Virus record (IMG/VR): IMGVR_UViG_3300036985_006248
Location: 110,281 to 174,280 of that record
Origin: a virus
Strand: one strand, 5' to 3'
Length of the DNA stretch: 64,000 nucleotides
Made by a program: the position numbers and the translations under genes. Under the pieces are notes generated by a model. That model was not told where the DNA came from. It saw only the letters and a program-made list of their open reading frames with translations, and made no database searches. Positions within the stretch are counted from its first letter, which is position 1. Each line of letters begins with the position of its first letter. This document shows, piece by piece, positions 1 to 64,000 of the stretch.

Positions 1-146
1 GTATCCATGGGACTCGATATAATTGGGATCTCAAGTTTTATATTTCCAAGATAAGAAGATAAATCTACTTCGCTTCTTGAAGAGATATCGCTATATTTTG
101 GTTCTAGTAGCACGTCGTCGAAGCAAACAGTTTCTTGGAAAGTCAT
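1..146 (-). CDS. guaB: IMP dehydrogenase/GMP reductase-family protein, N-terminal fragment
   Basis: The gene starts at the ATG at 146 and runs off the window, leaving 48 residues. The visible part contains [12 protein letters not shown] followed by a segment ending IPIISSPMD. This matches the conserved N-terminus of IMP dehydrogenase and GMP reductase, whose usual form is FDDVLL-P-YS followed by IP-VSA-MD. IMPDH oxidises IMP to XMP, the committed step of guanine nucleotide synthesis, so a phage copy would support dGTP supply. It follows the dUTPase and DnaE genes on the same strand. The catalytic cysteine loop lies outside the window, so IMPDH cannot be separated from GMP reductase here. Confidence 0.72.
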
Positions 147-191
147 TTTTTGTCCTGTTCTAAAGTACGTTTGAGATGTCCTGCTATAAAA

Positions 192-443
192 TCAAATACC
201 GGAGTTTCTTGAAATTTCATCGGCTCTCCGTCCTTCACTGCACTTAGGACAATATAGGTCTACCCGCTTATCAGCATTAAATACCTCTACATACCACGTC
301 ATCACCATCATTTTATTTTTCTTGTCGAAAGGCTCATTACATTCCTTGCAAGAAGTTGGCATACTGAGAATTAAAGCTGCCGACGTTGCCAACTTCTGTT
401 CTAGCTTTTTCTTTTTGTTACCCGTTCTTGATCGGTTACCCAT
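192..443 (-). CDS. small zinc-ribbon-like hypothetical protein
   Basis: This is an 83-residue basic protein with two CxxC knuckles, CKEC near residue 32 and CPKC near residue 65. Together they would form one zinc-binding site. The N-terminus is lysine- and arginine-rich. The protein could bind nucleic acid or be a small regulator, but no family is recognised. It sits between the IMPDH-like gene and the GRHR-domain gene. Confidence 0.6.
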   Translation of the reverse strand: MGNRSRTGNKKKKLEQKLATSAALILSMPTSCKECNEPFDKKNKMMVMTWYVEVFNADKRVDLYCPKCSEGRRADEISRNSGI

Positions 444-490
444 GTTTTGTCTCGTATTCTTTTGGATTATAGAAGGACTTCCTGTTTAAT

Positions 491-1300
491 TCATATTTCA
501 TTATTTTTTTCTATTGTAACAGTTTCTTTTGGCTCTGGCAAGGGAATAAGACTGAATGTTATAATGGCTTTTGATGCATCAACAACCTTTAGTTTGTTTC
601 CAGAGCTATCATAAATATTATAATTTTCATTAACATATTTTTCAAATTCTTTTGCTAGTTGATTTTTTTCTTCTGTCGATAATACTTCAATACCTTTTGA
701 TTTTTTATAAGCTTTGACATATTCAACTTCAGCAATGTTGATATGAGCTATGGCTGCTTTATAACCGGGTTCAACCATTTCTTTTTTCGTATAAATACTT
801 GGCGGATATATTTTAGATTTAAAAACCAATGGCTCTTTGGAAGCCTTTAAATAGTCCTTTGTAGCTTCTTCTTTTTTAGCTATTGGATACTTTTGTGGCT
901 CTTTTTTTACTGATTTATCATATTGACCTGATATCGCATATCCACTTTTAATAAATTCACTATAATTAATATTAGAAATTCTAATAATTACAGTATTCGT
1001 GGCATTTTCGCCATTCTTTATTATATTTGCGAATGCTCTATGTCTACCTTCGTGTGAAGTAACTGTTCCTATTTCATTTATGTTTAGTAAAAGTTCTCCT
1101 GCTCGTGCTTCAGAATATTCCAATGGTCGTGTTTTTTGATCGTGCCTTAGCATATCCATAACATCTTCGTTGGTAGTTAATTCAAGAAAATCTCTAGAAG
1201 GCATTCTTACTAAAATTTCATCATATCTTTCATTTTCTTTAAGAATGCCTTCTAATTCTTCTTTGATAACTTGTTTCAAATACTTTTTTGAAATTTTCAT
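491..1300 (-). CDS. leader-bearing protein with ParB-like GRHR motif; probable internal (injected) protein
   Basis: The 269-residue protein starts with MKISKKYLKQVIKEEL, the same amphipathic leader found on the proteins at 14945, 52908 and 53399. Residues 83-88 read HEGRHR, the signature of ParB/sulfiredoxin-fold and related polyvalent-protein domains. In those families the loop binds a nucleotide. The second half is lysine- and glutamate-rich and unrecognised. By analogy with T4 capsid-targeting sequences, the leader suggests packaging into the prohead and delivery with the DNA; that is inference. Its leader has L20-K21-E22 but then Asn, which is not a canonical gp21 site. It is encoded next to dUTPase, far from the head genes. 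Confidence 0.6.
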   Translation of the reverse strand: MKISKKYLKQVIKEELEGILKENERYDEILVRMPSRDFLELTTNEDVMDMLRHDQKTRPLEYSEARAGELLLNINEIGTVTSHEGRHRAFANIIKNGENATNTVIIRISNINYSEFIKSGYAISGQYDKSVKKEPQKYPIAKKEEATKDYLKASKEPLVFKSKIYPPSIYTKKEMVEPGYKAAIAHINIAEVEYVKAYKKSKGIEVLSTEEKNQLAKEFEKYVNENYNIYDSSGNKLKVVDASKAIITFSLIPLPEPKETVTIEKNNEI

Positions 1301-1313
1301 ATTTTATCTTGAA

Positions 1314-1754
1314 TTATTTATGTCCTGTACTCCCGAAGCCTCCTGCGCCACGGGCATTATTAGGAATGTCAAAGACCTCAACCAATTCCAATTCGCTTTC
1401 ATATACACGATTAACTGTGAACTGAGCAACTTTATCGTGATGCTTTAAGTCAATATCTCTATCGGTGCCGTTATACAATATTACCCCCCACGGTCCTGTA
1501 TAAAATGCATCAACTAGTCCAAGAGCAACAATTTTGCCTTTGCTGCTCATTCCACTACGACCACGAATGTCACACGACCAACCCTCTGGTGGCATAATAG
1601 AAACTCCTGTGGGGATAATAGCAGTTTGACCCTTCAATAATACCATATCACCATTTGGTAAATCAGCAAACAAATCATATGCTGCATCTTGTTGATGAGC
1701 CTTTACGGGAGGTTTTGCAGTGTTACTTAACGGCTTCCATTGTAGTTTTATCAT
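1314..1754 (-). CDS. dut: dUTP diphosphatase
   Basis: This enzyme hydrolyses dUTP to dUMP and pyrophosphate, which keeps uracil out of DNA and supplies dUMP to the ThyX encoded at 13324. All five trimeric dUTPase motifs are visible in 146 residues. They are DAAYDL near 23, RGRSGMSSKG near 64, GLVDAFYTGPWG near 79, KVAQF near 107, and a C-terminal RGAGGFGSTG that forms the phosphate-binding tail. The length is normal for the trimeric family and the gene looks intact. Confidence 0.95.
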   Translation of the reverse strand: MIKLQWKPLSNTAKPPVKAHQQDAAYDLFADLPNGDMVLLKGQTAIIPTGVSIMPPEGWSCDIRGRSGMSSKGKIVALGLVDAFYTGPWGVILYNGTDRDIDLKHHDKVAQFTVNRVYESELELVEVFDIPNNARGAGGFGSTGHK

Positions 1755-1763
1755 TATATCCTC

Positions 1764-1949
1764 TTATTTAGTTCTTACAACATCGTAAAGTTGCTGATGA
1801 GTGGGTATGCCCCATCTTAACGTTTCAAACTGAAAATATCCTGAATGTAATCCTTCATGTCCTTCAGCTTTGGCACAAAGTAATGTATCATACATGGGGT
1901 GGACTGTGCAACAGGTTTTATTTTGTTTTAGTTTGTCTTTATTTTCCAT
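1764..1949 (-). CDS. hypothetical protein (61 aa)
   Basis: This small protein has a histidine- and cysteine-containing stretch (CCTVHP, LCAKAEGHEGLH) that could bind a metal. The spacing of cysteines and histidines recalls small phage zinc proteins, but I do not recognise the family. Its start overlaps the end of the upstream gene by about 11 bases, which suggests translational coupling. Confidence 0.5.
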   Translation of the reverse strand: MENKDKLKQNKTCCTVHPMYDTLLCAKAEGHEGLHSGYFQFETLRWGIPTHQQLYDVVRTK

Positions 1950-2193
1950 ATTTTCTCTCGTATTCTTGAATGGTTATTAACGTCAGATGTTCGAAAGCAT
2001 ATTTATCATAGTCCCCCGTGTACACATTTCTTTTCGAAAAATATAACTGGACATATCTATCAGCTAAAAGCTCATTATGCTTCCAATCTACAAACCCCAT
2101 TACTAATACTGGCTCAGGGTAAGCTGGTTCCGCCACATGCAAAAATAACTCGCCAATTTTGATATCTTCAAAGGATATAGAATTATAACTCAT
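1939..2193 (-). CDS. hypothetical protein (84 aa)
   Basis: The protein has 84 residues, is mixed in charge, and has no signal peptide or membrane segment. No family is recognised. It overlaps its upstream neighbour by an ATGA-type junction at 2190-2193, typical of a phage operon of small genes. Confidence 0.5.
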   Translation of the reverse strand: MSYNSISFEDIKIGELFLHVAEPAYPEPVLVMGFVDWKHNELLADRYVQLYFSKRNVYTGDYDKYAFEHLTLITIQEYERKYGK

Positions 2194-2375
2194 TTTGCTC
2201 GTCTTTTTCTTTCCATGCCCCGCGTATATCTTTTCATTGATTCTTGAACAAACTCAAGATTTTTGATTGTGAGAACATCATGCTTCAAATCTTCCTTCAA
2301 ATCGCTCATATCAAAAAGGATGTCTGTTCTTAGAATGTCTAAACGGCGAGGACGATAATTATTTTGGTAACCCAT
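2190..2375 (-). CDS. hypothetical basic protein (61 aa)
   Basis: This 61-residue, arginine- and lysine-rich protein has basic ends (NNYRPRRLD at the start, GMERKRRAK at the finish). It could be nucleic-acid binding, but nothing is recognised. It lies just downstream of the DnaE gene. Confidence 0.45.
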   Translation of the reverse strand: MGYQNNYRPRRLDILRTDILFDMSDLKEDLKHDVLTIKNLEFVQESMKRYTRGMERKRRAK

Positions 2376-2396
2376 TATTTAGCTCCGCTGCTGCCT

Positions 2397-5300
2397 TCAG
2401 CCTAACAATTTAAACGTATGCTTAATACTTCTTGTACTAAATCCCCAAGTATCATCGTATTGTAACTTTCCTAGATATGGTCGGTTAAGCCAAATCTTAT
2501 CACGCTTTGGGTCAACCCCCCAGCATTTAATATTGGTAAGTTTATTTGTAATATCTGTAGTTTCTAGAATCCAGAATATCTTGCCGTTTTTTGTTTTCTT
2601 CTCAGTAATTTTACGTGGGATAAACCATACTACCTCACCCAATGATGGGTCATAATCACCAATCGGTGGAATATATTTATCTTCAATGCTTTTTAAAGTC
2701 GCCGGGTCGAGCACAAGATTAATTGGATAAACTCCCGATAGCGAGACAAGATTTTCAATAGTTTCTTCCGTAGTAAAACTGCCTTCTGGCTTGTACTTGT
2801 CTATGTTCTCCAGCAGCTTCTTTGGTGTCTTTGGACGGTCAACCACTACTGCCGACCAAAAGTGTTTTAACCCAGTGAATCTCTTATCAACCAAAGAAGG
2901 CAAAGCGTTGCTTCTTGTTAAAGCGTCAAGGGCTTTTTTGTTTAACTTACTATAAATTATCTCTTCATTAAACAGCAGTTCCTCGACTGTCTTGAAAGGT
3001 CGATATTTCATTATTTCTGTCATGGCTGTATCTCCAAGTCCCTTAATAGATGACAGAGGTTGAATAAGTGTTTTATCGTCTAGGTTATCGACTTCCCATT
3101 TCGTACCTGAATTGTTGATATCGAGTGGCTTGATGTTAAACCCATAGTATTTTGCTAGAGAAATAGCAGCTTCCTTTTTTTCCTCCGGTTCTTTATCGAG
3201 AAACGCCGCCGCCCATTCTGCTGGATGATGATGGAACAGGTAAGCACACTGATAAGAAATTATAGAATAACAGATAGCGTGTGATAAATTGAAACCGTAC
3301 CCTGAAAAGAATTCCATAGTCTTCCAGAGATCGATACCGTTTTCTTCTGTTAATCCCTTCTCCACACACCCGTCAATAAACTTCTGATAAAGCTTAAGCT
3401 TGACTTGTGCTTCCTTGCCAGTTCCTTTCTTGGTGAGAACCTTCCGTAGTTCATTACCTTCATCTAGGGAAATGTTTTTACCAAGTTTGTGCGCTAACAT
3501 GCTTAATTGCTCTTGGAAAACTATGAATCCATGGGTTTCTTGCGTCACTTCTTTAATTAATGGATGAGCATATTTTATAGACTCAGGATTATTCTTAGCT
3601 AAGATATAATTCTCATGTACGTTTGCCGATAAAGGACCGGGACGGAAGATAGAAGTAATGGCCGCGATATCTATGATGTTTTTTGGTTTAGCTAACATGC
3701 AGAATTTCTGAGCATTTTTGCTAGTGAACTGGAATGTTCCACAGAAGTTTCCTTCTTGGAAAATGTGTTCATAGACACCTTGGTCGTCTAGATTGATCTT
3801 TTCTGGATGGAGATTATCATTGTAATACTTCTTGATATCCTCAAAGGTGGGCGTAGCAATGCCGTGGTGTCTTTTAAGAATGTGTTCAATCGCTGTTTCA
3901 ATCATACGAAGAGAAGCAAGACCAAGAATATCAAACTTGATAAACCCAAGTGGCTCTAAATGACGTACTGTTTGTCCTTCAGTCCAAGGGGTTTGTACAG
4001 TGCCACCACTATTGATTAGAGGCATCTTTTCATTGATATTATCTGCAAACAAAACTCCACCAGCATGGCGCGAAATAGAACGTACTTGCTTCTGCAAGTT
4101 TTCAACGTGTGTCGCAACATGGGGATACTTTTTGATGTAAGCATTGAGTGCGGGACTGTGTTCCTTTAACTCTTCCCAAGTCGGTTCATATACACCAGCT
4201 ATAATGCCGTGTATTTTCTTGCAAATAGGAGTAGCTTCGTTGAGCATCTTAGAAGTGACTTCGTTCACGTCTGTAAAAGGGATTTCGTATAACTTGCTAA
4301 TATCTTTTACTAGAGAACGTGGCTTTAGAGTATTGTAGTTGGAAATAGGAACTACCGAGTTTTCTCCATACTCTTTGATAAGCAATTCCTTAATTGCCAT
4401 AGGGTCGGAAACGTCAAAATCGATATCGGGCATATCACTAAGATCTGTTTTGCGGATAAAACGTGAAAACTGTAATTTATACTTGATAGGGTCTATTTCT
4501 GTAATATTTAGCAAATATGATACAAGAGAACCCGCTCCAGAACCACGGCCACCACCGCATAACTGTACTTCTTTGGACTTGTCGCTAATCTTCTTCATAG
4601 TCAAGAAGTATTTTGAGAATCCACGGTCTTTAATGGTGTGAAGTTCTTCTTTTAATCTCTCAACGTAAGCGTTGTCTTTATAAAGCCCAGTGCTCTTTAA
4701 CTTATCGACTGCCATTTTGGCTAATGCGGTATCTGCGGTTTCACCTTCGGGAACAACGAATGAAGGCAACTTAATGCTCGTATCGGGAATATAATTCTCA
4801 ATACGGTTCTTAAGAATATCGTCTGTACGAGCAATAGACTCTTCGATAAGCTTATCATCATAGGAAAAGCCAAGGTTTTTTGAGAATAGTTTATAGGAGG
4901 CAAACAATTCATCGCCGTTCTTGGGATAAAGCTGATATTCCATCGCTTCTAGAGTAGAAGGCAGTGCGTCGATTTTAATTTCATTTCCACCCTTACCAGC
5001 CCAACCGAGCATCTTATAGATTTCGCGGTCCTTCCACATATCCGGTGAAGGAAAGTGTGCATCACACGTACTGATGAGCTTGAAGCCTAGCTGTTTAGAA
5101 ATATTGATGATATATTGATTAACAATGTGTTGCTCTTTGTAATTCGCCCACTGTAATTCACCATAAAAGCGATCACCAAAGATATCCATCATAGACTTAA
5201 CAGTCTTTTCCATGGCAGCGTAAACAGCCCTTTCTCCCTTGTCGATATTATCCCAATAATCATTGGCTAACACTCCACCCAGACAGGCAGAACTGGCGAT

Positions 5301-5834
5301 GAGTCCTTCGTTGTGCTTCTTGAGCATTTCATAATCCATACGTGGGTAGCGATAAAAGTTATCACCACGATATGAATCACTAACCAACTTGAAAAGATTG
5401 TTTAAACCAATCTGGTTTTGGGCTACCAACACCAAGTGCGAACGACGATTTAAGGTTGAACGAATGCCTTTCTTAGTTTCGCTTTCATTTTCGACAACTA
5501 GTCCAACATCGTCGTCAACATGCTTTGCAAGCTTGGCGTCATCTTTGTGCTTGCTGTGTTCTCCCTTCCATTGAATTATGGATGGGTGGACGTATGCCTC
5601 AATACCATACATAACGCGAAAATCTTTACCTTCTTCTTTCATCTTCTTCGCCTTCATAAAAGCATAGCTAAAGCTATTGCAATTTCCATGCTCTGTAAAA
5701 GCAATACCTTGCAGTCCATTTTGAAAGCCGAAATCGATATGTTCTTCGGGATACCCGAGGCCATCAAAAATAGAATATGTAGTGTGCGTATGCAGGTTCA
5801 CGAAAGGAATACTGGTCTTCTTGCGCTCTGACAT
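2397..5834 (-). CDS. dnaE: DNA polymerase III alpha subunit (family C replicative polymerase)
   Basis: At 1145 residues this is a complete DnaE-type polymerase, probably the main replicase. An N-terminal PHP domain starts with FVNLHTHTTYS (H15, H17) and EHGN near 48, consistent with an intact metal site that may give proofreading. The palm contains GGGRGSGAGS near 425, then PDIDFD near 465 and KFDILGL near 635. These correspond to the three catalytic aspartates of E. coli DnaE (PDFDLD and KFDFLGL). Fingers and a C-terminal OB-like region follow. The start is supported by an AGGAG site about 7 bases upstream of the ATG. A GIY-YIG endonuclease gene lies directly upstream. The window also encodes a family-A polymerase. 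Confidence 0.95.
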   Translation of the reverse strand: MSERKKTSIPFVNLHTHTTYSIFDGLGYPEEHIDFGFQNGLQGIAFTEHGNCNSFSYAFMKAKKMKEEGKDFRVMYGIEAYVHPSIIQWKGEHSKHKDDAKLAKHVDDDVGLVVENESETKKGIRSTLNRRSHLVLVAQNQIGLNNLFKLVSDSYRGDNFYRYPRMDYEMLKKHNEGLIASSACLGGVLANDYWDNIDKGERAVYAAMEKTVKSMMDIFGDRFYGELQWANYKEQHIVNQYIINISKQLGFKLISTCDAHFPSPDMWKDREIYKMLGWAGKGGNEIKIDALPSTLEAMEYQLYPKNGDELFASYKLFSKNLGFSYDDKLIEESIARTDDILKNRIENYIPDTSIKLPSFVVPEGETADTALAKMAVDKLKSTGLYKDNAYVERLKEELHTIKDRGFSKYFLTMKKISDKSKEVQLCGGGRGSGAGSLVSYLLNITEIDPIKYKLQFSRFIRKTDLSDMPDIDFDVSDPMAIKELLIKEYGENSVVPISNYNTLKPRSLVKDISKLYEIPFTDVNEVTSKMLNEATPICKKIHGIIAGVYEPTWEELKEHSPALNAYIKKYPHVATHVENLQKQVRSISRHAGGVLFADNINEKMPLINSGGTVQTPWTEGQTVRHLEPLGFIKFDILGLASLRMIETAIEHILKRHHGIATPTFEDIKKYYNDNLHPEKINLDDQGVYEHIFQEGNFCGTFQFTSKNAQKFCMLAKPKNIIDIAAITSIFRPGPLSANVHENYILAKNNPESIKYAHPLIKEVTQETHGFIVFQEQLSMLAHKLGKNISLDEGNELRKVLTKKGTGKEAQVKLKLYQKFIDGCVEKGLTEENGIDLWKTMEFFSGYGFNLSHAICYSIISYQCAYLFHHHPAEWAAAFLDKEPEEKKEAAISLAKYYGFNIKPLDINNSGTKWEVDNLDDKTLIQPLSSIKGLGDTAMTEIMKYRPFKTVEELLFNEEIIYSKLNKKALDALTRSNALPSLVDKRFTGLKHFWSAVVVDRPKTPKKLLENIDKYKPEGSFTTEETIENLVSLSGVYPINLVLDPATLKSIEDKYIPPIGDYDPSLGEVVWFIPRKITEKKTKNGKIFWILETTDITNKLTNIKCWGVDPKRDKIWLNRPYLGKLQYDDTWGFSTRSIKHTFKLLG

Positions 5835-5853
5835 TGTTTCTCCTATACAAATA

Positions 5854-6561
5854 CTATACCACGTTAGTTTCTTCTTTCCAAATTTTTTTATTTATCAAAA
5901 GATAAATTGTGGTGCAAGATACATCATATTTTTTAGATAAAGATTTTGTTGTATTTCCTGATTCGTGTAATTGTCGTATTTCCCTAGCCTTACCCCAATC
6001 TAATTTAGACATAGGATTTATTCTTTTTTTGGCTTTTTTTCTCATTAATTCTATAGTTTCGGCAGAGTGTTTTTTTCCATACATTGGATTCTTCTCGTTC
6101 TGTCTATTGCCTATAGCTTCTCTGATTTTTTGTTTGGTTGCATTCGTGAGCTTCTTGCCGTATGCCGGTGCGAGATGTCCCTTTTTTCCATACATCGGAT
6201 TCCTCTCCCCAGAAACGTCTGCGTGATTTTCGCTTATTCTTTTTTTGGCATCTTCACTGTATTTAATGCCCAAAGTAGAACTCGCAATTTTACAGATGTT
6301 ATATTCCGGCGTTAGAATGTCTAGAAAGTGCTGCTCTCTTAGTAACAAGCTATTGATATCAATTATTTCTTCTAGGACTTCGAATATAAAGTTTTCTTTT
6401 CCGTATTTGTCCCAAGCTCTTTGTAAATGATAATTACTATGGGTTTTGTTTTTTAATTCGCTAACGTGAGTAGAAAATCTATTTTTTATATCCACCGCGC
6501 TACCAATATAAAATTTACCATTAATACGATTTGTTATTTTATAAATGCCAGATTTTTTCAT
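5854..6561 (-). CDS. GIY-YIG homing endonuclease with NUMOD3 repeats
   Basis: Residues 5-30 carry the GIY-YIG nuclease core, GIYKITNRINGKFYIGS. It is followed by an H-x-L-Q-AW-KYG region and an E-R--Q segment typical of the fold. The middle has repeated NPMYGKK modules (near 121 and 158) that match NUMOD3 DNA-binding repeats, and the C-terminus has a helix-turn-helix-like segment. Such free-standing endonucleases cut an allele lacking them and are copied in by repair. It stands 20 bases upstream of dnaE, so that locus is its likely target. Confidence 0.9.
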   Translation of the reverse strand: MKKSGIYKITNRINGKFYIGSAVDIKNRFSTHVSELKNKTHSNYHLQRAWDKYGKENFIFEVLEEIIDINSLLLREQHFLDILTPEYNICKIASSTLGIKYSEDAKKRISENHADVSGERNPMYGKKGHLAPAYGKKLTNATKQKIREAIGNRQNEKNPMYGKKHSAETIELMRKKAKKRINPMSKLDWGKAREIRQLHESGNTTKSLSKKYDVSCTTIYLLINKKIWKEETNVV

Positions 6562-6578
6562 GTTTCCAAGCCGCTAAA

Positions 6579-6905
6579 TTAATCTTCTCCAAACAACTTT
6601 TTTAGACGTAAGTATTCCTTTAATTCTTTCTTCTTTGCCATCTTTTTTTGCTTCTCGGCATCCATTTTTTGTTTTTCTATACGCTTCAAGCGATTTGCAT
6701 ATTCTTCATCGCTCTCTACACGTTCCCCAGATAAATTATAGCTATTTACACCTCCAATATAATAATCAGCGTTAACGGTAAGATTAGAAAAATTAGAATA
6801 TATCTTTTTATATTCTGCGAGCATAGAGACTACAGTCTCTAAAGAACCCTCAAAATAATCTTCAGGAATCCTACAAAGCCCAACTTTAATTTTTAGTTTA
6901 CTCAT
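6579..6905 (-). CDS. hypothetical protein with lysine-rich coiled coil (108 aa)
   Basis: The N-terminal half looks globular, with VGLCRIPEDYFEGSLE near residue 8. The C-terminal 40 residues are a charged helix rich in K, E and R. No family is recognised. It overlaps the gene upstream by ATGA at 6902-6905, so the two are probably co-translated. Confidence 0.5.
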   Translation of the reverse strand: MSKLKIKVGLCRIPEDYFEGSLETVVSMLAEYKKIYSNFSNLTVNADYYIGGVNSYNLSGERVESDEEYANRLKRIEKQKMDAEKQKKMAKKKELKEYLRLKKLFGED

Positions 6906-7090
6906 ACTTTAATCCACTCTCTTAGATCAATTATTTCATACCATTCGATAAGACGACGGTTCTTGTCCTTAACTGTTTTAATCTTCGCTTCGGCTTCTTC
7001 ATGGGTTTCAAATGTTCCAATCCAATCTCTTGTTCCTCTGTTTGGATAATAATTTTCTCCCGCTATCAAAAGATAATATTTATTTTTCAC
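6902..7090 (-). CDS. small conserved-type phage protein (62 aa)
   Basis: The sequence begins with MKNKYYLLIAGENYYP and ends with WYEIIDLREW, a pattern I associate with small proteins found in many large phages. A T-HEEAEAKI helix lies in the middle. The predicted fold is a short beta strand, helix, beta strand arrangement. The function is unknown. It is coupled to both neighbours by overlapping stop and start codons. Confidence 0.5.
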   Translation of the reverse strand: MKNKYYLLIAGENYYPNRGTRDWIGTFETHEEAEAKIKTVKDKNRRLIEWYEIIDLREWIKV

Positions 7091-7320
7091 TGTTCAGTCT
7101 CCTTGAGAACTGCATCGCGCAATTCTTCTAATCGTGAAGCATCTTGCAAATCCTCTTTGGTGCATAAATCTCCTGATCCGACGACGCGCAGATCCATTTG
7201 CTCTAGAGCATCACGTAATAGCTTAACATGTCTCTTCAATCTGTCGATTTCCGCCACGGGATTACAATCGCATTCTCCATGTACCCACCAACCACAAGAT
7301 TCCGAGTGCGAGTAACTCAT
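7087..7320 (-). CDS. hypothetical protein (77 aa)
   Basis: The N-terminus is rich in histidine and cysteine (SHSESCGWWVHGECDC). A helical, charged segment with RLKRHVKLLRDALEQ follows and probably forms a coiled coil. Metal binding at the N-terminus is possible but untested. No family is recognised. Confidence 0.45.
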   Translation of the reverse strand: MSYSHSESCGWWVHGECDCNPVAEIDRLKRHVKLLRDALEQMDLRVVGSGDLCTKEDLQDASRLEELRDAVLKETEQ

Positions 7321-7694
7321 TATATTTCCTCGTGGGATAATGCGTCAATTACCAGTTTATCACACACTAATGTCTTCTGTCCACATTCTTCATACAAAGT
7401 CTCTAAGGCTTTACGGAGCATATATGACACGCGCTCCATATGAGCTAGCCTGACACGTAGAACCGAGGTGGCACTATCGACTCCTTTTGGAACATCAAGA
7501 GGCGATGCCCTAGGAGGTACGCTGCAAGCTCCTATCGCAAACTCATCAAGATAGAAGTCACATTGGCGCAAGGCATTTAAAGCATTATCGCGCTCTGCCG
7601 TTAATTCATCCAGAGCGGCACATACAGCTTCGTTGAGCACCTTGATACACTTATCATAGGCTGTTTCACCTATGGATTTGTCTTTTTTCTTCAT
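7320..7694 (-). CDS. hypothetical protein, helical (124 aa)
   Basis: The protein is mostly helical, with ALDELTAERDNALNALRQ near residue 31, and has no recognisable domain. A good sigma70-like promoter (7727-7755) and a GGAG site precede its ATG. It therefore looks like the first gene of the small-gene operon that runs down to the GIY-YIG gene. Confidence 0.5.
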   Translation of the reverse strand: MKKKDKSIGETAYDKCIKVLNEAVCAALDELTAERDNALNALRQCDFYLDEFAIGACSVPPRASPLDVPKGVDSATSVLRVRLAHMERVSYMLRKALETLYEECGQKTLVCDKLVIDALSHEEI

Positions 7695-7726
7695 TGTTTG
7701 ATCTCCATTGACGTTACATAGAAAAC

Positions 7727-7755
7727 AGTATAACAGATGCTTTTTGAAACATCAA
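7727..7755 (-). promoter_or_regulatory. candidate sigma70-like promoter with extended -10
   Basis: On the minus strand TTGATG (7750-7755) is followed by a 17-base spacer and TGT TATACT (7727-7735), an extended -10 element. A leader of about 30 bases with GGAG leads to the ATG of the 124-residue gene at 7694. The site separates that gene from the type III secretion-like pair immediately upstream. Confidence 0.5.
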
Positions 7756-7757
7756 TG

Positions 7758-8138
7758 CTAAACTTGGGTCTTTAAAACATCTTTTAAACCATTTACCGCT
7801 TTATCAACTACTTTTGAGCACAGATCTAATTCCTGAGTATATTTGTACATGCCAGCTTGCATTGCTAGTAATTCCTGATTAGACATATTCTCTCTAGTTA
7901 ATGAGGTCTTTAAAATGGAATCAATCTTCATTGAACCTTTTTCCAAGGATGCAATAATTGAAGAAATGGTGCTTGAAATTTTTGAAGTTGATTCAATCTT
8001 GTTTACATGATGATTATCATGTTGTTTATTGATTGTCACATCAAATTTACTTGGTGCTGTTTTTTCTAATTGTGGACGTGGATGTTCAACAACTTTTTGT
8101 AAGCCCGCTGCTGCTATGTTAGAAAGTGGACCCGCCAT
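7758..8138 (-). CDS. type III secretion inner rod (SctI/YscI/HrpB)-like protein
   Basis: The protein has 126 residues, near the 100-115 of known inner rod subunits. Its C-terminal 40 residues follow the YscI/HrpB C-terminal pattern. This shows (S/N)-x-(D/E)-L-L-A-M-Q at 87-94, T-Q-E-L at 101-104, S-K at 108-109, and a final V-L-K-T-Q. Yersinia YscI reads NPNDLMLMQ, then QEEL, then AK at the same spacing. The inner rod joins the needle to the export apparatus in the periplasm. The N-terminal 50 residues are polar and likely disordered. The gene starts one base after the stop of a needle-like gene, an adjacency also seen in bacterial operons such as prgI-prgJ. The role in a phage is unknown. 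Confidence 0.6.
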   Translation of the reverse strand: MAGPLSNIAAAGLQKVVEHPRPQLEKTAPSKFDVTINKQHDNHHVNKIESTSKISSTISSIIASLEKGSMKIDSILKTSLTRENMSNQELLAMQAGMYKYTQELDLCSKVVDKAVNGLKDVLKTQV

Positions 8139-8139
8139 A

Positions 8140-8619
8140 TTATCTGATATTGCTAATGGAGTTTTTTGCTGTGTCGTGTTTTGTCTTTAAAACATTTGAT
8201 ATTGATGAAAACATTGTATTTTCACGCTGCATAGCCATTTGAACCTGTAGCATTTGTGAGTTCTGAGCTGACATGCTGGCTATATCAGTATTATACTGAC
8301 CTATACCGCCTGTAGCTGCCCCAGCAATTAAGTTTGGACCGCTACCACTGCCAGAGCTACCATTTAATCCTACAACGCCTGTAGCGGCGTATGAAGCACC
8401 AGAAGTGCCCCCGACTAGATTGTTAATCGATGACACTGCTGCTGAAATAACCGCTCCACCGGGTAATGCGCTTCCCAGCAATGCAGCGCCTTGTGATACG
8501 GCAGAAGCTCCAGAATATAAAGCATCATTGACCTTTTCACCAAAGTTTTTTCCCTGTGTTTGTTTTGGTAACGTTACGTTCATTGAGAGACGATTTGGCA
8601 TACTGATTACATTACTCAT
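8140..8619 (-). CDS. type III secretion needle (SctF)-like protein with long N-terminal extension
   Basis: The 159-residue protein ends in a helix that lines up without gaps with the C-terminus of Salmonella PrgI. It shares Q127, N134, S141, N142, K145, D149, I155, N157 and the terminal R159. This end forms the polymer core of the needle. Unlike PrgI (80 residues), it has a glycine-, serine- and alanine-rich extension of about 110 residues, including an AALLGSALPGGAVISAA segment that may be hydrophobic. An AAAGGAA ribosome site precedes the ATG. It is followed directly by an inner-rod-like gene. Alternatives are a fibre-like or translocator-like protein. No other secretion gene is visible in the window. 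Confidence 0.55.
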   Translation of the reverse strand: MSNVISMPNRLSMNVTLPKQTQGKNFGEKVNDALYSGASAVSQGAALLGSALPGGAVISAAVSSINNLVGGTSGASYAATGVVGLNGSSGSGSGPNLIAGAATGGIGQYNTDIASMSAQNSQMLQVQMAMQRENTMFSSISNVLKTKHDTAKNSISNIR

Positions 8620-8685
8620 AACTGTTTCCTTTAAAAAAAAAGTACCTATAGTAATTATCGGAGAATCATTGAACTAGTTGCTTAA

Positions 8686-8865
8686 TTACAATATTTTTTT
8701 TAATTCTAGTTTCCATCCCAAGGCTGTATACTCATCAACCCAATTACGTCTATTATCGTTCCAATATATTATCCATCGTCGATCATGATGTCCGGTTTCT
8801 TCTACGACGATACCAAATTTCTTTCTCAAATCGTCCCAAAGCAAATCACCTGTTTTTATACTCAA
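8686..8865 (-). CDS. hypothetical protein, possible TTG start (about 59 aa)
   Basis: The open frame extends up to 8895 but contains no ATG near its start. The likeliest start is the TTG at 8865, which follows the stop of the upstream gene by 4 bases and has AGAAAGAAG before it. The protein (GDLLWDDLRKKFGIVVEETG near the start) resembles a small SH3-like beta-barrel, judged only from alternating hydrophobics. No family is recognised. Confidence 0.4.
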   Translation of the reverse strand: MSIKTGDLLWDDLRKKFGIVVEETGHHDRRWIIYWNDNRRNWVDEYTALGWKLELKKIL

Positions 8866-8869
8866 GATA

Positions 8870-9142
8870 TTACTTCTTTCTAGTGGAGATATCAATATTT
8901 TCTTTTATCTCTTCGCCTATAGTAACATCAATTTTATGCAGCGTCCAATATACGGAATCATATTTTTGTTTTATGTACTGAAGCTCAAAAAGATAATCTA
9001 GATTCATGTTTTCTGAAAATGTCTCTCGTATATCACCATCGCTATCTATAAAAGCATACATCTTTCTCTTGCAAGTGCATTGTTGGTCAGGATATCCCGC
9101 GTCACAATACGCACAATTATACCATTTGGTTGCATCGTTCAT
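8870..9142 (-). CDS. hypothetical protein with cysteine cluster (90 aa)
   Basis: The N-terminus has C-A-Y-C and C-T-C-K (residues 9-26), a likely zinc knuckle. The rest is mixed alpha/beta with no recognised family. Its ATG directly abuts the end of the gene upstream. Confidence 0.45.
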   Translation of the reverse strand: MNDATKWYNCAYCDAGYPDQQCTCKRKMYAFIDSDGDIRETFSENMNLDYLFELQYIKQKYDSVYWTLHKIDVTIGEEIKENIDISTRKK

Positions 9143-9336
9143 TAAAGAACCTTTACTTGCATATATTCGTATTCTTCTGCCTTAATAAATTCATCAAAAG
9201 AGTATGTTCTAACTTCTTCGGACTCGGTATCTAAATACGTAATATACGCATCCTTAAGAAAAGTCATCAGCTTTTTCTTATTTGAAAAATACCACTCTTC
9301 GGTAGATGGATAATGATAAAGTTTATAGATTTTCAT
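9142..9336 (-). CDS. hypothetical protein (64 aa)
   Basis: The frame is open to a GTG at 9348. The ATG at 9336 (MKIYKLYHYPST) is preferred because it follows the upstream stop by a few bases. The composition is AT-rich and acidic and contrasts sharply with the GC-rich gene just upstream. No family is recognised. Confidence 0.45.
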   Translation of the reverse strand: MKIYKLYHYPSTEEWYFSNKKKLMTFLKDAYITYLDTESEEVRTYSFDEFIKAEEYEYMQVKVL

Positions 9337-9344
9337 TTGGCTGC

Positions 9345-9806
9345 TCACGACGCGACCTCCGTGCGGAAGACCTCATTGTGCGCCCGCTTCCACGTTGAGC
9401 GGGAAGGCACCTCCTCCTCGGACTCACACACGAGGTCACGAAGCGCCTCCCGCGGCCGGTCAATCTCAGCCAGCAGCACCTCGATGGCGGACGCCATCTC
9501 CTTCGGAACCGGGTGGACGAAGCCTCGCACCTGCACCATTGCCTCGGGGTCGCTGTGCTTCTTCGGGAAACAGCCTTTCGTCGGGCAGTAGAAGCCGACA
9601 GAGCCACCGTCAACCTGCGCCGCACCGCACCGCTCGCAGCCACCATCAGCCGCATCAACCTCGGGAATGGCTGCGATTGCGTCGAGGTAGCCGTTCAGCT
9701 CGGCGTTCTTGGCCTCCAGTTCCGCGACGCGGGCTTGTAACGCCGTAACCCACGGTGTGCCGTCCAAGCAGTCTTCACATATGCAATCGCTAAAGTGTTT
9801 GCTCAT
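9345..9806 (-). CDS. GC-rich, foreign-looking hypothetical protein with zinc-ribbon
   Basis: The protein has 153 residues, with CICEDC at the start, GCERCGAAQ near 56 and YCPTKGCF near 73, so it probably binds zinc. The DNA from about 9350 to 9765 is strikingly GC-rich, by eye above 60 percent, with codons such as CGC, GCC and GAG. Only the first dozen or so codons match the AT-rich style of the rest of the window. This suggests recent gain from a high-GC phage or host. Plus-strand open frames over the same DNA are GC-rich artefacts. The function is unknown. Confidence 0.6.
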   Translation of the reverse strand: MSKHFSDCICEDCLDGTPWVTALQARVAELEAKNAELNGYLDAIAAIPEVDAADGGCERCGAAQVDGGSVGFYCPTKGCFPKKHSDPEAMVQVRGFVHPVPKEMASAIEVLLAEIDRPREALRDLVCESEEEVPSRSTWKRAHNEVFRTEVAS

Positions 9807-9811
9807 AATTT

Positions 9812-9913
9812 TTAGTCCTTAAAGTAAATGTTATTGCGATCCATCCACGACCAGACAAGCAACAAAACTAAAATAGCTGTATCAATTCCAGCAGTATAAT
9901 AATCAATATCCAT
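9812..9913 (-). CDS. small single-pass membrane protein (33 aa)
   Basis: ATG at 9913 opens a 33-residue frame: a short polar N-terminus, a hydrophobic segment (TAILVLLLVWSW, residues 12-23) and a charged tail (MDRNNIYFKD). It overlaps the end of the upstream gene by 11 bases. Its stop lies 5 bases before the next start, which fits tight operon spacing and supports a real gene. The function is unknown; small phage membrane proteins can act in lysis or superinfection exclusion. Confidence 0.5.
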   Translation of the reverse strand: MDIDYYTAGIDTAILVLLLVWSWMDRNNIYFKD

Positions 9914-10175
9914 ATCTTTCTCTATCTAGGTCGCCTGCCGTTTCTGGCGAAGCGAGTCTAAGTTTATACAATTCAGCACGCGCTTCATCGCGTTCTCTCA
10001 TAAATCTCTCATCATTTTCTTCTTTTGCCTTTTTATATGAATCGCGTTCCTTACGCATAGTTTCATAATCATTAAGCAAATCAGATAAGTGTTTCTCGTC
10101 TGCAATATTCATAGTGCCGCGAGCTACCATGTTAATACAATTTTCATAAGCTGAAAGCTTTATCTTAGGAGTCAT
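9903..10175 (-). CDS. hypothetical coiled-coil protein (90 aa)
   Basis: From residue 34 onward the protein is a charged helix (ETMRKERDSYKKAKEENDER) that is very likely a coiled coil. No family is recognised. An ATGA overlap joins it to the gene upstream. Confidence 0.5.
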   Translation of the reverse strand: MTPKIKLSAYENCINMVARGTMNIADEKHLSDLLNDYETMRKERDSYKKAKEENDERFMRERDEARAELYKLRLASPETAGDLDRERYGY

Positions 10176-10417
10176 ATCACATCCTCTATAATCAAGGGGG
10201 TATCAAGTACAATCTTTCTACAAGACTTTGACACGTTGTTCGAACCCTTAAAGCTCAATGAACAAGCCATTCTTTGTTGGTTTGCTACTTGATTAAGTAA
10301 ATCACTATTTTCCTGCTTGAGATCATTGATATACATCATAAACTGATCTCGTGAAACAAAAAAATCATTTCCATTACATTCTTCCGCTACAAGGAAATGA
10401 ATATCTTCATATTTCAT
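10172..10417 (-). CDS. hypothetical protein (81 aa)
   Basis: The 81-residue protein has a helical middle (NDLKQENSDLLNQVANQQ) and no recognised domain. The GTTCGAACC string inside it is coding sequence, not a tRNA arm. Confidence 0.45.
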   Translation of the reverse strand: MKYEDIHFLVAEECNGNDFFVSRDQFMMYINDLKQENSDLLNQVANQQRMACSLSFKGSNNVSKSCRKIVLDTPLIIEDVI

Positions 10418-10430
10418 GGTTTTATCCTTT

Positions 10431-10589
10431 TTAGCCTACCAGATGCTTAGTGCTTTTCCACTCAGTAATAATTTTCCAGAAGAGGTGCAGTAAGGTGTCT
10501 CCAATATACATGTAGTTTGTATGCCATGCAACCCAAATCTTTTTTTCTTTATATATAAGAATACTGCCGATGGTAAAATCAGTTTTCAT
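10431..10589 (-). CDS. small hypothetical protein (52 aa)
   Basis: A 52-residue frame starts at the ATG at 10589, which forms ATGA with the stop of the upstream gene. It ends 14 bases before the next start. It fills a stretch that would otherwise be empty. The protein is rich in aromatic residues (WVAWHTNYMYIG, LLHLFWKI) and could associate with membranes. Confidence 0.5.
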   Translation of the reverse strand: MKTDFTIGSILIYKEKKIWVAWHTNYMYIGDTLLHLFWKIITEWKSTKHLVG

Positions 10590-10813
10590 AACTTTAACCA
10601 CTCCTCTAAATATTCTTTAAACGCACTGATTTCTAACTCGCTATGTGAGCGTACTCTGTTTTCTTTATTATGAATAAAGTTATCGTGCCAATAGACTTTA
10701 TATACCCCCGTTTCCGCATCGACATAGACTATTGTTCCACAGCAGAAATGATCTGTATTCCATCTTGAGTGGTATTTTGCTCTGACAACCATTTCACTCA
10801 CTTTGTGCGTCAT
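10586..10813 (-). CDS. hypothetical protein (75 aa)
   Basis: The frame is open to 10876, but the ATG at 10813 lies 4 bases beyond the stop of the upstream gene and has GGAG about a dozen bases ahead. That start removes a 59-base overlap, so it is preferred. The protein (GTIVYVDAETGVYKVYWHD in the middle) looks like a small beta-rich fold. No family is recognised. Confidence 0.45.
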   Translation of the reverse strand: MTHKVSEMVVRAKYHSRWNTDHFCCGTIVYVDAETGVYKVYWHDNFIHNKENRVRSHSELEISAFKEYLEEWLKL

Positions 10814-10817
10814 TGCC

Positions 10818-11654
10818 TTATTCTTCTCCAATCCTTTTTCTATGATTGCCTTTGAATAAAGTTTTCGGCTTGTCATAAAGAGAACTTTGCTCAGATGCTA
10901 TATATTTTTTGTAGCTTTCCCAACTACTAATTTCATGATACCAAGGTAAGTCTATCACGGTAGCATCAGTTCTATCAAGACCTTTAAATACAGCAGCCAA
11001 ATCATAATATCTTGCACTTTTTTCTGCCCATTCTTCTGCCTGTTTATGCTTAACAATATCGCGACAACGGAAAAAATCTTCAGCACCAAACGTAAATGGT
11101 ATATGCAGATTATCTTTTACAGTTTGTCCGTTATGCGAATATATGACATTCTTCTTTGAAGACAATAAGGCTCTATTTTCTCGGATGGATTCGTCTGGCA
11201 TAATACCATATGGAAACGAACAAAAGAACTTCTCTGGGGCTATCCATTTGCTTATAAAGTTTGATATACGGTAAGCACTATCGGCACCATATAAAACACT
11301 CCATCCAAGACAGTCGCGTTTTATCCTATCTTTTGGATGAATAGGAACATAATATATACTAATTTCTTTAACTTTCTTATAAGCCGTGGGCGTCATAATA
11401 AGATAGCATGGATCTAATATTACGTCTCCGACTCGCTTTCTTACTATGGGCTGCGTACCCATATGTCCAACTACCCAAATTGTTTCGCACCCAGCCAGCG
11501 CACATTGAAATACTGCTCGTTCAACTGCTAGATAATCTTTTGATATTGGTATCATACTATCATGCCAAGGCATATTGAAGTCTAGTGGCTGTCCACCAAT
11601 CGGTACAATGCCAGCTAAATGCTGAATGTTGTTTTGTTTGTCTATTATTTCCAT
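10818..11654 (-). CDS. possible GT-A-fold nucleotidyltransferase-like protein
   Basis: The N-terminus, AGIVPIGGQPLDFNMPWH near residue 14, followed by a helix and AGCETIWVVG near 54, resembles the sugar-nucleotidyltransferase or MobA-like start. In those families a glycine loop and then an aspartate bind the nucleotide. The remaining 200 residues are unrecognised. It forms a pair with the 248-residue gene 4 bases upstream. An extended -10 sequence (TGCTATACT) ends 5 bases before the ATG, and no ribosome site is visible. The family call is tentative. Confidence 0.4.
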   Translation of the reverse strand: MEIIDKQNNIQHLAGIVPIGGQPLDFNMPWHDSMIPISKDYLAVERAVFQCALAGCETIWVVGHMGTQPIVRKRVGDVILDPCYLIMTPTAYKKVKEISIYYVPIHPKDRIKRDCLGWSVLYGADSAYRISNFISKWIAPEKFFCSFPYGIMPDESIRENRALLSSKKNVIYSHNGQTVKDNLHIPFTFGAEDFFRCRDIVKHKQAEEWAEKSARYYDLAAVFKGLDRTDATVIDLPWYHEISSWESYKKYIASEQSSLYDKPKTLFKGNHRKRIGEE

Positions 11655-11657
11655 AAA

Positions 11658-12404
11658 TTAGTATAGCATACTAATGCTGCTGGGCAAGTCTTTATAGATG
11701 TTTTTTCCTAAAGGGTATATGTCACGTCTTAAAGGTGTTAACTTAGGAGGTAAGAAACATTCATTTGTTTTATCCCATTTACCTTTTATACCAGAAGCTT
11801 TCATGCTTTTGATAGTTTTTAATCTTACGATGCTTTGGTCATAATCACTATTGAGTAAATCAGCATCACTTATCTTCGATACTGCCAATAAATCTTTTTT
11901 GGTGATATTCTTATAAAACCGTGTTGATGGATAAAAATAGATCTTTTTAACAAAGTCTTCTTTTTCGTCAACTATAAAATCAAGCGGGTGTAAAACTCCG
12001 CGATTTACATCAAACCAATCGATTACCCAATTTTTATCATCTGTTTTACCAGTTGGCGGCGGTAGACCTTCGACTCCATAATCATCGCTGATTACTAAAT
12101 GATTAAATTTTATTTTGCAGACTAAGCTATATCTTGTGACAGCTTTTAAAATATTATCTTCTTGTAAGCGCAAAGAGACTATCTTATCACTAAATGGCAG
12201 CAACTGAGACATAGATAGAGCATATGCCATTTCATCCCATATAGCAATACTTCTTTGCCAGTTTTCTCTTTCATTGTACTTATAAGGTCTTAAAACTCTG
12301 GAATAAATTGCTGGGCATTGATGTTCATAACAATAAGCCAACGCACCCAAATCGCTACCAATAACCAAACGGTCATAAGATAGTTCAAGGGTGCGCTGTA
12401 TCAT
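11658..12404 (-). CDS. hypothetical protein (248 aa)
   Basis: The start LSYDRLVIGSDLGALAYCYE looks like a Rossmann-type strand-loop-helix, so nucleotide binding is possible. No catalytic motif is recognised. It is transcribed just before the nucleotidyltransferase-like gene and after a polymerase-beta-fold-like gene. The three may form one modification or repair unit; that is inference from position. Confidence 0.5.
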   Translation of the reverse strand: MIQRTLELSYDRLVIGSDLGALAYCYEHQCPAIYSRVLRPYKYNERENWQRSIAIWDEMAYALSMSQLLPFSDKIVSLRLQEDNILKAVTRYSLVCKIKFNHLVISDDYGVEGLPPPTGKTDDKNWVIDWFDVNRGVLHPLDFIVDEKEDFVKKIYFYPSTRFYKNITKKDLLAVSKISDADLLNSDYDQSIVRLKTIKSMKASGIKGKWDKTNECFLPPKLTPLRRDIYPLGKNIYKDLPSSISMLY

Positions 12405-12412
12405 GTGTGTTA

Positions 12413-13237
12413 TTATAATTCTTTCTCAGATCTTTGTTTATACATGTGTAGGGCAAAATCTACTGGCTTGGCCAACGAACCATTTGAGTATTCTTCACCT
12501 TCAGGAGCTTCGCTAATAAGACCTGCCTTATCATAAAACATTAAAATCATCTCTTTTGGAATAAAGTTTTGTTTTTTTAAGAGTCTTCTTATGATAATAT
12601 AGTCATTACCAGCTTTGCACTTCTCAAGCATCTTATAAAGAAGTTCCGTCTTCGTCTCTTCATTAACAGAGTATTCTTTGGTGAGATATTTTTCTATCCG
12701 TCTCAACAAAAAATCTCCAGAATAATTATCTATACGAATATTCTTTTCTGTTTCTATTTTTTCCCAATCTTCAACCATCCAAACCTTCTTACCATCTGTT
12801 GCAATCTTACAATTAGAGATATCAAACCGGTTTAATACAGTTGTTGGACAACCAACGTTCTTGAAAATAAATTGGTGTTTGACACCATAAAGCATACCCT
12901 CGTATGCAAACCCACCAAAACTGTTTGGCACACAAGGGCGAGGAGCAAGTTTTCCGTATACGTTGTCTAACTGACCTCCTAGCGCGAGAAACTTATCGAC
13001 TGCTTTTTCACAATCTTTTTGTGTATAATAGAAGAAGTCAATGTCTCCCTTCTTAAGATTTTGTAAGTCCATAAGAGCAGTCTGTGCCGACGCATTCAAA
13101 ATTACTTTTCTAAGGAACCCTCCAGCGATATAACCATTATCAAATAAGTGTTTGTAGCCGCTTCCATTATCAAAAAAATGAGGAAAGTCTGGAACGCTTT
13201 TAATCAACCAACTAATGTCTTTTTCAATGATGTTCAT
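12413..13237 (-). CDS. nucleotidyltransferase-fold (pol-beta-like) protein
   Basis: The ATG at 13237 has a strong GGAGG site 4 bases upstream; the frame extends further to 13288 but without such a site. The 274-residue protein has GYIAGGFLRKVI near 35, then KGDIDFFYY near 62. This is the G-G-x(n)-D-x-D pattern of the nucleotidyltransferase superfamily. A hydrophobic core strand and helices follow. The substrate cannot be predicted. A terminator for the upstream thyX gene lies just ahead of it. Confidence 0.6.
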   Translation of the reverse strand: MNIIEKDISWLIKSVPDFPHFFDNGSGYKHLFDNGYIAGGFLRKVILNASAQTALMDLQNLKKGDIDFFYYTQKDCEKAVDKFLALGGQLDNVYGKLAPRPCVPNSFGGFAYEGMLYGVKHQFIFKNVGCPTTVLNRFDISNCKIATDGKKVWMVEDWEKIETEKNIRIDNYSGDFLLRRIEKYLTKEYSVNEETKTELLYKMLEKCKAGNDYIIIRRLLKKQNFIPKEMILMFYDKAGLISEAPEGEEYSNGSLAKPVDFALHMYKQRSEKEL

Positions 13238-13263
13238 GTAACCTCCAAGGAATAGACTATCGT

Positions 13264-13299
13264 AAAAAAAGAAACCCGTCAAGCTCAAAGACGGGCTTT
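13264..13299 (-). terminator. Rho-independent terminator after thyX
   Basis: On the minus strand a 7-9 base stem (GCCCGTC with GACGGGT, loop of about 9 bases) is followed by TCTTTTTTT. It lies between the thyX stop and the ribosome site of the next gene. Confidence 0.85.
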
Positions 13300-13323
13300 A
13301 AAAAGATAATTGTTGCACATTCA

Positions 13324-14034
13324 TTACTTGATTCTTAATTCATTATATGCTTTGATTGTTTCTGGAAAAAGATCTTCAGATATCTTTAAGCATGCATTCG
13401 CTACTTGTGTTATTTCCCATTGCGCGCCTTCATGAGAACGCAGTTCAATAAACTTGAATAAATTATTTAAGTTGACTGTCCCATAATATTCAGTATATAA
13501 GTTCTGCGGCAATACTCCCCGTGCCTGTTCTCGACAAACACCTGCTTTCATTAAATCTTCATATAGCTCAACTGACTGCCGATTGTGGTAAACCACCAAC
13601 TCGTTAGCATACATCCCGAGATTTTTGTTTCCTTCCAAAATGATTGGGTTAACAAGCTGTTGTGAGTTGCTAGCCTGCCGGTTGTTGGCGTGTTGAGTAC
13701 GAAAAGACTTTGGTTCATAGAATTGCAGGTTTTCATCAGTATAACGACGAGAAATTTCGTTATAGCTCCAAGTGCGGTGCCTGTGATGCTGTGAACGAAT
13801 AAACAACGGAACAACAAACTTGAAAGTAATCAAGTTGTGCTCAAGAGTTGAAGTGTGTCGATGTTTGATGAGATATCGAATAAGCTTTTTATCTTTTTCA
13901 TCAAGAGCATTGTCATTATCTTGACCAAAACTAACTCGCGCACTGTTCACAATTTTTTTATCATTTCCCATATGCTCAACATATTGTACTCTACCGATGT
14001 TGTCGCCATATAAATAGATTGTATCGTTTATCAT
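13324..14034 (-). CDS. thyX: flavin-dependent thymidylate synthase
   Basis: ThyX makes dTMP from dUMP with methylenetetrahydrofolate, FAD and NADPH. The 236-residue protein contains the signature RHRTWSYNEISRRY (RHRxxSxNExSRRY), and residue R-x(6)-Q-R-like segments later fit the dUMP site. The length is normal. It pairs functionally with the dUTPase and deaminase in the same window. The start overlaps the GroES-like gene upstream by ATGA. A clear terminator follows. Confidence 0.96.
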   Translation of the reverse strand: MINDTIYLYGDNIGRVQYVEHMGNDKKIVNSARVSFGQDNDNALDEKDKKLIRYLIKHRHTSTLEHNLITFKFVVPLFIRSQHHRHRTWSYNEISRRYTDENLQFYEPKSFRTQHANNRQASNSQQLVNPIILEGNKNLGMYANELVVYHNRQSVELYEDLMKAGVCREQARGVLPQNLYTEYYGTVNLNNLFKFIELRSHEGAQWEITQVANACLKISEDLFPETIKAYNELRIK

Positions 14035-14309
14035 CGATAGAATACTCCATATATTGCCGCTTCTGGCACAAGCAGGTAAACATTACCAAAAGCCTTTATT
14101 TCTTCAACCATGTTAGCTGGAACTAAAACGAGATTATTAACTGAATCGACATAAGGAGATCCGCTTGACGCAGCAAGCAGCCTTACAACTTTGTGAAGTT
14201 CTTTAGTCTTGTAGTCGTCTGGCAGAATGAAGCCAGAGGATTGACCCTCTGGCTTTTTTTCTTCTACCATTTCGACCAAGAGATACTTATTTTTTGGACG
14301 AAATTGCAT
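14031..14309 (-). CDS. GroES/gp31-like co-chaperonin
   Basis: The 92-residue protein has the GroES outline: a first strand (RPKNKYLLVEMVEE), a mobile-loop region (GQSSGFILPDD) and a VVRLLAAS strand, and it ends with a hydrophobic strand like the GroES C-terminus. T4 gp31 plays this role, capping host GroEL for folding of capsid protein gp23. The window does encode a gp23-like protein. The sequence is short and divergent, so the call is moderate. Confidence 0.6.
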   Translation of the reverse strand: MQFRPKNKYLLVEMVEEKKPEGQSSGFILPDDYKTKELHKVVRLLAASSGSPYVDSVNNLVLVPANMVEEIKAFGNVYLLVPEAAIYGVFYR

Positions 14310-14322
14310 TTTATATCCTTCT

Positions 14323-14583
14323 TTACTTGACTTTATTAAACATGTCTACAAACTTATCAATGTCGAGGTCACCATGCTTGGCGAAGTTATAAGCCTTGGA
14401 CACATACTTCATATCTTCCTTCGACAGCCAATCATTCTCAACATAATTCTTCTTCAAATCAGTCTTCTGCTCCTTAAAAGGTTGCATAGCCTGCTCAACA
14501 GCAGCAATAGCACGAACAAAATCCTTAATACGTTCTTCCTTGGACTTCGGCTTATCTGTTACATTATCAACGCTGTATGACAT
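14323..14583 (-). CDS. hypothetical helical protein (86 aa)
   Basis: The 86-residue protein is charged and helical (ERIKDFVRAIAAVEQAM, then WLSKEDMKYVSKAYNFAKHG). It has no membrane segment. Similar small proteins occur in other large phages, but I cannot name the family. Confidence 0.5.
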   Translation of the reverse strand: MSYSVDNVTDKPKSKEERIKDFVRAIAAVEQAMQPFKEQKTDLKKNYVENDWLSKEDMKYVSKAYNFAKHGDLDIDKFVDMFNKVK

Positions 14584-14593
14584 AGTGTTTTCC

Positions 14594-14836
14594 TTATGGG
14601 GTTATATGCTTCTGAATTTCTCCAGAAAGTTCGTTGTACTTCTCCTCTAATGTACCATGTGCTTCTGCTTCTTGCAACAGATCTAAATCTATTTTAATTC
14701 CCACTTCTTTATTATCCACTAGGAGCTTACGGAAGAAAACAAAGTCATCGGGCGAATAATAAGTTTCATATGAAAATCTTACAGTGTGTTTAGAACGTTT
14801 TGATAATTCATTTTCTAATACTTTTTGATTAAACAT
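14594..14836 (-). CDS. hypothetical protein (80 aa)
   Basis: The ATG at 14836 is preferred over the TTG at 14848 because GGAGAG lies 4-9 bases ahead of it. The protein (KHTVRFSYETYYSPDDFVFF) is mixed alpha/beta and unrecognised. A strong terminator sits just upstream, so this gene probably starts a transcript or is reached by read-through. Confidence 0.5.
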   Translation of the reverse strand: MFNQKVLENELSKRSKHTVRFSYETYYSPDDFVFFRKLLVDNKEVGIKIDLDLLQEAEAHGTLEEKYNELSGEIQKHITP

Positions 14837-14849
14837 AGAACTCTCCAAA

Positions 14850-14889
14850 ATAAAACAGCACTACGGTATTGTTGTACCATAGTGCTGCT
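14850..14889 (-). terminator. Rho-independent terminator
   Basis: The minus strand has a stem of about 14 bases with one mismatch (AGCAGCACTA with TAGTGCTGTT at its base), a short CAACAA-type loop, and then TTTTATTTT. It ends the transcript that carries the RNR gene and the leader protein at 14945. Confidence 0.85.
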
Positions 14890-14944
14890 CACCAGTTAAG
14901 GAGAAATAATATTAGCTTTTCTTTTTGCGATTACTGGTTCAGAC

Positions 14945-15193
14945 TTATTCTTCTTCTTCCGACTCATTCATATCGTCTGCTGCTTCTCTGTCAGCGCGGT
15001 AATCGTTATCTTCATGGTCAGAATCTGGGTTGCTTGGTGTTTTTGTCCCATAAGTTGCCGATACTTTCTTCCCGTAACGCATTTTTACTGGCTTCTTTGA
15101 AGGAACGGGCGCTTGTTCTTTTTCGCTTTCCTCGATGGCTTTTTGCATTTCTTCTTTAATAAGGTTCTTCAAATAGTCTTTTGTAACTTTCAT
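14945..15193 (-). CDS. leader-bearing acidic small protein, putative prohead-targeted
   Basis: The first 20 residues (MKVTKDYLKNLIKEEMQKAI) match the shared amphipathic leader. I20-E21-E22 followed by S23 fits the T4 gp21 cleavage rule (L/I)-x-E then A/G/S. The rest is proline- and lysine-rich, then a very acidic tail. The ATG and about 20 bases upstream (AACAAAGGAAAATAAAAAA) are almost identical to those of the genes at 53399 and 52908. It is not near the head genes but just after the RNR gene. Confidence 0.6.
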   Translation of the reverse strand: MKVTKDYLKNLIKEEMQKAIEESEKEQAPVPSKKPVKMRYGKKVSATYGTKTPSNPDSDHEDNDYRADREAADDMNESEEEE

Positions 15194-15217
15194 TTTTTTA
15201 TTTTCCTTTGTTATTTC

Positions 15218-18061
15218 TTAATAACACTTACTCCACCCACAACCGTCCTTACAAGTAGCACATCCATCTTGATATACTAATTTGCTATTGCATTCTGGAC
15301 AGTTGGAAGTTGAACCTGTAACTTCTTCGCCTTCTTTAATATATAGTTTTAACACCCTTGCAACTGCCTTACTAAATGTAGTCATACTTGTTGTTTCGCT
15401 CTTTAAAATTTGCTCTACAACAAATTTGACATCAGCACCATGACGTAATGAAAGAGATACCAAGCGAGTTAAGTCAGAATATTGTGTATTCTCAAATGCT
15501 TCCTTAATATCTACTGCTTCGACAGCTATATCATCAACCTGCAATAGATAATGACCTGATTTTTTCTTTATGATTTCGCCAATTTTTATATTTGTGGGAA
15601 TCTCAATCTTATCAGCTAATCCACCAAATACTTCGTATGGCTTACCATCGAATAACCCAACAAGGATTAACCACTTTTCACCCTTGACTGATACATGATG
15701 TATACCACAATTCAATGATTGCTTGCGCTTAATAGCCGCGTGTTGCTTAAAAGTATCTTTTTTAGTTTCTGTCGTTATGAGAACACCATCACGGCTGCCA
15801 TCTACATATACTGTGATTCCCTTAAGACCCAAACGCCATCCATTCATATACAATTCACCAACAACTTCTGGTGTGGTTCCCTTTGGTAGATTAATGGTAG
15901 AAGAAATTGAATGGTCGATATATTTTTGTATAGTTGCTTGTATTCTTACTCTGTTTTGCCAATTGATATTGTCGCTCTCTACGAAAAAATCAGGAGTTAT
16001 ATCTGTGTTGGCAAATTTCAAATATTCTTGAACGTTCTTATGATAAACCTTGAAGTTTATCCATCGATCTCCCATGTCATCAACAAAATCTGGCTTTGTA
16101 TCTTGCTCAGAATGGTCGAGTTTTCTGCGACGGGTATAAGAATTCTTAAAAACTGGCTCTATGCCAGAAGACGTTTGCGATTCAATAGACACTGAACCAG
16201 TGGGCGCATTTGTCAAAAGAGCGATGTTTCTACGTCCAGCTTTTGCCATCTTTTCTTTAATTTCTTCTGGAAGGCGCTGAATAAAATCATTATTCTTTTC
16301 CAACTCCCAATCAAAGATTGGAAAGGCTCCCCGCTCTTCAGCTAAATCAACGCTAGTCGAATAGGCAGCGTCACGGAAACAGTTATAGATTTTATCTATT
16401 AAGGCAATTCCCTCTTCGGAATCATAGCGTATTCCGCATCGTGCAACAGCATCAGCCAAACCATGAGTTCCTAAACCAGTTCGACGGCCATTTCGGCATG
16501 CATTCAGTAATTTATTCCAAAGTTCTTTCTCGCTTTCTGTGTCACATAAATTGATTATATTAACCAGTTTTTCAATTTCTAAATCAATTAAATCATCCGA
16601 TAGGCGCATTGCCATTTTCGTTACTCGCTCTAACTTTTCCATATCCATCTGAGCATCTTTAGTAAAAGCATTTGTTACTAAGTGTTTCAGATTTATACTT
16701 ATCAAGCGACAGCTATCGTAAGCAGAGAGGGGAATTTCTCCACAGTTTTTTACACAGAAACCCGAAGTAACAACTCCCTTTTCATCACTTACTTTGGTTA
16801 TAACATGATAATTGTGATTGTCATCGACTGTTATATTATATACGTCCTCTTGCCCAACATATTCTACAGAAACCACTTTATGGATATTCGATTCAAAAGA
16901 ATTAAATGGATAAAGGCTGTCACCGGGCTTTAAATCTTTTAATTGAGTGTAAGACAAATCTCTCTTTAAAATGCGGTGGTCGGGTGTCGCTCTAAATGTG
17001 GAACCGTCATCGAGAGTTAATTTCCAGATTTCCTTTGCTTGACCTGTCAAACGAGGATTTCTACCCATCTTTATTTCCACTTGTCCTGATACTAAATTAG
17101 TAGAATAAACAGGAACATCTTTTCCCTCTTTAGTGAGTTGTCCGATTGAGACATAATTTCGTCCATCTGCGACGGCAATCAAAGTATCACTTGTTATGCA
17201 AGGGTTCGTGGTAAGAGTCTTAAATGATGGATAGCAGTGTGCAGGAAGATTATTAATGATATTATCCCACATCAACAAACCCGGCTCTGCTGATTTAGTA
17301 GCAGAGTTGATTATTACATTCCATAGGTCTTTAGCCTTAATGGTCTTAGTAAAAGTAGGAGCGGTTGAACCAACGGGATAGTGCAAGACAAAATCTGAAT
17401 CTGTCTCAACAGCTTTCATAAAGTCATCAGTTACACGGATAGAGACATTAGCACCAGTAACTTTCTTTAAATCCTGCTTCATAAGCGCAAACTTCTCTAC
17501 GTCTGGGTGCCGAACATCGATGGAAATCATCAATGCTCCACGACGACCGTTTTGTCCTATCATACGGCAGACATAAGAATAGAAATCCGCAAAGGACCAT
17601 GCACCTGTAGTAGTGCCTGCACTATTATTAACCTTGGCGTTTTCTGGGCGTAATGTCGTTATGTCTACACCAACGCCGCAACGACGCTTGAATAAGTTAG
17701 CTAAATCTTTCCCAGCATCCATAATGGAAGTGACATTATCTGCTGGATTGTCTACAACTACACAGTTACTCAAAGAAGAAAGAGAATAATTATTTCCAAT
17801 ACCATACATTGGTGAGCCTTGTGGCACCACCCATTTAAAATCTTTAAAAAGATTAAAGATTTCTTCTTCGGAAATAGGGTTAGGATATTTTTTTTCAATA
17901 CGTGCAAACTCCTTAGCCAACCGACGATGCATATCATCAGGAGTTAATTCAAGAAAGCCTTCATCATTCTTTAAGGCATATTTAAAAAATACGTTTGTGG
18001 CAAGTTCGTCATCATTAAAATATTTCTTCGTGGCTTCCAATACTTGTTCTTTTTTGTACAT
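15218..18061 (-). CDS. nrdJ: class II (B12-dependent) ribonucleotide reductase containing a mini-intein
   Basis: NrdJ reduces ribonucleotides to deoxyribonucleotides using adenosylcobalamin. The 947-residue precursor contains SLSNCVVV (C100), the radical-fold region, and a cysteine-rich C-terminus (CPECN and CATCKDGCGWSKC) that is re-reduced by thioredoxin or glutaredoxin. An intein occupies residues 288-439. After its removal NP joins CGEIPLS, the catalytic thiyl-radical cysteine motif, giving about 795 residues, the size of NrdJ. The thioredoxin gene directly upstream fits as electron donor. No NrdB-like gene is visible, which supports class II. Confidence 0.93.
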   Translation of the reverse strand: MYKKEQVLEATKKYFNDDELATNVFFKYALKNDEGFLELTPDDMHRRLAKEFARIEKKYPNPISEEEIFNLFKDFKWVVPQGSPMYGIGNNYSLSSLSNCVVVDNPADNVTSIMDAGKDLANLFKRRCGVGVDITTLRPENAKVNNSAGTTTGAWSFADFYSYVCRMIGQNGRRGALMISIDVRHPDVEKFALMKQDLKKVTGANVSIRVTDDFMKAVETDSDFVLHYPVGSTAPTFTKTIKAKDLWNVIINSATKSAEPGLLMWDNIINNLPAHCYPSFKTLTTNPCITSDTLIAVADGRNYVSIGQLTKEGKDVPVYSTNLVSGQVEIKMGRNPRLTGQAKEIWKLTLDDGSTFRATPDHRILKRDLSYTQLKDLKPGDSLYPFNSFESNIHKVVSVEYVGQEDVYNITVDDNHNYHVITKVSDEKGVVTSGFCVKNCGEIPLSAYDSCRLISINLKHLVTNAFTKDAQMDMEKLERVTKMAMRLSDDLIDLEIEKLVNIINLCDTESEKELWNKLLNACRNGRRTGLGTHGLADAVARCGIRYDSEEGIALIDKIYNCFRDAAYSTSVDLAEERGAFPIFDWELEKNNDFIQRLPEEIKEKMAKAGRRNIALLTNAPTGSVSIESQTSSGIEPVFKNSYTRRRKLDHSEQDTKPDFVDDMGDRWINFKVYHKNVQEYLKFANTDITPDFFVESDNINWQNRVRIQATIQKYIDHSISSTINLPKGTTPEVVGELYMNGWRLGLKGITVYVDGSRDGVLITTETKKDTFKQHAAIKRKQSLNCGIHHVSVKGEKWLILVGLFDGKPYEVFGGLADKIEIPTNIKIGEIIKKKSGHYLLQVDDIAVEAVDIKEAFENTQYSDLTRLVSLSLRHGADVKFVVEQILKSETTSMTTFSKAVARVLKLYIKEGEEVTGSTSNCPECNSKLVYQDGCATCKDGCGWSKCY
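16742..17200 (-). other. mini-intein in the RNR precursor
   Basis: This segment encodes residues 288-439 of the RNR precursor. It begins with CITSDTLIAVADG (splice block A, Cys1), has T-x-D-H (TPDHRIL near 359) as block B, and ends VTSGFCVKN before Cys440. The penultimate residue is lysine rather than the usual histidine. At 152 residues there is no room for a homing endonuclease, so it is a minimal self-splicing intein. It disrupts the catalytic cysteine motif, so splicing is required for activity. Confidence 0.88.
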
Positions 18062-18070
18062 AAACTTCCT

Positions 18071-18325
18071 TTATTGATTGATAAATGTCTTAAGCTTTTC
18101 TAAAGCTGCGCCACCACTCATGCGCGCTACTTCTTTTTCATCCTTTAATAAAACAAAAGTAGGTACAGCACGAACATCAAATTTTTCTGCTAACCATGAC
18201 TGCTCATCAACATCGACAAGCTGGTATTCTACATCATTTGTAGATTCCTTTAAGGAATTAAAAGTGGGTTTTGTACGTTGGCATGGACTACACCATTGGG
18301 CACTGAACATTATTACTTTTTTCAT
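18071..18325 (-). CDS. thioredoxin-like protein
   Basis: The 84-residue protein has FSAQWCSPCQRTKP near residue 7, the CxxC active site with Ser-Pro in place of the common Gly-Pro. It also has a cis-proline loop, VRAVPTFVLLK near 51. It would reduce the C-terminal cysteines of the RNR encoded 9 bases downstream. It is shorter than cellular thioredoxins (about 105 residues), as is usual in phages such as T4. Its start overlaps the helicase stop by 4 bases. Confidence 0.9.
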   Translation of the reverse strand: MKKVIMFSAQWCSPCQRTKPTFNSLKESTNDVEYQLVDVDEQSWLAEKFDVRAVPTFVLLKDEKEVARMSGGAALEKLKTFINQ

Positions 18326-19719
18326 GCTGTTTTTTCCTTTTTATATGAAGCATATTTTTGCTTCAGGTTCTGTTCTTGCTTTTTTGTTGCTTTTTCAATT
18401 AGTTCAGTCGCGCTCTCTAAACTCTGTGAGAGAACTTTAATCTTTACATTGGCCGTATCCATGAAAATAGGGAAAACAATTCCATCGGGACCATTACGAT
18501 TTTTAGCTACGAATAAACGTCCTTCGTTTGTATTCTTATCTTTGATTGTTCTGGAAATGGTAAAGATGAGGTCAGCTACGAAGCACTTATTAAATGCCTC
18601 GCTGATACTCTCCATTGTGATTACTTCGGCGTTTAAGCCGCTTCTGTTTGTTTGAGAAGCGGTCCACAATGAACAAGCATGTATCTGAGCTATGCCACGT
18701 AATTCTTCATAAATACTCTCCAGTTCATTGCGCTTTTCTTTCTGTAAATTGACAGGTCTAAGTAGGTCGCCGTAGTCTACAATGACCATATCAATTTTAA
18801 AATCTTTACGTTTTAATTTCTCAAGATGCATCTTAATTGTGTTGGTGCTTGCGGACTTAGTGGGATACTCTTTAATAATAAGCTTTCCTTTAACATCTTT
18901 GATACCTTCCCAAACAAGTTGCTTCTGTTCTTTTACATCATTAAGACCAATACCAGTGATGCATGAGTCATAACGCAAGGCTACTACCTTATCCTGTAAT
19001 TCTAATGTATAATGCACAACGTTAAGGCCAGCACTAAGTGCCATAGCTCCTAAATGGACAAGAGCCATACTCTTGCCAGCACCCGTTGGCGCAATAACTA
19101 CGCCAAGTTCCCCGCGCCCCAAACCACCCTTGGAAACACCATCGATAAGCTCCCACCCTGTAGAAATAGGGTTGCGTGCCTTTAACTCAAAGCGTTTTTC
19201 AAAGTCAACGATAAAATCGTATCCGTGGTTATTATCGGTACCAAGTTTAAGGGCATCATTGATAATCTTGGAGATTTCATCATAAGAAGATATCTGAATA
19301 AGACCTACGCTCTTAATCATTGCTTCCTTAAGCTTCTGCTTTTTACAGAAGTCAAGGGAAATGTCCTTAATGTGTTGCTCACCCTCAAGACTGAATTCGC
19401 TGGAGATAACACGCGCAAAAAATTCACGTACCTGCTTTTGTAAAAGCTCATTCTCCTTATCGATCTCTGTTCTTAAAATGGTCGTGATTGTATCGCGAGA
19501 CGGATGCGTGCCATACTTCTTTCGGTATTCAAATATCTTCTCTACGAAAATTCGTAGATACTTTAATTCAAGAAAATTCGTGTCTAATACTTCACTGATT
19601 TGGTCGCAGAATACGCGGTCATCAAGTATCAGTTGTACAAGATTCTCTTGAAAAGTTTTACCATATCTTTCAAAGGTAGGACTCTCATTAATAAAGTTAT
19701 TATTTTGGTTTCCGCTCAT
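18322..19719 (-). CDS. replicative DNA helicase, DnaB/gp41-type
   Basis: The 465-residue protein has an N-terminal helical domain and then a RecA-type ATPase. Walker A APTGAGKS lies near 209, a TLELQDK arginine/glutamate segment near 243, Walker B MVIVDYGDLL near 312, and WTASQTNRSG near 355. This is the SF4 hexameric helicase layout used by DnaB and T4 gp41. It would unwind the fork for the DnaE polymerase. A lysine- and glutamate-rich C-terminal tail follows. No separate primase is visible in the window. Confidence 0.9.
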   Translation of the reverse strand: MSGNQNNNFINESPTFERYGKTFQENLVQLILDDRVFCDQISEVLDTNFLELKYLRIFVEKIFEYRKKYGTHPSRDTITTILRTEIDKENELLQKQVREFFARVISSEFSLEGEQHIKDISLDFCKKQKLKEAMIKSVGLIQISSYDEISKIINDALKLGTDNNHGYDFIVDFEKRFELKARNPISTGWELIDGVSKGGLGRGELGVVIAPTGAGKSMALVHLGAMALSAGLNVVHYTLELQDKVVALRYDSCITGIGLNDVKEQKQLVWEGIKDVKGKLIIKEYPTKSASTNTIKMHLEKLKRKDFKIDMVIVDYGDLLRPVNLQKEKRNELESIYEELRGIAQIHACSLWTASQTNRSGLNAEVITMESISEAFNKCFVADLIFTISRTIKDKNTNEGRLFVAKNRNGPDGIVFPIFMDTANVKIKVLSQSLESATELIEKATKKQEQNLKQKYASYKKEKTA

Positions 19720-19771
19720 TTTATTCCTCGGTTATCTTATAAAAACGAATCTGTACAGCTTACACTAAAAA

Positions 19772-20746
19772 TTAACAGTTTTCAATGACTATCTTATTCA
19801 TGTGTGCGTACATTTCTTCGAAATTCGTTTCTCCAAATCCATCCTTTAACATCATGGTCACTAATTCAGTCTTATTGAATGTACATTCGCTATTTTCAAG
19901 CGCATAATTGACCTTCTGCATATCTTGAATGGACATGTTTGGAATAGCTAATTGCATAATTTTATAGTTCTCTTTGATTAGCTCTTTATTCGCCTCAATG
20001 GTAGAATAGAGCTTAACCTTTGAATCTATACTTTTACAATAATTAAATATTTCATCAAGCATAAAAGTCTTTTCCTCCTTGAGTTGAGGAAGACGCTTTG
20101 CGATAGTGGCTAATCCTGCCCCACCAACCCCTGATAAGTTATCACTGGCGTCTCCAGCAATAGAACGCGCAAGACAGAAATTTGTAGGATGAATGCCATA
20201 TTCTTCCACTATACGTTTGGTGTTTAAAATTTCTTCTTTCACGGGACGATATAAAATAGTATTATCGTTACATAATTGGATAAAGTCTTTATCATTAGAC
20301 ACTATGATTTTGTTATAGTCCTTTAAACTATTGTGCTGGCAAATGGCCGAAATAATATCATCGGCTTCCACAGCATCCAATAGCAATTGAATAATAGGAA
20401 AATTATTCAAGTATTCTACCACTCTTGTCATTTGCCAGATTTTGTTTTCTAACTCTTGGTTCTCATTCAAGCTACGAACATTGCGGTTAAGACGAAATGG
20501 TTTACGCCCTTCTTTATAGTTCTTGTTTATTGCACGACGCTTTGAAGATCCACCCTTACCGTCCCATGCAAAAACAATTCGATTAGGTTTAATTTCCCGA
20601 CAGAGCTTTTGTAGACTCTTTATGGTGCCAAAGATGCCGCCGATTGGGTCACCTTTATTTGAAATAGCCGGATTCACTACGTAATTGCGTATGTAAAGGT
20701 TGTTTCCGTCAATTACCAATACCCGCTTTTTGTCATTACTCATCAT
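19772..20746 (-). CDS. 5'-3' exonuclease (FEN/RNase H family)
   Basis: The 324-residue protein begins VLVIDGNNLYIRNY, the first acidic motif of the family. It has a disordered-arch region, EADDIISAI near 128, SNDKDFIQL near 148, and GDASDNLSGVGGAG near 198, which ends in the helix-hairpin-helix loop. Such enzymes remove RNA primers and flaps; T4 RNase H is the parallel. It sits in the replication block between the helicase and the deaminase. Confidence 0.92.
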   Translation of the reverse strand: MMSNDKKRVLVIDGNNLYIRNYVVNPAISNKGDPIGGIFGTIKSLQKLCREIKPNRIVFAWDGKGGSSKRRAINKNYKEGRKPFRLNRNVRSLNENQELENKIWQMTRVVEYLNNFPIIQLLLDAVEADDIISAICQHNSLKDYNKIIVSNDKDFIQLCNDNTILYRPVKEEILNTKRIVEEYGIHPTNFCLARSIAGDASDNLSGVGGAGLATIAKRLPQLKEEKTFMLDEIFNYCKSIDSKVKLYSTIEANKELIKENYKIMQLAIPNMSIQDMQKVNYALENSECTFNKTELVTMMLKDGFGETNFEEMYAHMNKIVIENC

Positions 20747-20752
20747 TATTCC

Positions 20753-21151
20753 TCAAAGTTTATAAGTACCAATAACTTCATTGTCAACGGTATAAAATAC
20801 CTTATCAATGCCATATTCAACCATTACGGCATGACACATACTACAGGGTTTGCTCATACGTCCCTCTTTGCCGTCCTTAGAGCAGCGAGCGACATACATG
20901 ACAGAGCCTTTGGTGACGCGATGAGAAATATTCAGTAATGCTCTGATTTCTGCGTGATAGGTTGGCGTGCCCTTCTCTTCCGAACGATAATTTTTGCCAA
21001 CAGAGCAGTATCTCTCTGAATTGACGCCAAGACCAATAATTGCACCACCACGAACAAGAACAGCACCATGTCTAAAGTTACCATAAGTAGAATTCCCAGC
21101 CAGCTTTTTAGCTAACTGAAAGATACCTCCGAGTTTTCTTTGAAGTATCAT
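20753..21151 (-). CDS. cytidine/deoxycytidylate deaminase family protein
   Basis: The zinc site is intact, with TYHAEIRAL near 64 (His and catalytic Glu) and KPCSMCHAVM near 100 (two cysteines). The 132-residue length suits dCMP or cytidine deaminase. dCMP deamination would feed dUMP to ThyX. The ATG at 21151 has no obvious ribosome site. A short upstream frame (21108-21215) with a strong site overlaps the start, so coupled translation is possible. Confidence 0.8.
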   Translation of the reverse strand: MILQRKLGGIFQLAKKLAGNSTYGNFRHGAVLVRGGAIIGLGVNSERYCSVGKNYRSEEKGTPTYHAEIRALLNISHRVTKGSVMYVARCSKDGKEGRMSKPCSMCHAVMVEYGIDKVFYTVDNEVIGTYKL

Positions 21152-21215
21152 AACAAGACATTACGCTATCGCTAATAAAGCTATGCTTCTTCTCGTAAGA
21201 GCTAACCGTTTCCAT
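21108..21215 (-). CDS. possible 35-residue leader ORF overlapping the deaminase start
   Basis: ATG at 21215 has AAGGAGAAGGAG directly upstream, one of the strongest ribosome sites in the window, and opens a 35-residue frame. It overlaps the first 44 bases of the deaminase gene in another frame. It may be a coupling leader or a chance frame; the peptide is polar and unrecognised. Confidence 0.3.
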   Translation of the reverse strand: METVSSYEKKHSFISDSVMSCYDTSKKTRRYLSVS

Positions 21216-21250
21216 GTGCTTCTCCTTCTCCTTTGTTTATCTACTCAGGT

Positions 21251-21259
21251 ATAGTAACA
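21251..21259 (-). promoter_or_regulatory. candidate extended -10 promoter element
   Basis: The minus strand reads TGT TACTAT, an extended -10 sequence, in the intergenic gap between the 65-residue gene and the deaminase leader. No good -35 box is visible. Confidence 0.3.
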
Positions 21260-21268
21260 CGACTATTG

Positions 21269-21466
21269 CTAGTCATCTACATCATTTAATAAAATTAAAT
21301 TGCGTACCTGTATTGTGATAATCCAGTCGTTTTTTAAAAATTCGACTTTCGCAGAATTTCCTACGTTAAGAACTTCTGTTATTATTCCCAAATATTCTTC
21401 TGTAGAAGGCTCACCGTGACCTCCCATCTTCCAAGATACTAATTGTCCAATTTTAGCTTTAAACAT
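21269..21466 (-). CDS. hypothetical SH3-like small protein (65 aa)
   Basis: The sequence KIGQLVSWKMGGHGEPSTEEYLG followed by alternating hydrophobic strands suggests a small beta-barrel, similar in style to hypervariable phage SH3-like proteins. No function is known. It overlaps the uvdE stop by 8 bases. Confidence 0.5.
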   Translation of the reverse strand: MFKAKIGQLVSWKMGGHGEPSTEEYLGIITEVLNVGNSAKVEFLKNDWIITIQVRNLILLNDVDD

Positions 21467-22388
21467 TAATATTGTGTTGCTCTCGCATTTTTATCAATGC
21501 GAAATTTTTCATTTTTGCTTCTATATCGACATCAATGGTATTATCTCGCATATGCTGCAATTGTAATTCGGGAATATACCGAATATATTTCGAATGGCTG
21601 CGCCTTTCGGTGAAAGAGCCATTTTCCATACCTTCTTCTGTGTTGGAAATATGCTGCAAGGGCTTTATATTACCCCATGACTTCATAGTTTGCAAAAATG
21701 CTTCATTAAAAGATATATCATTACTATTAAAATTGTAGTGGTGACTGTCAAGAACAACTGGCACACCAGTTTTTTGATAGACCTCCAATAACTGTTTAAC
21801 ATTATAACACCTCTCGTCATTTTCAAACGTTAGACGCTTTTTAACGTTATCTGGGAGCTTATTTGTCACCTCAACCAGCATGTCTAGTTTGCCACGTTTT
21901 CCACCATGAATATTAATAGCATAATATGGTGAATGAGCAAGCCCCATCATATCAAAAACCCATGCATGATATTCTAATTCACGAATGGAATTTTGAATAA
22001 CGCGGTCAGAATCACTATTAATAATGGTGAATTGGCCGGGGTGAGTGGTTATGCGAACATCGTTATCAATAAATAGTTTGCCAAGTTTGGCAAGCTTATC
22101 AATAAGTATATTATCATTTTTTGCTAAATTACCAGCAAAATCAAAAAGTGGAAATATAGAACTAGATATCCGAAAAGATTTAATATTTTTTTCAATCAAT
22201 TTTGGGAAGAAATCAATATGGGTTTGAACATTATTTTGGTAAGTATCAATAATACGCTGTTCTGAATATTTTCCTTCCTTGTAGGCACCAAGTTGCAAAT
22301 TCTTTTCATCAATAACATTTTCATACACAATGGTGTTGTCGCGCTTTTTACGCGGGTGAAGAAATTGGCAGCAAACAGACAATGACAT
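21459..22388 (-). CDS. uvdE: UV DNA damage endonuclease
   Basis: UvdE nicks DNA 5' of UV photoproducts without needing photolyase or UvrABC. The 309-residue protein has the TIM-barrel metal-site pattern of the family. Visible are FRISSSIFPL near 71, RITTHPGQF near 112, YYAINIHGGKRG near 152, LTFENDER near 183 and VVLDSHHYN near 207. The ATG at 22388 is chosen because AGGAG lies 8 bases upstream and a terminator separates it from recA; the open frame runs on to 22547 through that terminator. Such a gene is uncommon in phages. Confidence 0.9.
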   Translation of the reverse strand: MSLSVCCQFLHPRKKRDNTIVYENVIDEKNLQLGAYKEGKYSEQRIIDTYQNNVQTHIDFFPKLIEKNIKSFRISSSIFPLFDFAGNLAKNDNILIDKLAKLGKLFIDNDVRITTHPGQFTIINSDSDRVIQNSIRELEYHAWVFDMMGLAHSPYYAINIHGGKRGKLDMLVEVTNKLPDNVKKRLTFENDERCYNVKQLLEVYQKTGVPVVLDSHHYNFNSNDISFNEAFLQTMKSWGNIKPLQHISNTEEGMENGSFTERRSHSKYIRYIPELQLQHMRDNTIDVDIEAKMKNFALIKMREQHNINV

Positions 22389-22401
22389 GTGTGAGACTCC
22401 T

Positions 22402-22440
22402 AAAAGAAAACCACTATAGCATGTTACGCTATAGTGGTTC
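22402..22440 (-). terminator. Rho-independent terminator after the recA-like gene
   Basis: A perfect 12-base stem (AACCACTATAGC with GCTATAGTGGTT) with a 7-base loop is followed on the minus strand by TTCTTTT. It lies between the recA-like stop and the uvdE ribosome site. Confidence 0.88.
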
Positions 22441-22461
22441 ACTAGGCAAGGAAAGCTTTTA

Positions 22462-23613
22462 TTAATTAGTTTCTGGTGGGGTTTCTTCTTCCCCTTCAAT
22501 ATTATAGAAGTTTTTCGCATCGCCTTCACGAGTATCAAATTTAACAATTACTTCTCGATCCATGATGCCATATACTGAATTTTTGAAAGCTTCTTCTTTC
22601 ATCAAATCATTCCAACCAGATTGCTGGAATTTCTTTGTTTGGCCATCGACATCCATTTCGTACCAAGCTCCAGATTGTTTAATGAATGGCTTGATAGCTT
22701 CAAAAATACTTTCGTTATCTAAGACTCCAACACTGCCACCCCACATAATACGAAATAAACATTCTCGACCAGCAGTTCCAAAGCGGGACTTTTCAAGTCT
22801 TGCCTTCACTTCACTACCAATCTTATAACCGCGTTCATCAAGCACAAAGCTATCTTTGGCCTTGCGTCCTGTCAACCAAATGCGTAAGCTATATGAATAA
22901 TTTAAGGCTTTGCCACCGGGAGTTGTGTACTTCTCACTGTCAGTTGCATACTTGGGATTCTGAACACTTAAGTTCGTTTTGAGCTGGTTTAGAATTAGTA
23001 ATGTTGAGTGGCTATTTGCAATAGGTTGAATTAGCTTTGATAATCCCTTTGCAAGAATTCTTGGTTTAACCGCCATGGATGACAAAGGATCAAAATCGCC
23101 TTCAATATCGGTCTTGCTGGGTGTTAATGCCATAGAGTCCCAGATAAACAACATCTTACTTTGATTATTCTTTAGCAAGTCTTCAATGCTTTCAAGTACA
23201 TATTCTACACTCTCTGCCTGTACATAGAGAATTCTTGACATATCGCATCCTGCCATTCTCATAAATTCTGGATCTATGGCGCTCTCAGAGTCAAAATATA
23301 CTACATCGATTCCCATCTTTTGAGCGTTAGCGGCAACTTGCGCTGCCATATAGCTTTTACCAGAGCCCTCTAGCCCAGCTAATTCCGTCACCTTACCAAC
23401 AGGAATGCCAGCTAATTTACCACGACAAATGATTGAGTCGAGCCACCGTGAGCCCGTTGGAATCCAATCCTTGACTTCAGTGGGATTTTCTTCTTGCAAA
23501 TCAAATGCAACTTCTCTACCACTCTTTTTATTTAATAAATCGCGTAATTGATTAATCGATACTTTTCCTGCTGTAACCGATTCTTTAGTTTTTTTTGTCA
23601 CTTTTTCAACCAT
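22462..23613 (-). CDS. RecA/UvsX-family recombinase
   Basis: This is the strand-exchange protein for recombination-dependent replication and repair. The 383 residues include Walker A GLEGSGKS near 79, DSESAIDPEF near 105, Walker B MLFIWDSM near 152, and a LILNQLK segment near 207 corresponding to RecA loop 2. A C-terminal acidic tail ends in EEETPPETN. It is closer in layout to T4 UvsX than to bacterial RecA. It stands between two terminators beside the SSB gene, its usual partner. Confidence 0.93.
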   Translation of the reverse strand: MVEKVTKKTKESVTAGKVSINQLRDLLNKKSGREVAFDLQEENPTEVKDWIPTGSRWLDSIICRGKLAGIPVGKVTELAGLEGSGKSYMAAQVAANAQKMGIDVVYFDSESAIDPEFMRMAGCDMSRILYVQAESVEYVLESIEDLLKNNQSKMLFIWDSMALTPSKTDIEGDFDPLSSMAVKPRILAKGLSKLIQPIANSHSTLLILNQLKTNLSVQNPKYATDSEKYTTPGGKALNYSYSLRIWLTGRKAKDSFVLDERGYKIGSEVKARLEKSRFGTAGRECLFRIMWGGSVGVLDNESIFEAIKPFIKQSGAWYEMDVDGQTKKFQQSGWNDLMKEEAFKNSVYGIMDREVIVKFDTREGDAKNFYNIEGEEETPPETN

Positions 23614-23624
23614 GGTATATAGCT

Positions 23625-23664
23625 CCTAAAAAGTAAGAAGGGAGCAAGTTTCCTTGCTCCCTTC
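23625..23664 (-). terminator. Rho-independent terminator after the SSB gene
   Basis: A perfect 12-base stem (GAAGGGAGCAAG with CTTGCTCCCTTC) closed by a GAAA tetraloop on the minus strand is followed by TTACTTTTT. It lies between the SSB stop and the recA-like start. Confidence 0.92.
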
Positions 23665-23689
23665 GTTATACTATACTCTAAGCTTGTTG

Positions 23690-24469
23690 TTAACCGGCAA
23701 TTAATTCCTCAAAAGCTGAATCGACTGCCGACTTACCTTTTGCTGGCGCTGCTGGAGCAGAACCGCTATACTTCTTTGTTTCAGTGGAAGCGGCTTCGGC
23801 GTCGGTGTCATTATCCGCGCTCGCAAGGTATTGGTCGAGGATTACGGAAACTTCCTGTGAAGTCTTGCGAGTGTGCAAGGTATCAAAACTTGGGATTGAT
23901 TCCAAGAGATTCTTACATTCTACGGAGGTACCTTGACAAAGCTTGCTTGTTTTACGAGCAGGAGTAATCTTTGTCATAGGGAAAGACTGACCGGGTGCCT
24001 TAGCTGATACGATTGACAAATCTGTACCAGCTTCTAGGTCGGTAATATCACCATAATCTGGATTAAGAACAAGATTAATAAGATCTTGATAAGCGAGCTT
24101 ACCATAACCCCAAATCTTGATACCTTCAGCTTCTTCGCTGCGAACTAACACAGGTGAGAAGAAACGTTGTCGTGGAAGGAACTTCTTAGCCATCTTAGCT
24201 GATTCTTCATCCTTTTCACGATAGAGTTTGCTAGCAAAATCACACGCAGCGCAGCTATCTCCAAAATTCTTCTTTGGACACAAGAAACCTCCTTGCGTTC
24301 CTAGTTCATAATGGAACCAGTATTCCTTAAAAGGATCTCCATCCGGTGTAGATACAATCCGTAATGAATAAGTCTGACCTTCCTTCGGACTCCAAAAAGC
24401 CGTCTTACCACCACCACGATTCTGTAATGCTGACAGCTTCGCCTTCATCTTCTTAACGTCGATACCCAT
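23690..24469 (-). CDS. single-stranded DNA-binding protein, T4 gp32-like
   Basis: The 259-residue protein has an OB-type core with an embedded zinc site: H53, C64, C73 and C76. Its H-x10-C-x8-C-x2-C spacing is close to that of T4 gp32 (H64, C77, C87, C90). The basic N-terminus (KKMKAKLSALQNRGGG) would mediate cooperativity. The C-terminal part is low-complexity (SAPAAPAKGKS) and ends with SAFEELIAG, a likely partner-binding tail. AGGAG precedes the ATG. The mRNA leader carries hairpins that may act as an operator. Confidence 0.9.
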   Translation of the reverse strand: MGIDVKKMKAKLSALQNRGGGKTAFWSPKEGQTYSLRIVSTPDGDPFKEYWFHYELGTQGGFLCPKKNFGDSCAACDFASKLYREKDEESAKMAKKFLPRQRFFSPVLVRSEEAEGIKIWGYGKLAYQDLINLVLNPDYGDITDLEAGTDLSIVSAKAPGQSFPMTKITPARKTSKLCQGTSVECKNLLESIPSFDTLHTRKTSQEVSVILDQYLASADNDTDAEAASTETKKYSGSAPAAPAKGKSAVDSAFEELIAG

Positions 24470-24516
24470 GTTTTTATTCTCCTAGTTGCTCGGTAAATAT
24501 CCCGGCAACAGTTGTG

Positions 24517-24543
24517 AACCATAACATCTATTGTGTTATGGTT
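24517..24543 (-). promoter_or_regulatory. hairpin in the leader of the SSB mRNA
   Basis: A perfect 10-base inverted repeat (AACCATAACA with TGTTATGGTT, 7-base loop) sits between the upstream gene and the SSB start. No T-run follows on the minus strand, so it is a poor terminator. A second weak stem (GTTGC with GCAAC) lies nearer the SSB ribosome site. T4 gp32 represses its own translation through a leader pseudoknot, so an operator role is plausible but inferred. Confidence 0.4.
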
Positions 24544-24546
24544 AAA

Positions 24547-24783
24547 TTACAAAGTTGCTTCTTCCTGCTTTACTTCACCTTCTACGGTTTTCCAATTAAA
24601 TACTCGAAAACCGCCAACTTGCAAATCCCACACAAGTTCTTTTCCTTCGCCTAAATCATGTTGCTTGCTTGCTCCCTTGACTTTATCAGAAAGAAATTCT
24701 TTTGGCAAGTCAGAAAGTTTAGCAAAATGTATTTCACGTACTTCGCCGCTTTTCTTTTTATATACGGCATGATAACTGTTCAT
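24547..24783 (-). CDS. small SH3-like (WYL_2-type) phage protein
   Basis: The ATG at 24783 is preferred because AGGAG lies 4-8 bases ahead; the frame extends to 24888 into the neighbouring gene. The 78-residue protein (YKKKSGEVREIHFAKLS, later ELVWDLQVGGFRVFNW) matches the style of Sm-like SH3 beta-barrel proteins seen in T4-like phages. The family call is by impression, and no function is established. Confidence 0.5.
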   Translation of the reverse strand: MNSYHAVYKKKSGEVREIHFAKLSDLPKEFLSDKVKGASKQHDLGEGKELVWDLQVGGFRVFNWKTVEGEVKQEEATL

Positions 24784-24790
24784 GTTGCTC

Positions 24791-25627
24791 CTATAGTTGG
24801 ATTGCTTTACTGCAATAAACAACAAAGCAAAAATCAGCATCTGCTGATGTACTGTTGATAGTATACGAAACTTTCGTGTTGTCAACAACTTTACTTTTTA
24901 GCTTATCTTTTATAGAGCGCAACACCTTAGAATCACCGTTTAAAGTTTCTTCGGTAAGGAAGAAATGATAAACTTTATCATCTATTGATAGCATATTATA
25001 CATTGAATTTTCACTATCGTTAAGCGAATTATAATAGGCAAATGTCATTATCCGAGAAGCGTCTTTTGGTTTATTAGAATTATCAATTATTGGTTCACCA
25101 GTTTTTATACTGATGTGTGTTCTTAATAAAGATTTTACAGTAAGATTGAATTGTACATCGAAGTTTTTGATTGAAGTCTCACCCATAATACTCTCTATCA
25201 AGGTACTGTCTAGTAAAATAATATTTTCGAATACTCCTGAGCGGGTGTATTCTTGCAATACGTTACGTATTACTCGTTCTTGAATTTTTTGTGTATAAGT
25301 TAAGAAATCTAATTGTGGTACGAGGTAGACAATACTAATTTTTTTAGTTTTGATCTGTTGTAATATAGCTAAGGCACAATTTGCTACTTCACACTCTCCA
25401 CTTAAAAAAAACATCACCTCATCGCCAATATCAGATAAGAACTTGGCTAAGTCAGGGGTGTTTCTTTCATATTCTTCTGGGGAGTTCTGCGGAGCGATGG
25501 AGAAGCAGTTCTCTCCTTCGATATCTTTATCGATTAGTTTGATGATATATGGCGCATCACTAGATATTTCGTATGTCTCTCCTATATCACAAGCTTTTGC
25601 ACCAAGACAAATTATTGTTTTCATCAA
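24791..25627 (-). CDS. possible tubulin/FtsZ-like protein
   Basis: The 278-residue protein begins with a beta strand and a short glycine-containing loop (ICLGAKACDIG). It contains EVMFFLSGECEVANCALAI near 70, then ISIVYLVPQ near 97, then RVIRNVLQEY and NIILLDSTLIES. The order is glycine loop, helix, strand with proline, E-R helix, strand, N/D. This recalls the G-box, T5 and T6 region of tubulin/FtsZ GTPases, but GGGTGSG itself is not conserved. It overlaps the family-A polymerase gene by 4 bases. The call is speculative; otherwise it is an unknown cytosolic protein. Confidence 0.35.
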   Translation of the reverse strand: MMKTIICLGAKACDIGETYEISSDAPYIIKLIDKDIEGENCFSIAPQNSPEEYERNTPDLAKFLSDIGDEVMFFLSGECEVANCALAILQQIKTKKISIVYLVPQLDFLTYTQKIQERVIRNVLQEYTRSGVFENIILLDSTLIESIMGETSIKNFDVQFNLTVKSLLRTHISIKTGEPIIDNSNKPKDASRIMTFAYYNSLNDSENSMYNMLSIDDKVYHFFLTEETLNGDSKVLRSIKDKLKSKVVDNTKVSYTINSTSADADFCFVVYCSKAIQL

Positions 25628-26838
25628 TCTACCTTTAAATTTAACTTTTTTAAATCGCCGTAGTTTTTACCAGCTTTTACGTTAACAGGAAATTTACCGT
25701 ATTTTGTATCTTGCAATATTTTGACTATATCAACTAGATACTTTTTTTCATCGTCTGTTATATCTAGTACGCATTCATCGTGAATCATAAATGATACAAA
25801 AGACTTTTTGTTATTTAGAAAATCATCTACTTTAATTATCTGACGATGAAATAAATCAATAAAAGTAGATTGATTCAAATACGATATTGCGTGATGTCTA
25901 TCAGCTTCTATCTTACGATTATATGGGGTGTGTATATACCCATCAATCCAATACTTTTTTAACAACGCTTCTTTATCGTATAATTCAGATAACTCAGCAT
26001 CATATTTGACTGATAGTGGAGAATGTGACTCATATAACCATGCAGTGGCTGTAGACTTCGATTCTGACCGGTCTAGCTGCCCTTTAAAAACGTTTTCAGC
26101 ACTCCACCCGTGTAAGTCACCTTCTATCTGAGCTTTTCCATTTAAAGCCAATGCAGTGCGTAATTCCGCTGCGTTCATATCAAAGACGACAAACCAATCG
26201 TTCTTCGGTACAACAACACTTCGATATTGTTTTGGAAATGTCAACATAGGAAAGCTGTTTTTATTCATTGTCAGGCGTCCTGTAATACTGCCAAACATGT
26301 TATAAGAAATATTGTTTGTGCCGTTTGCAATCTTCTTATAGAACGTCATCGCGCTTTCTTTCCATAACTTGTTTTGGATATTATCAAGTTTGATATTTAA
26401 GTCGCGCATTTTGATATCATGAAGCAATTCTGTGAACCGTTTATAAAATGCATATTCATCAGGCTTTTTATATTGTTGAAATATGTGCTCACATATCTGA
26501 TTTCGGATATGACAATACTCCAATAAGAAACGCTGCGGAGATAAATCAAAAAAGCAATTTTCCTTAAGAGAAACCTTTGATTCTAAGCAAGACGAGATAA
26601 TGCTTTTAAGTTTCTTGTTTGCTCTCGCCCAATCCTCTTTTAAATGTTCTGGGCAGCTTTCATCAAGATTCTTACCCTCGCAATATATTTGGGCATAATC
26701 AATGTCTTTACCTTTTAAGAAGCCGGAATATGACCAAGTTTTGCTGAGTGTTTCAGGAAGTGGCTTATGAAATTCTAACGTATCATTTGCGTAGATTCCC
26801 ACGCATTCATTCTTATCATCAAGTGTTTGAAATAGCAA
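25624..26838 (-). CDS. family-A DNA polymerase-like protein (Pol I palm and fingers)
   Basis: The 404-residue protein starts at TTG with AGAGG 7 bases upstream. SITGRLTM near 184 matches the T-GRLSS element. Motif A is FDMNAAELR (D220, E225, R227). Motif B keeps R257, K261 and Y269 at Pol I spacing, with Thr in place of the ribose-gating Phe. Motif C is MIHDECV (H353, D354, E355). The catalytic aspartates are therefore present. There is no 3'-5' or 5'-3' exonuclease domain, and the N-terminal 170 residues are unfamiliar. It may work in repair, translesion or primer processing beside the DnaE enzyme. Confidence 0.75.
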   Translation of the reverse strand: MLFQTLDDKNECVGIYANDTLEFHKPLPETLSKTWSYSGFLKGKDIDYAQIYCEGKNLDESCPEHLKEDWARANKKLKSIISSCLESKVSLKENCFFDLSPQRFLLEYCHIRNQICEHIFQQYKKPDEYAFYKRFTELLHDIKMRDLNIKLDNIQNKLWKESAMTFYKKIANGTNNISYNMFGSITGRLTMNKNSFPMLTFPKQYRSVVVPKNDWFVVFDMNAAELRTALALNGKAQIEGDLHGWSAENVFKGQLDRSESKSTATAWLYESHSPLSVKYDAELSELYDKEALLKKYWIDGYIHTPYNRKIEADRHHAISYLNQSTFIDLFHRQIIKVDDFLNNKKSFVSFMIHDECVLDITDDEKKYLVDIVKILQDTKYGKFPVNVKAGKNYGDLKKLNLKVD

Positions 26839-26846
26839 TTTATCCT

Positions 26847-28196
26847 CTAGAACACGATCTCAGGTACAATCATACTTTGAGTATTCTGTTCTACTACCTT
26901 ACCTATCTGTTGTAAAGAAGAAAAGTAATATACGTTTTTGAATTGTTTAAAATATTTATTTAAAAAGTCTAAAGCACGGTAGGTACTTCCCGCTGCTAAG
27001 AAGTTATTGGCTTCTCTAACAACGTTCTCAAACTCTTGTTGTGAGAATCCCCTGTTATCTTCATAGTTTCTCAAGTAAGCACATGTTCTCAACCAATGTT
27101 TATCTGAGAAGAACTTTTCATATTCTTCAATTGTTAGCGGGATCCTTTTCTTAGTTATGATTTTGTTAAAATCACAAATATCTAATTTTTTGTAATCCGG
27201 CTCATAGAAAGGCGATAGCGCCACTAGTGCAGTATAAGCATTATAGAAGAAATTCTTCATATAGTCCAATTCGCTGTGAGCGGTCTGCACATAACGTTGG
27301 TTAAAAAGGTCATCAACGCTGTTGATGCCGTATCTACGCATATACCCATTATGATTACCAGTTACCCCTTTCATAGCTGGAGAATTTAAATCAGCTATAA
27401 TTCTCCATGGTACATTTGCATCTATTTTGAATCCAAAACGGTTGCAGGCATCTGAAAAACATATAAAGTCCGAATCTAAAAAGTATTTATTGAATTTTAT
27501 TGTATCGTTATCCGCTTTATCGTTGGCTATATCTATGACCAACCCACTGACAAAAACCGAAAAATTACTTGACAGTGCGATATTTGATTTTGTGACAGAC
27601 ACTCTATTCTTTGCTTGCGTATATAAGAAATTTAAGAACTTCTTATTAAAACTCTTTGCATCATTTATTTCAGAAGAAATCTTGGTATTATTATTCACAT
27701 ATCCAATAAATTTATCTATCAAGTTAAGCTGTGTGGCATTAATAGAAACTCTTGCATTCACTTGCGCTTTATGGGCTTTTAAATTATAGAAAACGCTTTT
27801 CTTTGATAATTTGCCAAGCGATGCCGCTGTTTGCAAATATGCTTTCATTTCTGTAAAAGCATCTACCACGAAATCCATAGCTAACTTCTTTTGCTCATCG
27901 GCGGAAGGTAATTCCTTCATGAAAGATTCAATAGGCAAAACCACATTCAAGTCTTGGTCTATTAAACCAAATAAAGAATTTCGCTCTATCAAATTAGCAA
28001 AAGGAATTTTGTTTGCTAAAGTTTCATTAAGGTATGGCAGAACAAAACGATAGTAATATTCTCTATCTTGGAATAAGACGCTTAAAGAATTAACTGAGTT
28101 TTGTCCTAGGGGCTCCGGGAAAGGAAAGTATATTTTTTCTTTCTTTTGCAAATTTATAAACAACGGTGATAGTTCATTTTTTGTTTTATTTGCCAT
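26847..28196 (-). CDS. hypothetical protein (449 aa), possible virion component
   Basis: The protein has no recognisable enzymatic motif. A mid-region FGFKIDANVPWRIIADLNSP near 255 is the most distinctive stretch. It lies between the baseplate gene at 28209 and the polymerase gene, in the reading direction of the tail operon. It could be a baseplate-associated protein or an early replication gene. I do not recognise the family. Confidence 0.5.
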   Translation of the reverse strand: MANKTKNELSPLFINLQKKEKIYFPFPEPLGQNSVNSLSVLFQDREYYYRFVLPYLNETLANKIPFANLIERNSLFGLIDQDLNVVLPIESFMKELPSADEQKKLAMDFVVDAFTEMKAYLQTAASLGKLSKKSVFYNLKAHKAQVNARVSINATQLNLIDKFIGYVNNNTKISSEINDAKSFNKKFLNFLYTQAKNRVSVTKSNIALSSNFSVFVSGLVIDIANDKADNDTIKFNKYFLDSDFICFSDACNRFGFKIDANVPWRIIADLNSPAMKGVTGNHNGYMRRYGINSVDDLFNQRYVQTAHSELDYMKNFFYNAYTALVALSPFYEPDYKKLDICDFNKIITKKRIPLTIEEYEKFFSDKHWLRTCAYLRNYEDNRGFSQQEFENVVREANNFLAAGSTYRALDFLNKYFKQFKNVYYFSSLQQIGKVVEQNTQSMIVPEIVF

Positions 28197-28208
28197 AATA
28201 TTTTCACA

Positions 28209-31200
28209 TTAACAGTTGTGATCTGTTACCACGACTTCATCTTTGCCACCATCTTTTTTACGCATAACGCTTGCGGCGTATGTACACTTCAAATGAGTTG
28301 TATAGTTTGTATCAACCATATCTGTCTTTACGTTGGTAACTAGATAATAGCCACCTATACCTAGTTTTTCGTTTAAATCAAGCAGTTGTTTTGTGTTGTA
28401 CATATAGTTTGGACTAATAAAAATATAATCACCGGGAAAGAATATATTATTTCCAAACATTTCTACGTCTGCGTTATATATTCGCTTTATGTTTGTTCCA
28501 AGACCTCTGCCTTCTGCGCGGGCTGCCATTTCTTGTTGATAAGGCGCATTGACTTTAGTGAATTTTATTTTTTTAATAATTCCCGAATCAGAACCCATTC
28601 TGAAATGGAAGACTCCGTTGTTTATATCGCTGCTTTCACTGCCATCAAGATTTTTTGGAAATCTACTGCTGCAAACTAAAAACATATAGTTAACATGTTC
28701 TGTACTAGATCCGGCTATAGAATGAGAATCGTGTAATTTATCAATTGGAGCTTCCACTAGAAAACCATTATTTTTCTTAATATTTTTTAATTTAGTAATT
28801 GTCGCTTCGGCAATGGTCGGCGGATTCGTTCTGCTGTCTGTCGTTTTTCTATCCATTAAGATGTCCTTACCATCAAATGTAGGAAAAGAAAAATAAGCAC
28901 TGGAAATTCTTATAGTGGAATTAATAGCAGTGGAACGTCCTAGAACAGAAGGGGACGTTGCGGGAACAATGAGAAAAGCAATTATGTCTTTTATAAACTG
29001 TATAACGGGATATCTTTCTTTTCTGGGTTTAACCATGCACTCAATCATAAACTCTTGAAATAAATTAAATGATATCGGTATATGCGCCAAACTAGGATAA
29101 ATTGCAGGTAACCTTTTTACGACGCTTTTATCCTGATTTAAGATATTTTCTTTAGAAGGCAAAATAATAGGTACGTTTCCTATTACGATTCTAGGCGCTT
29201 CGCAATTTGGCTCAATCTGGCTCATACACTCTAAGGCAATATCTAAAATATCCCCAAGAAAAATGAATTTAATACGATATTGTTCATGATCTAGATTTGT
29301 TTTTCCCGCTAGTTTATCAAGCTCCTTTAAAGCCGCGTCGGTGGCGGTGGCGGCGGTAGTTTTCGAGTCTTTTTCACCCGATGCTGGCGGGTCTGTATAA
29401 CCAACTAATGCTGTATTAAATGAGTTTGTATCTAGCGGCTTTACACTGATTAAATTATTGCCGTCTAATAAAGCTGCCTGTCTTACTTTTGCATCGTTTT
29501 CCTTTCCTTGATGAGAATTCATACCAAGTATTTCCGGCTTAAAGTTTCCAACATATATTTGTGGAGATATTGTTTTTTCTTCACCGGGGCCAGATGGTAA
29601 CTGTTCTGATCCAATAAGATAATTGAAAATACCATTATAGAAAGTTTTAGTTCTCACAAACAGTTTTTCTTCCAATTCCTCTTGCGTCAGTTCGCTATAT
29701 TTTGGATCTTTTTTAAATTCTTCTAATTCTTTTTTTATTTGTTCTTCAGATTGGCAAGCATCATTTTCGTTTAAATCGTTTATTTTTTTATTTTTCGAAG
29801 CAATAAACATTTCATATTCTTTTATTAAGATGCGAACGTTACGAACTTCTTTTGTTATAGAAAACAAGTCGGCGTCATCAGAAGCAAGCATAGAATCAAT
29901 GGTAGCTTGAAAATTAATTTTTAAGTTTATGGTGCTATCATCATTAAAAGATATATCGTGTTGGTATGGATTCAAATATAAAATTACTTTTGTTTTTGTA
30001 ATTGCTTCCATTATAGAATTGTAATCGTCTGCACGTCCACAGTTTGTTAAAATATCTCTGGTAATCTGTGGTGAGGGTGTAGCATATCCACATTCTACTT
30101 TTATACGATAATATTGTTGGTTAAAGACATCTTTATTTGGACCTGTGAATCTCGCCATCTGATTGACTAAATCAGAATATGAGAACTTTAATGGCTTCGA
30201 TTTAATCTTGGTTGGTATACGAAACCTTGAATCCTCAAAATCCATAGCTATTTCCCTGACCAGTTCCATAGGATTTTGAAAAAAGATATCTATTGAAGCG
30301 TGTATGTTTGTATTAATTTCTGCTGGATTGGTGCCCTTGTACTCATAAGAAAAGGATTTAATGCCAACGGAACGTAAGCCGCCATTGCCATTTAAGATTT
30401 CATCAACACTTTGCACTGCAAACCCGCTTGTTTCTCCACCTTGGAATACAACTGCGTCATCAAATGGTATTCTCCAATCGTGCCCTTTTAAATCTTTTGC
30501 GGCAGGTAATGGCTTTCCATCACTGCCATAGGAAACAGGATAAAACGTTTTATAAAGCTTTACAGAAGGCAGAAGCAAAGATAATATTTGAGGTGGCAAA
30601 TCTCTAAAAAACTTGGTCATGTTTGAATTTTTAGTGAAATTGTTTGTCAAAAAGAAATGTCCACTAGGAGTTTCTTTTTCGCTCTTGTGCTCTATGGTAG
30701 CAAAGTTTTTATATATCTTATCTTTTATTGATAAGACTGTGCCATCAGCATTGGGCTTGTTTACTTTAGATAATATTTCTTCAATTGTAAGGATTAAGGC
30801 AGCTTGCTCACTTAAACGGTTTTCTTTTGCAGTAGCGGCGGCGGTGGTGGTGGCGGCGGGGGCTTGTTCGCTATCAGTTCCGGTAGATTTTGGCAATACA
30901 TCTGTTAATTTTTTAACGACACGTCCACTGTGGTTGCCAGAACCCTGTGCATAACCAAATTGTTTATTATAGATTTCATCTGCCAAAGCCTGTGCTTGTG
31001 CATCTGACACACTTTCTATGTTTTTTTTCTTTTGTTTAGATAAAAATCTTTGGAATCTTTCAAGTATTATAACGGTTTGATCCACTGATTGTCTTGCTAT
31101 TGCGGCGTCATTGAGTTCAGCATTGAAGCCGCCAAAAAATGTGCTTTTATCGTCTAGTTTGGGAGCATATTGGTCTTTTGCTCTCTTTAACCAATACTTT

Positions 31201-31379
31201 TGAATTCTTAGTTCTAAATCATGTGTATTTGAAAAATCTTTTGAAACAAAAATTCCATTTTTAGCGGCATACTCTTTGCTCGCTTCGTCGGCGTCGGGCT
31301 GCTGCGCCCGGTGGTCGGTAAGAATTTGACTATGAACTTGATTATTTAAATCTTCTATCTGAGCTTCTGTGAGAGCCAT
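28209..31379 (-). CDS. large baseplate/hub structural protein
   Basis: The 1056-residue protein follows the LysM-type baseplate gene. Its last 150 residues (ADVEMFGNNIFFPGDYIFIS, then LGIGGYYLVTNVKTDM) resemble the C-terminal barrel of phage baseplate hub or tail-lysin-like proteins. Two short Ala/Thr linkers, near residue 180 and residue 680, are encoded by GC-rich triplet runs and probably separate domains. I see no lysozyme or peptidase motif. The exact equivalence to a T4 gene is uncertain. Confidence 0.6.
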   Translation of the reverse strand: MALTEAQIEDLNNQVHSQILTDHRAQQPDADEASKEYAAKNGIFVSKDFSNTHDLELRIQKYWLKRAKDQYAPKLDDKSTFFGGFNAELNDAAIARQSVDQTVIILERFQRFLSKQKKKNIESVSDAQAQALADEIYNKQFGYAQGSGNHSGRVVKKLTDVLPKSTGTDSEQAPAATTTAAATAKENRLSEQAALILTIEEILSKVNKPNADGTVLSIKDKIYKNFATIEHKSEKETPSGHFFLTNNFTKNSNMTKFFRDLPPQILSLLLPSVKLYKTFYPVSYGSDGKPLPAAKDLKGHDWRIPFDDAVVFQGGETSGFAVQSVDEILNGNGGLRSVGIKSFSYEYKGTNPAEINTNIHASIDIFFQNPMELVREIAMDFEDSRFRIPTKIKSKPLKFSYSDLVNQMARFTGPNKDVFNQQYYRIKVECGYATPSPQITRDILTNCGRADDYNSIMEAITKTKVILYLNPYQHDISFNDDSTINLKINFQATIDSMLASDDADLFSITKEVRNVRILIKEYEMFIASKNKKINDLNENDACQSEEQIKKELEEFKKDPKYSELTQEELEEKLFVRTKTFYNGIFNYLIGSEQLPSGPGEEKTISPQIYVGNFKPEILGMNSHQGKENDAKVRQAALLDGNNLISVKPLDTNSFNTALVGYTDPPASGEKDSKTTAATATDAALKELDKLAGKTNLDHEQYRIKFIFLGDILDIALECMSQIEPNCEAPRIVIGNVPIILPSKENILNQDKSVVKRLPAIYPSLAHIPISFNLFQEFMIECMVKPRKERYPVIQFIKDIIAFLIVPATSPSVLGRSTAINSTIRISSAYFSFPTFDGKDILMDRKTTDSRTNPPTIAEATITKLKNIKKNNGFLVEAPIDKLHDSHSIAGSSTEHVNYMFLVCSSRFPKNLDGSESSDINNGVFHFRMGSDSGIIKKIKFTKVNAPYQQEMAARAEGRGLGTNIKRIYNADVEMFGNNIFFPGDYIFISPNYMYNTKQLLDLNEKLGIGGYYLVTNVKTDMVDTNYTTHLKCTYAASVMRKKDGGKDEVVVTDHNC

Positions 31380-31382
31380 TTT

Positions 31383-31721
31383 TTATCCTGTCATGTAGTT
31401 TAAAACTAAATCTAGCGGCGTTGGGATGTCTATTATATCACCAACTTGTAAATGTGCTTCAGTTGGTTTTTGATTAAACTTAGCTATAATCCACCAATCT
31501 TTCGCATCGCCATAATATTTTTCTGCAAGCTTGTAATATCTATCGCCCTCTTTCCAGATATGTTTGGTGATAGTTAAATTGCTGTATTGATCAGCATCAG
31601 GATAATAAAACTTTGGGCTAGTATATTGATTTATGAATTTTACATTTCTATTTTTAAAAATGGTTTCATACATTTCAAGATTATTTTTTGCCATACTTCT
31701 ATTTTTATATCTGTTTATCAT
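31383..31721 (-). CDS. baseplate wedge protein with LysM-like domain (gp53-like)
   Basis: The 112-residue protein contains HIWKEGDRYYKLAEKYYGD near residue 54, followed by WWIIAKFN and VGDIIDIP. This is a LysM-like fold used in phage tail and baseplate proteins such as T4 gp53 and tail protein X. It lies between the tail-tube-end gene and the hub gene, the usual baseplate position. Confidence 0.7.
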   Translation of the reverse strand: MINRYKNRSMAKNNLEMYETIFKNRNVKFINQYTSPKFYYPDADQYSNLTITKHIWKEGDRYYKLAEKYYGDAKDWWIIAKFNQKPTEAHLQVGDIIDIPTPLDLVLNYMTG

Positions 31722-31735
31722 TTTAGTTCATCCCA

Positions 31736-32548
31736 TTATCGTGGTTTCAAAAAGTCGCTAGGATTGGAAAGGTCGGGTAGTATTTGCCGTTTAGCAGGTG
31801 CGAGCACGGCATTTTCTCCTGCCTTAGCTTCTGAGTGTTTTATAGTTGTTTGCGTTTCTGCAGATGGAGTAGCGGGCTTTTTTACTTCGGGACGTGTCTT
31901 TTCTTCGCTATAGCCATGTGGAAACGCACCAAAGTTTATTCTTGGAAATTGCTTGCCTTCGATGGTTTCATTCCCCAAAACATGCTCATGGATAATATTC
32001 AAATTTAAAGATACAGATATCAGCTTTGGAAGAATTACTTTTTCATCTTTAATAAAAAAGCCACTATCTACTTTTGGTGCAAAATCAAAATTTCCTATAT
32101 AGCACAAAAGTCCAGTTTTCAATGTGTCTCCAGCGGTATTAGTGGCCGGGTTAGATATTAAATTTCCGAATTTAACACGAAACATCGGTGGAGAAGCTAG
32201 AGTTCTTGTGCCGAGACTTCCTTGACTATAAATAGGATACAAACCTCTTATTAAAAAATCTATTTGATCCATATTAGATGCTGCTGTCTCAACAGAATCA
32301 TTGGGCACATCAAATGCAAGAGAAATTACTCTGCTTGTGTTTTTAAAAGTTGAGATAGGATCCATTTTTCCAAGAACAGTTTCTGTTTTCCAATCGCTCT
32401 TGAAGCCATCCGTGAAAGCTGTTATAAAAGCAGGAAACTTAATTGTTTTTTGTTTCTCGCTAAACGCCCCATTCGAAAATGAGTATATTTCTATGTTGTA
32501 GGGAGAGCTTTCTTTTGATGTTAGTTCTTCTATACCACTCATTGCCAT
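31736..32548 (-). CDS. baseplate/tail tube-associated protein
   Basis: The 270-residue protein has a central beta-rich region (SLNLNIIHEHVLG near 185) similar in style to tail-tube-initiator proteins such as T4 gp48/gp54. It also has a proline-rich C-terminal tail. It sits between the tape measure gene and the LysM gene. The assignment rests mainly on gene order. Confidence 0.5.
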   Translation of the reverse strand: MAMSGIEELTSKESSPYNIEIYSFSNGAFSEKQKTIKFPAFITAFTDGFKSDWKTETVLGKMDPISTFKNTSRVISLAFDVPNDSVETAASNMDQIDFLIRGLYPIYSQGSLGTRTLASPPMFRVKFGNLISNPATNTAGDTLKTGLLCYIGNFDFAPKVDSGFFIKDEKVILPKLISVSLNLNIIHEHVLGNETIEGKQFPRINFGAFPHGYSEEKTRPEVKKPATPSAETQTTIKHSEAKAGENAVLAPAKRQILPDLSNPSDFLKPR

Positions 32549-32549
32549 A

Positions 32550-35021
32550 TTATTGTCCTATGTTCATGATGCTTGCCAAGCCACCTAAAACGTGACCCTT
32601 CAATGTTGTTGAATCATCTATCTTTATAATTATTGGTGTGCCTGCTGCGATACCGGATGACCCACCAGAAGCAGCACCGGTCGGCATAATAGCTTTCAAT
32701 GCTTGGATTAAGGCATCATTATCAGTAGTCTTAGAATCCTTTTGCGCTTTGTGATAATCAGTGGCTGCAACAACGAATTGCTTTGCTGGTTCAAGATTTA
32801 CCGACGACCTTGAAGCGACATTTAAAACATCTCCAACCGATTTTAGAGTATTTATTTTTGCTGTGAATTCTACGGTATCTGGTATTTCATTGATGATGTC
32901 GCGAATCTCTATTATGATTCCTTTGATTACATCAAAGCCCGATGTACTCAGTGTTCCGACACCAGAAAACTTTATTAAAGCTGCCGATAACTCAGTAACG
33001 CCATCAGCTATATTTTTTAAACCAGTTCCTGCATTTGAAATTAAATTTGTGATTGAATCTGTGAGTTTAGACATTCCCCACGCTGCCGCACCAATACCAG
33101 CACCCATCCCCAGCAGTGCGCCTCCAAGTGCTAATAATCCGGGTGCGCTCGCAAGCCCTGCTGCCCCTGCGGCTATTATAGCAGGTACCATGGCAAACAA
33201 AGCAGCAGTCATCTGAAACATGGCAAATGATAAGATTCCTATCGAAAGAACTGCGCCTATGATTTGTTCTCCACTCAATTTAGCGAAGGAGTCAACTAGC
33301 TTTGACATTCCCCACGCCGCCAAACCAATACCACCACCTAGCATAAGCATCGCGGCTCCAAGTGCTAATATTTGCAATGCGGATAAAGAGGCAACTGTTC
33401 CTAATGCCCCGACGCCCACACTAGCTTCTGCGCCACCAACGGCGACTTCCGCCCCTGCTGTTGTAAATGCTAGCCCTAGAGCTTTAACTGTAAGGACTAC
33501 CTTAGCCAATAAACCAAAGCTTGTTATCATCGCGCCAATAATAAATATGACTGTCTTTGCTGAATCCGAAAGTTCTAAAAACCCCGTAACAACTGTCTTT
33601 AAAATGTCTGCAAAGGGTTTAGCGATAACAAGAAGTTCATTCATAATTAGAGATAATTGTTTCATAGTATCGGCAGAAGCCTTTTGCGCCGTTTCTAATT
33701 CTTTTTGTGATGCTGCTTGCTTTTGCATTTCTATACTGTCTTTAGCGGAGATTGTGCCAAGCATCTTTTGCGCTTCGTTAAGGTCACTTATCCCTAGGGA
33801 TGCAGCAATTGCTTTTTTCTCAAACTTGTCCATGGAATCAAAATTTTTGCCAGACATGGAAATAGAATTACGTAGCATTTCCACTCTTTCAGATTCTGTT
33901 GCATTGAGCATTTCAACGCTGTTTAAATAATCGCCACCCAATATAGCATTTAACTTTCCAGCAGCCCCAGCAGCACCTTCAAACGTATCGAACTGTTCTC
34001 CCACGATGCCTAAGAGAGAGGTCATTTCTACTCCCAAAGCTTTTGATTGTTTTTCTAAAGCAATAAAAACATCTATTCCTTGTTTTCCATAAACTGACAA
34101 CTTTGACATGCTAGCGCCAAAGTCTGCGGCCATTTTTGCTGGTGCAACCCCGATACCAATGGCGGTTCTGGCTATCAACTCGCTTGTTTTCATAGCATCA
34201 CCGGAAGACATCTTAAGTGACTTAGTTAAATCATTAAAGATTTTTCCAGTGGTTTCTACGCTAACACCTAGATTGTTCATTCTTGCTGCGCTGCCAGCTA
34301 AATCTTTTTGAACATCTTTGTTAAGGGTGGAAAATCCCGACATGCTGGTATATAGGGTGCCCATTGAAGCGGCCATGTCTCCATACCCAAGGCCATACGA
34401 TTCTAGTCCCCGACCCATATCGGCAGTCATTAAATTAATTTGACCAGTTGTAGCGACTAACTTTTCGTTTGCCTTCACTACATCAGACATTAGGCTTGTA
34501 ATGTTCTTAAATATGTTACTAATATCAAAAAGCTTTAAAAATTGTTCTCCGTATTCGCCAGTTATACCTTTTAAATCAACAGACATCTTTGCTAGATTTT
34601 CAGAAATCTTCTTATGTTTTTCTTCTTGCTTGGTTACTAAATCTAGATCTTTCTGTTGCAGTTCCAACTGGTCCTTGAGAGATTTTATTTTCTTTTGGTC
34701 TTTTGTATCTAGTAGGGATTCTTGCACTAATTGTGCTTTAAGCAATTCAATACTTTTTTCTTGAAGCTCTTTTTTTAATTTAGCGTTTTTTACTTTATCA
34801 ACTTCCAAAACCAAGAGATTTTCTAAACTTTGTTTTTCTACTTCAAGAGAAGCTATGTTCTCTATTCTAGTGGCGTTTAATTCTCTGTGAAATTTAATCT
34901 GCTTTTCAAGCAAATCTATTTGCTCATTTAGTAAATCTAGCTCCTTTTGGGTAGCAGGTGTTTTTTGAGCATATAATTCTGCTAGCTCTTTTTCCAATGC
35001 AACTTCTTTTTCGGTAGCCAT
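32550..35021 (-). CDS. tail tape measure protein
   Basis: The 823-residue protein has about 150 residues of charged coiled coil at the N-terminus, then a glycine- and alanine-rich region with hydrophobic segments. A related helix-turn unit is repeated near 560-680 (AAWGMSKLVDSFAKL and AAWGMSKLTDSITNL). This composition is typical of tape measure proteins, which set tail length and may form a membrane channel. It lies directly downstream of the frameshifting chaperone-like gene and a terminator, as in many tailed phages. Confidence 0.88.
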   Translation of the reverse strand: MATEKEVALEKELAELYAQKTPATQKELDLLNEQIDLLEKQIKFHRELNATRIENIASLEVEKQSLENLLVLEVDKVKNAKLKKELQEKSIELLKAQLVQESLLDTKDQKKIKSLKDQLELQQKDLDLVTKQEEKHKKISENLAKMSVDLKGITGEYGEQFLKLFDISNIFKNITSLMSDVVKANEKLVATTGQINLMTADMGRGLESYGLGYGDMAASMGTLYTSMSGFSTLNKDVQKDLAGSAARMNNLGVSVETTGKIFNDLTKSLKMSSGDAMKTSELIARTAIGIGVAPAKMAADFGASMSKLSVYGKQGIDVFIALEKQSKALGVEMTSLLGIVGEQFDTFEGAAGAAGKLNAILGGDYLNSVEMLNATESERVEMLRNSISMSGKNFDSMDKFEKKAIAASLGISDLNEAQKMLGTISAKDSIEMQKQAASQKELETAQKASADTMKQLSLIMNELLVIAKPFADILKTVVTGFLELSDSAKTVIFIIGAMITSFGLLAKVVLTVKALGLAFTTAGAEVAVGGAEASVGVGALGTVASLSALQILALGAAMLMLGGGIGLAAWGMSKLVDSFAKLSGEQIIGAVLSIGILSFAMFQMTAALFAMVPAIIAAGAAGLASAPGLLALGGALLGMGAGIGAAAWGMSKLTDSITNLISNAGTGLKNIADGVTELSAALIKFSGVGTLSTSGFDVIKGIIIEIRDIINEIPDTVEFTAKINTLKSVGDVLNVASRSSVNLEPAKQFVVAATDYHKAQKDSKTTDNDALIQALKAIMPTGAASGGSSGIAAGTPIIIKIDDSTTLKGHVLGGLASIMNIGQ

Positions 35022-35065
35022 AATAGTTTATCTCACAGAATATATCAACATGATAATTAGTATCC

Positions 35066-35099
35066 AAATAAAAATGGGCGAGAATATGCTTCTCGCCCA
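35066..35099 (-). terminator. Rho-independent terminator before the tape measure gene
   Basis: A perfect 10-base stem (TGGGCGAGAA with TTCTCGCCCA, 5-base loop) is followed by TTTTTATTT on the minus strand. It would limit read-through from the tail tube and chaperone genes into the tape measure gene. Confidence 0.9.
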
Positions 35100-35102
35100 C
35101 AG

Positions 35103-35283
35103 TTATTTCTTCTTCATAGCGTCTGATTCATTCTTTAGCTGGTCTAATAGCTTCTCTACAAACCACTTTCTTAGACCCACTGGAAGGTTGTAGCTTTCAA
35201 ATAAACTAAACCCACCATAATATTTTAAATAGAAGAATTGCTCATATGTATTTTGTTGGTATTCATCACTTAAACCAAAAAAA
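35103..35283 (-). CDS. frameshift extension of the gp26-like protein (57 residues, no start codon)
   Basis: This frame is open from a TGA just upstream of the run of seven T bases to a TAA at 35103, and it contains no ATG, GTG or TTG near its start. It encodes GLSDEYQQNTYEQFFYLKYY, then GGFSLFESYNLPVGLRKWF, a protein-like segment typical of the end of tail assembly chaperone proteins. It can be reached only by a +1 (or -2) shift from the gene at 35266. It ends just before the terminator. Confidence 0.7.
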
Positions 35284-36123
35284 GTCTGCCGTCAGCGGCA
35301 CTTCCAATTCCCCAACAAATTCGCACGACTTACAAGAAAATGAATGGCGCATATCTATACCCTTCATATTTTCTTGGTATACTGTTCGTAAATGTTTAGA
35401 GTCACGAGCAGGCATGCTCATAATAGCCGCTTCTAGAGCTGCTTTATCAGTAATGCCATTGATTGAAATTATTGTCATCTTTAACTGATCTATCAAAGAT
35501 GAATCACCGCTTGATAAATTCTTTTTTGATTCTGATATTCTGAGCATTGCTTTTTCATCAAAGCCGTTTAAAGCACGGCATTTAACTGTCCAAGTGGTCT
35601 TTGGGAGTGTAATTGTGAATAGGCCATTTTCGTCTACATCAACAGGCTGTACGTTATCAATAGAATCAAGCTTTTCCAATAGGTCAAAGCTATCTTTGTT
35701 TTTTTGACCACATGAAGGACAAGTAACTGTTGTAGCATAATCAGAACCATAAGCTGATATTCTGGCTGCAAGCAGAATTGCACTTCTATCTTCAACTGTT
35801 AAAGTATCGGTATTAATACGTTGGTCGGTTACAAGAGATTGTATAAGCTTGTCTAATGCCACGCCTTTCTTTAAGAGATTCTTGGAATTGAGAATATCTT
35901 CTTCTTTGGCAGTCATTTCTTTAATTTCTATTGTGTCCTTATTATACAAGGGGTGGTTTGGAGGATAAAACTTACCCTTGGAAGGCAAGGAAACAAAGCT
36001 GGTTGGAACGATAAACTCAAGAGGTCTTTGAGTTGGCACCGATATCGAGGGATTCAATAATTGTGGAGTGTCGCTGTCTTGTTGAGTTTGACTTGAACCA
36101 AGACGTTCTAAATTGTTACGCAT
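35266..36123 (-). CDS. baseplate hub/tail assembly chaperone protein (T4 gp26-like) with apparent frameshift
   Basis: The 285-residue zero-frame product has a zinc ribbon, CPSCG near 135 and CKSCE near 263. It shares the general form of the T4 baseplate gp26 family (FVSLPSKGKFYPPNHPLY near 42 and an acidic KEEDIL segment). It ends at TGA three residues past a T7 run (35277-35283). Continuing in the +1 frame adds 57 residues, giving about 339. Its position between tube and tape measure matches the G/GT chaperone slot. A promoter (36148-36175) precedes it. Confidence 0.75.
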   Translation of the reverse strand: MRNNLERLGSSQTQQDSDTPQLLNPSISVPTQRPLEFIVPTSFVSLPSKGKFYPPNHPLYNKDTIEIKEMTAKEEDILNSKNLLKKGVALDKLIQSLVTDQRINTDTLTVEDRSAILLAARISAYGSDYATTVTCPSCGQKNKDSFDLLEKLDSIDNVQPVDVDENGLFTITLPKTTWTVKCRALNGFDEKAMLRISESKKNLSSGDSSLIDQLKMTIISINGITDKAALEAAIMSMPARDSKHLRTVYQENMKGIDMRHSFSCKSCEFVGELEVPLTADFFWFK

Positions 36124-36147
36124 GTGTACCTACGCTTTCTTATGCCA

Positions 36148-36175
36148 AGTATACAGGAAAGGCGAAAAGTGTTAA
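36148..36175 (-). promoter_or_regulatory. candidate sigma70-like promoter
   Basis: On the minus strand TTAACA (36170-36175), a 16-base spacer and TATACT (36148-36153) lie in the gap between the second tail tube gene and the gp26-like gene. The start codon is about 25 bases further on. Confidence 0.5.
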
Positions 36176-36185
36176 ATTATTTTCT

Positions 36186-36866
36186 TTAATCGCTGATTCC
36201 ATTTATTAATACTCCGCTGCGGGCAGGGCCACTGCCCTGTACTTCACCACCAAAAACTTCTGCTCTAGGCGCTGGCGTTTCATGTTTGGGAGAGTTGAGT
36301 AACTCTTTTATTTTAGCTTCATCTTCTTTTGTAAGAATTGATAGCGAAGCATAATCATATGTTACTGTAAAACTTATATCTACTAAATCTTCACTTTGAT
36401 AATTTAAACTTCCATACTTTATGTTAGTAATAAAAGGGTTATTCAAAGTCCACGTTTCGATTTTATTTCCATGTTCATCGATCTGGATTATATCAATCGG
36501 AAATGTCGCTAGCTTTTTAGATATTTGATTTGTTTGGCTGGTGCTTGGATTTCTGTACCCCGCAGCACTCATGATATTATGTAATGCGCTAGTTGTTGAC
36601 TTACCATTATCAATAGCAGAAACCATTTTTATATTGATAGGATTCCAAACTAGGTTTTTAGGATAATTAAATGTGTGATTTAATAATACATGCGAGGTAG
36701 TCTCGACCTTATATTCCGGTTTATCACATTCCTTAAGAGTGAAGACAAATTGTTCTAATATATTTTCGTCATATCCAGAAGGTATATTTGTTGGTGCGCC
36801 GAAACGAATATACCACCTATATTGGCGTAATGGTTCAACATTAGTGCTATCAGTCCAAAATGACAT
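36186..36866 (-). CDS. tail tube protein, paralogue 2 (gp19-like)
   Basis: The 226-residue protein starts MSFWTDSTNVEPLRQYRWYIRFG and contains LNHTFNYPKNLVWNPI near 64 and YQSEDLVDISFTVTYDYA near 156. These match the first tube protein (36904) and the T4 gp19 family. It has a longer, proline-rich C-terminus than its paralogue. One copy may form the tube and the other a specialised end or ring. Confidence 0.85.
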   Translation of the reverse strand: MSFWTDSTNVEPLRQYRWYIRFGAPTNIPSGYDENILEQFVFTLKECDKPEYKVETTSHVLLNHTFNYPKNLVWNPINIKMVSAIDNGKSTTSALHNIMSAAGYRNPSTSQTNQISKKLATFPIDIIQIDEHGNKIETWTLNNPFITNIKYGSLNYQSEDLVDISFTVTYDYASLSILTKEDEAKIKELLNSPKHETPAPRAEVFGGEVQGSGPARSGVLINGISD

Positions 36867-36903
36867 AGGTGGTATATGATTTTTTAATAATAAAGATTAT
36901 TGT

Positions 36904-37488
36904 TTATGTATTAGGAGTGCCGGGGAATCCGGGGTTAAGAAGAGCAGCTTCATCTGAACTACCAACTCTTAATTGAGCCCAATCATAATCAATATTGCAG
37001 TTTATTTCTACGATTTCTTCGCTTGAATAATCAAGAGCACCGAATGTTATAGAAGTGAAAAACGGATGATAAATATCCCATTCTTCTATCGATAGGCCAT
37101 CGGCATCTACTTGTATAATGGTGATGTTGTTGCCCATAGCGTTATTAAATTTTCGCTTTCCAACAGTAGCCAATTGCGCCCCTTGAGCGGGCTTTTCAAG
37201 AGTTGGAACACCGTAACCAGCGCCAAGTATAACATTGTTTACGATGTTAATCGCATCTGGTTGTGCTACGGCAGCAAATGTCATAGCGATCGGTTCCCAT
37301 TCTACACGACCGGGATATTTAAACTTGTGATTTAAATAGGAGTGTGCTACAGATGCAATCTTTAATTTAGGTTTATCAACTTTCTTTAATGCAAAAGAAA
37401 TATCCGATAGACCAGCCGCACCGGCAAATCTCACTACCCATCTATAGTTTCTCTTTGGTTCTGGTCCTACTGCGCTCCAAAATGACAT
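36904..37488 (-). CDS. tail tube protein, paralogue 1 (gp19-like)
   Basis: The 194-residue protein (MSFWSAVGPEPKRNYRWVVRF, LNHKFKYPGRVEWEPI, YSSEEIVEINCNIDYDWA) is a gp19-type tube subunit. Its length is near that of T4 gp19 (163 residues). It follows the sheath gene, the T4-like order. A hairpin lies in the 64-base gap to the sheath gene, and AGGAG precedes the ATG. Confidence 0.88.
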   Translation of the reverse strand: MSFWSAVGPEPKRNYRWVVRFAGAAGLSDISFALKKVDKPKLKIASVAHSYLNHKFKYPGRVEWEPIAMTFAAVAQPDAINIVNNVILGAGYGVPTLEKPAQGAQLATVGKRKFNNAMGNNITIIQVDADGLSIEEWDIYHPFFTSITFGALDYSSEEIVEINCNIDYDWAQLRVGSSDEAALLNPGFPGTPNT

Positions 37489-37505
37489 TTATTTTTTCTC
37501 CTAAG

Positions 37506-37539
37506 TTTGGCGACTACCTTAATGTATATAGTCGCCAAA
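37506..37539 (-). other. intergenic inverted repeat between sheath and tube genes
   Basis: An 11-base perfect inverted repeat (TTTGGCGACTA with TAGTCGCCAAA, 12-base loop) follows the sheath stop. There is no T-run after it on the minus strand, so it may be an RNA-processing or stability hairpin rather than a terminator. Tube protein is needed in large amounts, so mRNA stabilisation is plausible. Confidence 0.45.
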
Positions 37540-37552
37540 GCAATATTTATTA

Positions 37553-40264
37553 TTAATCAGCGAAGCTTGCACCAGTATTGCTGATAACGAAGTCTAGTGC
37601 GATAAATTCAATTGCACGGGCTGGCTTCAACATTATCTTTGCATATACAATGTTACGGTCAATTAAGTCTGGGGTCGTTGTTGTGGTATCCAGAATGACT
37701 CTGTATTCAGAAAGACCGAAACGTGATTGAACGCTTGATAAGAACGGGTTTGCCTTATCTAAGAAACGCTTCCACGTTACTTCTACGTTTGGATCAAATA
37801 ATACCGTTGAAGCCATGCGGCTAATTTCTTTCTTTAAGTAAATCATCAAACGACGAACATTGATACGGTCAAGGGCTGAAGGAGTTACTTGTAATGTCTT
37901 TTGACCGAATATTACAATTCCTTCTGCTGGGAAAGTCGCAATTGGATTGATGTTTGATTCATACAAGTCGTCACGATCTTTTGAATTTAAGCGTAATGAG
38001 GTTTGGATAACAGGCAATCCTGCTGCTCCATCTGATAAGCCACCACGATTAAAACCTGCTGGTGCAAACCAGAGTTCTGTCTTCTTTTGTGAAGATGAGA
38101 ACGTTCCTAGAGCTACAACGGAAGGTGGAACCCAGACTTTATTATTATTGATTGTATCCTTGACCAATACCCATGGGAAGAATGAACAACCATAACTTGT
38201 ATTTGCGTAGTTATCCTTTACTTCGGTAATTACAGATTGAACGTTTGGTTTAACCGTTTTATCTTCTGGCTCATAGTCACCTTTCAAGTCAACTATTGCC
38301 AAGGCATCGCCGCGCAATTCACATTTCTCGATTAATAAGTTGTTTAATCCAGCGTTGGAAACACCCGGAACTACTGCGAGATTCATTTCAACTACTTCTG
38401 CATCGGCTACGCTTTCGATAGCGACCTTAACACTGTTGTAGCTGTAATTAATGGTTTCTGAACCGTTGTCTAAGATACTGTTGGCGAATGGGTCACGTTG
38501 TGTAATATCCACACCGTCAGAACCACCAACCATTGGCATTGTGAACTTATTAAACTTCTTTAATAGGACTTCGATGCCACCGCTAACATTTGCTGTGATG
38601 GAATTGCCACTAAGTCTATTACCTTGTTGCCATGAAGCTCCAGCAGCCTCTACAACCACTCCAGCACTGACAGCACCACTTACGTCATCTAAAGAGAATA
38701 GATATTGATTCTTTGTTGCTGAGAAAGTGGCCGGTTCGGTTCTTACGTAATCTTGATAGTCTTCATTCACTCTCTTGGTATTATCAACCGTTGTTTTTAC
38801 GCCCCAATAAACAGCCGACAATGAAGGTACAGGACTGCCGCTCTTACTAGCTAATAACGGGATTCTTGGCATTGCAAAGCTTGCGGTATAAGCTGCCGCG
38901 CCAGTGATATGATTCGTGCTTAATACAGTAGTTAATGCTTGGCCTACTATACCAGAACCAGTAACTGTTTGGTTTTCATACGCTTTCGCGCCATAATAAC
39001 CAAATGGCAACAAGCTAGGATTTGCCTTGCCGTCATCAACTGTTGTGTCCATTTGTACACTGATGAATTTTGAATTATTATCGTAAGTGCCATATTCTAC
39101 ATATGCTTGCTTTGAATAATCCCATGTAGTATATTTATCACCTATTCTCTTAGCGATATAATTTTCAGAAGAAGGATCTAAACTCAACCCAATGAATCTT
39201 TCAACATATTGTGGTTGAACATCGTTGTCGCTAACTTTTCTAATGGATACTGTAAAAGTGCCATAGCTGGTGTAGTTGTTAGCTGGTAATTTAATTTCTT
39301 CGATGGAAATCTTTAAGTTTTGGCTGTTCCATTCGCCCTCTGATAAATTGTTAAAGGTGAAAAGAGTTTGTAGTTCTGGATAGGATCCATCAGTCGAGCT
39401 TCCAGTGTTGAAGGAACTAGAAACTCCTAAGTGTTGTGAAACCACCCAGTTAGTTGTTGCGTCTTGCGCTTCTTTTCTAAAGTTGGTATAACCATCGAGC
39501 TTTAACAAGATAGCCGCTGCACTAGTTGGTGAGCCTTTATCGGCTGATAAACTTATGTTGCTTTCTTTTAGCCAAGTAACAAATGTTTCACCTAAGAAAT
39601 AACCTTTATCGGAATAGGCAGTTGGGTTTGTATTCAAAACTTTTCTAATATATTTCTTAGAATCTACGCCAAAGTTAATGCTTGAAGTTACTGAATTAGC
39701 TACTAATCTTGTTTCTAAATTAGTATTGTCAATGCGTACCCAAGTTTGGTCTTTATTGACAACATCATCTACGCTGCTGGTTAAGCTGCTGCCGACAAGC
39801 CCAAGCGTACCACTTGAATAAAGGATGGCGGCTAATGCGGCTGTACCATTAACGGCTCCCGAAACGAATGGAGCAAAGAACAAACCATAAGCATTATTAA
39901 CTGACCAGCCTGCTGATGCAGGGGCAGCAGCAGCAGCGCCTTCAAATTGGAATCCACCTAAGCGAACAAACGTAATAGGAGAAGAATTCTTCAAATACGC
40001 TTGTGCGGCATAGGGACCATAGGTTGGACTTGTAAAATTACCGTCTCTCCATACATCGCCACCTTGACCACCGGGAACTGGCTCTCCAAATACATCAACA
40101 AAGTCTGAAAAGCTTTGAATACGTACTGGGCGCATCATTGGACCACGAAGTGAGCGACCGATAATAACTGGACCCATTTCTGATGGTGATTTTGGCAATT
40201 GCGAGTTATCTATTTCGTTTACTTGCACACCGGGCGATACAAATCTAAATTTTGAAACTGACAT
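37553..40264 (-). CDS. contractile tail sheath protein (gp18-like)
   Basis: The 903-residue protein starts with FVSPGVQVNEIDNSQLPKS and GPVIIGRSLRGP, the conserved N-terminus of contractile sheath proteins. It ends with a sheath C-terminal domain (RLMIYLKKEISRMAS near 800). The C-terminal domain drives inter-subunit meshing. It is larger than T4 gp18 (659), with long insertions in the middle. AAAGGAG precedes the ATG. Confidence 0.93.
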   Translation of the reverse strand: MSVSKFRFVSPGVQVNEIDNSQLPKSPSEMGPVIIGRSLRGPMMRPVRIQSFSDFVDVFGEPVPGGQGGDVWRDGNFTSPTYGPYAAQAYLKNSSPITFVRLGGFQFEGAAAAAPASAGWSVNNAYGLFFAPFVSGAVNGTAALAAILYSSGTLGLVGSSLTSSVDDVVNKDQTWVRIDNTNLETRLVANSVTSSINFGVDSKKYIRKVLNTNPTAYSDKGYFLGETFVTWLKESNISLSADKGSPTSAAAILLKLDGYTNFRKEAQDATTNWVVSQHLGVSSSFNTGSSTDGSYPELQTLFTFNNLSEGEWNSQNLKISIEEIKLPANNYTSYGTFTVSIRKVSDNDVQPQYVERFIGLSLDPSSENYIAKRIGDKYTTWDYSKQAYVEYGTYDNNSKFISVQMDTTVDDGKANPSLLPFGYYGAKAYENQTVTGSGIVGQALTTVLSTNHITGAAAYTASFAMPRIPLLASKSGSPVPSLSAVYWGVKTTVDNTKRVNEDYQDYVRTEPATFSATKNQYLFSLDDVSGAVSAGVVVEAAGASWQQGNRLSGNSITANVSGGIEVLLKKFNKFTMPMVGGSDGVDITQRDPFANSILDNGSETINYSYNSVKVAIESVADAEVVEMNLAVVPGVSNAGLNNLLIEKCELRGDALAIVDLKGDYEPEDKTVKPNVQSVITEVKDNYANTSYGCSFFPWVLVKDTINNNKVWVPPSVVALGTFSSSQKKTELWFAPAGFNRGGLSDGAAGLPVIQTSLRLNSKDRDDLYESNINPIATFPAEGIVIFGQKTLQVTPSALDRINVRRLMIYLKKEISRMASTVLFDPNVEVTWKRFLDKANPFLSSVQSRFGLSEYRVILDTTTTTPDLIDRNIVYAKIMLKPARAIEFIALDFVISNTGASFAD

Positions 40265-40362
40265 TATTCAATTCTCCTTTGGGAGTTTAGCATAAAATTT
40301 ATAGTCGTTTTGACTTAATATAAGTAGTAGTTCTATGTTGTAAAATACTATAATAGTTTATT

Positions 40363-40881
40363 TTATTTGGCATTAAACAGGCTTTCACGGGCTTTAATAC
40401 ATTTTGCTACAACTTCAAACTTAAAATCAATTTGACCAAATAACAGCTTAGGCTCTGCTATTGTTACTATCTCGTAAAAGGTATCGCCATATAATAAAAA
40501 GTCGCCTTCACGAACATATAGGTCTTGGTCTTCGGTTAAACGCCTACGATGAAATTTAGTTGTTATTGATGTAACACGGTCAATACCAAATGTTTTTGTT
40601 TCTGTTTTGCTGCCTTCCCAATCAACCAGTGCTTGGACTCTTATAGGAGACAGGAATGTTTTCTGTACTGCCTCACCATAAATAGGATGATAGTTTGTGT
40701 GTTCACGACTTATTGGATAATAAACCAGCGTTTGTCCAATAACTCTTTCAATAATTTCATCATTTATTTGCTTGACAAGATTGCGCTCCTTCTCTCCAAG
40801 AAATAAAGGTGGAGGTGGAGCGGCGGGTTGGCTAGCAATATTTTCAGCCAAGCTAGATTTTGTTTTCTTTTTACGTGCCAT
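40363..40881 (-). CDS. neck/head-tail connector protein (gp14-like)
   Basis: The 172-residue protein contains YYPISREHTNYHPIYGEAV near 54 and REGDFLLYGDTFYEIVTI near 122, a pattern typical of neck proteins in T4-like phages. The N-terminus is a basic, proline-rich arm. It is adjacent to the larger neck-like gene and ahead of the sheath gene. Confidence 0.65.
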   Translation of the reverse strand: MARKKKTKSSLAENIASQPAAPPPPLFLGEKERNLVKQINDEIIERVIGQTLVYYPISREHTNYHPIYGEAVQKTFLSPIRVQALVDWEGSKTETKTFGIDRVTSITTKFHRRRLTEDQDLYVREGDFLLYGDTFYEIVTIAEPKLLFGQIDFKFEVVAKCIKARESLFNAK

Positions 40882-40888
40882 TTATTTT

Positions 40889-42181
40889 TTAACCCACAAA
40901 TATAAAGTTAGGAATGAATGCTTGCGCTTTGGCTGCATCTTCCATAGTCTTTGCACTATCTTCCCCTATCTTCAGGTATGTCATTTCTGCTAATTGTGTT
41001 TTTAATTCTTCACGAAGTTTATCTTTTTCTTCTTTACCTTCTGCGAGAAGCTTATCACCATTCAATGTTACGCTGTCGCCGGGAATGGGTACTTTATCAA
41101 ATTTGCTACGAACGTGTCCCAACATCTCTTTTGCTACTGCCAAGGCGAAACGACGAATCCATTGCTTACCAATACTGTTTATCTTATCATATGGAATATT
41201 TTGAAATGGCAAGGTATTCATATTGTTGATTCCATCAACGGTGGTGGAAGCAGGAACACTTCCTGATACTTGTGGTGTGTTTGTCCAAGCGTTAGAACCA
41301 ACTGTGAAATCAAACCAGAACTTTATTGGTGAAGATGCATTAGGAACGGGGTAAAGACGTAACATGTTATTACGTAGCTGATATGACCAATCACTAACAC
41401 GAGTCTTTATAGCGTCTTCATATGCCATTGCTTGCAACTTATTTTGCCAAGCGGGAATTACTTCAAATGTGCTATCATCAGCAAATTGTCCATAGGTGCT
41501 CAAGTTACCTACTACATTTAAGCCACCGAAATAACCATAGAAGTTCCATGAAGCGCCGATTGTTTTATAATATACTTTTAATATATTGATTCTATTATTG
41601 CCAATATTCCATCCATTTTGTGTTGCTGAAGAAGAAACAGCGGCTTGCAAATCATAATCTTGTTGGCCTGCGGTAGTTGTTAAAGAGCCGGAATATACTG
41701 GTTCATCACCATTTACGCCAACAAGATTGTTAACCCCTAGCGCAACATTCTTTGTATATGTGAATTGCATCTTTGGAAATGCAAGAGAAGCATTAGCTAA
41801 ATCAGCAGCATTGCTACCCGTTAATTGTCCGTCGCTGTTAAAAGAACCAGTATCTTGTCCAATAACAAATGGTAGTGCATTTTTAGCTTGGTGAAGGTTA
41901 ATAATATAAGAATATTCTAGCACTGCCTCTTCATATGCCGTATGAACTTGAGTTTCTACTAATTCAATATCTAATACGTCGCCACCAAGCTTTTTATATG
42001 TAAACGCTACTTGCTCTACTGACCCAATTCTATAGTCGTCTATCTGGGTTGTAGTCCAATATTCTGGTGAGACATAAACAGCAAAAGGCAAAGAGCTGGT
42101 TGTTACATTGGCTACATTACCGGTTGGCGGTAATATCACTTTGCTCATCTGGGAAATCGGTGAAAAGTTTGGAAGCGCCAT
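40889..42181 (-). CDS. head completion/neck protein (gp13-like)
   Basis: The 430-residue protein lies between capsid and sheath genes, where T4 carries gp13 and gp14. A C-terminal helical stretch (WIRRFALAVAKEMLGHVRSK near 345) and the beta-rich middle fit a connector protein. The family was inferred from position and general layout. A TATACT box (42199-42204) and GAGG lie upstream of the ATG, and a strong terminator separates it from the small gene upstream. Confidence 0.6.
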   Translation of the reverse strand: MALPNFSPISQMSKVILPPTGNVANVTTSSLPFAVYVSPEYWTTTQIDDYRIGSVEQVAFTYKKLGGDVLDIELVETQVHTAYEEAVLEYSYIINLHQAKNALPFVIGQDTGSFNSDGQLTGSNAADLANASLAFPKMQFTYTKNVALGVNNLVGVNGDEPVYSGSLTTTAGQQDYDLQAAVSSSATQNGWNIGNNRINILKVYYKTIGASWNFYGYFGGLNVVGNLSTYGQFADDSTFEVIPAWQNKLQAMAYEDAIKTRVSDWSYQLRNNMLRLYPVPNASSPIKFWFDFTVGSNAWTNTPQVSGSVPASTTVDGINNMNTLPFQNIPYDKINSIGKQWIRRFALAVAKEMLGHVRSKFDKVPIPGDSVTLNGDKLLAEGKEEKDKLREELKTQLAEMTYLKIGEDSAKTMEDAAKAQAFIPNFIFVG

Positions 42182-42235
42182 TATTTATTCCTCGTAATAG
42201 TATACTAAATAGTTTTAATATGTTCTTTCTTCACA

Positions 42236-42268
42236 AATAAAAAACCCCGCTGTTTTTAGCAGCGGGGC
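42236..42268 (-). terminator. Rho-independent terminator
   Basis: A stem of 8 bases (CCCCGCTG with CAGCGGGG, 7-base loop) is followed by TTTTTTATTT on the minus strand. It ends the short transcript carrying the 58-residue gene. Confidence 0.9.
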
Positions 42269-42300
42269 AAAGGTTTTATTCTTTAACTGGATTGTTTGTA

Positions 42301-42477
42301 TTATTGGTCAAAGTATTTAGCTTCTACAATATGATATCCATCACCATTTCCGTAGATGGAATCCCGTTCCTGTGCAGCAGATTCAGCGGCTTTTCTTGTC
42401 TTAAAAACACCAAGAATTTCTCCACCGACAATTTTAGCCACATACACTTTTTCCCCGCCTTCTATTATGGTTTGCAT
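42301..42477 (-). CDS. small hypothetical protein (58 aa)
   Basis: The ATG at 42477 (MQTIIEGGEKVYVAKIVGGE) is preferred, because the upstream extension runs into the capsid gene terminator. It is framed by two terminators and has its own extended -10 box 6 bases before the ATG, so it is an independent unit. FKTRKAAESAAQ is a helix similar to that in other small phage proteins such as the one at 6902. The function is unknown. Confidence 0.55.
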   Translation of the reverse strand: MQTIIEGGEKVYVAKIVGGEILGVFKTRKAAESAAQERDSIYGNGDGYHIVEAKYFDQ

Positions 42478-42483
42478 GATGCT

Positions 42484-42492
42484 AGTATAGCA
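42484..42492 (-). promoter_or_regulatory. extended -10 promoter element close to a start codon
   Basis: The minus strand reads TGC TATACT followed 6 bases later by ATG. There is no ribosome site. If it is used, the mRNA would start at or next to the ATG (leaderless). The region lies between the capsid terminator and the 58-residue gene. Confidence 0.45.
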
Positions 42493-42494
42493 CA

Positions 42495-42526
42495 CAAAAG
42501 AAAAGGTCGCCACTTTCATGGCGACC
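42495..42526 (-). terminator. Rho-independent terminator after the major capsid gene
   Basis: An 8-base stem (GGTCGCCA with TGGCGACC, 6-base loop) is followed by TTTTCTTTT on the minus strand, a few bases after the capsid gene stop. Confidence 0.92.
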
Positions 42527-42554
42527 AGATCTATTTGAAGTTCAGACTAGAAGA

Positions 42555-44315
42555 TTATCCTTCTAAGTCCTCGACCACAACAATTCCGTACATGTCTGGG
42601 CGAACCATTGCCTTACCATAACGGGTCAACACAGCCTTGCGGGGTGTGAAGGTGTTTGGATCGAAGATTGTTGGGGTGCTTTGTAGCGGAACGTAAGGGG
42701 CGTATACATAACCACTTTCGAGGAAGCTTCCACCCTTGCGACCAACAAGGATTACGTTACGAATGAAGTATGGGTGAACAATGATATCCCATTTCTTATT
42801 CATATCACCAACCTTAACTGCACCGACTGCGCCTTTTTCTGCATCATTTGTTACTGATGCGCGGAAGCCGCTGGTGAATTCAAGGATATTGGCAACTTCT
42901 GGTGAGCAAACGAGGAAGTTTGCGCCGCCGCGAAGCGTCTTGCGGTGAATCAATGCCGATACATCGTTAACGGTTTCAACGAGGGTTTCATACCACATTG
43001 ATACGTTACCAGTGAAGTCCGGTGGTGCTGTATAAGCGCCAACACCGATATCTGCGCCAGTTGAACGGTTAACGAACTTACCCGGACGACGTGACCAATA
43101 CTTGACACCAGCAGTTGCACCCTTAACCAAGTCATTCAAGATTTCTTGGTCGATTTCAAGACCAATTTGTTCTGAAAGGATGCTGGTTAATTCAACTTCT
43201 GCATCGAGGTTGTGGTATGCGTTCAAATCTTGACCTAATTCCGGGGTCCATGATGCCTTGAGCTTACGAGTACGAGCAGTGATTGAGAAACTGTCAACCT
43301 TTAATTCAACTTCTGGAATTTCGGCTGTGCCTTCAAGAGTCCAAGGGCTAGCTCCAACAAGTGCGCCGAGGGCATTGGTGCCAACATTTTCAAGATTATC
43401 CTTGATTGGGTATGACAATAATACGTCCGAACCAGTTACAACGCTAGCCAAAGCTGCTGCTGAACCAGAGGTTGCAAGAACAATTTGGAGGTTCTTAACG
43501 CCTGCAACATCGACTATTGAGGTTAAACGACGGATAACGGTTGCAGGACCGGTTAATGCTGAACCAGTTGCATCGCCTGCTGCGGCTGCCATAGGAGCGG
43601 CCAATTGAGCAATTGATGTAGCAAATACGTCTTTTTCTGCCAACAAACCGCTTTGTGATAATGCGGTGAGCGGTATGCGTAATACTGAGGCTGATGTAAA
43701 CGTTACGGTGTCCAATAAGTCAGGATCCCAACGAATTAAAGCCTTTTGAGCATCCGTTGCAGCAGCCAAACCGAATGCTGCGGCAGTTGCAACGCTAGCA
43801 GTTGGAACTGATGCATGGTAGCGTGAGGTATTATAACCATTTGCTAAGTTATAGAAACCCTTTTCTGTTTGTGCGCCATCGAGACGTACACCAGCGGTGA
43901 TTTCAACACCCAAACGATCGCCAAAGAATGAATCATTCTTGGTGAATACGCGATCACCAACGTTACCAACGCTTGTGCCACGCTTGAAATCCATGAAGAA
44001 TACAAGACCTGACGGCAAGCTCATTGGTTGAACTGAGACTAAATCGTTAGCAATTAAGCCAGCGAATACTCTGCGAACAATTGGGAAAGCTACAGCAGCG
44101 AAACCTTGAACATCACCTCCTGCCATCGTGGTCGCTTCACGTAGTAACTCTTTTGCTTGGTTCTCTAATAACACTGCCATTGTTGACTTTTGGCGTTCTG
44201 TCTTCAAACCTTCCAAAAGACCTGACTTTTGCCACTTTCCTACTATTGCTTTGGTTTCTGCTAACATGTTGCGTTCAACGACGCCTTCAGTTAACCGTTC
44301 TAATACGTTACTCAT
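42555..44315 (-). CDS. major capsid protein (gp23-like)
   Basis: The 586-residue protein carries a removable N-terminal arm. L58-R59-E60 is followed by A61, then GGDVQGFAAVAFPIVRRVF and VQPMSLPSGLVFFMDF. T4 gp23 has the same order: LTE cleaved before A, then GPAVMGMVRRAIP and VQPMNSPTGQVFAL. The fold is therefore the HK97 type of T4-like phages, with cleavage expected after E60 by the protease at 51163. The protein is long, so it may hold an extra insertion domain. GGAG precedes the ATG, and a terminator follows the gene. Confidence 0.95.
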   Translation of the reverse strand: MSNVLERLTEGVVERNMLAETKAIVGKWQKSGLLEGLKTERQKSTMAVLLENQAKELLREATTMAGGDVQGFAAVAFPIVRRVFAGLIANDLVSVQPMSLPSGLVFFMDFKRGTSVGNVGDRVFTKNDSFFGDRLGVEITAGVRLDGAQTEKGFYNLANGYNTSRYHASVPTASVATAAAFGLAAATDAQKALIRWDPDLLDTVTFTSASVLRIPLTALSQSGLLAEKDVFATSIAQLAAPMAAAAGDATGSALTGPATVIRRLTSIVDVAGVKNLQIVLATSGSAAALASVVTGSDVLLSYPIKDNLENVGTNALGALVGASPWTLEGTAEIPEVELKVDSFSITARTRKLKASWTPELGQDLNAYHNLDAEVELTSILSEQIGLEIDQEILNDLVKGATAGVKYWSRRPGKFVNRSTGADIGVGAYTAPPDFTGNVSMWYETLVETVNDVSALIHRKTLRGGANFLVCSPEVANILEFTSGFRASVTNDAEKGAVGAVKVGDMNKKWDIIVHPYFIRNVILVGRKGGSFLESGYVYAPYVPLQSTPTIFDPNTFTPRKAVLTRYGKAMVRPDMYGIVVVEDLEG

Positions 44316-44341
44316 TTTTTATATCTCCTTTAAGATAGTTT

Positions 44342-45691
44342 TTATTTAATGCCCGCGAGGGCTTTTAGTCTTTCTGCCATAAGGTCGCTAATGCTGTTTG
44401 TGGCAGTCTTCTTTACTACAAAGGGCGATGCCGCTCTATTTAACGCTTCGCGGAGAGATTGAGGAGCTTCTTGCTCTTTCGTTGTATGCTCTACCGCATT
44501 TTGAACCGTCTCATAAATCGTTTTCGCCGCTAATACACTATCTGCTTTGGAAATAGATTCGACAATATTTTGTTTTTGTCGCTCATTCAAGGAGATATTA
44601 CCTAATGCTTTATTAGTGTATAAAAGTTTTGCATTTAAAACATTTATTTTTTCAAGTTGGTCTTTTAACATTGCTACTGCACTCAGTGCTTCGTTATTAA
44701 GACTTTTGAGATCTAGGTTTTCTTTTGTTAAATCAACCATTTTTTCTTTTTCGACTTTGCGTTCTTCGGTGGCTTTTTCATCACGGGCGGCGGCTAGCTC
44801 AACGTTGCGTTGTTCACGCTTTTGTGTTTCTGTTGAACCCATCCAACCATCGCTTTGGTTACCGACTTTTAAGTCTACTTTTAATTGTTCTTCTAATTCT
44901 TCTAATTCTTGTTCTGTTAATTCAATATCTTCTGCAATTGCATCGGCAGAAGGAATTGGTGTAACGGCTTGCGTAGCAGCTTGTGCTTTTTCGTCTTCTT
45001 CTGCCGCTTTAGCTTTGGCGGTGTTAGCTCTTACTTCTCTATCGGCTGCTTGTTTTTTTAAGTCTGCGGCTTGTTTCATGTCTTCTACACCAGCAGAGGC
45101 TACATCAGTTTCTTGTAATTCGATTTCTTCTAATTCTAAGCTTTCTTCGAATTCCATTTCATCGCTGCCGCCCAGACCATCTTCTTCCAACTCCATTTCT
45201 TCTTCCACTTCTAGTTCGTCAACGGCAATTTTAGCGCCTTTGACTTTGACAACCACTGGAGATGCTTTTCCTTGTGCTAGAGCATCTGGGGTTGAATCTT
45301 GCCCAACCGCATCATATGATTCTTCTGCTACACCAAGCATTTCATTTAGTGTGGCTTTTATTTGATCAAAGTTGATTGTAATTATTTCATCGTCGTCGCC
45401 AGAAAAAGCACCGGGAACTTTAGAAAAAGCCTTATCGGTTTGTGGCATGCCCCCACCTGTATCTGCCATTGGATCTGTCCCAGCGGCACTTAAATCAGGC
45501 GTGGTGGGAGGTATAGCGGCACCGGCATCAGCAGGAGGCGTGACAACTTCTTCTTGCTCTAATAACTTTTGAACTGTTTGTTTAAATTCTTGTGAATACT
45601 TTTCAATCAAGGCATTTTCGGCATTTTTCATGGCTGCTTCTTTTAAAGCAGCGGCATCAATCATAGCCTGTTGTAACAAATCTGATGACAT
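44342..45691 (-). CDS. prohead scaffold/core protein (gp22-like)
   Basis: The 449-residue protein is helical and highly acidic, with alternating Glu/Leu runs (EVEEEMELEED near 165, EQELEELEEQLK near 258) and a KA-rich stretch. Such composition fits a scaffold that fills the prohead and is later degraded. Several L-x-E sites are present for the protease. It lies 27 bases upstream of the capsid gene, the T4 22-23 order. Confidence 0.8.
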   Translation of the reverse strand: MSSDLLQQAMIDAAALKEAAMKNAENALIEKYSQEFKQTVQKLLEQEEVVTPPADAGAAIPPTTPDLSAAGTDPMADTGGGMPQTDKAFSKVPGAFSGDDDEIITINFDQIKATLNEMLGVAEESYDAVGQDSTPDALAQGKASPVVVKVKGAKIAVDELEVEEEMELEEDGLGGSDEMEFEESLELEEIELQETDVASAGVEDMKQAADLKKQAADREVRANTAKAKAAEEDEKAQAATQAVTPIPSADAIAEDIELTEQELEELEEQLKVDLKVGNQSDGWMGSTETQKREQRNVELAAARDEKATEERKVEKEKMVDLTKENLDLKSLNNEALSAVAMLKDQLEKINVLNAKLLYTNKALGNISLNERQKQNIVESISKADSVLAAKTIYETVQNAVEHTTKEQEAPQSLREALNRAASPFVVKKTATNSISDLMAERLKALAGIK

Positions 45692-45772
45692 TAATGATCT
45701 CCAGTACGCGAAAACAATATAAATACTAATACTTTTATTTAATTAGTATTATTCGATTCAAAGCGACAATTA

Positions 45773-46078
45773 TTATGACGTTTGCTTGGGTTTAGCAAAC
45801 TTTTTGTTCTTCTTCTTGGGTTTTTGGGCAGGAGCATCAGACAATAATTTCTTTGCTGCCTTTTGTGCATTCCGTTTATATTCCATTTGACGTTGGCGTT
45901 CTTGAACGCTCGGCTTATCAAACCGCTTCGTATAAGAGGAGTTTTCATAAAGATATTCTAATAATGATTCTTTGCTGCAAGCTTTTAGAAACTTATTTAT
46001 CATTCCTTCGTTTTTCTCTAATGCCGGGGATTGCCCTTTTGGTAATTTTACTTCTAGATGAATTTGTGTATTGCTCAT
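45773..46078 (-). CDS. bS21-like ribosomal protein homologue
   Basis: The 101-residue basic protein contains INKFLKACSKESLLEYLYEN near 27 and then KRFDKPSVQERQRQMEYKR near 51. The second part resembles the bS21 core, in which a YEKPS-type segment is followed by a lysine/arginine-rich helix. bS21 sits on the 30S subunit near the start of mRNA reading, and phage copies have been reported in other large phages. The C-terminus is a lysine-rich tail. It lies among head genes, so a virion DNA-binding role is the alternative. Confidence 0.5.
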   Translation of the reverse strand: MSNTQIHLEVKLPKGQSPALEKNEGMINKFLKACSKESLLEYLYENSSYTKRFDKPSVQERQRQMEYKRNAQKAAKKLLSDAPAQKPKKKNKKFAKPKQTS

Positions 46079-46114
46079 GGTTTATTTTATTTCTTTCTTG
46101 CCTATTAGGCATTT

Positions 46115-46123
46115 ATTATAACA
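46115..46123 (-). promoter_or_regulatory. extended -10 promoter element before the bS21-like gene
   Basis: The minus strand reads TGT TATAAT, a perfect -10 hexamer with the extended TG. It lies about 40 bases before the bS21-like ATG, in the gap after the 73-residue gene. No good -35 box is visible. Confidence 0.5.
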
Positions 46124-46147
46124 ACTTTTTTAATTCTAAATATATTT

Positions 46148-46369
46148 TTATGCTTCGGTTGCAAGACGATCTGATTCTGCATAAAATATCAATGCGCCGC
46201 AGTAGGTGCATGGGTTTGATATGTAGAGAAGACCATCCGTACCAATAAATGAGGCAAAGTCAGAAGCAACAGAATTACCGTCTGGTTGTTGGCCTCCAGC
46301 GATAGGGCGGGGACGGTGGTTAATGGCATTAGGTGAAGAAGGGCAAATACCAACAGTTATGATTGACAT
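46148..46369 (-). CDS. hypothetical protein with CTYC motif (73 aa)
   Basis: The ATG at 46369 (MSIITVGICPSSPNAIN) is preferred. The frame runs to 46405 into the upstream gene. The protein is rich in Gly, Ser and Asn, with one C-T-Y-C pair near the C-terminus (SNPCTYCGAL). No family is recognised. It may be a minor virion protein, because it sits in the fibre block. Confidence 0.5.
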   Translation of the reverse strand: MSIITVGICPSSPNAINHRPRPIAGGQQPDGNSVASDFASFIGTDGLLYISNPCTYCGALIFYAESDRLATEA

Positions 46370-46373
46370 ATTC

Positions 46374-47258
46374 TTAAATATCCTTTCCATAGATGGCAAA
46401 ACCACTGCCAGAAGTAAGATTTGTACCGTTTATGTCAATCATTCTCATAGAAGAAATTTGTGCAGTTGTATTCTGCCATTGTCCCTGTGCTAATGCTATA
46501 CGCGGCGCGGCGGTGGCGGCGTTGGTGCTGGCCTCAGTTGTATCTATCTTAATCAGTTTAGGGATGGCTAAGGAGTTATTTATAAATAAGGCTCCAGTAC
46601 GCCCACGCTGGATGGCGACAGGACCAAGTGCAATACCAGTTGCAGAAAGATTTTGTAAGTTGGTCCAAGTAGTACCACCAGAAGCAGAATATAAAAATCG
46701 AGTATTATAGTTTGTAGCAGTATCGCCATTAAATTGAAATCTTGCGATATCATTACCGGAGTAACCGTTTATTACAAACTGTACCATCAAGGTATTACGT
46801 GGAGTAAAAGTCACGGTGTTGGTGTTTGGGGTAGCGGTGGCAACGGCTGTACTTCCAAGAAACTCCCATCCTGCTACTGTGGTCGGAGCGGTCTTTTGTG
46901 AGCCATTGGTGGTATAGGTATTTATACCACCATTTATATCATATACAAAATATTCACCAGCAGAAAGCAACATATCGCCAGTTAAATAATATTCTGTTCC
47001 GCTGACATCTTTTATAATAGTGATAGTTTGTGAAGCCGCGTCTCTATTACGAACAAAGATAGATTTGATTCTTCTAGTGGTTCCGCTTGCCGGTGCTGTA
47101 ACCACTGTTGTTGTTGTGGCAGTGGTGATATTGCCTTGTGTACTTCCTAGGGTGAATATTCCAGCACTAGTGTAGTCGGCGTATTCTATATTATAATCAG
47201 TGGAAATGGCATCTGTTGTTACTATCTCCAAAATTTCTGTGGTTGCATTAAGAAACAT
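46374..47258 (-). CDS. beta-rich virion surface protein (fibre/tail component)
   Basis: The 294-residue protein is rich in Thr, Ser, Ala and Gly with alternating hydrophobics, typical of phage fibre or decoration proteins. A jelly-roll-like middle (RIKSIFVRNRDAASQTITI, then EYFVYDINGG) resembles phage surface domains. A short Ala/Thr run near 250 is encoded by GC-rich triplets. It abuts the large fibre gene. Confidence 0.55.
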   Translation of the reverse strand: MFLNATTEILEIVTTDAISTDYNIEYADYTSAGIFTLGSTQGNITTATTTTVVTAPASGTTRRIKSIFVRNRDAASQTITIIKDVSGTEYYLTGDMLLSAGEYFVYDINGGINTYTTNGSQKTAPTTVAGWEFLGSTAVATATPNTNTVTFTPRNTLMVQFVINGYSGNDIARFQFNGDTATNYNTRFLYSASGGTTWTNLQNLSATGIALGPVAIQRGRTGALFINNSLAIPKLIKIDTTEASTNAATAAPRIALAQGQWQNTTAQISSMRMIDINGTNLTSGSGFAIYGKDI

Positions 47259-49292
47259 TTATACTCTCCATAATATTCTTGCCAAGGTTTGTCCAACAGT
47301 AATAACACTAGAATCATTTATTACAATACCAGAAGCTGTTATATTTGTAAAAATTATATTCGAGCCAGTAATAGTTGAACCTGTAATAGTTGTAAATTGT
47401 GCGGTAGTACCGCTAACATTAGCTTTAAAAGAACTAGTTCCAATTACTTCAAAATGGTCTTGAAATTTGGTTCCTGTACCACCACTAACATAAAGACCGG
47501 GAAATATTCTTAACTTGTCTTCGGCAGCATTAAATCTTACGTGAGCGTCGGATCCTAACTCATCGTGAGTATTGGAACCAGTGGTAGAACTAGAACCCCA
47601 TAAAATTCCTGAACCATCTAGTATAGCGTGATCGGAAGACCCAGTTAATATAATTATGTATTTATCGCCAATGTTTAACGAACTTTGACTTAGAGTATTT
47701 AAAAAGCCAAAGCTTGCCGTTCCATTAACCGTTAGATTGTTTGCAAGAAATAACGAAGTTCCCGTGATAGCATTTGTAAAATTATTTACTGCTGTAAAAG
47801 TGTTAGAAGCGGTTAACTTTGCAAAATCAGTCTGGGAATATCCACCCAATAAAGCCGCTGTAGAAGCTGTGCCATTCAGACTGCCATTAAAAGTCGTAGC
47901 GGTGATAGAGGAAAAGCTTGCATTTGTGCCCGTTATATCATTGCTAAAAGTATTTACTGCTGTAAAAGTGTTACTTGATGCAATTTTTGCAAAGTCTGTT
48001 GAATGCTGGCCGTCGAGCAAATTTGAATTATCAGAAAATGATGCTGTTCCAACTAGATGACCAGTTATTGTAGTGATGTTAGCGGCTGATGCAGTTATAT
48101 CTGCGGCGTTTAAAGTTGTGAGGCTTAAATTAGAGAAGCTTAAATTAGAGGATGATAAGACACCATTTATATTTAATGAACCAGTAATATCATAATTTCC
48201 ACTTAATTGGTTTGTATTAGTCCATACGCCGGTAGAGCCAGTGACATTATACATCCATAAGTTACCTTGAATATATGCAGAAGCACTGACAGATGATATA
48301 TCATGAAAATATATTGGTTCAATTGAATTAACGTATATAGAACCGTTACTTGGATTGGCTCTTGTTACTATACCAATTATGGTTCTATCTAGTGGCGCGA
48401 TAGGAGGAAATTTTGTATATTCTCCAGCGATTTCTGATAACCAGACAGTATCTCCTGCTGTGTAGCCCGATGTATTTAGCCCGTTTACTACGCCTAGAGT
48501 GGTGACATAACCATCTGTGCCATGTTCAATATCATGAATAGCAATACCAAGAATATCGCTTCTTAACGAAGCGGTAACTAATGATTCATCAACAGCCTGT
48601 GCTAAGGCAATTGAGGGGCGATCACCTACTGCGCCATTTATTACTACTGCTGACCCGTGGGTTATCAAGACGCCGGTTTGGTTACGAACGCGAACCCAGT
48701 TTTCTTGACCTACGCGCAAGGATATGTCTGCCTCTGCATTGTAAACAATCAAAGCTTCTTGGACATTATCCCAAAATATTCTACCATTTTTCCAAGCAGG
48801 TGTTGCTGAACCGGTATTAAAATCAATATAGTTCATATAAGCCGCAGTGCCGCTTATATCATTATCAAAGGTCTTAACACCAGCAAAAGTTTGTGATGAT
48901 GTAGTCATCGCACCGTTCTGTGTGGCGCTAGACGCCGATAGAGAAAGAACCTGTGTGCCGTTAATCGATAAACCGTTTGCTACTCCCAAGGTCACTGCGT
49001 TATGAGAGCTTATTGCACCAGTGGGGAGATTAGTTAGATTGCTACCATCACCAAAGAAATATGAAGCGGAGATGTTTGCACTTGAACTGACGGGGGAATT
49101 AATAATTATTGTGTCTGCGGTACTAGAGCCTAATGTGACATTGTTTTTAAATTCAGCATTGGCCCAAACCGTCAAATTATCAACCGTGACATCATTATTT
49201 TCAGAGCCAGAAGACCCTAAAGTTATTGTATCAACGTTGGTTGAAGATACATCTAAACCAACAGAAGCAGATAATGGTGTTAAAACTTTCAT
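47259..49292 (-). CDS. tail fibre-like protein with repeated modules
   Basis: The 677-residue protein has an N-terminal region of short beta repeats (TITLGSSGSENNDVTVDN, then NVTLGSSTADT). It also has at least two copies of a module beginning SNTFTAVN(T/N)F and carrying (S/T)N-(D/A)ITGT. A central globular part (IIGIVTRANPSNGSIYVN near 320) breaks the repeats. This layout fits a trimeric fibre. A shape-determining receptor-binding tip could not be identified. Confidence 0.65.
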   Translation of the reverse strand: MKVLTPLSASVGLDVSSTNVDTITLGSSGSENNDVTVDNLTVWANAEFKNNVTLGSSTADTIIINSPVSSSANISASYFFGDGSNLTNLPTGAISSHNAVTLGVANGLSINGTQVLSLSASSATQNGAMTTSSQTFAGVKTFDNDISGTAAYMNYIDFNTGSATPAWKNGRIFWDNVQEALIVYNAEADISLRVGQENWVRVRNQTGVLITHGSAVVINGAVGDRPSIALAQAVDESLVTASLRSDILGIAIHDIEHGTDGYVTTLGVVNGLNTSGYTAGDTVWLSEIAGEYTKFPPIAPLDRTIIGIVTRANPSNGSIYVNSIEPIYFHDISSVSASAYIQGNLWMYNVTGSTGVWTNTNQLSGNYDITGSLNINGVLSSSNLSFSNLSLTTLNAADITASAANITTITGHLVGTASFSDNSNLLDGQHSTDFAKIASSNTFTAVNTFSNDITGTNASFSSITATTFNGSLNGTASTAALLGGYSQTDFAKLTASNTFTAVNNFTNAITGTSLFLANNLTVNGTASFGFLNTLSQSSLNIGDKYIIILTGSSDHAILDGSGILWGSSSTTGSNTHDELGSDAHVRFNAAEDKLRIFPGLYVSGGTGTKFQDHFEVIGTSSFKANVSGTTAQFTTITGSTITGSNIIFTNITASGIVINDSSVITVGQTLARILWRV

Positions 49293-49308
49293 TTACATGT
49301 TTCCTAAA

Positions 49309-49692
49309 TTATTTGCTTTTTTTTCCACTCATCGAATCCAGAGTTTGTTTCCAGACTTGTTTATTTCCCAATAAACCGCTAATGTCTACACCGGGATCTG
49401 CGCCTTTAACTTCAGCTTGCTCTCTTAATGGCTGTGTACCAGCAAACGCATCAAAGCCTGCACCACCTATATTATCTAACGCTCTTTTTCTTGCCTCTTG
49501 AAGAACCCTTTTTTGTTCAACTGGCTCTTGTATTTGTCTTTGGGCTACTTTTGCTTGTTGTGGCATCACAGGGGCTTGTTGTGGCTTAACTGATTCAGCC
49601 AACATTTTTGCAAACCCTTCTTCAATTAAAACTTCTCTAAGACATTCTTTAATTAATGGTTTAATAATTTGTTTTAGTTCTTGTGATTTCAT
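49309..49692 (-). CDS. leader-bearing, glutamine-rich small protein, putative prohead-targeted
   Basis: The first 25 residues (MKSQELKQIIKPLIKECL) form a leader like those of the proteins at 52908 and 53399. I23-E24-E25 followed by G26, and L31-A32-E33 followed by S34, fit the gp21 cleavage rule. The rest is Gln/Pro-rich and then helical. It lies in the fibre block, upstream of the largest fibre gene. Confidence 0.55.
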   Translation of the reverse strand: MKSQELKQIIKPLIKECLREVLIEEGFAKMLAESVKPQQAPVMPQQAKVAQRQIQEPVEQKRVLQEARKRALDNIGGAGFDAFAGTQPLREQAEVKGADPGVDISGLLGNKQVWKQTLDSMSGKKSK

Positions 49693-49733
49693 AATGCCTA
49701 TAATTATATCAGTTCTCTAATAAATGTTAATTA

Positions 49734-49979
49734 TTATGGTCTAACGGCTGCTCTAGCATTATAAGCATCAACTATTTCTTGTGTCCATATGCTATTCGCT
49801 ATTGAAACAACTTTTGCATCTTGTCCAGTTAAGTCAGCACCGGGGTGTAATACAAATCGATGAAAAGAACGAGCAATTTCTTGACCATCTCTTTCTACAA
49901 TAGTTGCTTCACGAATTTGTATATCACAAAATTCTGTTATTTCTATTTTATCGATTATGACTTTTTCGCTTAATGCCAT
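49734..49979 (-). CDS. hypothetical virion-associated protein (81 aa)
   Basis: The 81-residue protein (IIDKIEITEFCDIQIREAT near 8, RFVLHPGADLTGQD near 41) looks like a small beta-sheet followed by a helix. Proteins of this form often sit in phage fibre clusters, but no function is known. It precedes the leader protein at 49309. Confidence 0.5.
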   Translation of the reverse strand: MALSEKVIIDKIEITEFCDIQIREATIVERDGQEIARSFHRFVLHPGADLTGQDAKVVSIANSIWTQEIVDAYNARAAVRP

Positions 49980-50000
49980 TGCATAACTCCTTATATTCTT

Positions 50001-50738
50001 TTATACTTCTGACTCATAAAACCCGGTTATTGATAGTTGTTGATACGACTGCGAGGGAAATAAATCGCTGTCAAGAAATGGCTGTGAACCATTTGTTAGT
50101 TTAAATAACTCTAGAGAAGTAGTAGCCCCATGTAGTAGCACGGTCAGAGTAGAAGTCCATCCGGGTGTGGTAATATACGTCACCGTTCCACCACCGGCAG
50201 CCCCCGCGGCGAGCGTCGCGCTAGTAAAAGGAAGACCTGAAATTACAACGGGGTCGCCACTGGGGTTCAGGGTAACGGCGAGCCAAATATAATAAAAAAC
50301 TACTTTCCCAATTTTAGTATATCTTCCTTCGTTAACAGTATAAGGATCTACATCTAAATTTGTATATTGTGGCGTAAATGTTCCAAACTCATAATCTGAA
50401 AGGGTGTTTGATGAATGAGAGCCAAAACTTGCCCCAGCGGTAGTACCAAAAACTATTCCGCCAATGTTTGTAAGAATTACATCTCCCGCGATAGACATAG
50501 CAGAGGCAGTGACTGCGTTGAAATTAGCAGTAGAGGCTGATACAAATGAGGCAGTGACTGCGTTTAAGAAATTCTTATCACCAGCTATGGCTTGTGTTCC
50601 GGTTGTTCTAACAAACGTCGAATCAACAGAAGCAGTAATTTTGTTTGGCGTACCGGGGAGAACGCCTACAACAATACCGTTGCTACCAGAAAAAGTAGCG
50701 CATATCAGTTCGTCTGCACAATCAGTAAAATTAGCCAT
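50001..50738 (-). CDS. fibre-like protein with receptor-tip type C-terminus
   Basis: The 245-residue protein has an N-terminal part with VTASFVSASTANFN-type repeats. A C-terminal domain starts LSDYEFGTFTPQYT and continues GRYTKIGKVVFYYIWL, a pattern common at the tips of phage fibre proteins. It resembles the larger fibre at 47259 in its repeat style. Confidence 0.55.
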   Translation of the reverse strand: MANFTDCADELICATFSGSNGIVVGVLPGTPNKITASVDSTFVRTTGTQAIAGDKNFLNAVTASFVSASTANFNAVTASAMSIAGDVILTNIGGIVFGTTAGASFGSHSSNTLSDYEFGTFTPQYTNLDVDPYTVNEGRYTKIGKVVFYYIWLAVTLNPSGDPVVISGLPFTSATLAAGAAGGGTVTYITTPGWTSTLTVLLHGATTSLELFKLTNGSQPFLDSDLFPSQSYQQLSITGFYESEV

Positions 50739-50746
50739 TATTTATT

Positions 50747-51157
50747 TTATCCAATGCCTGCGCTACCAGAATAAACTTCTGCTAGGTTGTATTCTGGTTT
50801 GATGCCGGTTAATTCAGCAAATATGTAAGCTCCGGTAACCGGTGAAGTTGTTGCTGACATTAAAAAGATGCGGTCAGTCTTTACTCTAAGCTCAACATAA
50901 CTTAAGCTACCAGAGGTTTGTGGGTCTATTTGCCAGTAGTTCGATCCTGAAACACCTTTTGCACTAAATCCAACTCTCATATGAGTAGTGCTGCTATTAT
51001 TGTGGATTTTGATACATTGTGTAACACTGGGAAATATAATCTCTAGAGCAGTGCCTGTATTAGCGGGAACTGCCAAGCTAGCTGTTACATATGGGATACC
51101 GCTTACTTGATAGCTGCCAACGTTGTTTAATCCTGCTTTATATTGAAATTCTGACAT
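50747..51157 (-). CDS. virion surface/decoration-like protein (136 aa)
   Basis: The 136-residue protein is beta-rich (NNVGSYQVSGIPYVTASLAV near 11, RIFLMSATTSPVTG near 95). It lies directly after the prohead protease gene and ahead of the fibre genes. A capsid decoration or fibre-base role is likely, but only by position and composition. Confidence 0.5.
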   Translation of the reverse strand: MSEFQYKAGLNNVGSYQVSGIPYVTASLAVPANTGTALEIIFPSVTQCIKIHNNSSTTHMRVGFSAKGVSGSNYWQIDPQTSGSLSYVELRVKTDRIFLMSATTSPVTGAYIFAELTGIKPEYNLAEVYSGSAGIG

Positions 51158-51162
51158 TTGCT

Positions 51163-51771
51163 TTATCCTTTTACAATATCGTTTAATAATCTATTCAAGC
51201 GGTCTGCTTTTGTCCAAATTTTATTTGGATCCACAATGCGGTTTTTTCCTTCAGACATCATAAATGCGCCGGGAGTGCTTGGCTCTTGAACGAAGTCAAA
51301 ACATATAAGTTGAAAATCATCTTCAACGATTGTCTTTCCGCCTTCTTTGCGTGTACTGCCCAAGCCACGACTTGAAATGCCCAATTTAACTCCGCTTTCT
51401 ACAAGAGAACGAAGGATTTTGCCTGATGGAGTGTCAAGAACCTTTATTTTACCCATTACCCCATCCCCATTCCACCAAATATCGGTTACCATATGAGAAA
51501 CATTCTTTAAATTGACAACTGAATCTTCTGGATGGTCTAATTCTCCTAGGGCACGATGGTCAGCAACTATTTTTTTATAATTTTCAATTTCTCGATCAAG
51601 GACTTTTCGTCCATAAACACGGCCATTGCCGTTTTCGGTATCGCTCCTCTGCATAATTCCCGTGAGATACTTAGCGCCATTCTTAACTTCTAGTTTTTCC
51701 CCTTCCGATAATAAATCTTGGCAAACCATGTCAGGACACATTTCATACCATTCTCTAAGAAGTTCTTTCAT
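51163..51771 (-). CDS. prohead maturation protease (T4 gp21-like)
   Basis: The 202-residue protein has GELDHPED with H80 and GISSRGLG with S133/S134, the catalytic His and Ser of the gp21 serine protease family. T4 gp21 cleaves after (L/I)-x-E in capsid, scaffold and internal proteins during head maturation. Sites of this kind occur in the capsid protein and in four leader proteins here. Its start overlaps the stop of a GIY-YIG gene by ATGA, and its N-terminus resembles that of the endonuclease (see findings). Confidence 0.93.
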   Translation of the reverse strand: MKELLREWYEMCPDMVCQDLLSEGEKLEVKNGAKYLTGIMQRSDTENGNGRVYGRKVLDREIENYKKIVADHRALGELDHPEDSVVNLKNVSHMVTDIWWNGDGVMGKIKVLDTPSGKILRSLVESGVKLGISSRGLGSTRKEGGKTIVEDDFQLICFDFVQEPSTPGAFMMSEGKNRIVDPNKIWTKADRLNRLLNDIVKG

Positions 51772-52484
51772 TATATATTCTTCCAGTTTTTATTTTTTAC
51801 TATATTAGAAATTGCGCTCCAGCTAACTTCATAAACTCTAGAAATCACGGCAATTTTCATTCCAGTTTGGTAAAGCTCTCTTATTTTTAATACGTCTTCT
51901 TTATTTAATAGGGCTCTTGGATTATTTTCGCCCTTGGTTGCGGTACTAATTTTTTCCTTTGATTCTTCGGAGGATTTAAACCCCAGACGCGCTTTTGATA
52001 GTTTTGCTTTAGTCTCTTCTGAAAGAACCTTTCCCGTTTGTGCAAGACTCATTTTTTTCTTTGTTTCTTCAGAGTGTTTTTTACCTGTCCAAGAGTGACC
52101 ATGTTGCCGGATTCTTTCTTTCATAGCGTCGCCAAAGCTAGGCGGGTATTTATATCCTAGGGGACCACGAGGATGATGATAAATATTATATCCTACTTCT
52201 TCATTAAAAGAATTATAGAATTCCATCCAATATGTTTCTCTTTGTTCTAATACAATATGATCAAGGGCGGTGTTTTCGATTATTTCAAACTGAAACTGTT
52301 CTTGACCATATAGATTCCAAGCCTTTTGCAAATGATCATTGTGGTGTTTATTTTCTTTTAAATGTTGTCGATGCTTTGACCATCTTTGGTTAATAGCAAT
52401 AGAACTTCCAATATAAACCTTATTGTTTATAAGATTTGTTATTTTATAAATACCGATATATTCTCTAAGTAATTGTTTTGACAT
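51771..52484 (-). CDS. GIY-YIG homing endonuclease next to the prohead protease gene
   Basis: The ATG at 52484 is preferred; the TTG at 52535 would run through a hairpin. The core GIYKITNLINNKVYIGSS begins near residue 10. It is followed by an H-QRW-KHRQHL segment, NUMOD3-type repeats (GKKHSEETKKKMSLAQTGK) and a C-terminal helix-turn-helix like that of the first endonuclease. It probably targets the protease gene. Its first nine residues match the start of the protease, and there is no clear ribosome site. Confidence 0.9.
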   Translation of the reverse strand: MSKQLLREYIGIYKITNLINNKVYIGSSIAINQRWSKHRQHLKENKHHNDHLQKAWNLYGQEQFQFEIIENTALDHIVLEQRETYWMEFYNSFNEEVGYNIYHHPRGPLGYKYPPSFGDAMKERIRQHGHSWTGKKHSEETKKKMSLAQTGKVLSEETKAKLSKARLGFKSSEESKEKISTATKGENNPRALLNKEDVLKIRELYQTGMKIAVISRVYEVSWSAISNIVKNKNWKNI

Positions 52485-52501
52485 AGTTTTATATAAGGTT
52501 T

Positions 52502-52528
52502 TAGCCCTGATTTTTAAGGTCAGGGCTA
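52502..52528 (-). other. hairpin upstream of the GIY-YIG gene
   Basis: A perfect 9-base inverted repeat (TAGCCCTGA with TCAGGGCTA, 9-base loop) overlaps the stop of the 27-residue frame. No T-run follows, so it is not a good terminator. It may reduce expression of the endonuclease. Confidence 0.45.
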
Positions 52529-52609
52529 AATACAACTCCCGTTACAGCAGCGTCTCACGCCTTGTAACATATAACGACGAATATACGTAATATCTTCTTT
52601 ATTTCTCAT
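52526..52609 (-). CDS. possible 27-residue cysteine-rich peptide
   Basis: ATG at 52609 is preceded by AGAGGTG, a fair ribosome site, and opens 27 residues ending VRRCCNGSCI. It fills the gap between the membrane protein gene and the endonuclease. A real but very small gene is possible; nothing is known of its role. Confidence 0.3.
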   Translation of the reverse strand: MRNKEDITYIRRYMLQGVRRCCNGSCI

Positions 52610-52641
52610 GGTGGACACCTCTAGTAAATATAAGTAGTAAT

Positions 52642-52908
52642 TTATTCTTGTTTTTTCAATTTTATTGTTATACCATCATCATCCACCAAACGACTTAATA
52701 AATATGACATTCCAGAACTAATACAACCAGCTACAAATAGATTAAAAGGTAGGTCTATCATAAACCAATTAAAAACACCTACCCAGAAACCCATACACAT
52801 ACAGCATTTAAAGAAATGATGTTTTGGTCTAACGGCATCAAATATTTTGCCATAGACCAAAACCATCGTCATGCCATATGAGGCTAAAATGAAGATTAAT
52901 AGATTCAT
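52642..52908 (-). CDS. small membrane protein, DUF1360-like
   Basis: The 88-residue protein has two hydrophobic segments. FFKCCMCMGFWVGVFNW (near 32) recalls the CxxCxGFWxG signature of DUF1360 membrane proteins. It probably sits in the host inner membrane. Its function in phages is unknown. The start overlaps the stop of the Ala/Lys-rich gene by one base. Confidence 0.6.
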   Translation of the reverse strand: MNLLIFILASYGMTMVLVYGKIFDAVRPKHHFFKCCMCMGFWVGVFNWFMIDLPFNLFVAGCISSGMSYLLSRLVDDDGITIKLKKQE

Positions 52909-53369
52909 TACTCGCCAGTATTTGCGCCTGTAAGATTTTGAAGTTGTACCATTGCAGTTTGCAGAGCCTGCATAACACCGTCTAAGCTTCTTACTTCTGG
53001 CATGTCTAATCTTTCCATTCTGGCCACCAAACCACCTAGAGTTTGTTGTGCCGCTCTCAAAGAAGCAGAAGCTTTAGTAGCCAACGGTGCTATATCAGAA
53101 GCGGCGCTCGCTTTTTTCGCTTGTTGAACTGCTCCACCTACGGCTTGACCAACCTTTTTTGCTTGGCCTGCTACCGCTTGTGTGGCAGCTTTTGCTTTGC
53201 TCGCCACCGCTTGACCGGCTTTTTGAGCAGCTTGAACGCCAGCTTTTTTTGCAGTACCACCTAAACTCTTTAAAAAGTCCATCGCTCCTTCATCTAATTG
53301 TCCTTCTTCGGCCATCTTTTGCATTTCTTCATTGATAACTTGTTTTAAATATTCTTGCGTAACTCTCAT
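52908..53369 (-). CDS. leader-bearing Ala/Lys-rich protein, putative prohead-targeted DNA-binding protein
   Basis: Residues 1-22 (MRVTQEYLKQVINEEMQKM) are the shared leader. L25-D26-E27 followed by G28 fits gp21 cleavage, at the same position as in the protein at 53399. The middle, residues 38-90, is a histone-H1-like run of Ala, Lys and Gln (AQKAGQAVASKAKAATQAV), suited to binding packaged DNA. The C-terminal 50 residues are helical. The ribosome site is nearly identical to those of the genes at 53399 and 14945. Confidence 0.65.
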   Translation of the reverse strand: MRVTQEYLKQVINEEMQKMAEEGQLDEGAMDFLKSLGGTAKKAGVQAAQKAGQAVASKAKAATQAVAGQAKKVGQAVGGAVQQAKKASAASDIAPLATKASASLRAAQQTLGGLVARMERLDMPEVRSLDGVMQALQTAMVQLQNLTGANTGE

Positions 53370-53398
53370 TTTTTTATTTCCTTTGTTATATTGACTTC

Positions 53399-53659
53399 TT
53401 ATTCGTGTACAGGTGCAGCGGGAGTCATAGTTGACTTTGATACAGCCGCTAAAGTGGCAGCAAATTTCTTATCGTCTTGTCCTAATTGTGCGCCGAGTTT
53501 TGCCAGAAGAGCTTCTAAAGTTTTTTCATCAAGGCCAAGCATATAACTAGCGATATCGCCTAAATAAGTTGGGCGAGCTTCGTTTAATTCTCCTTCTTCT
53601 GACATTTGTTCTATTTGTTCTTTGATAAGTTGCTTCAAATATTGCTTTGTAACTTTCAT
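53399..53659 (-). CDS. leader-bearing small protein, putative prohead-targeted
   Basis: Residues 1-22 (MKVTKQYLKQLIKEQIEQMS) are the shared leader. L25-N26-E27 followed by A28 fits gp21 cleavage exactly as in the neighbouring gene. The remaining 58 residues are a helical domain (LGDIASYMLGLDEKTLEALL). The 5' region is almost identical to that of the genes at 52908 and 14945. Confidence 0.65.
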   Translation of the reverse strand: MKVTKQYLKQLIKEQIEQMSEEGELNEARPTYLGDIASYMLGLDEKTLEALLAKLGAQLGQDDKKFAATLAAVSKSTMTPAAPVHE

Positions 53660-53683
53660 TTTTTTATTTTCCTTTGTTATACG

Positions 53684-54205
53684 TTAATAATTATAACGGT
53701 AAATACCACGAGTCGGGAAACCATACTTAGGCACTGAGCCTTTGTATGGCTCTTGAGGCACTTCGCCTAATTCTGTAGAATCTTCTACATCTGGTTTCAG
53801 TAATTCTTTTTCCATGGCATCTTCATAGGCTTGTTCATATTCAAAAGCTGGGCGTTCTTCTTCGATAAAATTTGCTAAGTTATATACAACAACTTGTAAT
53901 GAATCTACACCTTCTGGTGCTTCTTTCGAATAATTGCCTTGTAAAGAACCGTAGACGTTACCGCTAAAAACACTTTCAGGTAAGATAATACCTTTTTGAA
54001 TCATATACTTGAATAATCTTTCTTGTAACTTGTATATGCTATCGGTTTGTTCATTTTTAGGTAAAACAAGAACTTTAGATTTTTCTGGCATCACGATTAT
54101 GTCTATTTCTGGATGTTCTCTTAACATAAAGTCACCAGAAAGAGTTTTACGAATGTTTACTTCTTTCTCGATTCCAGCTTTATCCTTTATGGTTACCTTA
54201 ATCAT
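53684..54205 (-). CDS. hypothetical head-region protein (173 aa)
   Basis: The 173-residue protein (MIKVTIKDKAGIEKEVNI, then LPESVFSGNVYGSLQGNY near 97) lies between the portal neighbour and the leader genes. It has no membrane segment and looks alpha/beta. A virion or assembly role is suggested by position only. Confidence 0.5.
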   Translation of the reverse strand: MIKVTIKDKAGIEKEVNIRKTLSGDFMLREHPEIDIIVMPEKSKVLVLPKNEQTDSIYKLQERLFKYMIQKGIILPESVFSGNVYGSLQGNYSKEAPEGVDSLQVVVYNLANFIEEERPAFEYEQAYEDAMEKELLKPDVEDSTELGEVPQEPYKGSVPKYGFPTRGIYRYNY

Positions 54206-55025
54206 TCTTTTCTACCTCATGAACAAACTGTTGAATTTTTAAAAGGTTTTCCAACATATCGGCAGACATTTCTTTTTTATCTTTAAACTCTTTAATGATA
54301 TCCATCAATTTTTTCGTCTTCTCAACCATGTAAACGTCATTTTTAACATGTTCACTCGATAGTGCTGTTTTGATTTTATCATTTAAGTTCGATAGCTGTT
54401 CATTCAGATAAACCTTAAGCTCGATTCCTTCATCGGCAAACGAGCTAATATATTTTGTTAACAAATCTTTTTGTTCACTCAGCAATCCAGAGTATTTCTC
54501 ATTAAACTTCTTTACAAAGCTCTTGAATACAAGGTTATCGATGTGTTTAAGACCATCTTTTTGTTCGCTTAATACTTCAAAACGCTTTAAGGTTTCCTGC
54601 TCAAGTACAATCTTTTCTTTGATTGAGATATTATCACTAAAAATCTGTGCAATCGTAGCTAAATCTTTATAGTGCGGAACAAAGTTGTTGTATACATGAG
54701 CGCCAATTGTTTTATTTATCTTATTAATAAGACGAGTCTGTTCATTAAACAATAAACGCTTGTCAAGACACATATAGCGGTTTTTTGCTTCCGTTAAATA
54801 TTTTTCTGCTAACGATTTATCTATCTCAGGATCTTTTAAGCTGTCATAGAGACTCAGTTCTTCTGATAAGGGAGCTTGTGGATTGAAATATTCAACGATG
54901 ATTTCTTTAACAGCAGATAAGACTTTTAAATCTTTAGATAACGTCGCTTTAGTGCCTTCTCTTACTAATACTTCATAAAGAAAAGCGGTATTTCTTTTTT
55001 TGTTATGTTTAAAAACTGAACTCAT
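54198..55025 (-). CDS. hypothetical helical protein adjacent to the portal gene (275 aa)
   Basis: The 275-residue protein is largely helical and charged, with several coiled-coil stretches (EQTRLINKINKTIGAHVYNN near 95 and VYMVEKTKKLMDIIKEFKDK near 234). It lies just downstream of the portal gene. In T4 the gene next to portal on this side encodes scaffold-related proteins. No family is recognised. Confidence 0.5.
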   Translation of the reverse strand: MSSVFKHNKKRNTAFLYEVLVREGTKATLSKDLKVLSAVKEIIVEYFNPQAPLSEELSLYDSLKDPEIDKSLAEKYLTEAKNRYMCLDKRLLFNEQTRLINKINKTIGAHVYNNFVPHYKDLATIAQIFSDNISIKEKIVLEQETLKRFEVLSEQKDGLKHIDNLVFKSFVKKFNEKYSGLLSEQKDLLTKYISSFADEGIELKVYLNEQLSNLNDKIKTALSSEHVKNDVYMVEKTKKLMDIIKEFKDKKEMSADMLENLLKIQQFVHEVEKND

Positions 55026-55080
55026 ATATATTTTCCTTGAACAATATTTTATATTTAATATTGTTATTATCGCAGAATTT

Positions 55081-57948
55081 TTATTTATTCTCCGTTTTTT
55101 TCTCTTCTGTAAGTAGTCGTGAGCTTAGTGATTTAAGTTTATTATCAATCTCTAACAATAATTTTTCATCTTTTTCAAAGAAGTCTTCTTTTTCTTCGTT
55201 AAAGATGCCTCTTCCTGCTCTAGAGAGATCCTTTGAGCCAGCAAATAAGTTACGATAAGCCGAAGTTACCGATTCTGGAGTGTGAGTCTTTTCTATGTGA
55301 CGGCTGCGGGCTCCTGAAGGACGTGCATCAACCGCTACTGGCTTATACCACTTGCCATTTGCTCCTTTAGTTAGATGTGACCCATCATCTCTACGACCCG
55401 GTGCTGCTAATAAATTACTTTCTTCTCCTCCAGCTTCACCCGCAGCAGCTTCTCCTCCAGCCGCTTCACCTTCCGCACCAACTTCACCACCGGGCGCGGG
55501 AACTTCGGCACCTTCTGGTGCAACGCCTAAATCAGTATTTAGTGTGCTACCGCCAACTGTGCCTGTATCTGTTGCATCACCGGATTCAACTGATTTTTCA
55601 AATTGCTTATCATAATATAAGTCTCTTTGAATACGCAAGAAATCGTTATCATTAATTTTAAATAGGTTTTCAAATACCCAACGCTTGCTAAATCCATTTT
55701 CTTTGGCTGTACTAGCGACTTCTAATTGAGCTTTAAAATGTTCTATCTCTTGTAATTCGCTAATTTTTGAAGGATTATTCAAACGTAGACGGAACTTTAA
55801 CAAATCTTCATTTCGGTAACCAAGGGTATAAAGATGGATAATACCAACCTTCTCTAACTCGCTTACTATTACTCTCTGTAGACGTTGGATGGTACGAGCG
55901 AAACGTATATCTTTTTGCGCTAAGGTGCTCTTGTCTTCTGATGCGTCTTTGCCGGATGAAAGATAAGATTGAGGTACTTTTAAAGCAGAGAAGAGTTTAT
56001 CGCGCAAGTATTGAACGTCGTCAATATCTCCTGTAAACTCACCACCCTTCAAATTTTCAATTTTTGTTCCGCTTTGTGTCCCACGAACAGGAATATAAAA
56101 GTCTTCATCGATGCTCATAGGGTTATAACGCAAGTCAACACGACCAGTGTTTGGATCAACTATTTGGTTGCGCTTCATCTGCGTCACTATCTTTTGAATA
56201 TATTGTTCAACTTCTGGTGGTGAAACATTTCCAACGTCAATGTAGAAAACTCTGCGTTCTGGCGAGCGCACGATGCGATATGCCATCATCGCATCCTCCA
56301 TTAAATTTAATTGTCTCCATATCCTTCTGGCAGGCTCCAACACTGAAGTTCCATAAGGTGAATATTTATCTTGTCCTAGAATTCTGAAATGGGCTATCTG
56401 CCAGTTTTCAAATGTAATACCGGCGCTGTTCCATTGAAACTGTACATAATTTGGATTGCTTTCGTCCTCTCCTTCTAGACGCTCTACTTCAGGTGAAGGT
56501 AAGCCCAAGACACTCTTAACACCGATCTTTTCATCGATATCTAAATAAAGAAAGAAATCACCAAACTTACACATTGTGCGGCACCAAGAAAACAAATTTG
56601 ATTCAAGGTTTAATATATTAAAATAAAGGTGATGTAATATATTTTTAATTTCTTCATTCTTGCTATCGATAATAACAACTTGACGGTATTGGTTACTTGT
56701 TGTCATTTCATCGGCATAAATATCCATGGTCGATGCAATCTCGGGCGTGTTATGAGATATCACACTATCAGTAGCAAAGTTTTTGTACCCGTCTACGGTT
56801 AAGTCATATAAATCAATAAACCCGTAATATTCAACAGAAGCAACCTTATGGTTGGCGTAATTCTCCGCAAAATCTGTAAAGTTTTTGTAACCGTTAGCTC
56901 TAATACGGTTATTTAACTTCATGTAGGTCGTGCCGAGTTTTTCTGCTAGCTGATTTGAATTCATGTCCTTTGTGTAGGCAGAACAAATCATATTAAAATC
57001 TAAAGTCTTGTCAAAACGAGGGTTTTTATCACCATCATTATTCTGTCCCGCGTTTTTCCAATCGGCATTGTAAGTTTTGGCAAATACTTCGAAGTTCTTA
57101 AAACCTTTGGACTTTAATTTGCGTTTAATTGTCGGCGGATTTGTGTTCAAAATCTTGCACAGATTATTTTGATTGTATCCTCTAGTATCACAAACGCTCA
57201 ATATCTTTTCAAACGTAATATCTTTACGTTCCGCAGGATTGTTGTTCTTCATCCATTCTGAATGTCGCTTGCTAAATTGGTCCCACCAACCATCTTCTTC
57301 ATCTTTCTGACCGTGGATCAAATCTTTACGGTAAAAGGGCATCATGGCATCACCAGTTTTAAGTTGGGAAATGGTGCGATAAGAGCCGTCTCTTAACATG
57401 AGACGGTGGTCTTCGGTTCCAATTATTTCTTGGCCGTTATCAAATGTGACTTTCCAAGCATGGTCAGTTCTCGTTTTTCTCGCTTGACGACCAATTGCTG
57501 GGACAATTTGTTTTTTTGTATGGTCGTATGAATAAACGATGAATTCCTTGTCTAATCCATTCTCGGACAACTCACGCAATGTCTTATATCCATTTGGTAC
57601 AGCAATTTTTGTATCGCCGTGAAGACAAAACTCCATTTGATCAAAGTCACTATAGCGTTCTGCACGACTTTGATTAGCCATGATGTTGCTTTGGATAGAT
57701 TCAAAGGGGTTATAGCTTTTCTTCTTGAAGTTCTGTCCGCTGGCACTAGTAAACTTATAGCGGTCTAAGTCACGACGCTTAAAACGTACCTGTGACTGGT
57801 CACGAAAACTGGATAGAGGACCAGAGAATAATCTGGTTAAGCCCGTATACAGGGGCGAATCGTTATTACGAGGATTTCTCTTTCCTCCTTGACCATTTAT
57901 TTTACTGTTTAATGGATTACCTTTTTTAAAACCGTTATTGTCTGCCAT
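55081..57948 (-). CDS. portal protein (gp20-like) containing an intein
   Basis: The precursor has 955 residues. Residues 1-107 and 401 onward form the portal vertex protein, a dodecamer at the DNA entry point. After splicing DFDQMEF joins TPEIASTMDIYADE, and GTSVLEPARRIWRQLNLMED near 530 is a portal-family stretch. Residues 108-400 are an intein. A Gly/Ala/Glu-rich linker near 800-850 is followed by a C-terminal segment (GRRDDGSHLTKGANGKWYKP) not seen in T4 gp20. The order of terminase then portal is the T4-like one. Confidence 0.9.
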   Translation of the reverse strand: MADNNGFKKGNPLNSKINGQGGKRNPRNNDSPLYTGLTRLFSGPLSSFRDQSQVRFKRRDLDRYKFTSASGQNFKKKSYNPFESIQSNIMANQSRAERYSDFDQMEFCLHGDTKIAVPNGYKTLRELSENGLDKEFIVYSYDHTKKQIVPAIGRQARKTRTDHAWKVTFDNGQEIIGTEDHRLMLRDGSYRTISQLKTGDAMMPFYRKDLIHGQKDEEDGWWDQFSKRHSEWMKNNNPAERKDITFEKILSVCDTRGYNQNNLCKILNTNPPTIKRKLKSKGFKNFEVFAKTYNADWKNAGQNNDGDKNPRFDKTLDFNMICSAYTKDMNSNQLAEKLGTTYMKLNNRIRANGYKNFTDFAENYANHKVASVEYYGFIDLYDLTVDGYKNFATDSVISHNTPEIASTMDIYADEMTTSNQYRQVVIIDSKNEEIKNILHHLYFNILNLESNLFSWCRTMCKFGDFFLYLDIDEKIGVKSVLGLPSPEVERLEGEDESNPNYVQFQWNSAGITFENWQIAHFRILGQDKYSPYGTSVLEPARRIWRQLNLMEDAMMAYRIVRSPERRVFYIDVGNVSPPEVEQYIQKIVTQMKRNQIVDPNTGRVDLRYNPMSIDEDFYIPVRGTQSGTKIENLKGGEFTGDIDDVQYLRDKLFSALKVPQSYLSSGKDASEDKSTLAQKDIRFARTIQRLQRVIVSELEKVGIIHLYTLGYRNEDLLKFRLRLNNPSKISELQEIEHFKAQLEVASTAKENGFSKRWVFENLFKINDNDFLRIQRDLYYDKQFEKSVESGDATDTGTVGGSTLNTDLGVAPEGAEVPAPGGEVGAEGEAAGGEAAAGEAGGEESNLLAAPGRRDDGSHLTKGANGKWYKPVAVDARPSGARSRHIEKTHTPESVTSAYRNLFAGSKDLSRAGRGIFNEEKEDFFEKDEKLLLEIDNKLKSLSSRLLTEEKKTENK
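56749..57627 (-). other. intein in the portal precursor with DNA-binding repeats
   Basis: This encodes residues 108-400. It starts with CLHGDTKIAVPNG (Cys1), has block B as GTEDHRLML near 177, and ends VISHN before Thr401, so the +1 nucleophile is Thr. Between the splice blocks lie about 150 residues with two helix-turn-helix-type repeats (ending KGFKNFEVFA near 281 and NGYKNFTDFA near 352) and a NUMOD3-like segment (EWMKNNNPAER). No LAGLIDADG or HNH motif is seen, so a nuclease is not evident. Confidence 0.85.
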
Positions 57949-57949
57949 T

Positions 57950-59527
57950 TTAGCCCTTTATTATCCAGTTATATTCTCTATACATATTTTGCATTTGTTG
58001 CTGCTTTCGGCTACGTTCTTCGTTGACAATTCCACGTACTGAAGTGTCTAAATAATTGCCACCTTTAGTAATAGCGTCAAGGAATGCCCTAGAATACTCT
58101 AAATTGCGCTCGTTGTTAACAATTGCTGTATCCCGTACCCAACAGCCAATGGCTAAAGACATTACAAGGTCGTCGTTATAGCTCTTCTGAGCCTCTGGAC
58201 GGCCATTTACCCAAACGAAAGTATCTAATTCATTAACAAGTCTTTGTGAATTAATCTTAATACTTTTATTACGTATAAATTCTTCTAATTTTGCAACAAT
58301 CAATGGACGGGTTTTCATTGTTGTAGTAAATCCGGGGACAGTATTTGCTCCGTATTGCGATTGCATGCTATCAACAAACTCATGTGTTGATTTAGTAGAA
58401 TAATAAACGTTTGGATACCGCATCTCAATAAGTTTTGTTATTACAGAGAAACCTATATTGTTATTTTCAACTACAATCATGCAGTTACCATATTCTTGTC
58501 CAGCATCAAACAACAATTTAGCAAAATTGTCTAAATCAACCTTGCCTTGGTATTCAGCCACTTGCTCCATGTTTTTAATGTCAAGAATATGGAAAACGGA
58601 ATAATCTTTTCCGTCACCACGAGCAACGTCGGCTGTCAAGAGATAGGAACCATCATGTTCGTGTTGTTTCCAAATGTAATAATTGCGGTCGATCCATGAA
58701 CGATATTTAGGCTCACTAACTAACTTCTTTAATTTTGAAAGATCTTCTGGATTCATTACTGTTTCGCCAGAAGCATTGAAGTTACATTGGAATTCTTGAG
58801 CTATTTGACGCTTGCTCATGTTGCGTGTCATATTTTCAAACCACGCTTGTGTATACTCAGGATGAATATCCCAAGGGAGTTTTGTTGGTTTGAAATTATT
58901 TTGTGCTGATTCGCTTTCTACGTAAGTTTTGTGAAACCAATTACCAACGCCATTTGGGGTTGATAATGCAATGCACCGTCCACCAGTAGAAAGAGTTGGT
59001 AATAAGCCCGTCCACAAATCATCCATGTCATCTACAAAGGCTGCTTCATCAACAATTAACAATGAAAGCGCCTGAGAACGACCGGCATCTTTTGACGTTG
59101 GAACACCGTGAATCTTTGAACCATTAGTTAGTTCAAGTTTTGTTTTATTATTGACGCTTACTTCAGCGATTTTGATCCATTCTGGAACGCTATCGATAAT
59201 GTCTTTTACTTTTTCAACTATTTCTATTGCTGTATTGAGCTTTGTTGCCATTACAAGGATGTTTCGTTCTTTATGAAACAGAAGCATCCAAGCACTATAA
59301 CCGGCAACTATAGTTGAAATACCCATTTGCCGAGATTTCAGGATGACGTTGAAACGATGATCATGAAAGTCATTTAATAGGTCTTTCTGAAACTTATAAG
59401 TGTGAAAAGGTATTAATCCTCTATTCTGATGTACGATTTTAGCGTAGTTATCTAAGAAGTAGGCTGGATCTTTGCCACACTTTAATATCTCTTTAGTAAT
59501 TTCCTCTTTTGATAACTTATACGCCAT
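57950..59527 (-). CDS. large terminase subunit (gp17-like)
   Basis: The 525-residue DNA-packaging motor has an ATPase domain with SRQMGIST near 65 (Walker A) and LLIVDEAAF near 156 (Walker B). The nuclease domain carries TADVARGDGKDYS near 298, VVENNNIG near 352 and NDDLVMSLAIG near 455. These are the usual acidic residues of the RNase-H-like fold that cuts the concatemer. No small terminase gene is obvious nearby. Confidence 0.95.
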   Translation of the reverse strand: MAYKLSKEEITKEILKCGKDPAYFLDNYAKIVHQNRGLIPFHTYKFQKDLLNDFHDHRFNVILKSRQMGISTIVAGYSAWMLLFHKERNILVMATKLNTAIEIVEKVKDIIDSVPEWIKIAEVSVNNKTKLELTNGSKIHGVPTSKDAGRSQALSLLIVDEAAFVDDMDDLWTGLLPTLSTGGRCIALSTPNGVGNWFHKTYVESESAQNNFKPTKLPWDIHPEYTQAWFENMTRNMSKRQIAQEFQCNFNASGETVMNPEDLSKLKKLVSEPKYRSWIDRNYYIWKQHEHDGSYLLTADVARGDGKDYSVFHILDIKNMEQVAEYQGKVDLDNFAKLLFDAGQEYGNCMIVVENNNIGFSVITKLIEMRYPNVYYSTKSTHEFVDSMQSQYGANTVPGFTTTMKTRPLIVAKLEEFIRNKSIKINSQRLVNELDTFVWVNGRPEAQKSYNDDLVMSLAIGCWVRDTAIVNNERNLEYSRAFLDAITKGGNYLDTSVRGIVNEERSRKQQQMQNMYREYNWIIKG

Positions 59528-59544
59528 GTCATTACCTTATTACC

Positions 59545-60051
59545 TTATTTAGAATTTCTTGGTTGTCTGACATTGTTTAACCAACGCTTGGCAATGTCGG
59601 CAAAGTTCTTTTGTGGTTTGCTGATTTCTTTGTTGAAACCCTCGACACCTTCTATCTGATAATTTTGAACGGCATTGACATAAGATGTTCTACGATTTGC
59701 ACTTTGGACCATGATGTTGATGTCTCCGTGCTCGGTTAAATCAAGAGTCTTCTTTGTAACTTTTTTATATTCTGATTTAATAAACTTTGAAATATCTTTC
59801 ATTGTTTGACGAATATCAGTTTCAAAGTCTCTATCGTGAACCTGAGTCAAGGGCATTTCACTGTGATACTTGATAATCAACATGTCTCCTTGGAATTGAA
59901 CACCAAAACCGTCCATTACTCTAGGGTCATATATTGATACACCTTGTACTAAGTCCTCAGTTTCTCTCTTAAGACCTATTTCAGCGCCGCCGTGGTGCTT
60001 TGCATGTAATGCTTGAGAAATACCGTTTATAACCTCTAGAATACTAGCCAT
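59545..60051 (-). CDS. hypothetical protein upstream of terminase (168 aa)
   Basis: The 168-residue protein (GFGVQFQGDMLIIKYHSEMP near 48, RDFETDIRQTMKDISKFIK) looks alpha/beta and soluble. Its position next to the large terminase suggests a packaging or virion role, but no small-terminase motif such as a DNA-binding helix-turn-helix is visible. It abuts the zinc-ribbon gene upstream. Confidence 0.5.
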   Translation of the reverse strand: MASILEVINGISQALHAKHHGGAEIGLKRETEDLVQGVSIYDPRVMDGFGVQFQGDMLIIKYHSEMPLTQVHDRDFETDIRQTMKDISKFIKSEYKKVTKKTLDLTEHGDINIMVQSANRRTSYVNAVQNYQIEGVEGFNKEISKPQKNFADIAKRWLNNVRQPRNSK

Positions 60052-60435
60052 TTATTTTTCTCCGTTAGGACGCCAACCAGACATCCATCTTTCTTCTCTA
60101 TCCTCTATAAAATTAACATAACACTTATAGCAGGTAGTAAATTTATTTAAGTATACATCATCTTTTTTATTAAAACTATATTCTTTACAAACTATACAGG
60201 ATTTATTATTCTTATTAATTAGTTTCTTTGGTATTAAAATACCGCCTAAATCCTGTTTTTCTCTTGTTTGTTCATTACTAGCTTCTTTTTTGAGTGTTTC
60301 TTTTGTTGTGATGATGTATTCCTGTTCTTTTTCTGAATTCCAAAAGAACTTAGGGTTCATAGTGGCTAGTTCACCGTATTTTTCTTTTATTGCCTTTTCT
60401 AAAGCAACAACGTAGTTGGGATCTTTTTTATTCAT
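60052..60435 (-). CDS. hypothetical zinc-ribbon protein (127 aa)
   Basis: CIVC near 80 and CYKC near 102 make a four-cysteine zinc ribbon. The N-terminus (FFWNSEKEQEYI near 29) is helical and charged. It lies upstream of the terminase block and overlaps the next gene by 4 bases. A packaging or DNA-binding role is possible. Confidence 0.5.
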   Translation of the reverse strand: MNKKDPNYVVALEKAIKEKYGELATMNPKFFWNSEKEQEYIITTKETLKKEASNEQTREKQDLGGILIPKKLINKNNKSCIVCKEYSFNKKDDVYLNKFTTCYKCYVNFIEDREERWMSGWRPNGEK

Positions 60436-60911
60436 GGTGTTTTTATTGTTGTTATTTGTACTGCTGCAAAGAAGATAGCTACCGAAAGAGCAATACCCAG
60501 TAACAAAGAGCCAAACAACTTTATATCATCCCATTTGTTATTATCTTCTAATAGTTTTATTCTATCATCTTTTAACTTCATTATATTATCATTCAATTCT
60601 TTAGTTAGCTTTAATTCTAAGTTATATTGTTTTTTTAACATCTCTAATTCTATTAGAAGTTTTTTATTTTCACTATCATTATTTATTTTTAATGATTGAA
60701 TTTCTAATGATTTATTTGTCATTATTTTTACTAATCCAGCAGCATCAAATAAATATCCATCATAGGGCGAAGCTTCGCCTTCTTTGACGAGAGCATAATC
60801 ACCCTCGTCAGCCAATAATTTCCCAGCATCTTGTGCATACGCATAAGAGGGTTGCATTGCTAGCATGGCTAGCAACGTAATTGTAGCTACACCTATTTTA
60901 AGTTTGTCCAT
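60432..60911 (-). CDS. exported coiled-coil membrane protein, possible lysis (spanin-like) component
   Basis: The 159-residue protein has a signal-peptide-like N-terminus (TITLLAMLAMQPSYAYA ending near 26). A segment EGEASPYDGYLFDAAGL near 46 is of a type seen in other phage membrane proteins. A long coiled coil and a C-terminal hydrophobic helix (LFGSLLLGIALSVAIFFA) follow. Such an exported coiled coil with a membrane anchor could bridge envelope layers. It lies in a run of three small membrane proteins. Confidence 0.5.
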   Translation of the reverse strand: MDKLKIGVATITLLAMLAMQPSYAYAQDAGKLLADEGDYALVKEGEASPYDGYLFDAAGLVKIMTNKSLEIQSLKINNDSENKKLLIELEMLKKQYNLELKLTKELNDNIMKLKDDRIKLLEDNNKWDDIKLFGSLLLGIALSVAIFFAAVQITTIKTP

Positions 60912-61290
60912 TGCGTTTTGGACGCCCCTTTTTCTTTTCTACAACCCCCAATTGTTTCTTTAGTTCGCTTTCAAAATCTGATTTGTTTGTTTTTTCTAAT
61001 TCTAACAACCGATTTTTTTCTTCCTTTACCAGTTCTTCCGCTTTCTTTAGTTTTTGTTGTTTCTGTTCTTCTTCTTTCTTTAAGGCATCTTCTTTTTCTT
61101 TTTTTAACCTCTCGGTCTGTTCTTCCAGCTTCTTTCGATTAACGTCTTTGACACCTGCCTCATCTTTTAAATACTGGCCTAGTCCTTCTCCTAAGTGTTT
61201 TCTAAACACTAGATATGCAAACGTTACGGCTGCCAGCGTTGCGGCTATACCTACCACGAAACGTTTCCAATACAGTTTAATAGTTTCCAT
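60898..61290 (-). CDS. membrane-anchored coiled-coil protein, possible i-spanin-like
   Basis: The ATG at 61290 (METIKLYWKRFVVGIAATL) has AAGGG upstream. The frame extends to 61419 without such a site. One transmembrane helix near residues 10-28 is followed by about 80 residues of Lys/Glu coiled coil, the layout of inner-membrane spanins. The tail ends in a KKKGRPKRNG basic patch. A scaffolding or regulatory role is the alternative. Confidence 0.5.
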   Translation of the reverse strand: METIKLYWKRFVVGIAATLAAVTFAYLVFRKHLGEGLGQYLKDEAGVKDVNRKKLEEQTERLKKEKEDALKKEEEQKQQKLKKAEELVKEEKNRLLELEKTNKSDFESELKKQLGVVEKKKGRPKRNGQT

Positions 61291-61292
61291 TA

Positions 61293-61568
61293 TTATCCCT
61301 TTTTCCATTTTACCGCTAAATCTGCGAAGCCTTCTATGCTTACATATCCTAAAGTAATCGCCGTCCATTCTTCTGGAGTGATTTTTACAATACAAAGCAA
61401 AATAGTTGCTGTTACCCATACCAGTAATTTACGAGAAACAAACTTTTCAGTCACTAAATCTACTAATCCTAATCTTGTGCCATCAAACTTCTTGCGTTCT
61501 TTCTTCATACGCTTGTCTAAATCAGAAATTTCTTCTTTTACTTCTTCTTTCAATCCCATATTAGCCAT
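61293..61568 (-). CDS. small membrane protein, possible holin
   Basis: The ATG at 61568 has AGGAG 5-9 bases upstream. The 91-residue protein has a charged N-terminal half and then two hydrophobic stretches (LLVWVTATILLCIV near 48 and WTAITLGYVSIEGFADL near 67). The size and position next to other small membrane proteins suggest a holin. No lysin gene is visible in the window, so the assignment is tentative. Confidence 0.4.
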   Translation of the reverse strand: MANMGLKEEVKEEISDLDKRMKKERKKFDGTRLGLVDLVTEKFVSRKLLVWVTATILLCIVKITPEEWTAITLGYVSIEGFADLAVKWKKG

Positions 61569-61578
61569 GTTATTCTCC

Positions 61579-62052
61579 TTAAGCGGGTTCAAATAATATC
61601 TGTTTCTTACTTTTCGACAACCAAACTCTTTTTGCCTTTATAACTCTTAATTTAAACCCAATTTCTTCTAAACCCTCAAGCCCCTTCTTGGTAAACCATG
61701 CTTCGGCGCTCTCCTTTGAAGGAAAGCCAAACAATCTATTTCGAGCGGGTTGGTTCATGCTCCCCTTTTTCATACCGAATTCTTCGTCTGGAAAGTCTTC
61801 TAGCGGGCTAGGGTTATTCTTCAAGTCATTACCATACTTTTTAGTTAGTTTCTGTAGGATTTCATATTTCCATTCATCTTGCGGTTCAAAATCATTGGTA
61901 TATACACGATGCGGACCAATCCAACCTCTTTTGAACTTTTGGTCTATTCTCCAAACATCAGTCGTAGTATCGTCTTTGGTACCATCAAAGATAAGTTTCT
62001 CATTTATGAGCCCTTCAATGAGCGAATTCATTTTAATTTTTAGTTTTATCAT
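61579..62052 (-). CDS. hypothetical protein (157 aa)
   Basis: The 157-residue protein (FKRGWIGPHRVYTNDFEPQD near 40, SKESAEAWFTKKGLEGLEEI near 112) is soluble and mixed alpha/beta. No family is recognised. It ends just ahead of the membrane-protein genes and starts one base after the stop of the gp46-like gene. Confidence 0.5.
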   Translation of the reverse strand: MIKLKIKMNSLIEGLINEKLIFDGTKDDTTTDVWRIDQKFKRGWIGPHRVYTNDFEPQDEWKYEILQKLTKKYGNDLKNNPSPLEDFPDEEFGMKKGSMNQPARNRLFGFPSKESAEAWFTKKGLEGLEEIGFKLRVIKAKRVWLSKSKKQILFEPA

Positions 62053-62053
62053 T

Positions 62054-64000
62054 TTATTGGTTCACGTAAGCGTATCCATCTTTTCTGTCAATAACTATTT
62101 GCATGTCTACACAATCTTTTAGGCTGTCCAAATGTGATATTACGATAACAGTCTTAAAATATCCCTTGACCAAATCGAGAATACGAACAAACCCATCTAA
62201 ATTTTCTGCATCCAAGGCTGTTCCCGGCTCATCCATCACAAATATATCTGCTTTTGGGAGGGTAGTAACGTTTAATAACGCCAGCCGGATAGCCGTCGAG
62301 GCCAAAGTCTTTTCTGCGCCACTGCCCATTTCCAGTGGCCTAGCGTCATACTTAGGGTGCTTAATCATAATATCCAGTTTATCGTCTTCGTTCTCTAAGT
62401 AAATAGAGAATTCCACTACATTTGCCAAGATTTTAGCAATTTCTTGGTTAATTTCTGGCAGCTTGCTCTTGATAAGCTCATAACTTATACCACTTGGATG
62501 CATACAAGTTAAGAACAAATCATATGCTGAATATTGTTTGCGTAGGTCTTCCAACTCTTCTTTTTGTTTGCAAAATATCTCTATCTTCGCATTAATAGAA
62601 CCTTGCATTTTATAAAGTTCAACTATCTCACGTTCTGTGTCACTTAATTCTTTGGTATGAATTGTTACATTGCTTTTAGCCGCATCGCGGTCAGCGACTA
62701 ACTTTTCATAGTTTTCTATTGCTTCACGATTTTGGTCGTACAGCTTTAATTTTTCAGTATTATCGTGAATATTCTTTTCTAATATGACAATAGAATTCTT
62801 ATTCTTCTCAATTTTAAGTTGGCTCGTGGATATCTTGGAAGTAACTTCTGTACGCTTCTTCTTTATTTCTACTAGTTTCTTCATTCCATCTGATACTTCT
62901 GAGTTTAGGGCGTTAGAATGCCCCTGTAACAGCCCCAGCTTGCCATCCATGGCATTATGATTCGTATTTAGGTCTGGGAGTGCCTCTTTGGCAGCAAATG
63001 CGTCCTTGATGAATTTACACGTAGGAAACTTATCCCCACAAGGAACTTGGTCAAGAAGCTTAATTTTCTTTTCCACACTGGATAGCTCATTTTCTGACAA
63101 TGAGAATTCTTTTTCTAGACCATGTAGTTGTTTCTTAAGTAAAGATAATTCTTTATCTTTTTCGATCAAGTCTGGTTCGTTGACTGTTGTTAAAAATTGT
63201 TCTATTTTAACGAGTAATTCCTCATGCTTACTGATTTGAGTTTCGAGTGAGGCACTCTCTTCAACTAGACTTTTGCTTTCTTTGTGAGATTGCTCAAGTT
63301 TGTGTTTTAAATCATCATAATTAATTATTGAAGATGGGACATTAGCAATGCTCTTTTGTAATTGACAAAGAAACTCATTGGCATCGATGACTTTTTTACG
63401 TATTTCTTCTACTTTTGTTTTGCTCTGACTCAATCCGATTTCAACTCCGCTTAATTGGAATTCGGCAGTTGAAATATCTTTTTTATACTCTACGCCTTCT
63501 AATTTTTTTAATAAGCCTTTCAACTCGGCGCTTTCTTCCTTGGCTAACTTGAATTTCTTATCAAAGTTTTCCAAATCAAGAAACTTGGCAAGGATCTCCT
63601 TACGTTTTGTGGAACCCTCAGAAATAAAAGATAAGTATCCAAATTGGCTAGCCATAGAAGTTAGAAAAAAGTCATCGACTGAACCAAGAAAGCGACGGAT
63701 ATTCTTATCCGTATCATTACGGGCAAGGCCATTCAATAATTCATTAGTAGAAGTAAACTCAACATCGGTCTTTGCTTCTGTCGTTTCCACACCTTTCAGC
63801 TTTTTAATATACTTTTCGGATTTACGTTCAATAATATAATCTGATTGGTCGATGCGAATGGTAACCTTACCACGACCATGCGTGTTATTCTGATTAATGA
63901 CATTTAAATTCTTTCTATTGTTTTTTGAAGTGGTATTAAAAATAGAATATAACAAAGCATCAATAACAGAGGATTTACCGCTATAATTTTTACCAAAGAT
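62054..64000 (-). CDS. Rad50/SbcC-family ATPase (gp46-like), 5' end outside the window
   Basis: The open frame runs off the end of the window. At its edge the sequence reads GKNYSGKSSVIDALLYS, the Walker A motif, so only a few dozen residues are missing. A long coiled coil with a CGDKFPTC apex near the middle fits the zinc-hook position, though the usual CxxC is absent. The C-terminal head has MGSGAEKTLAS (signature) and KADIFVMDEPGTALD (Walker B). It would pair with a gp47-type nuclease in recombination and host-DNA degradation. Confidence 0.92.
   Translation of the reverse strand: MFGKNYSGKSSVIDALLYSIFNTTSKNNRKNLNVINQNNTHGRGKVTIRIDQSDYIIERKSEKYIKKLKGVETTEAKTDVEFTSTNELLNGLARNDTDKNIRRFLGSVDDFFLTSMASQFGYLSFISEGSTKRKEILAKFLDLENFDKKFKLAKEESAELKGLLKKLEGVEYKKDISTAEFQLSGVEIGLSQSKTKVEEIRKKVIDANEFLCQLQKSIANVPSSIINYDDLKHKLEQSHKESKSLVEESASLETQISKHEELLVKIEQFLTTVNEPDLIEKDKELSLLKKQLHGLEKEFSLSENELSSVEKKIKLLDQVPCGDKFPTCKFIKDAFAAKEALPDLNTNHNAMDGKLGLLQGHSNALNSEVSDGMKKLVEIKKKRTEVTSKISTSQLKIEKNKNSIVILEKNIHDNTEKLKLYDQNREAIENYEKLVADRDAAKSNVTIHTKELSDTEREIVELYKMQGSINAKIEIFCKQKEELEDLRKQYSAYDLFLTCMHPSGISYELIKSKLPEINQEIAKILANVVEFSIYLENEDDKLDIMIKHPKYDARPLEMGSGAEKTLASTAIRLALLNVTTLPKADIFVMDEPGTALDAENLDGFVRILDLVKGYFKTVIVISHLDSLKDCVDMQIVIDRKDGYAYVNQ

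Follow-up and report, generated by a model that had tools for sequence, protein, structure and literature searches.

Host-derived SctI and needle-module genes of the myxobacterial type III secretion system, with a host-type promoter motif, in large phages of probable Myxococcota hosts

Organization of the locus

The window analyzed here is a stretch of 64,000 nucleotides corresponding to positions 110281-174280 of a virus record of 174,280 bp (IMG/VR IMGVR_UViG_3300036985_006248). It carries genes for a T4-like portal, a sheath, a major head protein, a tape-measure-like protein, DNA polymerase III alpha and ribonucleotide reductase, so it belongs to a real large myovirus. Inteins were detected (Pfam Intein_splicing) in the portal protein (55081-57948, residues 120-400) and in the ribonucleotide reductase (15218-18061, residues 297-431), and GIY-YIG homing endonuclease-like genes were found at 5854-6561 (by Pfam) and at 51771-52535 (by eye). 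Two adjacent genes of the minus strand, separated by one base, each with its own ATG and located among small accessory genes, were studied in detail and named P2 (159 aa) and P1 (126 aa). The features of the locus, in the direction of transcription, were the following:

8655..8681 (-): host T3SS*-type promoter motif GCAACTAGTTCAATGATTCTCCGATAA (GCAAC-N15-CCGATAA), about 36 nt upstream of the needle-module gene
8626..8632 (-): Shine-Dalgarno-like AAAGGAA before the 159-aa gene, read from the sequence
8140..8619 (-): needle-module protein P2, 159 aa, homologue of a protein encoded in Myxococcota T3SS* clusters
8413..8544 (-): predicted hydrophobic helical hairpin of P2 (residues 26-69)
8143..8283 (-): SctF-like C-terminal module of P2 (residues 113-159), predicted as one long helix
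7758..8138 (-): inner-rod protein SctI relative P1, 126 aa
7764..7988 (-): predicted two-helix C-terminal core of P1 (residues 51-125)

The original prediction, made from the sequence alone, had described this pair as resembling the needle (SctF) and inner rod (SctI) of type III secretion systems, and this observation was confirmed, with the correction that the promoter, which had been placed just downstream, lies upstream of the pair in the direction of transcription.

Sequence and structure comparisons of P1 and P2

The best Pfam hit of P1 was T3SS_basalb_I (YscI/HrpB, PF17001; E 7.6e-4), matching residues 51-125 up to the end of the profile, and its only NCBIfam hit was SctI (NF038054; E 1.8e-3). 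The score against PF17001 was 20.3 bits, with a curated cut-off of 32.4 bits; host homologues tested singly also fell short of it (13.7 and 19.1 bits), and SctI is listed in the myxobacterial cluster in published work (PMC10433427), so the cut-off may not define this clade. The only Pfam hit of P2 was T3SS_needle_F (PF09392; E 0.17, residues 113-158), whose score of 12.5 bits was below the cut-off of 29.4 bits. Although each of these single scores is below the curated cut-off and weak alone, they are more than chance for three reasons. First, all 28 members of the SctI-like family matched T3SS_basalb_I at E <= 1 (best 2.2e-4). Second, the relatives are genes of real T3SS clusters. Third, a protein sharing the C-terminal module of P2, encoded at a Myxococcota locus labelled L107, passed the Pfam needle cut-off (33.5 bits against 29.4; TIGR02105 E 5.8e-6) and matched the P2 module profile at 42.6 bits. 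PF09392 was also the most frequent family among the relatives of P2 (7 of 22, best E 0.0026). The resemblance of the C-terminus to Salmonella PrgI, put forward in the original prediction, would agree with the PrgI sequence.

P2 is not, however, a canonical needle protein of about 70-90 residues with a helix-turn-helix along its whole length. It is twice needle length, and its AlphaFold2 model predicted, with low confidence, a hydrophobic N-terminal hairpin (helices 26-48 and 55-69) and one long C-terminal helix, the latter being the part of best confidence (pLDDT 69-88). Therefore, P2 was not classified as SctF, and the SctF assignment holds only for its C-terminal 45 residues. The model of P1 showed helices 51-81 and 87-125 after a disordered N-terminus. 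Both models (mean pLDDT 61 and 53) agree with a two-helix rod protein and a hairpin plus long helix, but are too weak to prove either. Foldseek searches with them gave nothing significant; a Salmonella needle-complex chain (7ah9_1L) ranked second for P1 at E 6.6, which is not evidence. Searches of PHROGs, of phage records and of PDB sequences found no relatives or no significant ones, and no phage family matched either protein. Hence, neither of the outcomes that had been set beforehand as refuting the prediction, the absence of a significant family hit or matches only to unrelated phage families, was obtained.

Related cassettes in other phages

Four further IMG/VR lineages carrying the cassette were found, labelled L002/L003 (contigs of 48.7 and 35.1 kb), L006 (235.7 kb), L012/L013 and L129. 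In all of these it was preceded by a third gene, P5, encoding a protein of about 272 aa whose last 40 residues resemble the C-terminus of P2. In L012, a homing-endonuclease-like gene (L012:8841-9803) was inserted between P5 and P2, yet all three frames were intact. The L006 record has a terminase 51% identical to that of the window, so it is a related phage, whereas the viral nature of the other contigs rests on the classification of IMG/VR. A PilX-like minor pilin gene and an FtsH-like protease gene (L002:11502-13898) lie a few kb from the cassette of the L002 phage. The 633-aa ORF of the window at 62054 first seemed to match this FtsH gene because the lengths are equal, but by eye it is an SbcC-like coiled-coil protein and the agreement is a coincidence.

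Host homologues and phylogeny

To trace the origin of the genes, a genome scan was carried out with the SctI core, which returned 34 loci, nearly all titled Myxococcota, Myxococcales, Deltaproteobacteria or named myxobacteria (Archangium, Corallococcus, Hyalangium), up to 89% identical over 53 residues. In these genomes the homologues of P2 and P1 lie in one T3SS cluster, in the order P2, TPR protein, a protein of about 130 aa, sigma factor, SctI, SctJ, SctQ and export genes including SctT and a SctU-like gene, with SctV further on. The gene beside the host SctI was supported as SctJ (YscJ_FliF E 7e-23, III_secr_YscJ E 8e-42), while no SctJ is present at that place in the phage. The TPR gene directly after P2 in the hosts (L071:17205-17708 in Corallococcus, L016:7290-7712 and similar) likely encodes its chaperone, and it was not detected in the window phage with a query of 60 aa. 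A second, shorter T3SS locus in Myxococcaceae (L084, L085, L086, L089) has P2, SctI, a SctJ-like gene, SctQ-like and export genes in close succession (gene names by eye), so that P2 holds the position of the needle gene in prgI-prgJ-prgK. Profile searches of 174 Myxococcota genomes found the SctI family in 144 and the P2 family in 142 of them. These loci fit the long and short "Myxo" variants described by Abby and Rocha (PMC3459982) and the T3SS* shown to act in prey killing and lysis by Myxococcus xanthus (PMC10433427, PMC12075869), although M. xanthus itself was not identified among the genomes used.

P2 of the window was 76% identical to two copies from Archangium MAGs (L046/L048), but only about 35% identical to those of the other phages, and P1 was 57% identical to an Archangium MAG SctI. 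Trees placed the window phage with these MAGs and the other phages with Myxococcota ANT-56. Holding the phage copies together as one clade was rejected by the AU test for P2 (p = 3e-6, or 5.9e-5 with the fifth phage) and for P1 (p = 0.004). The branch of the window P1 was long (1.18), so its exact place in the tree is less certain. Either two captures or one capture followed by replacement from a new host would fit these results. Furthermore, P2 and SctI are neighbours in all of the phages, but about 1.65 kb apart in the main clusters of the nearest hosts.

P5 is host-derived too. A genome scan with back-translated patterns of the 272-aa protein found nothing, but a profile search of Myxococcota found a homologue of about 371 aa in the ANT-56 genome, 50-60% identical over its C-terminal part and located downstream of a SctU-like gene and a TPR gene (by eye). 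That is the slot in which Corallococcus and Archangium have needle-sized genes of 72-73 aa. The phage P5 lacks an internal stretch of about 100 residues. The phage SctI was likewise shorter, 121-135 aa against 157-214 aa in host main clusters, where the host lengths include uncertain starts; in both cases the two ends are kept.

The needle-module family of Myxococcota

When the 174 Myxococcota genomes were searched with the Pfam SctF model, hits were obtained in 31, two of them having hits over the curated cut-off. All 12 loci returned encode proteins whose extreme C-terminus is the P2-type module (11 of 12 loci at E < 0.01). In a Corallococcus genome, P2 was the genome-wide best SctF hit, with SctI second. 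Additionally, the Archangium lansinium cluster (L070:3532-6196; genome contig G003:C1) has six tandem copies of a 73-aa gene and Corallococcus a 72-aa gene (L071:1310-1528) with the same C-terminal pattern, and these SctF-sized proteins are candidate needle subunits. Many other Myxococcota proteins of 220-680 aa (genomes G009, G011, G015, G017, G101, G108, G152 and others; loci L090-L096 and L106-L117) end in the same needle-type module, and some have the same promoter motif, representing a possible family of T3SS* substrates or effectors.

A promoter motif shared by phages and hosts

A generic k-mer search of the upstream regions of the window gave no common phage promoter. The motif GCAAC-N15-CCGATAA was instead revealed by comparing the upstream regions of phages and hosts. 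It occurs upstream of P2 at 8655-8681, its only exact occurrence in the 174-kb record, whereas a Markov estimate expects 0.006 in the 64-kb window. The same motif or a close variant precedes the host P2 genes, the six tandem 73-aa genes (each with a GAAAC-N15-CCGATAA-type motif), the 72-aa gene (GAAAC-N15-CCGATAA-type) and several longer needle-module genes, mostly 18-75 nt from the start. It also precedes the cassettes of the other phages, as a GAAAC variant in L002, L006 and L012 and in the exact form in L129. Its -10 part resembles the FliA/sigma-28 element GCCGATAA, and the sigma factor encoded in the host cluster is of the FliA/WhiG type (TIGR02479 E 9e-50; 33% identical to E. coli FliA). 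That this sigma factor reads the promoter is an inference.

Selection and residence in the phage genomes

Between L002 and L006, dN/dS was about 0.07 for P2, 0.10 for P1 and 0.06 for P5, indicating purifying selection, although the values are rough because dS (1.6-2.0) is near saturation. The GC content of the cassette was 39%, like that of the phage (38%) and unlike that of the likely donors, the Archangium MAGs (64-67%). The genes are therefore long resident and maintained, and not a chimera.

Discussion

The pair is best explained as a T3SS* cassette taken by a large T4-like myovirus from a Myxococcota host, encoding the inner-rod subunit SctI and a needle-module subunit behind the host's own type of T3SS* promoter, an explanation held with reasonable confidence. 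The analysis itself showed the homology to host T3SS* genes, at least two separate derivations from different host lineages, the shared promoter motif, the purifying selection and the internal shortening with both ends kept. What follows is inferred from sequence alone, including the host of the window phage, which is deduced only from the captured genes, and any function of these proteins in forming an inner rod or polymerizing as a needle. In this view, the host's FliA/WhiG-type sigma factor would switch the cassette on in the infected cell when the predation machine is being made, the host's export gate would secrete the phage subunits, and these would co-assemble with or replace host subunits on the SctJ ring, so that the phage would remodel the axial part of the machine. 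The host-type promoter, the host-lineage-matched sequences and the presence of only exported axial subunits point to such a co-assembly. The internal deletions suggest altered subunits, and disarming or locking the machine with shortened "poison" subunits is tentatively regarded as the likeliest effect, although less likely than not. The shortening may also be ordinary phage compaction. The broader reading, that large phages of predatory bacteria repeatedly capture such subunits with their dedicated type of promoter and use altered copies to reprogram or disarm the machine during infection, a phage strategy aimed at the structural core of a secretion system, and that the "needleless" T3SS* has a large family of needle-module proteins under one type of promoter, is considered somewhat more likely than not.

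The interpretation given in the original prediction was thus partly supported. The SctI assignment is well supported and, of the three roles proposed for the pair, the inhibition or hijacking of a host injectisome fits best, because the genes come from the T3SS of Myxococcota and keep its promoter, whereas nothing supports a channel for DNA passage or a virion filament.

Alternatively, the phage could supply fast-turnover axial subunits so that infected cells keep lysing and feeding on prey, as cyanophage psbA keeps photosynthesis running. The host-type promoter is kept, so expression would follow host use of the system, and the conserved N- and C-termini and the purifying selection argue for working subunits, but SctI and P5 have internal deletions relative to hosts and no other predation gene was noticed near the window cassette; this remains possible but doubtful. 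A less likely role is the masking of a receptor, if the T3SS* tip were a phage receptor changed by phage subunits to exclude superinfection. The variants match different host lineages and the axial parts are the candidate exposed parts, but no T3SS*-dependent phage is known and the T3SS* lacks a secretin (PMC10433427), which makes exposure uncertain. A rod, channel or filament of the phage's own is very unlikely: needle and rod proteins do polymerize into channels, but the cassette lies among small accessory genes and not tail or head genes, has a host T3SS*-type promoter and host-lineage-matched variants, and a contractile tail is already encoded. Passenger genes of no use to the phage, since phages pick up host genes at random, or an assembly chimera are equally disfavoured by the five lineages, the two derivations, the purifying selection, the phage-like GC content and the intact frames around the insertion in L012. 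Chance resemblance in an unrelated phage family, which the single scores below cut-off and the fold searches might have suggested, is refuted by the identity of up to 76% to genes inside T3SS loci and the 28 of 28 SctI-family members matching PF17001.

Host-derived auxiliary genes in phages are known, but no report of a phage carrying structural subunits of an injectisome with the injectisome's type of promoter was found in a limited search of the open-access literature, and this is probably the first case within those limits. If the proposed reading is true, phages act on the predation machinery of bacterial predators, which affects the predator-prey balance in soil and sea. The results also make an open question testable, since the myxobacterial T3SS* is described as lacking a needle (PMC3459982, PMC12075869), yet its clusters encode SctF-sized and longer proteins with an SctF-like C-terminal module behind a shared promoter motif. 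The "needleless" T3SS* thus appears to encode needle-type subunits, giving candidate needle or effector genes for a system whose effectors and delivery route are unknown.

Comparison with known systems

The closest system is the "needleless" T3SS* of M. xanthus (MXAN_2434-2464; PMC10433427, PMC12075869). The phage proteins are homologues of components encoded in the corresponding Myxococcota clusters, namely SctI and the needle-module protein next to a TPR gene and a FliA/WhiG-type sigma gene, with the same promoter motif. Nevertheless, the phage has only axial subunits, with no ring, export gate or ATPase gene seen in the window, P2 and SctI are adjacent, and SctI is shortened inside. With the classical SctF-SctI-SctJ (PrgI-PrgJ-PrgK) of injectisomes the pair shares the SctF-like C-terminal helix and the SctI C-terminal core, and the short myxobacterial variant has the order P2-SctI-SctJ, but P2 has 159 aa with a hydrophobic N-terminal half and the phage cassette lacks SctJ. 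Phage-borne T3SS effector genes, such as those of the SopE phage, are also genes connected with a host T3SS, but they are cargo effectors on temperate phages, whereas here structural subunits of the machine are carried by a T4-like large phage. Finally, the auxiliary genes psbA and psbD of cyanophages are likewise host-derived genes for parts of a host machine that were captured repeatedly, whereas in the present case the target is a secretion and predation apparatus, SctI is internally shortened and a host-type promoter is retained.
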